A DNA stretch of 49,456 nucleotides from positions 1 through 49,456 of the forward strand of contig CABXDL010000001.1 of the NCBI GenBank assembly GCA_902510995.1, given 5' to 3'. The position numbers were made by a program, and so were the translations under genes. Origin of the DNA: an uncultured Candidatus Actinomarina sp. (GTDB taxonomy: Bacteria; Actinomycetota; Acidimicrobiia; Actinomarinales; Actinomarinaceae). The notes under the pieces are model-generated. The model saw only the letters and a program-made list of their open reading frames with translations. It searched no databases and was not told the DNA's origin. Shown piece by piece: positions 1 to 49,456 of the stretch (position 1 is the stretch's first letter; every line of letters starts with the position of its first letter).

Positions 1-3000
1 TATTTCCATAACGATGATTTGTTATAGATATAGATTGCTCTTTTACCCAGCAAAGCAATTCCTGACTTCCGTTCTGAGTCATTCCTCTCTCGTCAACAGT
101 TGCTCCAGAGTTAAATATGTGGGTTGGAATTTCTTTATTAGTCGATAGCCATCTTATTTTTTCAAAGGTAGTTATGTCTAAAGTAGACTCTTCACCCAAC
201 AAAAAATCGTTGGAAACTATCTCTATATTTATTTTTAATAAACCTGCTATCCAAAATATTAGGCTTGTAAGTTCTTTTGAAAAGTCATCGTCTGTCACAA
301 CCAAGATGTTCTTATAGGGAATATATCTTTTAAAGTTTCTTTCTGACTTCATATCTCCAAGTTTTATTGCCTTGTTCCCAACTTCTTCCCATGTTCTCTT
401 AAATTCATATCTTAAAGTTTCTAAATTTTCTACTAATTTATATTTACGAAACATTGAAACATAATGATCTCCTCCTGCTTTTGCAGTTGGACCAAAACTA
501 CTTTTCTTCCAACCACCAAAAGGGTGCCTATTTACAACTGCTCCCGTTGTTGTTCTGTTAACGTACAAGTTCCCAGCTTCTACATTTTCAATCCAATATT
601 CACACTCCTTTTCATTCAAAGATTGAATTCCAGCTGTTAGTCCGTATTCAACAGAGTTTTGCCAATCAATTGCTTGTTTTAAATCTTTTGCTTTCATTAC
701 TCCTAGCACTGGGCCAAACCATTCATTTTGATGAGTCCATGAACCAGGCGTTACATTAATTTTTACACCAGGAGACCACGTATAGACACTTTCTAACTGC
801 TTAGGCTCAACAAGCCATTCTTCTCCTTGATCAAGTTCCTCAATTACTTTTGACAAATTTTTATTTACTGGACTAATCAATGGGCCGACTGATGTTGAAA
901 GGTCTGATGGGTCTCCGGCTTTAAGTGATTCAACTGCATCCTTTAGTTGTTTGAAGAAAGCTGGATTATCGTATATTGATCCTTCAACAATAGCTAAGCT
1001 TGCAGCAGAGCATTTTTGTCCAGCATGTCCAAAAGCAGAGTCAATAATATCCTTTACTGCTGTGTCAATATCAGCACTTGCAGTAACAACAATTGAATTT
1101 TTTCCACTTGTCTCAGCAAGGAGTCTTAATGTTGGTTTCCATTTTTTAAACAATAAAGCTGTTTCATAAGACCCTGTAAGCACAACTGCATCGACATCTT
1201 TGTGGGTTATAAGATATTTGCCTACCTCATTATCTTCTGAGGGTAGAAAATGTAAAACTGATTTTGGTACTCCAGCTTCCCATAGCTGGTTAACTAATTC
1301 CCAAGCAACCAATACACTTTCTGGGGCTGGTTTAAATATAACACTATTTCCTGAAACTAAAGCAGCTGCAATTCCTCCCATAGGTATTGCATAAGGAAAA
1401 TTCCAAGGTGGAGCAACCACTACAACCCCTAATGCTAAAGAGTCTTTATCAAGATTCTGCGATGACAAAGCATAAAATCTTGCAAAATCGATAGCTTCAG
1501 ATATTTCGGGATCTGCTTCAGAGATAGTTTTTCCAGTATCTCTCATCATTGCAGCTATTAATCGAGGTCTATTTTCTTCCATTATCTTCGCACAATTACC
1601 CATAATCTCTTTGATATTTTCTATGCTTGTTTTCTCCCAATTGCTCTGTTCAAATTTTGCAATCCTTACTGCGTCGTCTATTACATCTTTTGTTGATATG
1701 TTGTATGAATATAGAGTTTTTCCATCTTTTCCGGGCTCAAGACCATTCTTGTTTTCTAAATTTAGATATTCTTTTCCGCTTACAACAACTGGGATAAGAT
1801 TCTCACCAAAAACATATTCTTTATTTTTTATTAGTTCAATAAACTCTGGATTAGTTAAGTCCTGATTCGCTTGATTTACAAATAAACCTTCTTCAAAAGA
1901 TACTTCTCTTGTTTTGTTGTCTTCAGCTCTCCTTCTGCTGTCTGTATTTACAACATGAGACATATGTATTGAATCAATAAATCTTTTTGCTTGTTGGTTG
2001 AATTGTTTATTTCCTGGGGCAATGTCAAATGACGCTCTTAAATAGTTTTCATCAGAGGTATTCTCATCTAATCTCCTTACAAGATAAGCAACAGCTGAAG
2101 GAAAATCTGCATCTGAAGTAACTGGAGAGTAAAGAAGTACTGAACCAAATCTTTCTTTAACAGCAAGAGCCTCTGGGTTAGCCATCCCATCCAACATTTC
2201 AATCTCAACCTGCTCTTTGCAATCTCTTATCTGTCCAAGGGTTTGTGCAAAAGCAATATGAAATAAGTTATGACTTGCTACACCAATAGTTAAAAAATCT
2301 TTAAGGTGTGAGTCAATAGCAGCATTAATTAACCTTGCATAGCTTGCATCAACTTCTTCCTTACTTTCATATGGTCCTGCTTTCCATCCATTTAGTTCGC
2401 TTTCTGTTCTTTCCATAGCTAAATTTGCACCCTTAACAATTCTTACCTTTACTCTTGCTCCAGTTTTTTCATATCTTTGTTTAGCCCAAACAATTAGATC
2501 TTCAAAAGCTAAATGCGAATCTGGTAAATATGCTTGTAAAACAATTCCTGCATAAAGGTTTTCAAACTTTTCTTCATCAAGAAGCTTTTTGAAGACATCG
2601 ACTGTTACTTCTAAATCTCTATATTCCTCCATATCAAGATTTACAAAAACATTCTCTTCTATTGCTTTGCTGTAAATTACTCTAAGTTTTTCAGCAACTC
2701 TATTAACTGAACCTTCATGGTCTACTTCTTTAAGCTGGCTAACTATTGCAGATATCTTTACAGAAATATAAGTAACTTCTTCTAATTCCATTACAGATAG
2801 GATCTCTTTGTATCTTTTATCTGCTTCTTCTTCCCCTAGGACTGCTTCACCAAGTACGTTTACATTTATATCAATATCTTCTTGTTTTCTTTCTTGAATA
2901 TATGTTGTCAGTTTTTTTCTTTCAGAATTTGAAATTATTCCTTTAGAACTTAACTTGATTCTTGTTTCAACAATATATTTTGTAAGACCTGGAAAAATAT

Positions 3001-3295
3001 TTGAAATTAAGATAATTACTTTTAACCCTATAAAATCAATCAAACCAAGCCCTTTTAGTGTTACTTTTTGACTTATATCTCTTAATATTTTTCCTGAAGC
3101 CTTTGAGGAGGAAACCCTCATAACTTCATCTGTGAGGTGCATAGTGGTTTCAAGAGTTTTTGAATTGTTGAGAATTCTTGAGAATTGAGTCTTCCTTCTT
3201 TTATCTTTAGGCTTTGCTTTCTTTGAAGCTATTTCAATTAACTCTGTAGCAAGGTATACAGAATCATCAATTGTTACTTGTGAAATTATCTCCAT
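1..3295 (-). CDS. putA: Bifunctional proline dehydrogenase / delta-1-pyrroline-5-carboxylate dehydrogenase, C-terminus truncated by window edge
   Basis: Manual minus-strand translation from ATG at 3295 (MEIISQVTIDDSVYLATELIEIASK...) is open to position 1. It contains PRODH-like (YLPDSHLAFEDLIVWAKQRYEKTGARVKVRIVKGAN) and ALDH motifs (APPWNFPYAIPMGGIAAALVSGNSVIFKPAP, VVLTGSYETA, GQKCSAAS). Absent from the ORF track because it runs off the edge. Confidence 0.93.
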   Translation of the reverse strand, partial: MEIISQVTIDDSVYLATELIEIASKKAKPKDKRRKTQFSRILNNSKTLETTMHLTDEVMRVSSSKASGKILRDISQKVTLKGLGLIDFIGLKVIILISNIFPGLTKYIVETRIKLSSKGIISNSERKKLTTYIQERKQEDIDINVNVLGEAVLGEEEADKRYKEILSVMELEEVTYISVKISAIVSQLKEVDHEGSVNRVAEKLRVIYSKAIEENVFVNLDMEEYRDLEVTVDVFKKLLDEEKFENLYAGIVLQAYLPDSHLAFEDLIVWAKQRYEKTGARVKVRIVKGANLAMERTESELNGWKAGPYESKEEVDASYARLINAAIDSHLKDFLTIGVASHNLFHIAFAQTLGQIRDCKEQVEIEMLDGMANPEALAVKERFGSVLLYSPVTSDADFPSAVAYLVRRLDENTSDENYLRASFDIAPGNKQFNQQAKRFIDSIHMSHVVNTDSRRRAEDNKTREVSFEEGLFVNQANQDLTNPEFIELIKNKEYVFGENLIPVVVSGKEYLNLENKNGLEPGKDGKTLYSYNISTKDVIDDAVRIAKFEQSNWEKTSIENIKEIMGNCAKIMEENRPRLIAAMMRDTGKTISEADPEISEAIDFARFYALSSQNLDKDSLALGVVVVAPPWNFPYAIPMGGIAAALVSGNSVIFKPAPESVLVAWELVNQLWEAGVPKSVLHFLPSEDNEVGKYLITHKDVDAVVLTGSYETALLFKKWKPTLRLLAETSGKNSIVVTASADIDTAVKDIIDSAFGHAGQKCSAASLAIVEGSIYDNPAFFKQLKDAVESLKAGDPSDLSTSVGPLISPVNKNLSKVIEELDQGEEWLVEPKQLESVYTWSPGVKINVTPGSWTHQNEWFGPVLGVMKAKDLKQAIDWQNSVEYGLTAGIQSLNEKECEYWIENVEAGNLYVNRTTTGAVVNRHPFGGWKKSSFGPTAKAGGDHYVSMFRKYKLVENLETLRYEFKRTWEEVGNKAIKLGDMKSERNFKRYIPYKNILVVTDDDFSKELTSLIFWIAGLLKINIEIVSNDFLLGEESTLDITTFEKIRWLSTNKEIPTHIFNSGATVDERGMTQNGSQELLCWVKEQSISITNHRYGN

Positions 3296-3327
3296 CTTAT
3301 ATTTATTCTATTACGTTTTAAAAAGGC

Positions 3328-4620
3328 TTAATAGTTTTTTAATGTATTAATGAGGCTTTGAATCAGCTTTTCAATATCTTCTATGCAAACACTTTCATTT
3401 GGAGCGTGTGCGTTTCCTTCATCATCTCCTGGGCCTATTAGTACCAGTTCAGCATCTGGGAATTGATCTGTAAAAACATTCGCAAAAGGTATTGAGCCCC
3501 CAACCCCCATGAACGCGGGCTCTGTTTTCCATACTTCTCTAAATTCTTTAATTAATTTTTTAGTAAATTCTTTATTTGGATCTGCAACGACTCCACTTCC
3601 TTTTGACTCAGGAATAAATTTTACATTTGCATTCCAAGGAGTATTTTTCTTTATGTGTTCCTCAAGCATTTTCATTGCATGTTCTGGATCTTCTGTGGGT
3701 GGAAGCCTTAAACTAACCTTTGCCTTCGTTTTTGGGATTAGAAGGTTAATTGATTCATCTACACCTGGAGCATCTATAGCCAATACGCTTAATGCTGGTT
3801 CCAACCAAAGTCTCTTTGAATAACTGTCTGTTTCAAACAAATTAATTTCTTCTGATCCCATTATCTTTTTAATGTCCTCTTTTGGAATTTCAAAAACTTC
3901 AGCATCTGTTGGAGTTAACCCTTCAATCTGTAGCTCTCCTTTTTCGTTATGAAAAGAAGAAATTATTTTACTAAGTATCATAAATGCATCTGGAACAACC
4001 CCTCCACCAAGACCAGAATGAACTGCATTCATTGGTTGCTCAACAACTATTGTTCCATCAACTAAGCCTCTTAAAGAAGTGGTCACTGTTGGAAGACCTG
4101 ATTTAATATTTCCTGAATCAGCAATAACTATTACATCTGCTTCTAAATCCTTTTTGTTCTCAATGATAAATTGTTCCATTGTGGGAGAACCTATTTCTTC
4201 TTCTCCTTCAATAAATACTTTTATATTCACAGGTAAATCTTCAATTAAATTCTTTATAACTTGATGATGGGTTATAACTCCAGCTTTGTTGTCCCCTGAT
4301 CCTCTTCCGTATAATCTTCCGTTAATAATTTCAGGTGTAAAAGGATCTGTCTTCCAAAGTTCCATATCTCCTACAGGCTGAACATCGTGATGAGCGTAAA
4401 GTAATACTGTTTTTCTTGATGGAAGTATTTCTGTTTGGGCTAATACGGCTGGTTTCCCATCTCCACTTTTTGCAACTTTAGATGTTAACCCTAAATCTTC
4501 AAACAAATCTTTAACAAAGATTGCTGACTTCTCTAAGTCGGCATATCTTCCTGGTTCTGAACTTACTGATGGTATTTCTACAAATGTAGATAACAAATTA
4601 ACTATTTCTTTTGAACTCAT
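3328..4620 (-). CDS. M20 family metallopeptidase (dipeptidase-like)
   Basis: ORF 430 aa; LLYAHHDVQPVG, GRGSGDNKAG, EGEEEIGSP motifs. Confidence 0.9.
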   Translation of the reverse strand: MSSKEIVNLLSTFVEIPSVSSEPGRYADLEKSAIFVKDLFEDLGLTSKVAKSGDGKPAVLAQTEILPSRKTVLLYAHHDVQPVGDMELWKTDPFTPEIINGRLYGRGSGDNKAGVITHHQVIKNLIEDLPVNIKVFIEGEEEIGSPTMEQFIIENKKDLEADVIVIADSGNIKSGLPTVTTSLRGLVDGTIVVEQPMNAVHSGLGGGVVPDAFMILSKIISSFHNEKGELQIEGLTPTDAEVFEIPKEDIKKIMGSEEINLFETDSYSKRLWLEPALSVLAIDAPGVDESINLLIPKTKAKVSLRLPPTEDPEHAMKMLEEHIKKNTPWNANVKFIPESKGSGVVADPNKEFTKKLIKEFREVWKTEPAFMGVGGSIPFANVFTDQFPDAELVLIGPGDDEGNAHAPNESVCIEDIEKLIQSLINTLKNY

Positions 4621-4646
4621 ATAAACATACTAAAGACTGCTGTTAA

Positions 4647-7292
4647 TTATTCATAGGAGATTGCTTCTAAGATGTTCTGCCTAGATGCTTTAATTGCAGG
4701 GAGTACTGCAGCAATTACTCCTGCAATAATTGAAATACCTATCCAAGTAAAAGTTTGCGAGATAGATACAGTAAAGTTGCTGAAACCATCTTCCTCCAAT
4801 GCTTTAATAAGACTCCAAGCAAAGAATATTCCGAGACTTGTTCCTAAAAATGCTCCAAATATTGAAATTATTGATGACTCTATAAATATCATTCTCCTTA
4901 CTTGCTTCCTATATGTTCCTATTGCTCTCATTAGTCCTATTTCTCTTGTTCTCTCGTAAACAGATAGAGAAAGCGTATTTGTTATTCCAAATAATGCAAC
5001 AAATACTGATATAGATAAAAATCCATATATAACATTCAACAATTGCTGTATCTGGTTGTTTGCCTCCTCAACTAAACCATCTTGGTCTCTTAATTTCGCT
5101 CCAGGATAGTCAGATAAAATAGCATCTAATTTGTCTTGAGTAGCTTGATTTTTTTCTTTTACATTAAAATATATCTCCGTGTCTAACGATTCATTAGAAA
5201 AGAAAGTGTAATTTTCTAACAATAGAAAGAACTCAGCTGGTGGGGGTGTTGTCCAGTCAAAAATATAGGCAATTGTAAAAGTCATCACTCCTTCTTCAGG
5301 TATTGTAAGGGTTATTTCATCACCAATATCAATATTGTCTCTCTCTGCTTTTTGTTTAAGTACGCCCATGGAATTAAGTTTTACAAAATCTTCCTTTGAT
5401 CCAGATATACTCTCTGTTTTTATTAAGTCAAATATAGCTTCATCAACAGCTCCTAAGATAAGGGGTCTGTCTTCGTAACCTACAATAGTTGCTCTTGATC
5501 TAGATAACTTAGTCACTTCTTCTAATTCAATGAGTTCGTCTGAGAGGCCTGTTGGGATTCCTGGAGAAACAAATACTTGAGCTGCGCTGACTTGGTAATC
5601 TGCTTTTACAACTTCACCTACAACTGATTCTGCTTGTGCTTTAAAGGAAGTTGTTATTACGTTTGCAAGAGAAATTAATGTTAATCCAATCATCAAGGCA
5701 GAAGCTGTAGATGCTGTCCTTCTCGGTGTTCTTTTTGAGTTCTCTGTTGCAAGCTTTCCTAAGATTCCAAAAATTATTTCGTATATCTTATCAAATAAAA
5801 ATACGAAAGGTTTTGTAATTGATGGTGTAATTATAGATATACCAATAAAAATTACTCCTGCTCCAAAGCCAACTTGTTGTAGCCCAGATAGTGAAGGTAA
5901 GTCTAAAAAGTCATATAAAACACCGAACAACATAGTAAAACCTAAAGTTGTAACAGCTGAACCAAAAATTAGTCTTTTAATTAAAGACTTGCGCTTAGGG
6001 GTTAGAGTGCTCTCTCTAATTGCCTCCATGGGACTAACTTGGGAAGCTTTTCTTGCTGGGAGAAGTGAAGATAAAATTGTTACAGATATACCAACTATGG
6101 CTCCTGTGATTGCAGCTTCTGTTGTTAAGACAAGAGGCCCATCAGGTAATCCGAATTCAAAATATTTCAGGCCTTCCTTTACAGCTACTGCCAGCCCAAT
6201 ACCTAGCCCAATTCCTATTCCAGAACCTATTACAGACATAAAAATTGACTCCGAAAGAACTAACCTATATATCTGATTCTTTGATGTTCCTAACGCTCTA
6301 AGAAGTGATAACTCTTTTGTTCTCTGTAATAAAAGGATCCTAAAAGTATTCTGAATAATGAAAGCTCCAACAAAAAGTGCTATCCCTGCAAAAACATTCA
6401 AAATAGTATTAAAGAAATTTAACCCTTGCTTGATCCCATCTGCTTGTTCCGCTGCTGCTTCCTGTGCGTTAATAACCTCTAAGTTTCCCTCGCCTAAGCC
6501 TTCTATTAAACCTCTAACTGTTTCTATATCTGCATTGTTCTCAATAACAATATTTATTAAATCAACCCCTCCTTCTGAATCTAGTAATCTCTGGGCCGTC
6601 TTAAATTCAAATAAAGCAAATGTAGCTCCGCCAGGAGAACCTACGTTTGCAAACTCAGCTATGCCAACAATCGTAAAGGAAGCGGGAGTAGAGCCTGCCA
6701 ATACAGTTACCCTGTCTCCAACTGAATACCCATTATTTTCAGCTGTAGTTACGTCCATCACAACTTCTTTGTTATTTACCGGCGGTTTCCCTTCAACTAA
6801 CTCCCACTGTTTTGCATAAGGAGAAGTATCCCATGCGCCACCAAATGTTGGGGCAAAACCATTAGAAATAAATATAGTTTCACTACATTGCCTCTCATAA
6901 GTGTGGCATTCCCTAGGGACGACTTTAATATACTGGGCAAAACCCAGTACCTCACCCCAGGCTCCTTTTACTCCTGGTAGCTCTTGGATTTCTTTTATTT
7001 TTGAGTCAGGAATTTTCTTTAAGTCAAAAGAAACTGGACCTTGTCCTCCGCTTCCTGCAAAATCTCCAGCAAATTCTTCTTGTACCGGGTTTACAACTAA
7101 GTCAATTCCTTCGTATATTCCAGAAAATAAATTATCAAAAGCAGACTTATTGCTTTCAGAAAATATACTTGATGCAATAATTACTGCTACTCCTAATATT
7201 ATTGAAGATGTAGTGAGCAGTATCCGTACCGGGTATGTCTTTAAATTCTTCCAAGCAATTAGAAATAGCGGTCTTTTCGTAAAGCCGTACAT
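4647..7292 (-). CDS. ABC transporter permease with two FtsX/MacB-type domains
   Basis: 881 aa; repeated LSLLRALGTSKNQI / IGLMRAIGTYRKQV motifs, ends with PAIKASRQNILEAISYE; adjacent ATPase. Confidence 0.9.
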   Translation of the reverse strand: MYGFTKRPLFLIAWKNLKTYPVRILLTTSSIILGVAVIIASSIFSESNKSAFDNLFSGIYEGIDLVVNPVQEEFAGDFAGSGGQGPVSFDLKKIPDSKIKEIQELPGVKGAWGEVLGFAQYIKVVPRECHTYERQCSETIFISNGFAPTFGGAWDTSPYAKQWELVEGKPPVNNKEVVMDVTTAENNGYSVGDRVTVLAGSTPASFTIVGIAEFANVGSPGGATFALFEFKTAQRLLDSEGGVDLINIVIENNADIETVRGLIEGLGEGNLEVINAQEAAAEQADGIKQGLNFFNTILNVFAGIALFVGAFIIQNTFRILLLQRTKELSLLRALGTSKNQIYRLVLSESIFMSVIGSGIGIGLGIGLAVAVKEGLKYFEFGLPDGPLVLTTEAAITGAIVGISVTILSSLLPARKASQVSPMEAIRESTLTPKRKSLIKRLIFGSAVTTLGFTMLFGVLYDFLDLPSLSGLQQVGFGAGVIFIGISIITPSITKPFVFLFDKIYEIIFGILGKLATENSKRTPRRTASTASALMIGLTLISLANVITTSFKAQAESVVGEVVKADYQVSAAQVFVSPGIPTGLSDELIELEEVTKLSRSRATIVGYEDRPLILGAVDEAIFDLIKTESISGSKEDFVKLNSMGVLKQKAERDNIDIGDEITLTIPEEGVMTFTIAYIFDWTTPPPAEFFLLLENYTFFSNESLDTEIYFNVKEKNQATQDKLDAILSDYPGAKLRDQDGLVEEANNQIQQLLNVIYGFLSISVFVALFGITNTLSLSVYERTREIGLMRAIGTYRKQVRRMIFIESSIISIFGAFLGTSLGIFFAWSLIKALEEDGFSNFTVSISQTFTWIGISIIAGVIAAVLPAIKASRQNILEAISYE

Positions 7293-8021
7293 TTATATAT
7301 CTGTTAATGAAGTTACTTGTGAGACTATCTCTTCTTGAGTTGGGTTGTCTAAATCGTTCGCAATTTCTCCATCTTTTAACATAATTACTCTTTCTGCAAA
7401 AGAAGCTGCGTATGGATCGTGGGTAACCATTACAATCGTTTGGTTTAACTCACTAACTATTGATTTCATAAAAACTAAAAGCTCCTTGCTAGATTTTGAA
7501 TCTAAGTTCCCAGAAGGCTCATCAGCAAATATAACTTCCGGCTTTGAAGCCATTGCTCTTGCTGCAGCAACTCTTTGTTGCTGTCCTCCTGATAATTCAT
7601 TAGGCCTGTGTGTTAATCTGTCTCCAATATCCATAGTGTTTATAATTTTTTCAACCCAATCCTGTTCGGGTTTTTTGCCTGCAACAGAGGATGGGAGTGT
7701 TATATTTTCCTCAGCAGTCAAAGTTGGTATCAAATTAAATGCTTGAAAGATAAAACCAAAACTATCTCTTCTCATCTTTGTTAACTGCTTATCGTTCAGT
7801 GAAGCTAGGTCAACGCCTTTAATCAAAATAGATCCGGAACTAACCTTATCAAGGCCAGCTAAGCAATGAAGAAGGGTTGATTTTCCAGACCCTGATGGAC
7901 CCATGATTGCAGTAAACTGATTCTGATTAAAGGTAGTATTTATAGAATTTAAAGCTGTTACAGCTGTTTCTTTTTCTCCATAAACCTTAGTTAGGTCTAT
8001 TGTTTCAATTAATTTACTCAC
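7293..8021 (-). CDS. ABC transporter ATP-binding protein (LolD/MacB type)
   Basis: Walker A GPSGSGKST, signature LSGGQQQRVAAARA, Walker B VIFADEPSGNLD. Confidence 0.95.
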   Translation of the reverse strand: MSKLIETIDLTKVYGEKETAVTALNSINTTFNQNQFTAIMGPSGSGKSTLLHCLAGLDKVSSGSILIKGVDLASLNDKQLTKMRRDSFGFIFQAFNLIPTLTAEENITLPSSVAGKKPEQDWVEKIINTMDIGDRLTHRPNELSGGQQQRVAAARAMASKPEVIFADEPSGNLDSKSSKELLVFMKSIVSELNQTIVMVTHDPYAASFAERVIMLKDGEIANDLDNPTQEEIVSQVTSLTDI

Positions 8022-8070
8022 GATTAAAAGAATAGAGCTAATCGCGGGTTATGAGATTTTTATATTTGAA

Positions 8071-8100
8071 TTGTTATTTACTAATTTTAATGTGTATTCT
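8071..8100 (+). promoter_or_regulatory. Putative promoter for a leaderless Trp-codon small ORF
   Basis: TTGTTA (8071-8076), 18-nt spacer, TATTCT (8095-8100), then 7 nt to ATG at 8108. Confidence 0.35.
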
Positions 8101-8107
8101 TTTACCA

Positions 8108-8152
8108 ATGTTAAAAACAAACAACTGGAATTGGTGGAATTTACTTACATAA
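8108..8152 (+). CDS. Putative 14-aa leader peptide MLKTNNWNWWNLLT (also the C-terminus of a 33-aa ORF starting at 8051)
   Basis: ATG...TAA with three Trp codons in four residues, followed by an intrinsic terminator 25 nt downstream. Confidence 0.4.
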   Translation: MLKTNNWNWWNLLT

Positions 8153-8177
8153 GTGCCTAGTTTCTATTGTTTAAATT

Positions 8178-8203
8178 AACCGGGCACAGCCCGGTTTTTT
8201 TGT
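8178..8203 (+). terminator. Rho-independent terminator
   Basis: AACCGGGC-ACA-GCCCGGTT perfect 8-bp stem followed by a T-run on the + strand. Confidence 0.8.
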
Positions 8204-8226
8204 TTTAACTGTCACTGAAATTAAAC

Positions 8227-8246
8227 ATCCGGGCTCAAAGCCCAAA
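8227..8246 (-). terminator. Possible hairpin terminator for the minus-strand 2H phosphoesterase gene
   Basis: Minus strand TTTGGGCTTTGAGCCCGGATGTTTAATTT directly after the stop codon at 8247; weak T tract. Confidence 0.4.
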
Positions 8247-8723
8247 CTAGTCTAAAGAGATTGATGTAACTTCTTTCCAGCTTGATACATCAGGACCTGT
8301 TATGTAAAGCTCTAAGGTGTCGAAAACTCCCTCAATTGGTAGTAAATTATTAATTTCATCAATAGAAAAATTCAATGGTAGTTCATTCCCATAAAATAAT
8401 GAAAGATGAGGAGTCCAAAGACTAGGCCATGCCTCTATTGATGAAACAGCATTAAAAAAAGGGAAATTATCTGATGAGGTTAAAAATAATCTCTGAAAGT
8501 AAGTATTTCCTGTTCCTACAGAATCAAAATTAACTATAATTTTTTTCTTGTTGATCTTCTCAAGTGTTTCTTCAGCTTTCTGTAAAGAATGTATATTTGT
8601 AACAAGGGTTACGTGTGGGTTAAAAGGCTTCGTCTCTTCTTTTTCTGCAATCTCATTAATAAGTTCTTTAGCTTTATCTAAGCTTTTATTTGTAGATTTA
8701 GCCCAAATAGAATAAATATCCAT
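8247..8723 (-). CDS. 2H phosphoesterase / 2'-5' RNA ligase-cyclic phosphodiesterase family protein
   Basis: Two HxT/S motifs, PHVTLV and PHLSLFY, about 100 aa apart in a 158-aa protein. Confidence 0.75.
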   Translation of the reverse strand: MDIYSIWAKSTNKSLDKAKELINEIAEKEETKPFNPHVTLVTNIHSLQKAEETLEKINKKKIIVNFDSVGTGNTYFQRLFLTSSDNFPFFNAVSSIEAWPSLWTPHLSLFYGNELPLNFSIDEINNLLPIEGVFDTLELYITGPDVSSWKEVTSISLD

Positions 8724-8727
8724 ATAT

Positions 8728-9204
8728 CTAAATTATATTTAGTATTTTTGCTTCAGTCACCCTAAGTAGGTCTTCTGTTTTTAACTTAAATAATGAACTA
8801 GGCGTTCCAGCCGCACACCAAATCTCATCAAATTCAACTAGTGTAATATCCATAAAATAAATAGGGGTGTTCTTGTGACCAAGTGGGGCAACTCCTCCAA
8901 TTGCAAAACCTGTGTTTTCTCTAACATAATCTGCATCTGCTTTTTCTATCATTAAATTCGTTAGCTTTTGAAAAGATTCTAAATTTACTCTGTTTGGTCC
9001 TGAAACAAATATTTGGACAAGTTTGTTTTTAGTACTTTCGAAGAAAACAATTGATTTTGCTATTTGTTTTATGTCACAATTTATAGCGTCTGCTGCTTCT
9101 TGAGAGGTTTTTGTTGAAACATCAAGGTTTAATATTTCAATATTTATATTTTCTTCTTTAAAAGCTTCTATTACTTTTTCTTGTGAGTTATGTTTTTTTT
9201 TCAT
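8728..9204 (-). CDS. YbaK/EbsC-type aminoacyl-tRNA deacylase
   Basis: IKQIAKSIVF, VSGPNRVNL, GFAIGGVAPLGH, AGTPSSLFKL family motifs. Confidence 0.88.
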   Translation of the reverse strand: MKKKHNSQEKVIEAFKEENINIEILNLDVSTKTSQEAADAINCDIKQIAKSIVFFESTKNKLVQIFVSGPNRVNLESFQKLTNLMIEKADADYVRENTGFAIGGVAPLGHKNTPIYFMDITLVEFDEIWCAAGTPSSLFKLKTEDLLRVTEAKILNII

Positions 9205-9207
9205 TCA

Positions 9208-9633
9208 TTAGGGGTTCACAATTATTCTAGCAAACTCAACCCCAGATTCATGATCTTCTATCTCAAACTCACCAGCTATAGATAAATCTATAGTTAGTTT
9301 ATTTTCTTTGTCTGGATACACCATAAAATCAATATCGTATCCATGAATATGAATCTCTGTTTCAACGGTAGTAATAAAATATAATTTTGCTTTATCAGAT
9401 AGGTTATAAGTTAATATCTGTAGGTTTTCTGGAGCAGTTTCTGGAACAACAACTTCATCAAAATAAACTTCTCCTTCTTCATCATGGTGTCCTTCTTCAT
9501 CATGATCATCTTCATCATGGTGTCCTTCTTCATCATGATCATCTTTCATCATGGTGTCCTTCTTCATCATGGTGATCATGGTTGTGCCCAACGTCAATAT
9601 AGTCGTGAGCAAGAGCTGAAACAGTTCCTCCAA
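9208..9633 (-). CDS. Cupredoxin-like domain ORF; probably the frameshifted C-terminal part of the upstream ZIP gene
   Basis: Frame reads (DDHDEEGHHDE)n then VETEIHIHGYDIDFMVYPDKENKLTIDLSIAGEFEIEDHESGVEFARIIVNP, a cupredoxin-like fold pattern; N-terminus overlaps the ZIP gene out of frame. Confidence 0.6.
   Translation of the reverse strand: MEELFQLLLTTILTLGTTMITMMKKDTMMKDDHDEEGHHDEDDHDEEGHHDEEGEVYFDEVVVPETAPENLQILTYNLSDKAKLYFITTVETEIHIHGYDIDFMVYPDKENKLTIDLSIAGEFEIEDHESGVEFARIIVNP
9480..9570. repeat. 33-bp tandem repeat (about 2.7 copies) encoding DDHDEEGHHDE
   Basis: Copies at 9480-9512, 9513-9546 (34 bp, one extra T) and a partial copy from 9547; unit CATCATGGTGTCCTTCTTCATCATGATCATCTT. Confidence 0.92.
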
Positions 9634-10348
9634 ATATTAATCCAAAAATTAAAAATCCTGTCTGAAGCCCATATCTTACTTTTTCTGATGAATGGATTGT
9701 TGGAACAATATCACTAAGGGCAATGTAAATAAAGAATCCAGCAATTCCTCCGTACAAATATCCCATAGGAATGTCTAAATCTCCACCTATTTGGTAAGTT
9801 AACACTGCGCCGATAACAGTAGTTAAGCCTGATAGAACGTTACGTAAAATAGTTTGTCTTTTTGTAAAACCTACTCTTAGTTGATTACCAAACTCTCCAA
9901 CCTCAAGGGGAATGTCATGTGCAATTAATGCAACTGTTGCAACCAAACCAGTGTCTCTTCCTAGTAAGAAGGCTCCTCCTAGAGAAATACCATCAATAAG
10001 GTTGTGGAAAACATCTCCAATAACAAACAACCACCCCTGGGTAGTGTCGTTTTGTTTGTTCTTGTCTTCTTCATGATGGTGGTGAAATGACTTAAACCCT
10101 TTTTCAATTAGAAAAAATACAATAATTGCAACTAAAGTTGCATCAAGAACTTCTGAACCTCCATCTGCAATTGCTTCAGGTAAAAGATCCCTATATGCAA
10201 TCATTAATAATACACCTGCAGCAAAAGGTGTTCCATATTTAATTAACTTTGATGAAAAGCGTTCACTACCTAATAAAAACAAAGCAACTGATAGCGAAAG
10301 TAAACCAGCAGCAATACTTGCTAAAACTACAACTACAAAATCTGACAT
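9539..10348 (-). CDS. ZIP family divalent metal transporter
   Basis: 269 aa; FHNLIDGISLGGAFL and AHDIPLEVGEFGNQLRVGF motifs of ZIP helices 4-5; His-rich loop and tail. Confidence 0.92.
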   Translation of the reverse strand: MSDFVVVVLASIAAGLLSLSVALFLLGSERFSSKLIKYGTPFAAGVLLMIAYRDLLPEAIADGGSEVLDATLVAIIVFFLIEKGFKSFHHHHEEDKNKQNDTTQGWLFVIGDVFHNLIDGISLGGAFLLGRDTGLVATVALIAHDIPLEVGEFGNQLRVGFTKRQTILRNVLSGLTTVIGAVLTYQIGGDLDIPMGYLYGGIAGFFIYIALSDIVPTIHSSEKVRYGLQTGFLIFGLIFGGTVSALAHDYIDVGHNHDHHDEEGHHDER

Positions 10349-10366
10349 ATTTTTAACTACCTTCTT

Positions 10367-10456
10367 TCATTTTTTTATCTCGCAATAACATACATACCCT
10401 ATGTGACATGAACATAAAGGTATTGATCCTATAATTGCGAACATTAAAATATCCAT
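10367..10456 (-). CDS. Putative Cys-rich small upstream ORF, MDILMFAIIGSIPLCSCHIGYVCYCEIKK
   Basis: 29-aa ORF below the track threshold, directly upstream of the ZIP gene on the same strand; CSCHxxxxCYC cluster; no strong SD. Confidence 0.3.
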   Translation of the reverse strand: MDILMFAIIGSIPLCSCHIGYVCYCEIKK

Positions 10457-10480
10457 TTTCAAAATCTTAACATGATATAA

Positions 10481-10509
10481 AAATAAATGAGAATAATTCT
10501 CATTTATTT
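10481..10509. promoter_or_regulatory. Fur/Zur-type operator, perfect 29-bp palindrome
   Basis: AAATAAATGAGAAT-A-ATTCTCATTTATTT, 14-1-14 perfect inverted repeat with 7-1-7 core TGAGAAT-A-ATTCTCA, between divergent ZIP and Fur-family genes. Confidence 0.85.
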
Positions 10510-10535
10510 TTTCCCACTCTGTCTATAATATATTT

Positions 10536-10964
10536 ATGAAAAAGAGCGCTACAGAAATACTAATTGAAAAGAATATATCTATTACAAGCCCTCGAGTGCT
10601 AATTATTGAAGAGATTTTAAATAATAAAAATCCAATATCTATAGAAAAACTTCAAAAACAACTTGAAGGTAGGGTTGCTTTGTCAACTTTATACAGGGCA
10701 TTAAATGATTTAAAAAGTGTTGAGATTATAAAGGAGTTTACTACTACAGACAGTATTACAGTTTTTGAAGTTGCTGATCATGATGGAAGCCACCATCATC
10801 ATCTCTTCTGTACAAGGTGTGGCGATATTATAGATATAAACTTAAGTAAGAAATTTGAAAAAAATCTAGATACTGAAGTAGTTAAGATTGAAAAAGCATT
10901 TAACTTCGAAATTAAAGATCATACTTTAGAACTTTTAGGACTTTGTAGTAAGTGTGTAGATTAA
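10536..10964 (+). CDS. Fur family transcriptional regulator (probably Zur-like)
   Basis: 142 aa; ISIEKLQKQLEGRVALSTLYRALNDL HTH; HDGSHHHHLFCTRCG and CSKC metal motifs. Confidence 0.92.
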   Translation: MKKSATEILIEKNISITSPRVLIIEEILNNKNPISIEKLQKQLEGRVALSTLYRALNDLKSVEIIKEFTTTDSITVFEVADHDGSHHHHLFCTRCGDIIDINLSKKFEKNLDTEVVKIEKAFNFEIKDHTLELLGLCSKCVD

Positions 10965-11137
10965 AAAATAATTCCAACTAAAGAAGCTTTGATTAATAGA
11001 GATTGAATAGTTTCAAAACTGTGGTTCTCTATAAGCCCTCTTACTATTGGAATAGTGAAAGATTCATTACTATCAGTACTTACAGCCAATAAAGCTGAGT
11101 CGCTATATTCTATTGCTGCATTACATACTACGCACAT
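10961..11137 (-). CDS. Small CxxC protein of 58 aa, unknown function
   Basis: MCVVCNAAIEYSDSALLAVSTDSNESFTIPIVRGLIENHSFETIQSLLIKASLVGIIF*; strong SD AGAAGGA 7 nt upstream; not in the track (under 60 aa). Confidence 0.65.
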   Translation of the reverse strand: MCVVCNAAIEYSDSALLAVSTDSNESFTIPIVRGLIENHSFETIQSLLIKASLVGIIF

Positions 11138-11194
11138 AATTTTTCCTTCTTTTAATTGAATTATAATTAATCATTAGTATATAAAAAGGAAAAA

Positions 11195-12436
11195 GTGAGA
11201 AACCTTATATCAACAAAATTAAATCACGGCATTGGAAGTGTTGGGGATTTACCTATACCTTTTGAAACTGTATTAAATGTTTCTGCATGGGTAATAATTT
11301 TAACGTTTGTATTTCTAAAAATTTCTTGGAAAGAGTCAATTTTAACCTCTGAAGAGAGGTTCTTTAGTAATAACCAAAGTATCTATGGTAAGTTATTTGG
11401 CTTCATAATTTTTTTCCTTCTTATTGCTCCTGGCCTAATTGGAAATGAAGAGCCTACAACCTCATTGGCTCCTTTTATACTCTGGATATTTTTATGGATT
11501 GGTGTCCCGGTTTTGGGTCTTTTGTTTGGAGACTTATATGCAAAATTTAATCCTTTAAATATATTTTTATCAAATGATAATAAGCCGAACTCTGTGTATG
11601 TGGCTTGCGGTTTATTTATAAGCCTTACTTGGTTTGAGCTTGTATGGAGGAAACCTGGTAATCCATTTCATATTGGTATAGTTTTCTTCTTGCTTTTTGT
11701 TGCAGTGAATGGGTTTAAATTATTTCTTAATAAAACATCTATAGAAATAGACCCTCTTTTGTTGCTTCACCATCTGTATAGCAAATTAAAAATTGTTAAT
11801 TCTAGGCCTGTGTTTAAAAATTTATTACAAAATATTTCAAATCTTTCAAAACTGAAAGGAATGGAATATTTTATTCTTTTAATGATAGGTACGGTTACTT
11901 ACGACGGGCTTAGGGGAACGGTGTTTTGGTATAACCAGTTTGGAACAAGAGTTTATGATCTAATTTTTTCAACACTTGCTTTTATAGGTATAAACTTACT
12001 TTTAATTGCGTTTTATCGTTTTGCTTGTTATTTCGCAATAAAAGTTTCAAACTCAGATTATTCACTGAATGAAGTCTCTTTAACATTTGCTCATACAATG
12101 TTGCCAATTGCTTTTGCTTATCATGTCACTCATTATTTGAGTTTATTACTTTTTGAATCTCAAACTTTTTTTTACAGACTCAACGACCCAATAGGAACTG
12201 GTGCTAATTTGTTTGGAATAGATGATGTAACGGTTGTATATTTCTTATCCCCAGTTGCACTCTGGACTATTCAAGTAACTATTACCTTGCTTGGTCATAT
12301 GTTAAGCGTTGTTTTAGCTCATGATTTATCAGTTAAGCTTTTTGGTCATGAAAAAAGTGATAAAACACAATATATATTTCTATTTATAACTGTTGCTCTA
12401 ACTCTTCAGGCACTGTTTGTTTTAAGTGTTCCTTAA
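11195..12436 (+). CDS. Multi-pass membrane protein of an actinobacterial family sometimes annotated as fenitrothion hydrolase
   Basis: 413 aa; N-terminal HGIGSVGDLPIPFE, many TM segments, SD AAGGA before GTG start. Confidence 0.6.
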   Translation: MRNLISTKLNHGIGSVGDLPIPFETVLNVSAWVIILTFVFLKISWKESILTSEERFFSNNQSIYGKLFGFIIFFLLIAPGLIGNEEPTTSLAPFILWIFLWIGVPVLGLLFGDLYAKFNPLNIFLSNDNKPNSVYVACGLFISLTWFELVWRKPGNPFHIGIVFFLLFVAVNGFKLFLNKTSIEIDPLLLLHHLYSKLKIVNSRPVFKNLLQNISNLSKLKGMEYFILLMIGTVTYDGLRGTVFWYNQFGTRVYDLIFSTLAFIGINLLLIAFYRFACYFAIKVSNSDYSLNEVSLTFAHTMLPIAFAYHVTHYLSLLLFESQTFFYRLNDPIGTGANLFGIDDVTVVYFLSPVALWTIQVTITLLGHMLSVVLAHDLSVKLFGHEKSDKTQYIFLFITVALTLQALFVLSVP

Positions 12437-12466
12437 AATAATATTGTTCGTACAGATGCTAAATTT

Positions 12467-13759
12467 TTAGTTTAATTTTGTTTCTAAACTCTTTACTCGT
12501 TCTGCTATTGGTGGATGTGAGTAGTAATAAGAACTGTAAAGAGAGTCTGGTGTCAAGTTTGAAGCATTATCTTTACTAAGCTTAAGAAGTCCGGAAATCA
12601 TGCTCTCACCTTTTGTGTATTGAATTGAGAAATCATCAGCTGCAAATTCTCTTTGTCTTGAAATATATGAAGTAATTGGTTTGGTGAAGAAAGTGTAAGA
12701 ACCTACTACTAAATAAAATAAAAGAAACTTTGAATATATTGTTAATTCATCAAGACCATGTCCATAAAAAAAGTTTTCAGACTGAAAAACTTGGCCAAGA
12801 AAATAAAAACCAGCAAAACCAAAAAATATAGAACTGATTAATGTCTTTCTAATATGTCCAAGTTTGTAATGTCCTAATTCGTGACCAAGGATCGACTCCA
12901 TTTCATCAGGCGTAATAGTTTCTAATAAAGTATCATAAAAAACTATTCTCTTATTATTTCCAAAACCAGTAAAGAAAGCATTGCCATGTGAACTCCTAAG
13001 GCTCCCATCCATTACAAACAAACCTTTGGCCTTGAAACGAATCTCTTCTAATAGCCTCTCTATAGGTTTCTTGAATTTCTCATCTTCAAGAGGTTCAAAT
13101 TTGTTAAATAGTGGAAGGATTAAGACTGGATAAATATAAAAGATTATTAATTGAAGGGAAAATACAGCAGCAAAAGCATAGATCCACCAGTTGTTTCCAA
13201 GGTTTTCAATTATTGAAATTACAACAGCATAAAGTATTGAAGCAAAAATACTCTGTATTAAAAGATTTTTAAGCAAATCAGTTATGAATGTTTTTGTAGT
13301 TGTCTTGTTAAATCCATATTTCTCCTCAATGTAAAATGTTGAATATATTGCGAGAGGTATTTCAATGATTTCACTAATAATAATGAGTAAAAGCCCCAGT
13401 AATATAGCTCCTACTATATTTGAACCAGTTATTCCTTGAACAAATAACGTTAAGTTGTTCAACATTCCACCGATAGTAAAAAACAACAACACACCAACTC
13501 CAAATACTGAAACTAAGACTGAAAATCTAATTCTTTCAATGTTGTAATTAATAGATTTTTTATATTCTTCCTCAGTAACTACTTCTATAAATCTTTCTGG
13601 TATCTTTTCTTTGTTTCTATTGATTGAATTAATATTTCTTATTTTTAAATAAGTTTCAATAAGTAGTTTGGATATGATGAAAATAAAAAATAAAGAAGTA
13701 AAATTTAGCTGATTAAGAATCTCTAGGATATTCATATATATCAATAGTAAACAAACCAC
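12467..13759 (-). CDS. M48 family metallopeptidase (Ste24-like)
   Basis: ILGHELGHYKLGH zinc motif, multiple TM, AADDFSIQ second motif. Confidence 0.9.
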   Translation of the reverse strand: MVCLLLIYMNILEILNQLNFTSLFFIFIISKLLIETYLKIRNINSINRNKEKIPERFIEVVTEEEYKKSINYNIERIRFSVLVSVFGVGVLLFFTIGGMLNNLTLFVQGITGSNIVGAILLGLLLIIISEIIEIPLAIYSTFYIEEKYGFNKTTTKTFITDLLKNLLIQSIFASILYAVVISIIENLGNNWWIYAFAAVFSLQLIIFYIYPVLILPLFNKFEPLEDEKFKKPIERLLEEIRFKAKGLFVMDGSLRSSHGNAFFTGFGNNKRIVFYDTLLETITPDEMESILGHELGHYKLGHIRKTLISSIFFGFAGFYFLGQVFQSENFFYGHGLDELTIYSKFLLFYLVVGSYTFFTKPITSYISRQREFAADDFSIQYTKGESMISGLLKLSKDNASNLTPDSLYSSYYYSHPPIAERVKSLETKLN

Positions 13760-13775
13760 AAGGAATGTTTACAAA

Positions 13776-14540
13776 TTATTTCCCAAATCTTCTTTCTCTT
13801 TGTGTATATTCTCTCAGACATCTAAGGAAATCAATCTTTCTAAACTCCGGCCAATAAACATCCTGGAAAACAAATTCTGAATATGTGCTTTGCCAAAGTA
13901 AAAATCCTGAAAGTCTTGATTCACCACTAGTTCTAATTACTAAATCAACATCAGGCGCATCAGGTAAATAAAGATGTTCTCTAACCTGTTCATCATTAAT
14001 CTCTTCTACCAAACCTTCAGGGTCTTTTCCTTTGTTTTCAATAACAAGACTCTTTATTGCATCTATAATTTCCTGTCTTCCTCCATACCCAAGAGCGATT
14101 GTTAGGGTTTTTTCTCCACCCCCTCTCACTTCTTGAAGCCTGGTTATAGTTTCTTTTAAATAATCAGGAAGGAGATCTGTACTTCCAATAAATTGAATTT
14201 TAAAATTATCAACAAGATCGTCAATAATAAGTTCTTCAAAAAGCTCATTTAAAACTACAAAGTATGTTTCAAGCTCCTCTTCCGACCGTAATAAATTTTC
14301 TCTTGATAGCAACCAACTAGTAACATAGCTGATGCCTAGTTCGTCACACCAAGAAAGACATTCTTTGAATCTTACCATTCCTATCTTGTACGAAACTTCA
14401 TAACTTAGAAGGTTTTCCCTACGAGCATACCTTCTGTGTCCATCATGTATTAATCCTATGTGATTTGGAAGATCTTCTTTTGGTAGTCTTTTTTGAAGTC
14501 GTGATTCATATAAAGAATAAACAAATCTTGGCGAAACCAT
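13776..14540 (-). CDS. Cis-prenyltransferase (UppS family), short-chain-like
   Basis: LPNHIGLIHDGHRRYARR, TSWLLSRENLLR, DVDLVIRTSGESRLSGFLLWQSTYSEFVF, RERRFG. Confidence 0.9.
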   Translation of the reverse strand: MVSPRFVYSLYESRLQKRLPKEDLPNHIGLIHDGHRRYARRENLLSYEVSYKIGMVRFKECLSWCDELGISYVTSWLLSRENLLRSEEELETYFVVLNELFEELIIDDLVDNFKIQFIGSTDLLPDYLKETITRLQEVRGGGEKTLTIALGYGGRQEIIDAIKSLVIENKGKDPEGLVEEINDEQVREHLYLPDAPDVDLVIRTSGESRLSGFLLWQSTYSEFVFQDVYWPEFRKIDFLRCLREYTQRERRFGK

Positions 14541-14543
14541 TAT

Positions 14544-15965
14544 TTAGCTACAGATTGCTTCTATTTCTTCTACTGAGGTAGGAACCCCTTTTGTTAAGTT
14601 GATAGGTTCTTTTTCAGTACATACGATATCATCTTCAATTCTTACCCCTATTCCTAATAAGTTTTTTGGAACTTCATGTTTTACTGTTTTTGCATTTTTT
14701 ATTTCTTCTTGCTCTAACTTTGTTGCTTCTTCCATCCCAATTTCTTTTCTTCTGTCCCTAATTTTTACTGGATCTCTTTCAAGTAATGGAAACTCAATAA
14801 CTGGTTTATTTGGTCTTATATAGATTCCTGGTTCAATTGTTGTAACCATCCCTGGTTCCAATTTTCTTGGTTCTTTATCCTTTTCAGTGCTTCCTGCGTC
14901 ATGTACGTCTAAACCAAGCCAGTGACCTGTGCCATGCATAAAATATTCAAAATAGTGCATCATAGTAGTTGTTTCGTCAATACCCATTGGAACAAGGCCT
15001 AAGTTAACTAAAGATTCAGAAATAGACTTAACAGTAATTTGGTGGATGTCTTGCATTGTATTTTCTGTTGTAACACTTTCAATTCCTAGCTTCTGTGTTC
15101 TTAATACCTCCATGTATACGTCTTTTTGTTCTGCGGAGAATCTTCCACTAACTGGGAATGTTCTCGTTACGTCAGATGAATACATCCCATATTCCCCAGC
15201 TGCATCAATTAAAAGTAATGAGTTCTCTGGAATTATTTCTCTGTTTGTTGAGTAGTGAAGAATGCAAGCATTATCTCCTGATGCAACTATAGATGGATAG
15301 CCAAGTCTCTCTGCTCCTAGGTCGTAAAATGTTTTTTCCATATCTGCAGCTACTTGATATTCATACATTCCAGCTTTTGCGATATTCATTGCTACTTTAT
15401 GTCCTTCTACAGTTATATCGCAGGCTTTTGTTAGTAAATCAATCTCTTCTTTATCCTTTACTAATCTAAGTTCAGAAAGTATTGGAGGTAACGCATGCAA
15501 GGTTGCTTTACTAAAATCTAAACCCCTCTGATCATAAGGAACTGCAAAACTAAGAGCTTTTTGGTCGTATTTTTGGAATTTTGTATTGGAATAATCACAA
15601 TAAATATTTTCAATACCTTTTAATAGTTCAGAAAGTTTCTTTGGATATTCAGTATTTGAAAATGCTGCTTTTGCATTATATTTATCAACTGCCCCTTCTT
15701 GACCAATTCTTTTTCCGTCCCATGTTTCCATTTCTAAATTTCTGTCTTGAACGAATAAATATAACTCGGGCTTACTGTCTTTTACAATAATCACAGCATG
15801 TGCATCAGGCTCGGGCCATTCTGTTAAGTAGTGAAAATTTGAATCTTGCCTAAAAGGGTATGCGACATCATTATTTCTATACATTGAATTGTTTCCATGA
15901 ATCAATACAGCACCATTAACTATCTCATTAGCTAATCGCTCTCTATTTTTTCGTGATATGTTCAT
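14544..15965 (-). CDS. pepP: Xaa-Pro aminopeptidase (M24B)
   Basis: NNDVAYPFRQDSNFHYLTEW, LLIDAAGEYGMYSSDVTRTFP, HGTGHWLGLDVHDAG, TIEPGIYI motifs. Confidence 0.93.
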   Translation of the reverse strand: MNISRKNRERLANEIVNGAVLIHGNNSMYRNNDVAYPFRQDSNFHYLTEWPEPDAHAVIIVKDSKPELYLFVQDRNLEMETWDGKRIGQEGAVDKYNAKAAFSNTEYPKKLSELLKGIENIYCDYSNTKFQKYDQKALSFAVPYDQRGLDFSKATLHALPPILSELRLVKDKEEIDLLTKACDITVEGHKVAMNIAKAGMYEYQVAADMEKTFYDLGAERLGYPSIVASGDNACILHYSTNREIIPENSLLLIDAAGEYGMYSSDVTRTFPVSGRFSAEQKDVYMEVLRTQKLGIESVTTENTMQDIHQITVKSISESLVNLGLVPMGIDETTTMMHYFEYFMHGTGHWLGLDVHDAGSTEKDKEPRKLEPGMVTTIEPGIYIRPNKPVIEFPLLERDPVKIRDRRKEIGMEEATKLEQEEIKNAKTVKHEVPKNLLGIGVRIEDDIVCTEKEPINLTKGVPTSVEEIEAICS

Positions 15966-16035
15966 TCTTTGATTAAGAATAATGTATATGTAGTGAAAAT
16001 TGCTAGTAGTATTTTAGATCTAAGTAATTAGAACC

Positions 16036-16233
16036 TTACTTTAGGTTTTCAGCTGAGGCTTTACCATCTTTTTCTACAATTTCGAACTCTACTTCTTGAT
16101 CTTCTTCAAGATTTTGCATTCCAGAGTCTCTAACCGCAGTTATGTGTACGAATACATCCTTATCTCCTTCGTCTGGAGCTATGAATCCGTATCCTTTAGT
16201 TTGGTTAAACCATTTAACTTTGCCCTTAGGCAT
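16036..16233 (-). CDS. Cold shock protein (start trimmed to MPKGKVKWF)
   Basis: [34 protein letters not shown]; the track ORF to 16263 starts 10 codons too early. Confidence 0.93.
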
Positions 16234-16296
16234 GTTTCTCCTTATATTTTTTAGACTAGGCAACTTTACTATATTGAAATTAATAAAGTAGTTTTT

Positions 16297-17670
16297 TTAT
16301 AATTTCTTATAAACTTCTTCAGCTAATTTAGTTGCTTCTTCTTTAGAAACCTCTCCATCATTGATTCTTTGCTCATACAAGGCTTTCATAATCTTTCCAA
16401 CGTCCGGGCCTGGTTTTAAGCTAAACATTTCCATTATCTCATTACCAGAAATAGGTGGTCTCAATTTAGATAACTCTTCTTTTTCGTTTACTTCTTTTAT
16501 TCTTTCTTCCATCTCGTCTAAATACTTATTTATCTCTTCGTATTTTTCTTTATTCTTTGTTGTGATATCTGCCCTAACTAATTCATTTAACTCGATCATT
16601 AGATCCCCTGCGTCAATTATGTATCTTCTTACTGCTGAATCTGTCCAGCCCATCTTGAAGGTGTGTGGTCTAAGGTGATTTTCTACCAAGAGAGCTACGT
16701 TGTTTATCGTATTTTTATCGTATTTAAGCCTCTTCATAATTCCTTTACTCATTTTCGAACCCACAACTTCATGATGTCTAAAATGCACCTTCCCATTTTC
16801 AATTCCTTTAGTTTTTGGTTTTCCTATATCATGAAGAAGTGCTGACATTCTAGAAATAAGCGTTGGAGAAACTCTGTCTACAACAACCATTGTATGTTCA
16901 TATACGTCTTTGTGGTGATGTTCAGGGTCTACTTCAATTTTTAATTCATTTAACTCAGGCATTATTAACTGACTTAGGCCGCTCTCTACAAAAGCTTTTA
17001 ATCCTAATGATGGATTTTCTCCTGTAAGTAATTTGGTAATCTCATCTCTTATTCTTTCAATGCTTACTATTTCTATTCTCTCAAGGTTTTTTGAAATCGC
17101 TTCAAAAATATCATTGTTTGGTGTAAACCCATGTGTGCTTATAAACCTACAAGCTCTAAGCATTCTTAATGGATCGTCCGAAAAGGAAATATGAGGGCTG
17201 TCTGGTGTTCTTATTATTCCTTTTGAAAGATCTTTCATTCCACTATATGGATCGATAATTTTATTTATATTTATGTCATATGCAATAGCATTAACTGTAA
17301 AGTCTCTCCTGCTTAGGTCTGTATCTAGATCTTTAGATGTTTTAATTTCGGGTTTTCTTGAATCTTTATCATATGTATCTTCTCTATATGTTGTTATGTG
17401 AAGAGAGTATTCTTCAATTCTTGTTTCTACTGTTCCAAAAGCTTTTCCTATTTCTGTTGTTTTATAACCGTTTTTATGAAGTAACTTTAAAGATTCCTCT
17501 GGGCTTGCGTTTGTTGTGAAGTCAAAATCATTTGTCTCTATTCCTAAGATTCCGTCTCTAACAGCTCCTCCAACAAGATATATTTCAAAACCAGCTTCTG
17601 CATAGGAAGATGAAACCTTTTTCAAAAAAGGTTTTTCATCTAAAGTTTTTATTAATGTTGTTGGTACCAT
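16297..17670 (-). CDS. cca: CCA tRNA nucleotidyltransferase / poly(A) polymerase family with HD domain
   Basis: YLVGGAVRDGILGIETNDFDFTT, RRDFTVNAIAYD, DPLRMLRACRF, HDIGKPKTK. Confidence 0.93.
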   Translation of the reverse strand: MVPTTLIKTLDEKPFLKKVSSSYAEAGFEIYLVGGAVRDGILGIETNDFDFTTNASPEESLKLLHKNGYKTTEIGKAFGTVETRIEEYSLHITTYREDTYDKDSRKPEIKTSKDLDTDLSRRDFTVNAIAYDININKIIDPYSGMKDLSKGIIRTPDSPHISFSDDPLRMLRACRFISTHGFTPNNDIFEAISKNLERIEIVSIERIRDEITKLLTGENPSLGLKAFVESGLSQLIMPELNELKIEVDPEHHHKDVYEHTMVVVDRVSPTLISRMSALLHDIGKPKTKGIENGKVHFRHHEVVGSKMSKGIMKRLKYDKNTINNVALLVENHLRPHTFKMGWTDSAVRRYIIDAGDLMIELNELVRADITTKNKEKYEEINKYLDEMEERIKEVNEKEELSKLRPPISGNEIMEMFSLKPGPDVGKIMKALYEQRINDGEVSKEEATKLAEEVYKKL

Positions 17671-17706
17671 ATTGTTAGCTTAGAAGAAGAATTGGAAGAA
17701 TAAAGG

Positions 17707-18135
17707 ATGAATTCTAAAGTAGATTTTGCAGCAGGTGGGATAGTTTTAATAAACAATAAGGTCCTTATAGTAAAAAATCGCCTAAGAAAAGAATATGAAA
17801 AAAATTACAGCTCTGGATTTTGGGGTTTTCCAAAAGGTCATTTAGAAGAAGGCGAAACACCTCTTGAGGCTGCTGAAAGAGAAGTTTTTGAAGAAACAGG
17901 ATTTCAGGTTAAATGTCTTGATGAAAAACCTGTAGCTGAATCAAGATACTCAATTGAATATGGGGAAACCATTCAAAAAACAGTTTGGTTTTATGAAATG
18001 ATGGTTATAAAGGAGTTTGTAAAAGAACCAGATCACGAAATTGAGGAAATAGCTATTGTTTCAGAAAAAAAGGCTCTTGAATTGTTAACTTATGATGAAG
18101 ATAAAAAAATTTTAAAATATGTATTTAACAAATGA
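17707..18135 (+). CDS. NUDIX hydrolase
   Basis: Nudix box GHLEEGETPLEAAEREVFEETGF. Confidence 0.93.
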   Translation: MNSKVDFAAGGIVLINNKVLIVKNRLRKEYEKNYSSGFWGFPKGHLEEGETPLEAAEREVFEETGFQVKCLDEKPVAESRYSIEYGETIQKTVWFYEMMVIKEFVKEPDHEIEEIAIVSEKKALELLTYDEDKKILKYVFNK

Positions 18136-18841
18136 GAAAAGATTAAATCTTAAAATAAACGGTTCTTTTTATACAAGAAAGTGGAATGCTTTTGTTGACT
18201 GTATTTATTTTGAGAAGATTCTTGGAGGTAAGCATCTTCTCAAAAATATAAATAAACAATCAAAAGAATTGGGGTTGTCTTTTAACTCTTCAATGATTAA
18301 TCAAAACGAAGCAAAAAAATGGTTGGAATCTGGGTGGGTTGAAAAACATAGTTTGCTTATTTGTGAATCAAATCTTAAGAATATTAAAAAAACTAACCAA
18401 AATAATGACAAACCAATAGAGCATAAAAGATTTAACTTGTCAGACATAGAAAGTTTATTAAAAATAGATGGTAATATCTTTGACCCATATTGGAAGAATT
18501 CTTATTCGAATTTTATTGAAACAATGAAGAGTTGTAATAACAATTATTTGTTTAAGATCTTTTCAGGTAGCGCACTGAGAGGGTATGCAATTCTTGGTGA
18601 GACTCGTGGCTTTACGTATCTTCAAAGGTTTGGTATTGATAAATCATTTCAAAATCAAGGTTTAGGTAAAGAATTACTTCAATATATTTTATTGTTTGCC
18701 AAATCAAAAAATTATAAAAAGATGAAACTAAACACACAAGAAAATAATGAGGCTGCTTTAGGTCTTTATACAAAAAACTCTTTCAGTGTTTCTAAAAGAA
18801 AACTAGTGATAATGAGTTCTTTTATTCAAAACGAAGTTTAA
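18119..18841 (+). CDS. GNAT family acetyltransferase
   Basis: C-terminal LQRFGIDKSFQNQGLGKELLQYIL...NEAALGLYTKNSF; overlaps the NUDIX gene end by 17 nt. Confidence 0.8.
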   Translation: MYLTNEKRLNLKINGSFYTRKWNAFVDCIYFEKILGGKHLLKNINKQSKELGLSFNSSMINQNEAKKWLESGWVEKHSLLICESNLKNIKKTNQNNDKPIEHKRFNLSDIESLLKIDGNIFDPYWKNSYSNFIETMKSCNNNYLFKIFSGSALRGYAILGETRGFTYLQRFGIDKSFQNQGLGKELLQYILLFAKSKNYKKMKLNTQENNEAALGLYTKNSFSVSKRKLVIMSSFIQNEV

Positions 18842-18880
18842 AGAGTTCCTTAATAAACTTAAGTAGCTTATTATATCAAT

Positions 18881-19165
18881 ATGGAAGAAGATAGCTTTGT
18901 AGAATCGGTAGATGGTCTAATAAAAACAATAAAAGAACTCATTGTCAGGCCTATTCAGCGTTTTACAGGTTTTGCAAGTCTTGGTTTGTTACTTGTTGTT
19001 CTTTTATTAACATCACTGGTTTTTTTATTTATGGGAGTAATTAAAATAATGCAAGGACTTGGTGTGTTGCTTGGAGTTAATCCAACTGGTTTCGCTTTAG
19101 CTGCACTTGGTTTAGTTTTTTTATTTTTATCTTTAAACAATTACAGAAAGAAGAGAAATGCATAA
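18881..19165 (+). CDS. Small membrane protein, two TM helices (holin superfamily-like)
   Basis: 94 aa, hydrophobic LGLLLVVLLLTSLVFLFMGV and GFALAALGLVFLFLSL; overlaps trxB start. Confidence 0.6.
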   Translation: MEEDSFVESVDGLIKTIKELIVRPIQRFTGFASLGLLLVVLLLTSLVFLFMGVIKIMQGLGVLLGVNPTGFALAALGLVFLFLSLNNYRKKRNA

Positions 19166-20072
19166 TCTAGCAATCATTGGTTCAGGTCCCGCTGGTTATA
19201 CTTCTGGTATTTATGCTTCAAGAGCAAGCTTGGAGCCTATCCTTTTTGAGGGGTTAGAATCTGGTGGTCAGCTTATGTTAACAACAGACGTCGAAAATTA
19301 TCCTGGTTTTGATTCTGGAATAATGGGCCCAGATTTGATGCAGATATTCAAACAACAGGCTGAAAGGTTTGGAACCGAAATTAAAACCGAAACAATTAAT
19401 AAAATAGAAAAAATTGATGGTGGATTTAGACTTGAAAGTGGAAAAGATACTTATGAATTTAAATCAGTAATTATCTCCTCCGGGGCATCTGCTAAATGGC
19501 TTAATGTAAAAGGAGAGAAAGAACTTCAAGGCCATGGTGTTTCGGCATGTGCTACTTGTGATGGTTTCTTTTTTAAAGAAAAAAAAGTAATTGTAGTTGG
19601 TGGTGGCGATTCGGCCATGGAGGAAGCTCTTTTCTTAACAAAATTTGCAACAAAAGTCTATATTGTCCACAGAAGGGACTCTTTTAGAGCTAGCAAAATT
19701 ATGCAAGACAGAGTTTTAAATAATGAAAAAATTGAGGTGCTTTGGAATAAAGAATTAATTGAAATTCATGGAAATCAAAGTGTAGAATCTGTATCTCTTA
19801 AAGACACTCTAAATGATTCTTCTTCAAAGTTAAATATAGATGGAGTGTTTATGGCTATTGGTCACACCCCAAATGTTTCTTTTTTAGATAACTTAGTCGA
19901 TCTAGATGAAAAAGGATACATAAAAACAGGTTTCACAACTGATACCAGCACTTCTGTACCGGGAATCTTTGCAGCTGGAGATGTTGCTGATTCAGTTTAT
20001 AGACAGGCAGTAACCGCTGCAGGTACGGGATGTCAGGCAGCAATTGATGCCGAGAGGTGGCTTGACCATTAA
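19158..20072 (+). CDS. trxB: Thioredoxin-disulfide reductase
   Basis: GSGPAGYTSGIYASRA, CATCDG redox motif, VVGGGDSAMEEA, GIFAAGDV. Confidence 0.96.
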   Translation: MHNLAIIGSGPAGYTSGIYASRASLEPILFEGLESGGQLMLTTDVENYPGFDSGIMGPDLMQIFKQQAERFGTEIKTETINKIEKIDGGFRLESGKDTYEFKSVIISSGASAKWLNVKGEKELQGHGVSACATCDGFFFKEKKVIVVGGGDSAMEEALFLTKFATKVYIVHRRDSFRASKIMQDRVLNNEKIEVLWNKELIEIHGNQSVESVSLKDTLNDSSSKLNIDGVFMAIGHTPNVSFLDNLVDLDEKGYIKTGFTTDTSTSVPGIFAAGDVADSVYRQAVTAAGTGCQAAIDAERWLDH

Positions 20073-21012
20073 TCTAGAATCTCTCTCTTTTGTAGACGAA
20101 CTTTCAGAGGTTGAATTACAAGATCTTAAAGAAAGGTTAAATTATGTTGGGTATTCATCAACAGAAGAAAAAGCTGAGATCAAATCTATTCTTTCTTTGT
20201 TTTTAGAAGACAGAAGTATTGAAAACCTATCAACAAAGGAGGAACTTTGGATAGAGTTGGTGAATTACGGGTACAAGCTCGGAGATAGGATTTTAACAAA
20301 AACAAATCCGATCCTTTATGGAGCAGATGTTGAAGAGCTACAAGAACTTTTGTCTAGGTTAGGTTTTTACTCAGAACCTATTAACGGGATCTTTACAAAT
20401 GATGTTGTCTCTTCAGTAGTTAAGTTTCAAGAAAATAGAGCTCTTGATGTAGATGGAACTGTGGGTTTAAATACTGTTGAAGAAATTAGAAAACTTATAA
20501 GACCTGGTTTTGATACTTCACTAAACGAAGCGATTAAAACAATTTCACCTGGTTTCATGACTGGAAGCATAGGCTATTCTGTTTCTTTTAATTTTCCAAA
20601 TTTTGGAAGCTATAAAGACCAAGTTGCTATTTATGAAAAAACAAGAAACCTATGCTTAGAAAAAAATATTCTTGCTTCTTTTGCCTCTGAAGCCGGTGAA
20701 GAAATAGAAGAAGAAAATATTATAAACTACGTAAATAATAAACAACCAGCCCTTTTTGTTTCTTTTAAGAGCTCAGATGAAAGTTTGATCGAATACTTCA
20801 AAGGTAGTTTTTCTGAAAGCATTATTGGGAAAAAGCTAAGTGAGTCTATACAAGATAGTTTTAATATCCCTATTGTGGGAAGAGCTTCTAGTCTTTTAAA
20901 AAATACAAAATCTGTTTCAATTATAATAAATGGTAAATTTTACCAAATTAATGAACTGGAAGAAATTCTTACTTATCTTTTAGATAGTTTAAATGAATCA
21001 TTATCTACTTAA
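20047..21012 (+). CDS. CwlM-like protein: peptidoglycan-binding domains plus degenerate amidase_3-like domain
   Basis: ILYGADVEELQELLSRLGFYSEPINGIFTNDVVSSVVKFQENRALDVDGTVGLNTVEEI is PG_binding_1; C-terminal LFVSFKSS at the expected SIHAN position; conserved trxB-cwlM-parB synteny. Confidence 0.65.
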   Translation: MPRGGLTINLESLSFVDELSEVELQDLKERLNYVGYSSTEEKAEIKSILSLFLEDRSIENLSTKEELWIELVNYGYKLGDRILTKTNPILYGADVEELQELLSRLGFYSEPINGIFTNDVVSSVVKFQENRALDVDGTVGLNTVEEIRKLIRPGFDTSLNEAIKTISPGFMTGSIGYSVSFNFPNFGSYKDQVAIYEKTRNLCLEKNILASFASEAGEEIEEENIINYVNNKQPALFVSFKSSDESLIEYFKGSFSESIIGKKLSESIQDSFNIPIVGRASSLLKNTKSVSIIINGKFYQINELEEILTYLLDSLNESLST

Positions 21013-21805
21013 ATCTATTTATAAAAGACCTTAATGCATCCTCTGTTGAGAAATTTAGCGTTACCTTAAATTTTTTATTGTTCTTTTTAATATCTGCTTT
21101 TGATCCCGTTTGGTCTTCAAAAAATTTTTTGTAATGTAGTAGTTCTTCAGAGATTTCTTTATTAAAGCTTGTGATGTTTCTTACTCTTTCTTCTACTTGC
21201 CTACTAGATAGTTTTAAATTTAAAATTTCAACAAGGAGCTCTTCTTGTTTTTGTTCTTCTAAATTAATCATTGGCTTAACTTGACCCATTGTTACTACTT
21301 GTTCTTGAAGTGCTTTGTAAACCTTGCTACTTAGTTTTGATAATCTAAGTAAGTTTGATACGTAGGATCTACTTTTCCCAACTAGAATTGCTATGTCTTT
21401 AGTTTCTAAACTATATTCTTCAATAAGCTTTTTATATCCTGCTGCTTCTTCTGTTGAATTAAGTTGTTTTCTTTGTATGTTCTCAACTAAACCAATTACT
21501 GCAGCATCTCTAGAACTTACATCTTTAATTAAACAAGGTACTGATTTTAATCCTGCTTCTCTTGAGGCTCTTAGTCTTCTTTCCCCCGCAATAAGTCTAT
21601 ATTCACCAGATCCTACTTCTTGAACTATTAATGGTTGTAATATTCCGTTCTTTATAATTGATTGACTCAGTTCTGATAACTTTTCTTTGTCAAAATTTGT
21701 ACGTGCTTGTGTTTCGCTTTTCTTAATTGACGATATGTCTATTTCTACGGCCTTAAATTCTCTAACGTTTGTATCTGTTATTAATGAACTAAGAGATCTT
21801 TTCAT
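21005..21805 (-). CDS. parB: Chromosome partitioning protein ParB
   Basis: QPLIVQEVGSGEYRLIAGERRLRASREAGLKSVPCLI, GLVENIQRKQLN, HTH VGKSRSYVSNLLRL. Confidence 0.95.
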   Translation of the reverse strand: MKRSLSSLITDTNVREFKAVEIDISSIKKSETQARTNFDKEKLSELSQSIIKNGILQPLIVQEVGSGEYRLIAGERRLRASREAGLKSVPCLIKDVSSRDAAVIGLVENIQRKQLNSTEEAAGYKKLIEEYSLETKDIAILVGKSRSYVSNLLRLSKLSSKVYKALQEQVVTMGQVKPMINLEEQKQEELLVEILNLKLSSRQVEERVRNITSFNKEISEELLHYKKFFEDQTGSKADIKKNNKKFKVTLNFSTEDALRSFINRFK

Positions 21806-22559
21806 TTATTTCAACTCTTTCTATTATTTCTTCTGCTAACTTATTAAATTCTATTTTTGCTTTACTCTCATCACTAAAATCTATCACAGTTTTACCATAA
21901 AAAGGGCTGTCTGCAATCTCTGTTAAGTGAGAGATTTTAGTTTTTAATAATCTATCTCCTAGCAAGTATTCTAATTCAGTTAAAAATTCCTCGTAGCTAG
22001 ACCTTTTTTTTTCAACCTGGTTTAATAAAACTCCTAAAAATATAGGATTAATATTAGGAATATTTTTTAACGTCGTTTTAGCAAAATTCATAGCTTGTGC
22101 TACTCCTTCAACAGCTAAGAATTCTGGTTTTGTTGGTATCAAATAATAATCTGATGCAGCAATTCCTTCCTGCACTAAAGAACTCATGGTTGGTGGTGTG
22201 TCTATAAAAACAAAGTCAAAATTATTAAAAAATCCAGCTTGTTTTAGTTTCCTGATTTTCGATCCTCCAATAATCTTTTCTTCGTTGTGTCTGACTATTT
22301 CTTTATTTGAAGGAATAATTGAAAGGTTTTCACTCAATTCTCCTGGATATACCTCCGTTGTGCCTTCTAATAGCTGAATACTATTTGTAACTTCATTTGT
22401 GTTTTTATCAAAATTTAAATATGTGGAAACATTACCTTGGGGGTCTAGATCTATAATTAATGTTTTGTATCCATTTTTTGAGAAAATGGTAGATAAATTT
22501 ACAACTGTGGTTGTTTTTCCTACTCCACCTTTTTGACAAATTATTGATATTATTTTCAC
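21789..22559 (-). CDS. parA: Chromosome partitioning ATPase ParA (Soj)
   Basis: CQKGGVGKTTTVVNLS, LIIDLDPQGNVS, FVFIDTPPTMS. Confidence 0.95.
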   Translation of the reverse strand: MKIISIICQKGGVGKTTTVVNLSTIFSKNGYKTLIIDLDPQGNVSTYLNFDKNTNEVTNSIQLLEGTTEVYPGELSENLSIIPSNKEIVRHNEEKIIGGSKIRKLKQAGFFNNFDFVFIDTPPTMSSLVQEGIAASDYYLIPTKPEFLAVEGVAQAMNFAKTTLKNIPNINPIFLGVLLNQVEKKRSSYEEFLTELEYLLGDRLLKTKISHLTEIADSPFYGKTVIDFSDESKAKIEFNKLAEEIIERVEINEKIS

Positions 22560-23161
22560 ATACTTGTTATAACATCAATAAATCGATAATCGTTATTATT
22601 AATAAGAAATTTTTCTTGTTTCACGTGAAACTTTTCATTTATTTTTGGTTTGTTTTTTTCATTAGAGGAGACAAGGTATGTATTTTTTTTTAGTGTTTTT
22701 GTGACTTCTTTAATCAAATTAGAAGTTGATAAATAGCACCTAAGGGTAAAGACAACATTTTCTTCATGATTTAATATTTCTATAGCGTTTCTTTCTTCTG
22801 CAAAAAGTTCTTGCATTTCTAGTATTTTTATTAATCTATCTAGTTCAAATATTCTGCTTTTTTTATTATCTATTAAGGTTACTTTTTTTTTGCTTACGAT
22901 AGATATTGGTATTCCTGGAATTCCTCCACCTGTTCCTATATCAAAAATATTAGCCTTTTTTAGACCCAGGTCTTCAATTATTTTATAAAAATATAATGAA
23001 TGCACTATGATTTCGTCCCAAATGTATTGATCTGTTTTTGGACTAATTAAACCGGTTTTAATGCCTGTAATAGAAAGCCATTCGTGATATTTAACAAGCT
23101 TTTCCTTGTTTTTCTCTAGGTATTGTTCTCCCCACGCTGGAATTTGGGGATTATAGGTCAT
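22556..23161 (-). CDS. rsmG: 16S rRNA (guanine-527-N7)-methyltransferase
   Basis: IFDIGTGGGIPGIPISI SAM motif; adjacent to parA. Confidence 0.9.
   Translation of the reverse strand: MTYNPQIPAWGEQYLEKNKEKLVKYHEWLSITGIKTGLISPKTDQYIWDEIIVHSLYFYKIIEDLGLKKANIFDIGTGGGIPGIPISIVSKKKVTLIDNKKSRIFELDRLIKILEMQELFAEERNAIEILNHEENVVFTLRCYLSTSNLIKEVTKTLKKNTYLVSSNEKNKPKINEKFHVKQEKFLINNNDYRFIDVITSM
22617..22632. promoter_or_regulatory. parS site
   Basis: TGTTTCACGTGAAACt, 15 of 16 to consensus TGTTTCACGTGAAACA; lies inside rsmG and encodes FHVKQ. Confidence 0.93.
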
Positions 23162-23910
23162 TCTTCTTCTTGTTCGTTTGGTGCGAAGACTACAGACCTA
23201 TATGGCTCTCTTCCTTCAGAGTATGACTTTATACCATTTATTTCAGAAACAGCATCGTGCAATGTTTTTCTGTCAACTGAATTCATTGGTTCTAACATAA
23301 CCTCTTGTTTGTCCTCAAGGATTTGTTTTGTTAGTCTTTCTGCATAAATTGTTAAAGCTTCTTTCCTTTTAAGTGCATAATCTGCAACATCTAACCTAAG
23401 CCTTGTTCCAGCACCTGTTTTTCTTTGAATAACAGTTCTTGTAAGCTCATGTAGCGAACGAATGATTGTTCCTTTTTCACCAACAAGAGCCTCTGTTTGT
23501 TCTCCTGTAACTTTTACAAGAAGATTTCTATCTTCTGTTTCTCCTTCTACTACTCCTTCTAGACCAAAAGATTTAATGAGTCCCTCTAAAAATGAAATTG
23601 AAACCTCTAATTGTTTTTTTGGATCTGCTTCAACTCTTGGTTTTGTTGATTCAAATTTTTCTCTTCGGTTTCTTGGTCTTTCGTTTCTGTTTCTTGGTTT
23701 ATAATTTCTTCCATTTCTATTTTTAAAACCATTTCTAACTGAAATTCTAACTAAGGCTTTTGTTCCTCCAACACCAAAAACCCCTCCTTCTGGTTCTCTT
23801 AGTATGCTTATGTCTGCTTCGGTTGCATCATCAAGTTCTAATTCTTTTAGGCCTGCTTTTATTGCGTCATCAATGGTTTTTGCTTCAACTTCTACCCATT
23901 TATTAGACAT
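23158..23910 (-). CDS. jag: Jag/KhpB RNA-binding protein (Jag-N, KH, R3H)
   Basis: VEVEAKTIDDAIKAGLKEL, GTIIRSLHELTRTVIQRK, MNSVDRKTLHDAVSEINGIKSYSEGREPYRSVV. Confidence 0.93.
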   Translation of the reverse strand: MSNKWVEVEAKTIDDAIKAGLKELELDDATEADISILREPEGGVFGVGGTKALVRISVRNGFKNRNGRNYKPRNRNERPRNRREKFESTKPRVEADPKKQLEVSISFLEGLIKSFGLEGVVEGETEDRNLLVKVTGEQTEALVGEKGTIIRSLHELTRTVIQRKTGAGTRLRLDVADYALKRKEALTIYAERLTKQILEDKQEVMLEPMNSVDRKTLHDAVSEINGIKSYSEGREPYRSVVFAPNEQEEE

Positions 23911-24734
23911 TATTTTCTCCTTCTTTTTTTTCTTTTTTTGCGAGAATCATCATTAACCGGTCCTTCTTTGTTTTCCTGGTCTTTTTCATTGTTTTTCTCG
24001 TTTTCTTTGGTGTTTTTATCAGGTTGGTTTTCTTCAATCTTTACAATTAAAGCTTGTTGACCAATTCTGAAAATATTTCCTGTTAAAAAGTAAACAACCA
24101 AACCAGACGGAAGGGTCCACGATATAAAACCAAAAAATATTGGCATAACCTTTCCTATCATCTGCATTTGCTGTTGTTGTTGGTTGTTGGACTTTCCTTG
24201 TTTCTTGGTTAGTTGGTTTTGTTGGATTAGGGCTGTACCCACCACCAAAAGTATTAAAACAATATATGGAGCTCTATCAATCCAGGTACTTATTGTAGAT
24301 GCTGGAATCTGTAAGTCCATATTAAAGAACAAAACACTTGAGTGATCTCCAAGCTGTGAGTAAAGATTTGCTTCTTTTGGTATAAATAAAAGTGGTTCTC
24401 TTAAAACCCTAAAAAGAGCGAACCAAATGGGCATTTGAACTAGTAATGGAACAACACAACCTAGTGGGTTTATTCCTTTTTCTTTATAAAGCTCTGCAAT
24501 TTGTTTATTTAACTCTTCCTTGTCGTCTTTATATTGTTTTTGTACTTTTTTTATATCGGCTTGTGCGTCTTGCATTCTCTTTGTAGATCTTGTTTGCCTA
24601 AGGGTTAGAGGAAAAATTATAATATTAATTATTATTGTCAATATAACTATTGATAAACCGTAAGAAGCTACGAAGTCGTAAACATAGGAAAGTAAAAAAC
24701 CTATAGCTAAAGCGAATGGTTCTATTATTGCCAA
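23910..24734 (-). CDS. yidC: Membrane protein insertase YidC
   Basis: GLSIVILTIIINIIIFPLTLRQTRSTKRMQ, KEKGINPLGCVVPLLVQMPIWFALFRVLR; Lys/Arg-rich tail. Confidence 0.95.
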   Translation of the reverse strand: MAIIEPFALAIGFLLSYVYDFVASYGLSIVILTIIINIIIFPLTLRQTRSTKRMQDAQADIKKVQKQYKDDKEELNKQIAELYKEKGINPLGCVVPLLVQMPIWFALFRVLREPLLFIPKEANLYSQLGDHSSVLFFNMDLQIPASTISTWIDRAPYIVLILLVVGTALIQQNQLTKKQGKSNNQQQQQMQMIGKVMPIFFGFISWTLPSGLVVYFLTGNIFRIGQQALIVKIEENQPDKNTKENEKNNEKDQENKEGPVNDDSRKKRKKRRRK

Positions 24735-24937
24735 TTTTTACCAATTTTTCTATATATTGGATTACAGATATAAATTCTATATAAAATCAATGGAATGACT
24801 TTAATAAGGCCTTTTTCGTTTACTTCTTCTGTTATAACAGAAGAGCAGGTTGGGTAATACATACAGTTTCCTTGTCCTAACCCAAATAAACCCAATAAGG
24901 ATCTAAATATTAAAAATATTAAACTCGTAATCTTCAC
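24725..24937 (-). CDS. yidD: Membrane protein insertion efficiency factor YidD
   Basis: MYYPTCSSVITEEVNEKGLIKVIPLILYRIYICNP; location between yidC and rnpA. Confidence 0.85.
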   Translation of the reverse strand: MKITSLIFLIFRSLLGLFGLGQGNCMYYPTCSSVITEEVNEKGLIKVIPLILYRIYICNPIYRKIGKNWQ

Positions 24938-24939
24938 TT

Positions 24940-25257
24940 CTATTTTAGTTTTGGATGAGATGCAATAATTCTGCTTAATTCTTTATATTTAAGCTTGGTT
25001 CCTTGTTTTGTTCCAATAATATAAATATCAAAATTATTTTTTGCTTCTAAACCTCTAACTACCTCTTTAATCTTTCTTCTAAACTTATTTCGCTTAACTG
25101 CGTTTGCTTCTGATTTAGGAATGCTTATTCCTAATCTCGACAGCTTTTCATCACCGTCTTCTATGTATACTCTTAAACCTTGCTCAGTTAAACAATTTTC
25201 TTCTTTTTTCAGGCTCAAAAAATGATTGCTATTTTTTAACGTAGTAAAATTTACCAA
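24940..25257 (-). CDS. rnpA: Ribonuclease P protein component (TTG start)
   Basis: LGISIPKSEANAVKRNKFRRKIKEVVR RNase P signature; next to rpmH. Confidence 0.9.
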   Translation of the reverse strand: MVNFTTLKNSNHFLSLKKEENCLTEQGLRVYIEDGDEKLSRLGISIPKSEANAVKRNKFRRKIKEVVRGLEAKNNFDIYIIGTKQGTKLKYKELSRIIASHPKLK

Positions 25258-25261
25258 CTAA

Positions 25262-25396
25262 TTATGCAGAAAGAACCTTGCGACCTTTGTTTCTTCGTCT
25301 TTTTAGTATTTCACGACCCGCTCTGGTGCGCATTCTTGTTCTAAAACCGTGTTTTCTGCTTCTTTTTCTATTACTAGGTTGATAAGTTCTTTTCAT
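25262..25396 (-). CDS. rpmH: 50S ribosomal protein L34
   Basis: Manual translation [44 protein letters not shown]; 44 aa, below track threshold. Confidence 0.97.
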
Positions 25397-25466
25397 TTTT
25401 TACCTGTCTAATCACAATAAATGAAATAATTAATTAAACAAAGTAATTAAATTTTTAATTTAGTTG

Positions 25467-25496
25467 TTCGCGAAAAACATATAAGCTTCGCGAAAA
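25467..25496. repeat. Pair of TTCGCGAAAA boxes with 20-bp pitch in the rpmH-dnaA divergent intergenic region
   Basis: 25467-25476 and 25487-25496, each containing the palindrome TTCGCGAA. Confidence 0.8.
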
Positions 25497-25668
25497 TTAT
25501 ATTAACTAGTTTTTGTAATCTATTTTTTTTTTACTTGTTTTTATTGACTATTTATGAAAATAGTTAAGTAATTTAGGCTTTTTTTTGGTCTGTTTTTTTG
25601 TTCCTTCTGTTTAGTTTGTTTTTAACACTCTATGTTTTTTTTAGCTAATAAATTAAATTATTATAAGC

Positions 25669-26982
25669 ATGAATCAAAAACTTATAGACTTTAAACAAAA
25701 GATACTGGAAGAGCCCCTTTCAAAAACAGATAAATATTGGTTGGAACAGGTTGATTTTCGTACAAACCAAGAAAATGAGCTTAATTTATTTGTGAATTCT
25801 GAATTTGTGAAAAGTTCCATTGAAAAAAAACTCTATAAAAAAATTAAAAGTGTTTACAAAGACGTTTCTGGTTCTGATGATTGTATTTTTGTGTTAGATA
25901 AGAAGCTTAAAAAGGAAATTAATTTAAAGGCGCCTTCTGTTGATCTTTTTGAAGAAAAATTAATTGAAGAAGAACTTGTGGAAGAAAAGGTTTTGGTTGA
26001 TCTTTCTGTTTTTGATAGTCTTTTGGTTGGTGTTTCTAACAACTTAGCCATAACAGCCGCTAAAAATGTTGTTTTAGATCCTGGTCAAAGGTTTAATCCG
26101 CTTTTTGTTCATGGAGAACCCGGTGTTGGTAAGACTCACCTTTTAAAAACAATGGAACAATCTTGTGTTTCGTCTTATTATATAGATTCTGAATCTTTTT
26201 TAGAGTCTTACGTAAGCGGTATAAAGAACCAGGATATTGATTTGTTTAAAAATAAAATCAGGTCTGTCGATGTTTTGCTAATTGATGATATCCAGTTTTT
26301 TGTTGGTAAAAAGGGTGTCTCTGAAGAGCTTTTTCATACAATAAATTATTTTTTGAACAACGAAAAAGCTGTTGTTTTAGTTTCTGATCAAAAACCTCAA
26401 AACCTTTTGGGTTTTCCAGAGAGGCTTATCTCTAGAATATTAAACGGTTTGGTTACAGACATTGGTAAGCCAGATAAAAAGATGTTTGAAGAAGTTTTGA
26501 GGGTTAAAAACGATAGTTTCGAGGGGTCTCTATTAACAAAAAAGGAGGTTGTAGAGCTTGTCAATCTAGAAATTAACAGCTTTAGAGACATAAATGGAAT
26601 TGTTAACAATCTCGTAATAAACAAACAAACGGGTGTTGGTAATTCTGAATACATTAAGAGCCTTGTTGGTGAGTCAAAAAAGAATGTTGTTGCTTACTTG
26701 ACTCCTGATTTTATTTTGGACTATGTTTCAGAGGTGTACCAAATAGATAGAAAATTAATAGTTTCAAAAAACAGGAGCTCTAATGTCGCTGAAGCTCGAA
26801 ACCTTTGTGTTTCTTTAATTAGAAAACATACAGACCTTTCTCTTTCTCAAATTGGTCTTTTTCTTGGCGGACGATCTCACTCAACAATCTTGTCTTGTTT
26901 GGGGCGGTCCAAGGACTCTACTTTGTTGTTAAAAGAAGTGAACATTTTCGACAATAAAATAAGTATTGTGGGTGCTTCTTAG
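25669..26982 (+). CDS. dnaA: Chromosomal replication initiator DnaA (divergent)
   Basis: NPLFVHGEPGVGKTHLL, VDVLLIDDIQFF, C-terminal LGGRSHSTIL (variant of GGRDHTTV). Confidence 0.95.
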   Translation: MNQKLIDFKQKILEEPLSKTDKYWLEQVDFRTNQENELNLFVNSEFVKSSIEKKLYKKIKSVYKDVSGSDDCIFVLDKKLKKEINLKAPSVDLFEEKLIEEELVEEKVLVDLSVFDSLLVGVSNNLAITAAKNVVLDPGQRFNPLFVHGEPGVGKTHLLKTMEQSCVSSYYIDSESFLESYVSGIKNQDIDLFKNKIRSVDVLLIDDIQFFVGKKGVSEELFHTINYFLNNEKAVVLVSDQKPQNLLGFPERLISRILNGLVTDIGKPDKKMFEEVLRVKNDSFEGSLLTKKEVVELVNLEINSFRDINGIVNNLVINKQTGVGNSEYIKSLVGESKKNVVAYLTPDFILDYVSEVYQIDRKLIVSKNRSSNVAEARNLCVSLIRKHTDLSLSQIGLFLGGRSHSTILSCLGRSKDSTLLLKEVNIFDNKISIVGAS

Positions 26983-27098
26983 TTGGTGGTTTTTTATGTT
27001 TAAAGTTTTCAACAGTGTTTTCTTTTTAAAACCTTTGTGTTTTTCAGTTTTAAACATTTTAAACAGCTTTATTATTATTAAATCTATAAGGAATTAAA
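26983..27098. other. Candidate oriC (dnaA-dnaN intergenic)
   Basis: Three TTTTNAACA 9-mers (27006-27014, 27048-27056, 27057-27065) plus inverted TGTTTAAAG (26997-27005); strand composition switch here; same location as oriC in other actinobacteria. Confidence 0.55.
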
Positions 27099-28214
27099 TT
27101 GAAATTTAAAATAAAAACAAAATATCTAAAAGAAGCCATTTCAGCTGTTTCCAGGGTTGTTGACCCTAGACCCGCGACACCTTCTTTACAGGGCCTATAC
27201 CTTAGAACAAGAGAAAACCTCCTCGAGGTTATTGGTTCAGATCTAGACGTTGTTTTAAAAGCAAGAACAGAGGTTAAAACAGAAGTAGAAGGAGAAACCT
27301 TAGTAAACGCGAGGGTTTTGTCAGAGATCGTTAGAAAACTACCTACAGGAGAGGCAACCTTTTCAGACATAGGATCTGAACTAAAAGTAGAAATTAAGAA
27401 GATGGACTTTCAACTAAGAAAACTAGACGAAAAAAAATATCCAGAAGCACTCCTTGAAGAAAACAGCAAGGACAACACAGAAGAAGTAGAGACAACAGAA
27501 CTCTTTGAATCAATAAAAAAAGTTGGAATAGCAAGCTCACCAGAAGGAGGAAGACCGGTTTTAACAGGCGTTTACTTTAACAACAAAAACAACAAAACAG
27601 AATTAGTAGCAACAGACAGCTATAGACTGGCAACACACAGCTTGTCCGAAATACCAATAAAAGACATAGGAATTATTTCATATAGATCACTAAACGAAAC
27701 AATAAGGGTTTTTGAAAACTCAGACGAACCTATAAAAATTAATTCTAACGAAAGAGAACTCCATTTTTATAATGATAAATTTTCCGCATCCTTAAGAAAA
27801 CTAGAAGGAACGTTTCCAGAATACAAAAACCTGTTTCCAAAAGAAACCCTTTTTTCAATAGAGGTCAAAAAAACAGAGCTGTTAGAGTCTCTAGACAGAG
27901 CAACCGTTGTTGCCGAAGGTTTCATTCCGGTTAAAGTTGTTTTGGAAAGCAACGAAACACTCAAAATAACAACAGTTAACAAAGATATTGGTGGTGGGAA
28001 CGAAGAGGTTTCTATAAAAACCCTAGGAGTTGATGTTGAAGACGTTTCCGGTTTTGAAATGTCTTTTAACCCAAACTACTTCATGCAAGGCATAGAGGTT
28101 TTAGACGGAGACACAGTTTATATCAGGTTTTCAGGAAATGAGAAACCTGTTGTTATTCAAGGCGAGGTAGAAAACTATAAATATTTACTAATGCCTGTAA
28201 GAACAAACCAGTGA
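27099..28214 (+). CDS. dnaN: DNA polymerase III subunit beta (TTG start)
   Basis: 371 aa; sliding clamp motifs TPSLQGLYLRTRENLLEVIGSDLD, ending YLLMPVRTNQ. Confidence 0.95.
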   Translation: MKFKIKTKYLKEAISAVSRVVDPRPATPSLQGLYLRTRENLLEVIGSDLDVVLKARTEVKTEVEGETLVNARVLSEIVRKLPTGEATFSDIGSELKVEIKKMDFQLRKLDEKKYPEALLEENSKDNTEEVETTELFESIKKVGIASSPEGGRPVLTGVYFNNKNNKTELVATDSYRLATHSLSEIPIKDIGIISYRSLNETIRVFENSDEPIKINSNERELHFYNDKFSASLRKLEGTFPEYKNLFPKETLFSIEVKKTELLESLDRATVVAEGFIPVKVVLESNETLKITTVNKDIGGGNEEVSIKTLGVDVEDVSGFEMSFNPNYFMQGIEVLDGDTVYIRFSGNEKPVVIQGEVENYKYLLMPVRTNQ

Positions 28215-28498
28215 AAAAAAAAGAACCTGAAAAAATTAACGTTGAAAAGAACCCTTTGGGGATAAGTTTTTCAGACTCTAAAAAAGTAAAAAACTATTTT
28301 GATAAAAAAAACTTTTTATGGTCTAAAGAAACCACCCCAGGACCAGTAATAGGTACCACAGCAACACTATATACAACTTCAAAAAGAGCAATGGACTTAA
28401 TAAAACTTGAGGAACAAAAAATATTAATAGATATTGAAAAAAAAACAAAAATAAAGCTAAACACACTGGACGTTCAAATCCAAAATAGCCAACAATAA
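28211..28498 (+). CDS. Short DUF721/DciA-like protein (tentative)
   Basis: 95 aa; position between dnaN and gyrB like DUF721 in other actinobacteria; TATLYTTSKRAMDLIKLEEQKILIDIEKKTKIKLNTLDVQI resembles the DUF721 C-terminus. Confidence 0.45.
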   Translation: MKKKEPEKINVEKNPLGISFSDSKKVKNYFDKKNFLWSKETTPGPVIGTTATLYTTSKRAMDLIKLEEQKILIDIEKKTKIKLNTLDVQIQNSQQ

Positions 28499-28573
28499 CA
28501 ACGCATTTCAGCTAAAATAAGAGTTCAGCTAGGGCTGTTAACAATAAAAAAAGAGACGTATCTTAGGAGATTC

Positions 28574-30496
28574 GTGCCAAAAAAAGATTCAAAAACTTAT
28601 GATTCTAAAGACATAAAGGTCTTGGAAGGTCTTGAGGCTGTTCGAAAAAGGCCGGCTATGTATATAGGATCAACAGGACCCAATGGTTTACATCATTTAG
28701 TTTGGGAGGTCGTAGACAATTCTGTTGACGAAGCTATGGCAGGACGCTGTAATTCAATTGAGGTTCGACTTGAAAAGAACGGATCAGTTACTGTTACAGA
28801 CAATGGCAGCGGTATACCGGTAAAGCCCAGACCTAAAACGAAAGAATCTGCACTTACAACCGTTTTAACAACACTACATGCTGGAGGAAAGTTTGAATCG
28901 GAAGCATATAGTGTTAGCGGAGGACTTCATGGTGTCGGAATCTCAGTTGTTAATGCACTTTCAGTTTATGTTAAAGCTGAAGTGCAGAGAGATGGTTTTG
29001 TTTGGAATCAAAATTTTGATTTAGGTAAGCCAGTGTCAAAAATTAAAAAAGGAAAGGCGACAAAAAAGACAGGTACAAAAATTAACTTTTTAGCAGATCC
29101 AGAAATTTTCGAAGAGACACAAACTTTTGAATACAACGTTGTATCAGAAAGACTAAGACAAACAGCATTTTTAAATAAAGGCTTAAAAATTGTTCTAATA
29201 GACAACAGAGTCAAACCAGCAACCAAAGACAAGTTCTTATATAAAGGAGGATTAGTTGATTTTGTCGACTACTTAAATGATGGATTCGAAGTGCTTCATG
29301 AAAAAACAATATCATTTTCCGACCAAAGCAAGGATTCAGAAATAGAGGTTGCCCTTCAGTGGAAAAACGAAGACGACGTAAACATTAAAAGCTTTGCAAA
29401 CAACATTCACACCCTTGAAGGAGGAACACACGAAGAGGGTCTCAGGACAGCTATAACAAAAGCAATTAATGATTTTGCGAAATCAAGAAACCTTCACTCT
29501 GACATTTCATTAACGGGTGATGACATAAGAGAAGGAATAACGGGAGTAATTTCTGTCAGAGTAAAAGAACCACAGTTTGAAGGTCAAACTAAAACCAAGC
29601 TTGGCAATACAGAAATGAAATCAAAAGTACAGGTATTAGTAAATAAAGAGCTACCAAAATGGCTATCAAAAAATACTAAAGAAGGTAGAGCTATTGTAGA
29701 AAGATGTGCTGTTGCAGCAAAAGCAAGAATGAGTGCTAAAAAGGCAAGAGAGCTTACAAAAAGAAAAAGCATTTTAGAAACTTCGGGGCTTCCTGGTAAG
29801 CTTGCAGACTGTTCCTCTACAGATCCAAGCGAAAGCGAGCTTTTAATTGTTGAGGGAGATTCAGCCGCTGGACCAGCAAAACAAGCACGAGAGTCTAGAA
29901 CCCAAGCAGTTTTACCAATACGCGGAAAGATTATTAATGTACAAAAAGTTACAGAAAACAGGGCATTGCAAAATACAGAAATAAGTTCTTTAATAAAAGC
30001 TATTGGCACAGGTATTAATAACGAATACAACGGAGAAGAATCAAGATACGACAAAGTAATACTTCTTACAGATGCTGATGTTGACGGAGCTCATATAAGA
30101 ACACTTTTATTAACATTCTTTTTTAAATTTATGCCTGGACTAATAAAAGAAGGAAAAGTCTGGATATCAGAACCACCCCTATATAGGGCAAAATCTTCTG
30201 GGTCGATAAACTATCTTAAAGACGACGAAGCTTTAGAAAAATTCAAGAAAGAAAACAAAAATAAAAAATTTGATATAAGCCGTTTCAAAGGCCTGGGAGA
30301 GATGAATGCCGGAGAACTGTGGGACACAGCAATGAATCCAGAAACAAGAACCCTTATACAGGTAAGCATTGCTGATGGAAAAGCAGCAGAAGCTAAAGCA
30401 GCAAACATGTTCGAGATTCTTATGGGCAATGATGTATCTAAGAGAAAAACATTTATTGAACAAAATGCAAAAGACGTAAGATTTTTGGACGTATAA
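28574..30496 (+). CDS. gyrB: DNA gyrase subunit B (GTG start)
   Basis: EGLEAVRKRPAMYIGSTGPNGLHHLVWEVVDNSVDEA, LIVEGDSAAGPAKQAR, GLGEMNAGELWDTAMNP. Confidence 0.97.
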   Translation: MPKKDSKTYDSKDIKVLEGLEAVRKRPAMYIGSTGPNGLHHLVWEVVDNSVDEAMAGRCNSIEVRLEKNGSVTVTDNGSGIPVKPRPKTKESALTTVLTTLHAGGKFESEAYSVSGGLHGVGISVVNALSVYVKAEVQRDGFVWNQNFDLGKPVSKIKKGKATKKTGTKINFLADPEIFEETQTFEYNVVSERLRQTAFLNKGLKIVLIDNRVKPATKDKFLYKGGLVDFVDYLNDGFEVLHEKTISFSDQSKDSEIEVALQWKNEDDVNIKSFANNIHTLEGGTHEEGLRTAITKAINDFAKSRNLHSDISLTGDDIREGITGVISVRVKEPQFEGQTKTKLGNTEMKSKVQVLVNKELPKWLSKNTKEGRAIVERCAVAAKARMSAKKARELTKRKSILETSGLPGKLADCSSTDPSESELLIVEGDSAAGPAKQARESRTQAVLPIRGKIINVQKVTENRALQNTEISSLIKAIGTGINNEYNGEESRYDKVILLTDADVDGAHIRTLLLTFFFKFMPGLIKEGKVWISEPPLYRAKSSGSINYLKDDEALEKFKKENKNKKFDISRFKGLGEMNAGELWDTAMNPETRTLIQVSIADGKAAEAKAANMFEILMGNDVSKRKTFIEQNAKDVRFLDV

Positions 30497-32964
30497 TGCC
30501 AGCAAAGAAACCCGCAGCAAAGAAACCCGCAGCAAAGAAACCCGCAGCAAAGAAACCCGCAGATCAAAATGGAGCAATAGCTGTAGAAGACGAAATTTCT
30601 AAATCATTTCTAGACTACGCAATGTCTGTTATCGTCTCAAGAGCCCTTCCTGATGTAAAGGATGGATTGAAACCCGTTCAAAGAAGAATTCTTTATTCAA
30701 TGTACGAGACGGGTGTTAGACCAACAGGCCCATTTAGAAAATGCTCTAAGGTTGTGGGAGATGTTATGGGTAATTATCACCCACATGGAAATGATGCCAT
30801 ATATGGAACCCTTGTAAGACTGGGACAACACTTCAGCACAAGATATCCACTTATTGAACCACAGGGAAATTTTGGAACTCCAGACGACCCACCAGCTGCA
30901 ATGAGATATACAGAATCAAGAATGTCCTTACTGGCGTCGCAACTACTTGATGGAATTGATGAAGAAACTGTTGACTTTGAGCCAAATTATTCTGGAGAAA
31001 CAAGTGAACCAAAGGTCCTTCCAGGAAGGTTTCCAAACCTTCTTATAAACGGAGCAGAAGGAATAGCTGTAGCAATGGCTACAAATATGCCACCCTATAA
31101 TTTACAAGAAATAACCGAAGCGGTTAAGTTTACATTAAAAACAAAAGACCCAAAACCGAGAGACTATTTGAAGATAATTAAAGGACCAGATTTTCCAACA
31201 GGAGGCTTAATAGTTAAAACACCAACAATTAAAGATGCGATATTAAAAGGAAGAGGTTCTATAAAGTTAAGAGCAGTTGCTGATGTAGAAGAATTAGGAA
31301 AAGGAAGATCAGCAATTGTTGTAAAAGAGCTTCCGTACCAAGCATCAATAGACAGAATAATGGAAAAGATTGCAGCATTAGTACAGGATAAAAAACTAGC
31401 AGGGGTATCAGACCTTAGAAATGAGAGCAGTGACAGAAACGGGACAAGACTTGTTGTTGAATTAAAAAGAGATGCCGTTCCTCAGGTTGTGTTAAATCAA
31501 TTATTTAAACAAACACAACTACAAGACTCTTTTGCCGTAAACTCTGTAGCTCTTGTTGATGGGGTTCCAAAGGTTCTGTCCGTACCAGAGCTTATAGGAT
31601 TCTACATAAAGCACCAAATAGACGTTATTCAAAGAAGAGCAAAACACAGACTAGAAAAAGCTAAATCAAGACTCCATATAGTAGAAGGACTATTACTTGC
31701 TCTAAATAAAATTGATCAAATTATAAAAACTATTAAAGCATCCAAAGATGTTGATGTAGCAAGAAAATCTTTAATGAAGAAATTTAAATTCTCTCAAATA
31801 CAAGCCTCACATATATTAGATATGCCGTTAAGAAGGTTAACAGCGCTTGAAAGAGAAAAGTTAGAAGAAGAAAAGAAAGAGCTGAAAGAAACAATAAAAG
31901 AGCTTGGAGGAATTCTCAAAAGTAGAGTGAAACAAAATAAGATATTGGTCGAAGAGCTTGAGGCAATAACAGAAAAATTTGGGGATGAAAGAAGATCAAG
32001 ACTTGTAGCTGACGTAGGAGAGGTAAAGATAGAAGACCTAATTGAAGATGAAGAGATAATCGTTTCAGTTTCTTCAGGGGGGTATGTAAAATCGGTGCCT
32101 TCTACGTCATACAAAAAACAAGGCAGGGGAGGAAAGGGAGTCAAGGCATCTTCTTCAGATGAAGATGTGATAGAGCATCTTTTATCAACATCTGTTCACT
32201 CATACTTATTATTTTTCACTGACCAGGGAAAAGTTTACAGAGCAAAAGCACACGAACTTCCAAAAACAACAAGAACGGCAAAGGGCTCTCTTATACATAA
32301 CGTCCTTTCAATGGGTCAAGATGAAAAAGTCCAAGCAATAATAGACACAAGAGATTATGAAACAGAGAAATTTTTGTTAATCATGACAGAAAAAGGAACA
32401 GTAAAAAAATCTGCGTTTAAAGATTTTGATTCAAACTATAAGTCTTTACAAGCAATAAAACTTAAAGACGAAGATAGGGTCGTTTCTGTGAAAACAACCT
32501 CTGGAAAAGAAGATGTAATTCTTGTATCAAAGAAAGGACAAGCAATAAGATTTGATGAAAAAAATCTAAAGCCTCAAGGAAGAACAGCCATGGGAGTTAG
32601 GGGAATAAAACTTAGAGAAGGAGACAAGGTTGTGGGGGCATCAACATCAAGGGAAGAAACCCTCTTATTTATTACAGCGAAGGGTTATGGAAAAAGAACA
32701 AAATTAGAGGAATTTAGAAGAGCAGGAAGAGGTGGAATGGGCGTTAAAGCTCTAAAAGTCACCGAGACTAAAGGGGATTTAGTTGGAGCAAGATCAGTTG
32801 ATGAAGACACAGAGGTTATGCTTATGAGTACAGGAGGAACTGCTATAAGATGTGCAGTGAAGCAAATAAAACAAATGAGCAGAGCAGCCCAAGGTGTTAA
32901 AGTAATGAAACTCGCTAAAGAAGAAGAGATTTCAGCTTTTATACCTATAAAAAGTGAAGAGTAA
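30496..32964 (+). CDS. gyrA: DNA gyrase subunit A with N-terminal AKKPA repeat extension
   Basis: DYAMSVIVSRALPDVKDGLKPVQRRILY, AAMRYTE catalytic Tyr motif, KKQGRGGKGVKA GyrA-box-like. Confidence 0.97.
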   Translation: MPAKKPAAKKPAAKKPAAKKPADQNGAIAVEDEISKSFLDYAMSVIVSRALPDVKDGLKPVQRRILYSMYETGVRPTGPFRKCSKVVGDVMGNYHPHGNDAIYGTLVRLGQHFSTRYPLIEPQGNFGTPDDPPAAMRYTESRMSLLASQLLDGIDEETVDFEPNYSGETSEPKVLPGRFPNLLINGAEGIAVAMATNMPPYNLQEITEAVKFTLKTKDPKPRDYLKIIKGPDFPTGGLIVKTPTIKDAILKGRGSIKLRAVADVEELGKGRSAIVVKELPYQASIDRIMEKIAALVQDKKLAGVSDLRNESSDRNGTRLVVELKRDAVPQVVLNQLFKQTQLQDSFAVNSVALVDGVPKVLSVPELIGFYIKHQIDVIQRRAKHRLEKAKSRLHIVEGLLLALNKIDQIIKTIKASKDVDVARKSLMKKFKFSQIQASHILDMPLRRLTALEREKLEEEKKELKETIKELGGILKSRVKQNKILVEELEAITEKFGDERRSRLVADVGEVKIEDLIEDEEIIVSVSSGGYVKSVPSTSYKKQGRGGKGVKASSSDEDVIEHLLSTSVHSYLLFFTDQGKVYRAKAHELPKTTRTAKGSLIHNVLSMGQDEKVQAIIDTRDYETEKFLLIMTEKGTVKKSAFKDFDSNYKSLQAIKLKDEDRVVSVKTTSGKEDVILVSKKGQAIRFDEKNLKPQGRTAMGVRGIKLREGDKVVGASTSREETLLFITAKGYGKRTKLEEFRRAGRGGMGVKALKVTETKGDLVGARSVDEDTEVMLMSTGGTAIRCAVKQIKQMSRAAQGVKVMKLAKEEEISAFIPIKSEE
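30502..30561 (+). repeat. Four perfect 15-bp tandem repeats GCAAAGAAACCCGCA encoding AKKPA
   Basis: Direct reading; 60 bp uninterrupted at the 5' end of gyrA. Confidence 0.97.
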
Positions 32965-32969
32965 GCAAA

Positions 32970-33569
32970 ATGGTAAGAGTAAATAGAGTAAGAAGAATAA
33001 TAAGAAAAGTAGACCCATGGACAGTATTGAAGGTTACGTTCGTGTTAAATTTTGTTGTTGCTCTAACTATTGTTTTAGGTTTTAGTATTCTCTGGGTTTT
33101 ACTAATTAACGCAGGAGTTCCTCAGGGGCTAGAGGATATAGCAAGAAGGCTGGCACTATTAGATGACAACGCTTCACTAGTTGGAAATATAGAAGCTCTC
33201 TTTTCATCGGTTGTATTCTTAGCAGCCGTATATTTACTAACACAGACAGCTCTCGCAACAGTAGGGGCTTTTTTCTATAATTTAGTTTCAGATCTTGTTG
33301 GGGGAATAGAAGTTGTCGTTCTAGAAGAATCTTACGGAGAAACACCTTTGGTGAAAGACAAGAAACGAAAAAAAGAAAAAGATGAAAACAAAGAGACTGT
33401 CTTCATGACCTTATCTAAAACAGTAAAAAACCTTAGATCTCAAACAAAAAAAGAGGGAGAAGTTGTTTATCCGGAGATGCCAAGGCCAGATGTACCAAGA
33501 GACATTGAAGAACAAACACTCTCAGAATCATTTAAAAATATTCCAAACGAAGAAGAAGATTCTAAATAA
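32970..33569 (+). CDS. DUF3566 family transmembrane protein
   Basis: RRIIRKVDPWTVLKVTFVLNFVVAL and C-terminal FYNLVSDLVGGIEVVVLEE; location after gyrA as in other actinobacteria. Confidence 0.85.
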   Translation: MVRVNRVRRIIRKVDPWTVLKVTFVLNFVVALTIVLGFSILWVLLINAGVPQGLEDIARRLALLDDNASLVGNIEALFSSVVFLAAVYLLTQTALATVGAFFYNLVSDLVGGIEVVVLEESYGETPLVKDKKRKKEKDENKETVFMTLSKTVKNLRSQTKKEGEVVYPEMPRPDVPRDIEEQTLSESFKNIPNEEEDSK

Positions 33570-33594
33570 TTTGCTACACTTTTTTTAAAGAATA

Positions 33595-33679
33595 AAGCAA
33601 AGAAGCGAAGTTAGTGAAAACCTAATACTGTCCCGCAACTGTGATTCGAAAGATAAGTCAGGTCGACTTTTTGCTTTTA
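33595..33679 (+). ncRNA. Cobalamin riboswitch (short form)
   Basis: aagcgaagttagtgaaaacctaatactgtCCCGCAACTGTgattcgaaagataAGTCAGGtcgac matches the B12 box and core; P1 stem AAAGCAAA / TTTGCTTT closes it. Confidence 0.9.
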
Positions 33680-33743
33680 CAACAACAATCCTCGAGAGAA
33701 GGAGTGGAGTTTCAAACTTTTTCTCGTGGCAAGAAAGGAAAAT

Positions 33744-34709
33744 ATGAAATTTAAATTTTTAATTCTTGCCACCCTAATTGCAACGTGTGGTGGCTCCCAA
33801 GACCTGAATAGAGAAAAAAGAATTGTTTCTCTGTCAACAACTCATACGCAAGTTATACAGGTTCTGGGCGCTGAAAGACTTTTAGTTGCTGTAGATTCTT
33901 TTTCCACAACAGAGATGTCTATTGAAAAAATAGATGCATTTACTGTTAAAGCAGAAGACTTGGTGAAATTAAATCCAGACCTGGTTATTGTAGCTTTTGA
34001 TTTTAATGGAATTATTGAAGGATTAGAAAGCTTAGAGATAAAGTATGTACTTCTTCCTCCCGCAAGAAACTTTCAAGAGGTTTATTCTCAAATTGAAGAA
34101 ATAGGAAATTTAACCAACAAAGTAGATGAATCATTAGACCTAGTGTCTTCAATGAAAAGTGATGTTGAAGAAATTATTGATAACTTTACACAAGATAATA
34201 TAAAAGTATTTCATGAAATTGGATTCACCTACGGAATATATACAATTAATGAAAACTCTTTTATTGGGCAAATTTACAACCTTTTAGGAATAGAAAATAT
34301 AGCCAACTTAAAAGAAGATCCATTTGGAAGCGGTTATCCTGAATTTTCCGAAGAAGAGGTCATTATTTCAAATCCAAATTTGATTGTGGTTGGTCATTCT
34401 GATTATTTGAATAAAGATCTTTCAACAAGAACTGGATGGGAGGAAATTACAGCAGTTCAAAGCGGCAATATCTATTTTTTGGATGAAAATCTTGCAAACA
34501 ACTGGGGAGTAAGCACGGTTGACTTACTCAACACCCTTTCAGAAATTGGGCAATTTAAAGAAGCCCCTGCAACAACTTATTTGAATGAATATTCTGAGGA
34601 AATACAAAATTCTTTAGCGTCCCAAAATAATTTACTTTATCTAGTACTGTTTATCTTGATGGGTTTATTTGCTTATTCAAGGACTAGGGAACAAAAGGAA
34701 ACAGTTTAA
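33744..34709 (+). CDS. BtuF-like cobalamin-binding protein, lipoprotein-like signal plus C-terminal TM helix
   Basis: RIVSLSTTHTQVIQVLGAERLLVAVDS ... DLVKLNPDLVIVA; AAGGA SD before ATG 33744 (track start 33726 is upstream); directly behind the cobalamin riboswitch. Confidence 0.85.
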   Translation: MKFKFLILATLIATCGGSQDLNREKRIVSLSTTHTQVIQVLGAERLLVAVDSFSTTEMSIEKIDAFTVKAEDLVKLNPDLVIVAFDFNGIIEGLESLEIKYVLLPPARNFQEVYSQIEEIGNLTNKVDESLDLVSSMKSDVEEIIDNFTQDNIKVFHEIGFTYGIYTINENSFIGQIYNLLGIENIANLKEDPFGSGYPEFSEEEVIISNPNLIVVGHSDYLNKDLSTRTGWEEITAVQSGNIYFLDENLANNWGVSTVDLLNTLSEIGQFKEAPATTYLNEYSEEIQNSLASQNNLLYLVLFILMGLFAYSRTREQKETV

Positions 34710-34717
34710 GGATTAAA

Positions 34718-35626
34718 ATGAAGGGTTATTCGGAAGATTTATATATATTGGCTTTTGACCACAGGGGAACCATCACAAAGGGCATTTTAGGAGTAGAGGG
34801 TAGAGAGCCAACTGAAGATGAAGCAAATAAAGTTAGCGAAATGAAACAAATTATATTTGACGGATTCTTGAAAGCTAAGGAATCTGGAATAACCAGTGGA
34901 GAGCCAGCAATATTAGTTGATGAAACTTTTGGTCTAGAGGTTCAACAAAAAGCAAAAGAAATGAAAATTAAATTTGCTGCACCAGTTGAAAAGTCAGGAC
35001 AGAAAGTTTTTGATTTTGAGTATGGAGATCAATTTGGAGAAAAAATCAACGAGATAGGTGCTGATTTTGTAAAAATTCTTGTTAGATGGAACCCTGAGGA
35101 TGAAGAGGGTATTAGAGAAATCCAAGGAAGTCGTATCAAAGAATTGTCTGACTGGATAACCAAAAATGATAAAAAATTCCTTTTGGAGTTTCTTGTACCA
35201 GCAACAGAAGAACAACTCGCATCTGTAGAAAACGATCAAGCACGGTATGATTCAGAAATTAGACCAAAGTTAGCAGTTAAAGTGGTTGAAGAGATGAGAG
35301 AAAGAGGAGCAGATCCTGATATTTGGAAAATTGAAGGACTAGATACACCTGAAGACTGTGAAAAAGTAGCCGCAGCAATAAAAAGTGGAGACAGGGCAAA
35401 TGTTATTGCAGTAGTTTTAGGTAGAGGCGCAAGCGACGAAAAGGTCAATGAATGGTTACGAGCCGGGTCGTCTGTAGAAGGATATAAAGGGTTTGCTATA
35501 GGAAGGTCTATATTTTGGAATGCACTTAAAGGTTTTCACGAAGGAGACAAATCTAGGGATGAAGCAGTTGATGAAATTGCTAAATCCTACCTTGGATTTC
35601 TCTCTGTGTATCAAAACGGGAGTTGA
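34718..35626 (+). CDS. DUF2090 / IolC C-terminal-like aldolase-superfamily protein
   Basis: LYILAFDHRGTITKGILG start, KILVRWNPEDEEG, FAIGRSIFWNALKGF. Confidence 0.8.
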   Translation: MKGYSEDLYILAFDHRGTITKGILGVEGREPTEDEANKVSEMKQIIFDGFLKAKESGITSGEPAILVDETFGLEVQQKAKEMKIKFAAPVEKSGQKVFDFEYGDQFGEKINEIGADFVKILVRWNPEDEEGIREIQGSRIKELSDWITKNDKKFLLEFLVPATEEQLASVENDQARYDSEIRPKLAVKVVEEMRERGADPDIWKIEGLDTPEDCEKVAAAIKSGDRANVIAVVLGRGASDEKVNEWLRAGSSVEGYKGFAIGRSIFWNALKGFHEGDKSRDEAVDEIAKSYLGFLSVYQNGS

Positions 35627-35630
35627 ATAA

Positions 35631-36833
35631 GTGTCGGCAGGAAAAGCTGTAATTGGTCAGTCTGGCGGACCAACAGCAGTAATTAATAAATCTCTTGTTG
35701 GCTTTATAAAAGAAGCCACAACTAGAGATTTTGATGAAATATTAGGAGCTAGACACGGTCTTGCTGGAATGTTGGGTGAAGATTTTGTTGATTTATCCAA
35801 CCTTTCTGAATCACAACTATATGGAATTGCAAAAACCCCAGCCGCAGCTCTTGGGTCAGTTAGAAAAAAACCAACAGATAATGATATCGAGCAGCTTATA
35901 TCTATATTTGAAAGGCAAAATATAAGAAGTTTTTATTATATTGGCGGAAATGACTCAGCAGAAACAGCACATTTAGTAGCAGAAGGAGCAAAAAGCATAG
36001 GTTATGAGATGAAAGCATTTCATATACCCAAAACAATAGACAATGATTTATTAGAGACTGACCATTGTCCTGGATATGGGTCTGCTGCAAGGTTTGTAGC
36101 ACATGCATTTCAAGGAGACGACGCAGACAACAGAAGTTTAAATGGAATAAAAATAAATGTTTTAATGGGAAGACACGCAGGATGGCTAACAGCAGCAAGC
36201 ACCCTAGGAAAAGCAACAGAGGAAGATGGGCCACACTTAGTTTATGTTCCTGAAAAAATATTTAACATAGACACGTTCATAAAAGAAGTTAAAGAAGTAT
36301 ATGAATCATTGGGTAGGTGTGTCGTTGCTGTTTCAGAAGGAGTTCATAATAAAGATGGAGAGTATTTCCTCCAAACATATGCAGGTGAAACTGGATCGGG
36401 GTTAGCTGGAAAAAAAGACAGTCATGGGAATATTCAACTTTCAGGATCAGGAGCGCTAGGAGACACTTTAACAAATATTATTTCAGAAAATATAGACGGA
36501 GCAAGAGTGAGAGCAGATACTTTTGGTTATCTTCAAAGGTCTTTTTTAGCAGATATTTCAGAGGTTGATGCAGAAGAAGCAGAAAGAGTAGGTCAATATG
36601 CTGTTGTTGTCTCTGAAAAAGAAGACACTGGATCCATTATATTAAAAAGACAATTTTCTGATAAGTATCATTGTGATGTAGATCTTGTCGGTCTTGAAAA
36701 AGTAGCTAAAAATACAAAAGCAATGCCAAAAGAATTTCTTGATGAAAATAAACCTTATGTTACGAATGATTTTTTTGAATATGCAATGCCCTTAACCGGA
36801 GGTATTGAACCAAAAACTCAGATATTTGTATAA
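35631..36833 (+). CDS. pfp: 6-phosphofructokinase, predicted PPi-dependent
   Basis: GQSGGPTAVINKSL, IGGNDSAETA, IPKTIDNDL, GRHAGWLTAAS. Confidence 0.88.
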   Translation: MSAGKAVIGQSGGPTAVINKSLVGFIKEATTRDFDEILGARHGLAGMLGEDFVDLSNLSESQLYGIAKTPAAALGSVRKKPTDNDIEQLISIFERQNIRSFYYIGGNDSAETAHLVAEGAKSIGYEMKAFHIPKTIDNDLLETDHCPGYGSAARFVAHAFQGDDADNRSLNGIKINVLMGRHAGWLTAASTLGKATEEDGPHLVYVPEKIFNIDTFIKEVKEVYESLGRCVVAVSEGVHNKDGEYFLQTYAGETGSGLAGKKDSHGNIQLSGSGALGDTLTNIISENIDGARVRADTFGYLQRSFLADISEVDAEEAERVGQYAVVVSEKEDTGSIILKRQFSDKYHCDVDLVGLEKVAKNTKAMPKEFLDENKPYVTNDFFEYAMPLTGGIEPKTQIFV

Positions 36834-36835
36834 TC

Positions 36836-37270
36836 ATGTCAAAGATAGAGTTAAAAAAATCCGATTTTAAAGTTTTTTGGGAAACGAGAATCAGATATTA
36901 CGAGCTTGACCCACAAGGAATTATGCATAATGCGAACTACCTTGCTTTTTATGATCAAGCAGTCGTTGAGTATTTTAGGGATTTAGATTATGACTATGAA
37001 AAAGAAATCAGAACTACAAACAAAGACTTCCATACAGTGCAAGTTGTTGTTCAATACAACAAGCCCTTATATTTTGATGACGAAATAGAGATTGGTTTAA
37101 AAATAAAAGAGGTCGGGAACACAAGTATGACGTGGATAATGGGTATTTTTATGAAAAACACTGGGGAGCTAGCTAGTGCTTCTGAAATAGTTCATGTTTA
37201 TACGGATATGAAAACAAGTAAACCGACAACAATCACTGATGATCTTAAGAAAAAGCTAGGAGTAGCTTAA
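36836..37270 (+). CDS. Acyl-CoA thioesterase (4HBT/YbgC-like)
   Basis: RIRYYELDPQGIMHNANYLAFYDQAVVEYFR hot-dog motif. Confidence 0.88.
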   Translation: MSKIELKKSDFKVFWETRIRYYELDPQGIMHNANYLAFYDQAVVEYFRDLDYDYEKEIRTTNKDFHTVQVVVQYNKPLYFDDEIEIGLKIKEVGNTSMTWIMGIFMKNTGELASASEIVHVYTDMKTSKPTTITDDLKKKLGVA

Positions 37271-37273
37271 AAA

Positions 37274-37858
37274 ATGAACAGAAGAACCCCTCTGTTCTTA
37301 ATTGTTCTTGTGTTCATTTCTTCCTGTTCTTTTTTTAGTAAGGATGAAGAACAAGGAGTACTCTCCTTAGAGGGTATAGATTCTACTACAACAACAATTG
37401 TTACCTCAGAAGAGCGTTCATGGGCTGATTCAGAGCTATTGCTTGCACAATGTATTAGAGATAATAATTATGAGCTTGAAGATCCAAAAAAACCTGGTGA
37501 TTTAAGAAGAATACTAACTCCTATTTTTGTAGAAATGAATCAAGAAGAAAGAGAAGAGTTTTATTCATTAATAGAAAAATGTGCTGATGAATATGATATC
37601 CCACTTGACGCTAGAGATCAGGCAACCCCAGAACAGCAAGCAGAATTACTAGATGCAGAGTTAGAGATAGCACAATGCATAAGAGAAAAAGGTTTAGATG
37701 TACCAGATCCAACAAGTGAAAATGGCTTAAGAGACACTCTGCCACAGTACGTTGTAACAGGTGTAATATCAGCAAAAGACCTAAGGGCCATGGTAAGGGA
37801 ATGCATAACAGAAAATGGATATGAAGTTCCAGAAGACCTCAGGGAAGAAAACGATTAA
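37274..37858 (+). CDS. Lipoprotein with two AQCIRxxGxxxPDP-type repeats
   Basis: Lipobox FISSC; LAQCIRDNNYELEDP...EKC and IAQCIREKGLDVPDP...REC. Confidence 0.75.
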   Translation: MNRRTPLFLIVLVFISSCSFFSKDEEQGVLSLEGIDSTTTTIVTSEERSWADSELLLAQCIRDNNYELEDPKKPGDLRRILTPIFVEMNQEEREEFYSLIEKCADEYDIPLDARDQATPEQQAELLDAELEIAQCIREKGLDVPDPTSENGLRDTLPQYVVTGVISAKDLRAMVRECITENGYEVPEDLREEND

Positions 37859-37861
37859 AGC

Positions 37862-38404
37862 ATGCGCTATATGAGAAAAATATTATTTCTTTTAGTATTT
37901 CTTGTTGCATGTTCACCCAATAAAGACGAAGGTGTAGCGACTTTAAGCGATGTAAATACTGGGGCTCAAGAAACAGAAGTTATTACAGAGGAAGATTATC
38001 CGCTAGTTCTTACTGAATGTTTAAACACTAAAGGGTACGATCTCCAGACACCCTTTGACATTGAAGATTTAAAATCTATGTTGCAACAAATGAATAGAAA
38101 TGAAGAAGGGAAAGAAAAAGGGAGAGAAGAAGGAAAGGAAATAATGGAGGACGTAGAGAACTGTATACAAGAAAATGAGTTATGGCCAGATAGAGAGTCC
38201 GTCAACCCAGAAGAACAAGCAAGAAAATTTGATGAAAGCTTAGAACTAGCCCAATGCTTAAGAGACAAAGGCTTGGACGTATCAGATCCCACACAAGACA
38301 ATCCAAAGCTAAACTTAAGTGAAGTAGGGGAAAACAGAGAAACAATTAAAGAGTACCTAGAAGAGTGTGACCCAGAAAGAACAGGCTCCAGAATAGATAA
38401 ATAA
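37862..38404 (+). CDS. Lipoprotein with two AQCLRxxGxxxxDP-type repeats
   Basis: Lipobox FLVAC; LTECLNTKGYDLQTP...ENC and LAQCLRDKGLDVSDP...EEC. Confidence 0.75.
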   Translation: MRYMRKILFLLVFLVACSPNKDEGVATLSDVNTGAQETEVITEEDYPLVLTECLNTKGYDLQTPFDIEDLKSMLQQMNRNEEGKEKGREEGKEIMEDVENCIQENELWPDRESVNPEEQARKFDESLELAQCLRDKGLDVSDPTQDNPKLNLSEVGENRETIKEYLEECDPERTGSRIDK

Positions 38405-38437
38405 GATAATCCACTAGTAAGGGTAAAATTAGTAAAT

Positions 38438-40012
38438 ATGATTTCAAGAAAAAATATAACTATATGGATAGTAATTGTTACTGTAGGTGTGGTTTCATTT
38501 TATTTTGGTTCTCAAAACACAGCCTCCTTATCTACTGAGAAAACTCTTGAGTTAACTACTGTTAAAATCTCTAAAGGAGATTTAGCAAAAAAAGAAGAAT
38601 ATAACGGTACCTTAAGCCAGGTTGACAAGGCAGTATTGAACTCTTCAATTACGGGAGTTATAACGTACCTACCAGAAGAAGGAACAGTGATTAATTATGG
38701 CCAAGTGCTTTATGCTGTAGACAACAAACCAGTCATCCTTCTGGAGGGCCCCATCCCCTTTTATAGAACCCTTGACTTAACTTCAGATGACGGACCAGAT
38801 ATCAAACAGGTTGAAGAAGCTCTAATTTCACTTGGGTATGCAGAAGAAGGTTTTGTAGCGGATGAAAAATTTGATGAAGTTACTTCATCTATGCTAAATA
38901 AGCTTTATATAGATTATAAAATTGAAACTAAATCTGAGATAACCCCTTCTGAGCAGGTAGCTATTAATGCCAAAAAAAATGCAATAGAGGCAATTGAAGA
39001 CACTATTTCATCAGGAGGGACAACACTTGCCCAAGTAAATGATAAAAAGAAAAAATTAGATGACGCCAAGGAAAGCGCTATTGAAGAAAGCATTGCATGG
39101 AAAGCTGCCGATACATCAATAAAATCTTCAGAAGAATCTTTAACGCTTTTAAGAGACGAGACAAACCCCGAGACAAAAGAAAAGAAGGCAGATGGAACAT
39201 TAGATAGCACAATAGAAGATCTTGAACAATCTATTGAGAAACAAAAAAGGATTAAAGCTTTGGAAGCAGGAAAAGAGTCAGGGATAGACGCAACAGAAGC
39301 TTTAGCAATAGAGACAGCTCAAAAAGCTTATGATGATGCATTAGAAGCCTATAACGAGGGAGTCGATCAGGAATCAGAACTTGCTAAGGCAAAAGAAGAA
39401 CTTCAAGATTTAGAACTAGTATCAAAATCTGAAACATTCAGTCCAACAAATGCTTATGCATCAAAGACACCTTTAATTGTTGGCTCCTATATAAACAAAG
39501 TTGGTGGTGCAGTAACAATTAATGGACAGATGTATAATTCTTCTTCTGTCGGAATAGAGGTTTTATTTTGGCTTCCAGCTGCAGATCAGGATACTGTTAC
39601 ATTAGGTGAAAGTGTTGAAATAGAGCTCCCAACAGATGAAAGAACAGACACAACTATTAAATTTATAGACCAAGTAGTAACAGAAACACAAGCAGGAAAT
39701 TTTATTCAAGTTAAGTTAGATGTTCTAAAGCCAGAAGAAATAGATGTATATGACCAAGCACCGGTAAAAGTATTTATAACAACAGAAGTATCACAAGGTG
39801 TTCTTTACGTTCCAGTTAATGCGTTAATTGCTCTTGCTGAAGGAGGTTATGCTGTTGAAATTTACAATGGAGACCCAGAAAGCGAAGCATTTAGAGGAGA
39901 ATCTGGAGTAGACACAACATATGTGGGAGTAGAAATAGGTGTATTTACAGATGGCTATGTTGAGATAATTGGAAACATTAGTGAAGGGCAACTAGTAATC
40001 GTACCAAGATGA
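38438..40012 (+). CDS. HlyD/MacA-type periplasmic adaptor with inserted peptidoglycan-binding domain
   Basis: VDKAVLNSSITGVITYLPEEGTVINYGQVLYAVDNKPVILLEGPIPFYRTL, PG_binding-like DIKQVEEALISLGYAEEGFVADEKFD, long coiled coil. Confidence 0.82.
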   Translation: MISRKNITIWIVIVTVGVVSFYFGSQNTASLSTEKTLELTTVKISKGDLAKKEEYNGTLSQVDKAVLNSSITGVITYLPEEGTVINYGQVLYAVDNKPVILLEGPIPFYRTLDLTSDDGPDIKQVEEALISLGYAEEGFVADEKFDEVTSSMLNKLYIDYKIETKSEITPSEQVAINAKKNAIEAIEDTISSGGTTLAQVNDKKKKLDDAKESAIEESIAWKAADTSIKSSEESLTLLRDETNPETKEKKADGTLDSTIEDLEQSIEKQKRIKALEAGKESGIDATEALAIETAQKAYDDALEAYNEGVDQESELAKAKEELQDLELVSKSETFSPTNAYASKTPLIVGSYINKVGGAVTINGQMYNSSSVGIEVLFWLPAADQDTVTLGESVEIELPTDERTDTTIKFIDQVVTETQAGNFIQVKLDVLKPEEIDVYDQAPVKVFITTEVSQGVLYVPVNALIALAEGGYAVEIYNGDPESEAFRGESGVDTTYVGVEIGVFTDGYVEIIGNISEGQLVIVPR

Positions 40013-40689
40013 AATCAAAAACGAAAACAGTAATATCGTTAAACAATATTTCAAAAGTTTACAAAGGACCTCCGCCAGTAAAGGCAGTAGACAAGATTTC
40101 CCTTGATATAAAAGAAGGAGATTTAGTTTCCATAGTTGGACAATCAGGTAGTGGAAAATCAACTTTGTTAAATATGATCGGCCTGCTAGATTCTACAACC
40201 GAAGGAGACATAGAGATAGAAGGTCAAGATATCTCAACTTTATCAGACGATGAGCTATCAAAGTTTAGAGGGGAGAAAATAGGATTTATCTTTCAAAGCT
40301 TTTTTCTCTTACCTGGGCTAACAGCACAGGAGAATGTTGCAGAGGGATTACTTTATCAAGGAATTAAGAGAGAAGAAAGACTAAAAAGAGCAGCAAAAGT
40401 TTTAGAAGAGGTTGGATTGGTAGATAGGTTAACACACCTACCAAAAGAATTATCTGGAGGAGAACAACAAAGAGTAGCTATAGCAAGAGCATTGGTCCAG
40501 AACCCTGCCTTTGTGCTTGCAGATGAACCAACGGGAAATCTTGATAAGAAATCAGGAGATAACATACTAAAGATCCTTAAAGATTTAAACAAACAAGGAA
40601 AAACAGTAATTATGATTACCCATAATCTAGATCACGCTAAAAAGTTTAAGAAAGTTGTGAAATTAGTAGACGGAAAGATAGTTGCATAA
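40009..40689 (+). CDS. MacB-like ABC transporter ATP-binding protein
   Basis: VGQSGSGKST, LSGGEQQRVAIARAL, FVLADEPTGNLD. Confidence 0.95.
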   Translation: MKSKTKTVISLNNISKVYKGPPPVKAVDKISLDIKEGDLVSIVGQSGSGKSTLLNMIGLLDSTTEGDIEIEGQDISTLSDDELSKFRGEKIGFIFQSFFLLPGLTAQENVAEGLLYQGIKREERLKRAAKVLEEVGLVDRLTHLPKELSGGEQQRVAIARALVQNPAFVLADEPTGNLDKKSGDNILKILKDLNKQGKTVIMITHNLDHAKKFKKVVKLVDGKIVA

Positions 40690-41871
40690 ATGAAGCAAAA
40701 ACTTAAAATTGTAGATTTGTTTATGGTTGCTCTTTATGGAGTCAAAGCAAGAAGAGGAAGGGCTACTTTAACATCTATAGGCATTGGTATTGGAATAGCA
40801 GCAATAGTCGCTGTTACCGGAATTTCTGCATCCGGAAGAGCCGACTTATTAGCAACTTTAGAATCTCTAGGAACAAATTTAATCAAAGCCTCACCTCAAG
40901 CTGGCTTTTTTGGCACACAAGAAAAACTGCCTGACGGGGTGCTTGGAATGGTCGAAAGAATAGGACCAGTTCAAGAAGTGACATCAACAACACAAACAGA
41001 TTTATTAGTCAGAAGAACAGATTTTATATCCGAATTTGAAGGAGGAGGTATCTCCACTGTTGTTACAAGTCCAGAATTGCTAGATGTTGTAGGAGGTAAC
41101 CTTTCTGAAGGGCGTTTTATAAAGAATGGACTTGGAGAGATTCCAGTAACTGTACTGGGGAGCGTCACAGCCTCTAGGCTTGGTATAACAAGTCTTGCGG
41201 AGCCAATAAGAATTTTAATTGAAAATGAATGGTTCGGTGTTATTGGAATACTAGATGAATTAAAGATACATCCTGATTTGGATAGGTCAGTATTTATTGG
41301 ATATGGTGTTGCCAAAACCTTATTTAATATTGATGAGGAACCCACAACAATTTATGTACGATCCAACCCAGCGTATATAGAAGACGTTGTTGAAGTTCTA
41401 GCACCCTCAATGAATCCAGAAAACCCTGATCAGGTAAGCGTCTCTAGACCATCTGACGCACTTGAGGCACAAGAAGCAGCAGAGGTAGCTTTCACAAACC
41501 TATTATTAGGCCTAGGGTCTGTTGCACTACTAGTCGGAGGTGTGGCAATTGCTAATGTTATGATTATGTCTGTGCTTGAAAGAAGAATGGAAATCGGAGT
41601 AAGAAGATCTATTGGTGCAACTAGAAAAGAAATAAGATATCAATTTTTACTTGAAAGCATCTTACTCTCGGGAGTTGGAGGTTTGGTCGGGGTATTATTG
41701 GGTGCTGGTATTACCCTTGGTTACACTAAGTACACAAATATTGTATTTTCGATACCACTACTTCAAGTTCTAGGAGCAATTTTACTGGCGTTATTAATTG
41801 GCGCTTTATCAGGTGTTTACCCCGCTATAAAGGCATCAAAAATACAACCAGCAGAGGCGGTGAGGAAATAA
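40690..41871 (+). CDS. MacB-like ABC transporter permease
   Basis: SVLERRMEIGVRRSIGATRKEIRYQFLLESILLS, YPAIKASKIQPAEAVRK. Confidence 0.93.
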   Translation: MKQKLKIVDLFMVALYGVKARRGRATLTSIGIGIGIAAIVAVTGISASGRADLLATLESLGTNLIKASPQAGFFGTQEKLPDGVLGMVERIGPVQEVTSTTQTDLLVRRTDFISEFEGGGISTVVTSPELLDVVGGNLSEGRFIKNGLGEIPVTVLGSVTASRLGITSLAEPIRILIENEWFGVIGILDELKIHPDLDRSVFIGYGVAKTLFNIDEEPTTIYVRSNPAYIEDVVEVLAPSMNPENPDQVSVSRPSDALEAQEAAEVAFTNLLLGLGSVALLVGGVAIANVMIMSVLERRMEIGVRRSIGATRKEIRYQFLLESILLSGVGGLVGVLLGAGITLGYTKYTNIVFSIPLLQVLGAILLALLIGALSGVYPAIKASKIQPAEAVRK

Positions 41872-42389
41872 AAAAACTTATATTTTTTTTGTTTATTAGT
41901 TTTTGCACAATAGGTGGTGAAGAAACTAAAGGTGTAGTAACGATTGAAACAACAACGGAAACAAAAGTAGTAGAAGAAGAAATAACTTTTGAAGAAGGGG
42001 TACTTGAATTTGCTCAGTGTATGAGAGAAGAGGGAATTGATTTTCCAGACCCTACATTTGATATTGATGGCAACCCTGAATTTAATGAACTTAATATTGA
42101 AAACGAAGAAGCTTTCGAAGAAGCCTTTACTAACTGTGAAGATATTTTAAGAAAAGCACTCCCTGAACAGTTTGATTTAGACCCAGAAGTAGAAGCAGCC
42201 TTAATAGATGCTTCTCTTGAATTTTCTCAATGTATGAGAGAGCAAGGAATAGATTTTCCAGATCCAACACCAGGTGAATTTGGCTTCTTTGCATTTAGAG
42301 ATGCGGATGTCGATTGGTCGTCAGAGCAGGTTCAGGAGGCATTTGAGGTATGCCAACCGGAAAATCCTCTTGAAAACTTAGATGATTAA
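41868..42389 (+). CDS. Exported/lipoprotein-like protein with two CMRExGIDFPDPT repeats; probable ATA start at 41868
   Basis: In-frame extension gives (M)KKLIFFLFISFCTIGGEE, a signal peptide, not complete from track start 41889; FAQCMREEGIDFPDPT and FSQCMREQGIDFPDPT. Confidence 0.7.
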   Translation: MKKLIFFLFISFCTIGGEETKGVVTIETTTETKVVEEEITFEEGVLEFAQCMREEGIDFPDPTFDIDGNPEFNELNIENEEAFEEAFTNCEDILRKALPEQFDLDPEVEAALIDASLEFSQCMREQGIDFPDPTPGEFGFFAFRDADVDWSSEQVQEAFEVCQPENPLENLDD

Positions 42390-42428
42390 AATGAGAAAAT
42401 GTCTTAGTTACCTGTTTTAATTTAAAGT

Positions 42429-42929
42429 ATGGATAAAACAGAACTCGAAAGCTTAAAAGATCAAGAGTTGTTTGAATTACAGAATTCTATATCAGAAGTA
42501 ATAAAACAAAGGAACCTAGAAAAAGGGGATACTGATGAAATTATTGACTCCGCTTTTAATGTTGGCTTCCCAAAAATGGATGGAGTAGGGCTTAATCCAT
42601 GGGTAGAGGGGTCTTTAATAGTTTGTCCTGGAGCAAGGATTGATAAATCTCAAACTAAACATGTATGTAAATTTGTAGTCGCAGATGATGACTGGTCATG
42701 GGAATCTCAACATATGATTAGTGATGTTATCAGGAGAGATCAATCATCTAAACATTTTAAACAACACTCAATAACATTAATTTCACCATTTGAAGGAATG
42801 ATTTTACAGGTTATTTCACAGAAATCTCAACAAGGAAAACATTTAGTAGACGGTATTGAGTCATTTATCTTTAAGAATGGCAAATTAGAAAAAACAATGA
42901 CCAAATCATCAAGATCTAGAGATCACTAA
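42429..42929 (+). CDS. Conserved hypothetical protein
   Basis: 166-aa ORF with codon-like structure and no recognised motif; NPWVEGSLIVCPGARIDKS, KHVCKFVVADDDWSWES. Confidence 0.65.
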   Translation: MDKTELESLKDQELFELQNSISEVIKQRNLEKGDTDEIIDSAFNVGFPKMDGVGLNPWVEGSLIVCPGARIDKSQTKHVCKFVVADDDWSWESQHMISDVIRRDQSSKHFKQHSITLISPFEGMILQVISQKSQQGKHLVDGIESFIFKNGKLEKTMTKSSRSRDH

Positions 42930-42961
42930 ACAATCTTTTTTCAAGATTATAATTTAACTAA

Positions 42962-44203
42962 ATGGCAAAAATTGTAATTATAGGAGGAGGTTTTGGAGGC
43001 TTAAGCTTTCTTCAAAAGGCACGTAAAAGTAAAAATGAATTTACATTAATTGATAGAACAAACCATCACCTATTTCAACCCCTTCTATACCAAGTAGCAA
43101 CTGCAGTACTTTCTCCCGCAGACATAACGGTTCCACTAAGAAATTTATTTAAAAATGATAAAAATGTAAAAACAATTCTTGCAGAGGTAAGAGAAATAAA
43201 CAGAGCGAGTAAAGAAATTATTTTAGATAGTAAAGAGGTTGTTAGTTACGACAAGTTAATTATTAGTGCTGGATCTAGTTACTCATATTTTGGTAATAAT
43301 GAATGGTCAAATTTTTCTAAAGGGTTAAAAGTAATAAATGACGCTCTTGATATACGAGAGAAAATATTAAAAGCATTTGAAAAAGCGGAAAATGAAAAAG
43401 ATGAAAATATTAGAAAGAAGTATCTTAATTTTGTAATTGTTGGAGGAGGTCCAACAGGGGTAGAGTTAGCGGGCTCAATTTCAGAGATTGCATATAAAAA
43501 CATGACCAAAGAATTTAGAAATTTTAATAGTTCAGATGCAAACATATATCTGCTTGAAGCTGGTGAGAGAATACTCCCAACATATAGTGAAAGTCTTTCT
43601 CAGAAATCTTATAAATATTTAACAGATTTTGGAGTCAAAATAAGAATAAAAGAGAGAGTTGTAAATATAGAAGAAATGTGTGTAACTACAGATAAAGAAA
43701 CAATAGAGGCAGACAATATTATTTGGGCAGCAGGGAATGAAGCAAGCCCCTTAATAAAAGAATTAGAAACAGAAATAGATTCAGAAGGAAGAGCACTAGT
43801 AAATATAGATTGTTCAATAAAAGAAGATGAAGATGTTTATGTTATTGGAGATGCAGCTAATTTTAGATCTGAAAGAGGAGAGTCTCTACCAGGAATAGCT
43901 CCTGTTGCTATTCAACAAGGAAGATATGTTGCAAATAATATAAAAAACAATATAAACCCATCAGATAGGAAACCATTTAAATATTCAGATAAAGGCATGA
44001 TGGCAACAATTGGGAGATTTAAAGCAGTAGGGGTTGTGGGAAAATTTGAGATGGCAGGCTTTGTAGCATGGATGTTTTGGAGCTTAATTCATTTAATTTA
44101 TTTGATTGGATATAGGTCAAAAATACTCGTAGCGATTGAATGGATTTTTGCATACTTTTTGAACAAAAGAGGAACAAGGCTTATTTATAGAGATATTGAT
44201 TAA
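42962..44203 (+). CDS. ndh: NAD(P)/FAD-dependent oxidoreductase, type II NADH dehydrogenase
   Basis: KIVIIGGGFGGLSFLQKA, NHHLFQPLLYQVATAVLSPADI, VIVGGGPTGVELAGSI, VYVIGDAA. Confidence 0.93.
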   Translation: MAKIVIIGGGFGGLSFLQKARKSKNEFTLIDRTNHHLFQPLLYQVATAVLSPADITVPLRNLFKNDKNVKTILAEVREINRASKEIILDSKEVVSYDKLIISAGSSYSYFGNNEWSNFSKGLKVINDALDIREKILKAFEKAENEKDENIRKKYLNFVIVGGGPTGVELAGSISEIAYKNMTKEFRNFNSSDANIYLLEAGERILPTYSESLSQKSYKYLTDFGVKIRIKERVVNIEEMCVTTDKETIEADNIIWAAGNEASPLIKELETEIDSEGRALVNIDCSIKEDEDVYVIGDAANFRSERGESLPGIAPVAIQQGRYVANNIKNNINPSDRKPFKYSDKGMMATIGRFKAVGVVGKFEMAGFVAWMFWSLIHLIYLIGYRSKILVAIEWIFAYFLNKRGTRLIYRDID

Positions 44204-45570
44204 ATCAATATAAGAGCAATACCTAAGAACCCTGCGAAACCAACAATATCAGTAATTAAAGTTAAGAATATATTTGAAGCTAAAGCAGGATCAAATTTTA
44301 GTTTTTTAAGTATTAACGGAATAGAAGCTCCAAAAAGATTGCCAATTAATATATTCCCAAAAACCGCAATACTAAGAGCAAGAGCATAAGTAGAAAGCCC
44401 AGTAATGCTTAATAACAAAAAGGACATCGTTCCGATAAGTAGACCATTTACAAGCCCAATTAAAGATTGCTTACCTATAACTTCAAAAGTTCTAGCATCT
44501 GAAACATCATTTCTTGCCAAAGCTCTAATTACTATAGCCAAAGATTGTGCACCAGAGTTCCCCCCTACCAAAGCAACGACAGGCATTAATGCTGCTAGTA
44601 AAGCATCTCTAGCAATAGTTTCTTCAAATTGAGAAATCAATATTGAGACTATAAAAGCAAGGGCCAAATTTACTGCAATCCACGGGAGCCTCATTCTTAC
44701 AGATCGTTTTAAAGGTGTAAATATAGTTTCTTCAGCACCCGCTCCAAATGATTGAGAAAAGTCTTCAGCAAGCTCTGTTTGAATAACATCCAAAGCAGTA
44801 CTTACTGTTGCCTGTCCAATTAATTTGTTATTTTTGTCAACAACAGGCAGAGCTAGAAGTTCATATTGTCTAATAAGTCTTGCTGCTTCTTCCTGATCTA
44901 AAGAAGGGTTTATAAACGTTGGGTTTTGAATCATAATATTATCAATTAGTTCATTTTCATCTGCAAAAACTATTTCTCTAAAAGATAAAACCCCAGATAA
45001 TTTATTTTCAGCATCTACAGAGTAAACATAAATTAAATCTTCAACATTTTCATGAAGTGTTTTGAGCTCCACAAGAGCTTCTTTTACTGTTAATCCGGTA
45101 GAGATTTTTCCAACCTCTTCAGACATAAGCCTGCCAACTGAATCTTTTGGGTAAGCCAATCTACGATTAATATCTAACTTAGTTGATTTGTCTAATACTT
45201 CTAATAAATCCTCAGCCTCATCAACGGTGCTTCTTTCAAACACATCAACAACATCTTCTGTATCCATTTCTTTAAATATCTTTTCAATGCTTAATTCTTG
45301 AAGGTTTTCTACAATTTCAATAATTGCTCTTGGACGTAGTGATTCAAATATTTTAATTGATACATCAATAGGTAGTTCTTCAATTAAGTAGCTTGCATCT
45401 TTAGGCTCAAACTCTTCTAATGTATCGGCAGAATCGAAAGGATCTAAGAATGCTATTTCATTCCAAAGGTTTAAGTTTTCATTAAGAAATATAAGTGCAT
45501 CTTCTGGACTTTTTCGTGCAAGTTTTCTTAATTCATCACCATTTGTTGGTTGTAATATCTCTGAATTCAT
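44200..45570 (-). CDS. mgtE: Magnesium transporter MgtE
   Basis: MgtE-N, CBS pair (VGRLMSEEV...), ALMPVVALVGGNSGAQSLAIVIRALA. Confidence 0.95.
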   Translation of the reverse strand: MNSEILQPTNGDELRKLARKSPEDALIFLNENLNLWNEIAFLDPFDSADTLEEFEPKDASYLIEELPIDVSIKIFESLRPRAIIEIVENLQELSIEKIFKEMDTEDVVDVFERSTVDEAEDLLEVLDKSTKLDINRRLAYPKDSVGRLMSEEVGKISTGLTVKEALVELKTLHENVEDLIYVYSVDAENKLSGVLSFREIVFADENELIDNIMIQNPTFINPSLDQEEAARLIRQYELLALPVVDKNNKLIGQATVSTALDVIQTELAEDFSQSFGAGAEETIFTPLKRSVRMRLPWIAVNLALAFIVSILISQFEETIARDALLAALMPVVALVGGNSGAQSLAIVIRALARNDVSDARTFEVIGKQSLIGLVNGLLIGTMSFLLLSITGLSTYALALSIAVFGNILIGNLFGASIPLILKKLKFDPALASNIFLTLITDIVGFAGFLGIALILI

Positions 45571-45618
45571 GGGTACTCCGATACTACTTTAGCTAGAAAA
45601 GAATCAGGTTAAAAGGTT

Positions 45619-47481
45619 TTAAGTGAGGTGTTTTTTATGCCAATCAATTATTGCTTCAAACCTTTGTTTTCTATGAATAGGCTTTCCTGATCTTGAGAGC
45701 TCGTGGCTTTCAGCGGGAAATCTCATCATTGCTGATTTAATATTTCTTCTTTTTAGGTTAGAAAATAATTGTTCTCCCTGCTCAATTGGACATCGATAAT
45801 CATTTTCAGAATGAATAATCAAAGTTGGACATACTATATTATTTGCGTAAGTAATTGGGCTTTTCTTTCTATATAGATTTATATTTTTATCAAATTCATC
45901 TAATAAGTACATTTCAGGAAAACTTATCCCAATATCAGAGGTACCGACCATTGTTTCCCAATTTAAAAGAGCTCTTTCAACAACAGAAGACTTAAACATT
46001 TTTGGATAGTGGCTAATTATCCAGCCAGTCATGAAGCCTCCATAGGAACCACCCATTATTCCATAGTTTTTATTATCAATTTTTAGTTCTTTCACCATTT
46101 GCTTGAAAGCAGTAATTACATCATGTGTGTCATTAACTCCCCATTTATTTCCACAAACATCTCTTAAAAACTTATGACCTCTTCCTGAAGAACCTCTTGG
46201 GTTGCAGGCTATTACGTTGAACCCAGCTTCTGCATAGGTTTGAAATTCATCAAAATATGTGAAACCATATTGAGCAGCTGGTCCCCCATGTATATTCAAT
46301 AATGTAGGCTTATCTTTCCCAACATAAATTCCCCAAGTATCAATTTTTGACTTTCCTGTATCTATTCTTTTATAAACACAATTAAAGGATTTAGCCTTTT
46401 TATGAAAGCTTGAGTTTGTTTTAGAGGTTTTATTCAATTTTCCATCTTCAAGTTCAAATACTTCATCTTGTTTTGAAAAAGAATTCGCAATTACCGAGAT
46501 TTTTCCTGACTCTATTTCATAATCAGAGATAGTTATTTGTTCATCAATTAATTTTTCTAAACCTACACCATCACCCCTTGAAAGAAGCTGCTTCCCAGAA
46601 TCTTCATATAAAATATACATAAAATTATCTACGCACTTCACATTTGTTATTGGTCTATCAAGATCTGGATAAAGAATTTTGGTTTTACCAGTGTCTTTTA
46701 TTTGATGGATACTGGTATTTGTCGGCCAGTGAAACCTGTTATTTAAACCGATTCCATAAAGTTCGTCTTTAAATATAAATAACTTACCCCACATTCCTTT
46801 TGAGTGAATAGTTTTAAGATTATTTCCAGTCTTTTTTATTATTTTTTCATCTAACATTGAACCGGCTTCATTGTAAGAACTCGCAGTAAAGTAAATTGAA
46901 TTTCCACTTTCAACAACAGAACCTATCGATATTAAATTTTCTTTATCTCCATCAATAATTTTTTGATTCTTTTGAGATAGAACATTTACTTTATATACGT
47001 GATTTCTTTTGTTATAAATAATGCCTCGAGTATCAAACCTGAAAGGAATATTTTCAAGATAAAGAGGCTCCATTTCTTTATCTTCAATACTTTTGAAAGA
47101 TTTGCTCCACTCTTTAGTAGTTATAAAAATAAACTTATCCTTAGAGTCCCAGAAATAACTTTGAATAGTATCTTTTGTTTCAAATACTACCTTTATTGAA
47201 CTTCCACTCTGAACACAAAGAGAATTTAGTACTTCTTTCTTTCCTTTTTTCTCTGATTTAACATAAGAGGTTAATTTTCTATTGTTAGAATATTGCGGCA
47301 TAGAAAAATTTTTCCCTTTTGAGCCTTTAAATTTTTTCCATGTATTTTTTGAATATTTCCAAAGTTCATTGTTGTAACTATTTTCTTCAAAATCCATTTT
47401 TGTACTTTGCACAATGAGATCTTCACTATTAGCTGAAAGACTGGATAGCGTTCTGTAATCTTTTAAATTATTTGGTTTCAA
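45619..47481 (-). CDS. S9 family prolyl oligopeptidase/acylaminoacyl-peptidase
   Basis: NPRGSSGRGHKFLRDVCGNKWG, GIMGGSYGGFMTGW nucleophile motif, SENDYRCPIEQGEQLF. Confidence 0.92.
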   Translation of the reverse strand: MKPNNLKDYRTLSSLSANSEDLIVQSTKMDFEENSYNNELWKYSKNTWKKFKGSKGKNFSMPQYSNNRKLTSYVKSEKKGKKEVLNSLCVQSGSSIKVVFETKDTIQSYFWDSKDKFIFITTKEWSKSFKSIEDKEMEPLYLENIPFRFDTRGIIYNKRNHVYKVNVLSQKNQKIIDGDKENLISIGSVVESGNSIYFTASSYNEAGSMLDEKIIKKTGNNLKTIHSKGMWGKLFIFKDELYGIGLNNRFHWPTNTSIHQIKDTGKTKILYPDLDRPITNVKCVDNFMYILYEDSGKQLLSRGDGVGLEKLIDEQITISDYEIESGKISVIANSFSKQDEVFELEDGKLNKTSKTNSSFHKKAKSFNCVYKRIDTGKSKIDTWGIYVGKDKPTLLNIHGGPAAQYGFTYFDEFQTYAEAGFNVIACNPRGSSGRGHKFLRDVCGNKWGVNDTHDVITAFKQMVKELKIDNKNYGIMGGSYGGFMTGWIISHYPKMFKSSVVERALLNWETMVGTSDIGISFPEMYLLDEFDKNINLYRKKSPITYANNIVCPTLIIHSENDYRCPIEQGEQLFSNLKRRNIKSAMMRFPAESHELSRSGKPIHRKQRFEAIIDWHKKHLT

Positions 47482-47509
47482 AATTATTCCTAATAGCTAT
47501 GAAGTAAGT

Positions 47510-48874
47510 CTATTTTGAAAATTTATTGTATGCAAGTGTGGCAAATGTAGAACTTAAGAAACCGATAAGAAATGTATTTAAATCAGCTAAACCATATAGG
47601 TCTGTTGGTATGAAAACACCCCCTGGATTCATCGATAAATCTATGAACATATATCTATAAATAAAAACAGTAAACAAGGAAAAAACAAAAGGGATTAAAA
47701 GAAAGAGATCTTTGGTTTTGCTTTTTATTTTATAGAAGGCAGGGAAAACTAAACAAACAGCGAGAAGATCAGCTAAAAGAAAAACTGAAAATATATTATT
47801 TACATAGAGTGAAGCAAATATTGCAAAATGAATAATAGCTAAAGTTATATACTGAGCTTCTTTTGGTCCTTTTCGAATAAGGTCCAAAGAAATTGTTGAA
47901 GATATTGCATTTTCTAGAGTATCAATACTAGATGTAACCAATAGAGTACAAAGTGATAATAACAAAATTGATGAAAATATATTTAGCTCGAGCTGACCAA
48001 TAAAGCTAAGGGTTGGGTTTTCAAGGCCTTTACCAGCACCAACATCGCCAGCAACCCCAATAAGTAGAATTGTTATAAAAGCACCGGTTGCAGAAATTAG
48101 AGATGCCTTTTTTATAGTAGTTTCGTTTTTTGCAGAAAAGGTTCTTTGCCAATACCCTTGAGAAAATATTTCAGCAGCTGTAACAGCTAAAATAACTGCA
48201 AGTGCAGATTTCAAACTAAATGTTTCAAAAGTAGTCAGACCAGCTTGTTTTGAGTAACTAATAATTTCTGAAAAGCTATTCTGGCTAAACCAAATACTAA
48301 ACAAAACTATAAGCAAAACAACAATTGCAACACCTTGTAACTTATCTGTTACATATGATGCTTTAAAACCAGATTTTTTTAGATATGTATAAGTAAATAC
48401 CCCAACAAAAATCATTACCCTTAAACCTGAAACATTTGCAATTGATGGAAAAAGAAAATTTATAGAAGCAAATTCAGCAACTAAAAAAGCACTCATATAG
48501 ATTATTGCAATCAAAGAGACTATTATTTGAGCTTTCCTTCCGTATCTAATCTGAATAAATTGTGGAAGAGTAGCTCCATCGGGTGTTAATTTTGCAATTT
48601 TTGGGCCAAGAAAATATAACAATAAAAAAGGTGTTGCAGCAGATATCGCATAACCAATTACATCATAACCTAGACCCCACCAAGCAACTTCAGCAGGGGA
48701 AGTAAGAATCCATAAACCCATTCCGCTTGCATAGAAACTCAAAGAGATTCCCAAAACATTTTCTGACTTATTTAATACAAAGTATTCTTTTTGTGTGGAC
48801 TTTATTTTTGTAGTTCTGATATAAACCAAAATCAAAATTAATAAAATTACTACATAGGCTAGAAGTGAATTCAT
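47510..48874 (-). CDS. Sodium:solute symporter family transporter, predicted thiamine or thiamine-precursor uptake
   Basis: SSS-like multi-TM protein of 454 aa; directly downstream of a TPP riboswitch on the same strand. Confidence 0.85.
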   Translation of the reverse strand: MNSLLAYVVILLILILVYIRTTKIKSTQKEYFVLNKSENVLGISLSFYASGMGLWILTSPAEVAWWGLGYDVIGYAISAATPFLLLYFLGPKIAKLTPDGATLPQFIQIRYGRKAQIIVSLIAIIYMSAFLVAEFASINFLFPSIANVSGLRVMIFVGVFTYTYLKKSGFKASYVTDKLQGVAIVVLLIVLFSIWFSQNSFSEIISYSKQAGLTTFETFSLKSALAVILAVTAAEIFSQGYWQRTFSAKNETTIKKASLISATGAFITILLIGVAGDVGAGKGLENPTLSFIGQLELNIFSSILLLSLCTLLVTSSIDTLENAISSTISLDLIRKGPKEAQYITLAIIHFAIFASLYVNNIFSVFLLADLLAVCLVFPAFYKIKSKTKDLFLLIPFVFSLFTVFIYRYMFIDLSMNPGGVFIPTDLYGLADLNTFLIGFLSSTFATLAYNKFSK

Positions 48875-48916
48875 TTCTACAACTTTTCCCTTATAACTAT
48901 TTAGGAATAAAGTACT

Positions 48917-48992
48917 GACTTCCCTTCGTTGGAATTATCCAACAGGTTCTTACGGTCGGTTTTAAAACCCTCTCAGCCTTTGCTCCCGTTTT
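48917..48992 (-). ncRNA. TPP riboswitch (THI element)
   Basis: Minus strand AACGGGAGCAAAGGCTGAGAGGGTTTTAAAACCGACCGTAAGAACCTGTTGGATAATTCCAACGAAGGGAAGTCA has CTGAGA, ACC, GAACCTG, GGATAATTCC, GAAGGGAA in order. Confidence 0.93.
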
Positions 48993-49052
48993 AAATATTG
49001 TACCAAAGCTGGAACCATTTTGGTTACTTTCTATTAATGTTAGGCTAACAAA

Positions 49053-49456
49053 ATGGGCAACCCAAAAACAATTCTATTAGAGAAACCATCAATCTTTAAA
49101 ACAGTTGCTTGCCTATTTGCAGCTGCGTTCATGTGGGCTTCTAGTAATGTTATTTCAAGAAGCCTCTTGATAGAAGGAGTAAATGAAATATTTCTTGTAA
49201 CAGCAAGGGTTTCTATAATAGGATCTCTACTTTTTACTTATTATTTAGTTTTTAATAGAGAAAAAATTAACATAAAACAACTAAAAGAAGCCTCTTTCAC
49301 AGGCTTTTTCTCAATCTTTATTGTAGGTTGGTCATTTATTTTCTCTCTTCAATATATTTCTTCTGGCTTAGTAACTCTAATGATTAGCTCAGCACCAGTT
49401 TTTACTGTTATGTGGTTAAAAATATTACTCAAGGAAGAAAAAATTTCGACTTCTAA
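49053..49456 (+). CDS. EamA/DMT family permease, 5' part only
   Basis: MGNPKTILLEKPSIFKTVACLFAAAFMWASSNVISRSLLIEGVNEIFLVTARVSIIGSLLF...; open to window end. Confidence 0.85.
   Translation, partial: MGNPKTILLEKPSIFKTVACLFAAAFMWASSNVISRSLLIEGVNEIFLVTARVSIIGSLLFTYYLVFNREKINIKQLKEASFTGFFSIFIVGWSFIFSLQYISSGLVTLMISSAPVFTVMWLKILLKEEKISTS

Follow-up and report, generated by a model that had tools for sequence, protein, structure and literature searches.

The locus and the data sets

The window, i.e. the whole stretch of 49,456 nucleotides that was analysed, comes from a Candidatus Actinomarina draft genome of 982 kb (~1 Mb) in 32 contigs, which is 75% complete. To the left of the proposed origin it carries yidC-jag-gidB-parA-parB followed by rnpA-rpmH, and to the right of dnaA dnaN, gyrB and gyrA. 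The rpmH call is a reading of the sequence and not a family match. As congener set we used the 34 nearest genomes found by search, all belonging to one genus. The following features are referred to in the text.

22617..22632, + strand: parS-like site TGTTTCACGTGAAACT, 1 mismatch, within gidB and adjoining parA and parB; origin-proximal landmark
25669..26982, + strand: dnaA, 437 aa, Pfam Bac_DnaA 5e-45 and Bac_DnaA_C 5e-18; the sole DnaA of the genome
26839..26892, + strand: DnaA signature helix region with S423, S433, H434, S435 and S439 (E. coli numbering), from alignment to 1J1V and 8BTG
26983..27098, no strand: dnaA-dnaN intergenic gap, proposed oriC core, 116 bp between the dnaA and dnaN ORFs
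26997..27005, - strand: candidate DnaA box B1, CTTTAAACA (TGTTTAAAG on the + strand), inverted and abutting B2; AACA at positions 6-9 invariant in 34/34 congeners
27006..27014, + strand: candidate DnaA box B2, TTTTCAACA; position 6 is A in 23/34 congeners, box lost in some clades
27048..27056, + strand: candidate DnaA box B3, TTTTAAACA; ACA invariant in 34/34, position 6 A25 T6 G3 C0
27057..27065, + strand: candidate DnaA box B4, TTTTAAACA; AC invariant in 34/34, position 6 A22 G12 C0
27066..27068, + strand: GCT spacer, standing in for the usual short GC-rich spacer (GCCC or similar there in class relatives)
27069..27080, + strand: four DnaA-trios, TTA x4 (TTATTATTATTA), 3'-AAT-5' on the bound strand
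27099..28214, + strand: dnaN, Pfam DNA_pol3_beta; right border of the proposed origin

Between dnaN and gyrB lies an ORF of 95 aa (28211-28498) without Pfam match, and no recF-sized gene was found there in the ORF list and Pfam matches of the window. An AdoCbl (cobalamin) riboswitch is located at 33579-33714 on the + strand, upstream of a gene at 33726.

Candidate boxes in the dnaA-dnaN gap

The gap measures 102-126 bp and can be aligned across the 34 congeners. B1 and B2 form an inverted pair, B3 and B4 an abutting tandem pair. The motif copies were found where the initial annotation had placed them (26997, 27006, 27048-27065 and 25619-25627). Its description of them as TTWTNCACA with the C at position 6 changed to A applies to the forward copies, whereas the inverted copy CTTTAAACA departs at position 1 too. 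Canonical TTNTNCACA is absent between 19663 and 33900, the positions of the two flanking matches in the window, in agreement with the earlier statement that no canonical-like sites flank dnaA.

The comparison with sister genomes that had been asked for showed that the gap layout is kept across the 34 congeners, as is a position 6 other than C in B1, B3 and B4: C occurs in 0 of 102 sites, A, G or T being found instead, and none of these three boxes reads as a canonical box (TTWTNCACA, with C at position 6) in the 34 genomes. What stays constant genus-wide is [A,G,T]ACA in positions 6-9. The full TTTTNAACA is typical of the clade of the window and several others, not of every clade, and in some clades decay has affected the TTTT half as well as box B2.

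Upstream of dnaA

TTTTTAACA is present at 25619-25627 and had been listed with the boxes. The four boxes in the gap were retained and this copy was rejected, as it is part of another conserved element, TTTTnnnCACTCT, of which the AACA part occurs in 2 of 15 representatives. The TTTTnnnCACTCT element (25612-25640, ~45 bp upstream of dnaA) contains TTTTTAACA, is conserved in the genus and is probably a promoter or regulator site. Furthermore, two TTCGCGAAAA repeats, 20 bp apart, are found in the rpmH-dnaA gap (25467-25476 and 25487-25496). This CGCGAAA-type element pair aligns in most of the 15 representative congeners, and the repeats are candidate sites of a regulator of rpmH or dnaA.

Motif statistics

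Since TTTTNAACA was picked after looking, for which reason the initial annotation had considered a proper enrichment test necessary, the motif was tested on mostly independent gaps. The sample consisted of 15 representative gaps, i.e. the gap of the window and those of 14 congeners. TTTT.AACA, where '.' means any base, ranked first of all gapped 4+4 motifs with 19 matches, against a mean of 1.57 and a maximum of 6 in 1000 shuffles of the 15 gaps. It also led the 280 motifs obtained by permuting its letters (19; runner-up 9). Canonical TT.T.CACA gave 0 matches in the same 15 gaps. Within the window's own genome, three forward copies of TTTTNAACA in 116 bp correspond to a Poisson P of 2.6e-6, and dinucleotide shuffles of its gap reached 3 copies in 1 of 5000 cases. 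Of the 6 occurrences of the exact tandem TTTTNAACATTTTNAACA in 39 congener genomes, five fall in the dnaA-dnaN gap.

The proposed genome-wide count gave a different result: TTTTNAACA is found 214 times in 982 kb versus 201 times for the reversed pattern, which means that the motif is enriched in the gap and not in the genome as a whole. A genome-wide TTTTNAACA regulon was consequently rejected, the counts equalling the reversed control, with nothing to point to an excess beyond the origin.

Spacer and DnaA-trios

The TTA run at 27069-27080 was not part of the initial annotation and is, as judged from sequence, a putative DnaA-trio run; likewise, the altered DnaA helix described below is new. 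The trios are likely to be the first DNA unwound. All 34 congeners have trios of the types TTA, TTG or CTA, in agreement with the rule YTR derived for such motifs (PMC8235120). B4 is separated from the first trio by 3 bp and B3 by 12 bp, the latter falling within the reported peak of box-to-trio distances of 10-13 bp (PMC8287927). The gap thus has the sequence pattern of a basal unwinding system (BUS), that is at least three trios with a conserved middle base, at most 16 bp from a DnaA box, the box here being non-canonical. A search that admits canonical boxes only could therefore overlook this gap.

The DnaA protein

Both DnaA domains score over the cut-off, Bac_DnaA with 153.9 bits and Bac_DnaA_C with 65.3 bits (AAA+ domain III and HTH domain IV, respectively), and the protein aligns near full-length with B. 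subtilis DnaA (8BTG). Those AAA+ residues that serve oligomer formation and single-strand binding are in normal alignment; for example, the arginine finger R256 falls opposite R264 of B. subtilis DnaA, and V182 opposite its ssDNA-binding residue I190. One dnaA copy per genome was found in each of the 37 congeners with a match, so the altered protein must be the initiator.

The base-contacting residues of E. coli DnaA are R399, P423, D433, H434, T435 and H439 (PMC7561715). From this set, R399 and H434 only are retained in the 34 congeners, all of which have S433, S435 and S439, together with S, N, T or V at position 423. Assignment to the DnaA family is based on domain architecture and gene context, and on the fact that the genome has no other DnaA.

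Few parts of bacterial replication are as constant as the CACA end of the box and D433 of DnaA. When 397 Actinomycetota genomes were searched with the altered-helix pattern, 25 were matched, and the DnaA match was that of the window alone; no DnaA with this pattern was found in the 396 other sampled genomes.

Relatives of the same class

We compared the gap with its counterparts, 173-481 bp long, in 23 relatives that belong to the same class but to other families (L035-L057). D433 is present in 23/23 and the other base-contacting residues in nearly all; positions 399-423 of L039 are misread owing to a one-residue deletion. Most of the 23 carry TTGTCCACAATCCACAGCCC-CTACTACTA or similar at the box site, e.g. 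TTGTCCACA-ATCCACA-GCCC-CTACTACTA. As in Actinomarina, boxes and trios lie at the dnaN end of the gap. The relatives differ in having canonical CCACA boxes, CTA trios and a DHTT (or DHST) helix. The upstream box is 11 bp from the first trio, compared with 12 bp in the window. Because canonical boxes and trios occupy the homologous place in these relatives, the Actinomarina elements are their positional counterparts. B3 corresponds to the upstream member of the tandem pair (box 6 in B. subtilis) and B4 to the trio-proximal one.

This positional homology with canonical boxes, together with the box-spacer-trio geometry, bears on the explanation that the origin lies in the gap and DnaA binds elsewhere, the repeats serving another factor such as the dnaN promoter or another regulator. 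Two promoter-like matches do overlap 27049-27078, and the unrelated conserved palindrome pair TTCGCGAA upstream of dnaA could bind another factor. However, shuffles gave more promoter-like matches (8.3 vs 5), and we regard this explanation as very improbable.

A stronger competitor, still rather unlikely in our view, is that the boxes are AT-drifted weak DnaA sites at the origin and that DnaA still prefers TTATCCACA, so that specificity has been loosened and not switched. A GC content of 31-33% near dnaA, the acceptance of A, T and G at position 6 of B3 and B4, and the decay of the TTTT half in some clades would all be expected from such sites. Drift towards weak sites is harder to combine with the complete lack of C among the 102 sites and of canonical boxes in the representative gaps, or with base-reading residues of DnaA that are not only changed but fixed. 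Moreover, canonical boxes and D433 are both still present in L051, a class relative whose GC content is 33%; AT drift alone is therefore insufficient, although it may have started the change of box and helix. L052 and L057 combine a DHST helix with canonical CCACA boxes, and T435S alone thus seems insufficient as well.

Assignment of the origin

On a 340-kb congener contig, cumulative purine skew reaches its minimum at 193,683, which is 35 bp before dnaA (193,718). Gene order and this skew agree with the definition of oriC by a dnaA-dnaN location and a switch in nucleotide skew. The GC-only cumulative skew of the same contig has no clear minimum at dnaA and its minimum is elsewhere, and GC skew alone leaves the position of the origin unsettled. 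In the paper on the order (PMC7771536), genomes were linearised at dnaA and GC skew is mentioned; oriC did not turn up in a term search of the main text.

The GC-only minimum, and a draft completeness of 75% by which a locus could be missing, are the points in favour of a true origin elsewhere, at a locus where canonical boxes are clustered; the initial annotation had named such a cluster as evidence against its own proposal. No cluster of at least three TTWTNCACA matches exists in the genome, where 93 matches compare with 97 for the reversed control. The purine skew minimum at dnaA and the synteny of parAB/parS, gyrBA, dnaN and rnpA-rpmH argue further against another locus, and we consider it exceedingly improbable. 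The candidate oriC with a non-canonical box family is thus backed by position, gene order, trios, conservation, homology with class relatives and the helix change.

Proposed mechanism

We consider it highly probable that the gap is the chromosome origin, that the sole DnaA binds its AT-shifted boxes by means of a helix with replaced residues, and that opening is of the BUS type. The motifs, their conservation, the positional homology, the fixed residue changes and the single dnaA can be read from the sequences themselves. We infer from sequence that DnaA would bind to the boxes, that the trios would be the site of opening and that the altered specificity would stem from the residue changes. 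DnaA would read TTTTNAACA-type boxes, with A and sometimes G or T at position 6, through the helix in which D433, T435, H439 and P423 are replaced. The tandem boxes B3 and B4 would seat DnaA beside the four TTA trios, from the AAA+ domains a filament would grow onto the trios' single strand, and the duplex would open, as in the basal unwinding system of B. subtilis. In the simplest view, the origin would be of the ordinary two-box-plus-trio kind, its box code having been re-tuned.

The box seems to have changed along with its reader. This co-change is one evolutionary event in the Actinomarina lineage, and the residue responsible is therefore not separable within the lineage. An orthogonal box code is quite possible, and we stop short of calling it probable: Actinomarina DnaA would then not bind TTATCCACA and canonical DnaA would not bind Actinomarina boxes, as a result of D433S, T435S, H439S and the loss of P423. 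Box-type sequences for comparing the binding of DnaA domain IV are TTTTAAACA, TTTTACACA and canonical TTATCCACA.

Box and D433 have both changed across an abundant marine lineage with the origin layout otherwise kept. Actinomarina is thereby a natural experiment on the co-evolution of initiator and origin, and supplies residues to swap. Origins of this type could escape origin finders that rely on TTATCCACA-like boxes.

Comparison with known systems

The closest layout is the BUS of B. subtilis oriC, with boxes 6/7 and DnaA-trios (PMC6669920, PMC8287927). Tandem boxes, a short spacer, trio repeats, the dnaA-dnaN location and the box-to-trio distance of 12 bp are alike. The Actinomarina origin differs in having A at position 6, tandem boxes that abut at 9-bp spacing, a GC-rich spacer cut to GCT, and TTA instead of CTA trios.

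Altered helices are also found in genomes with more than one DnaA. The tested genomes of the Desulfovibrionales loci (L100-L137) carry two DnaA proteins, one with R/K/S/T-HST and the other with DHST, and position 6 is mixed at both copies (A19 C13 T11 G7 upstream of the paralogue; A13 C7 T2 near the main copy). Thermoguttaceae of the Planctomycetes (L102, L112, L117, L124) have an SHST DnaA plus a second DnaA, and no box cluster was found around the SHST dnaA. Separate sites may exist for a DnaA paralogue whose DNA-reading helix differs.

The DnaA of Thermotoga maritima (PMC10316083) resembles that of Actinomarina in lacking D433, with S at position 433 (NRSHPVV in the alignment), and in having a non-canonical box. 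The box core of Thermotoga is ACCTACCAC, whereas TTTTNAACA of Actinomarina differs from TTWTNCACA at position 6 alone. T. maritima is thus an independent precedent for S433 with a non-canonical box.
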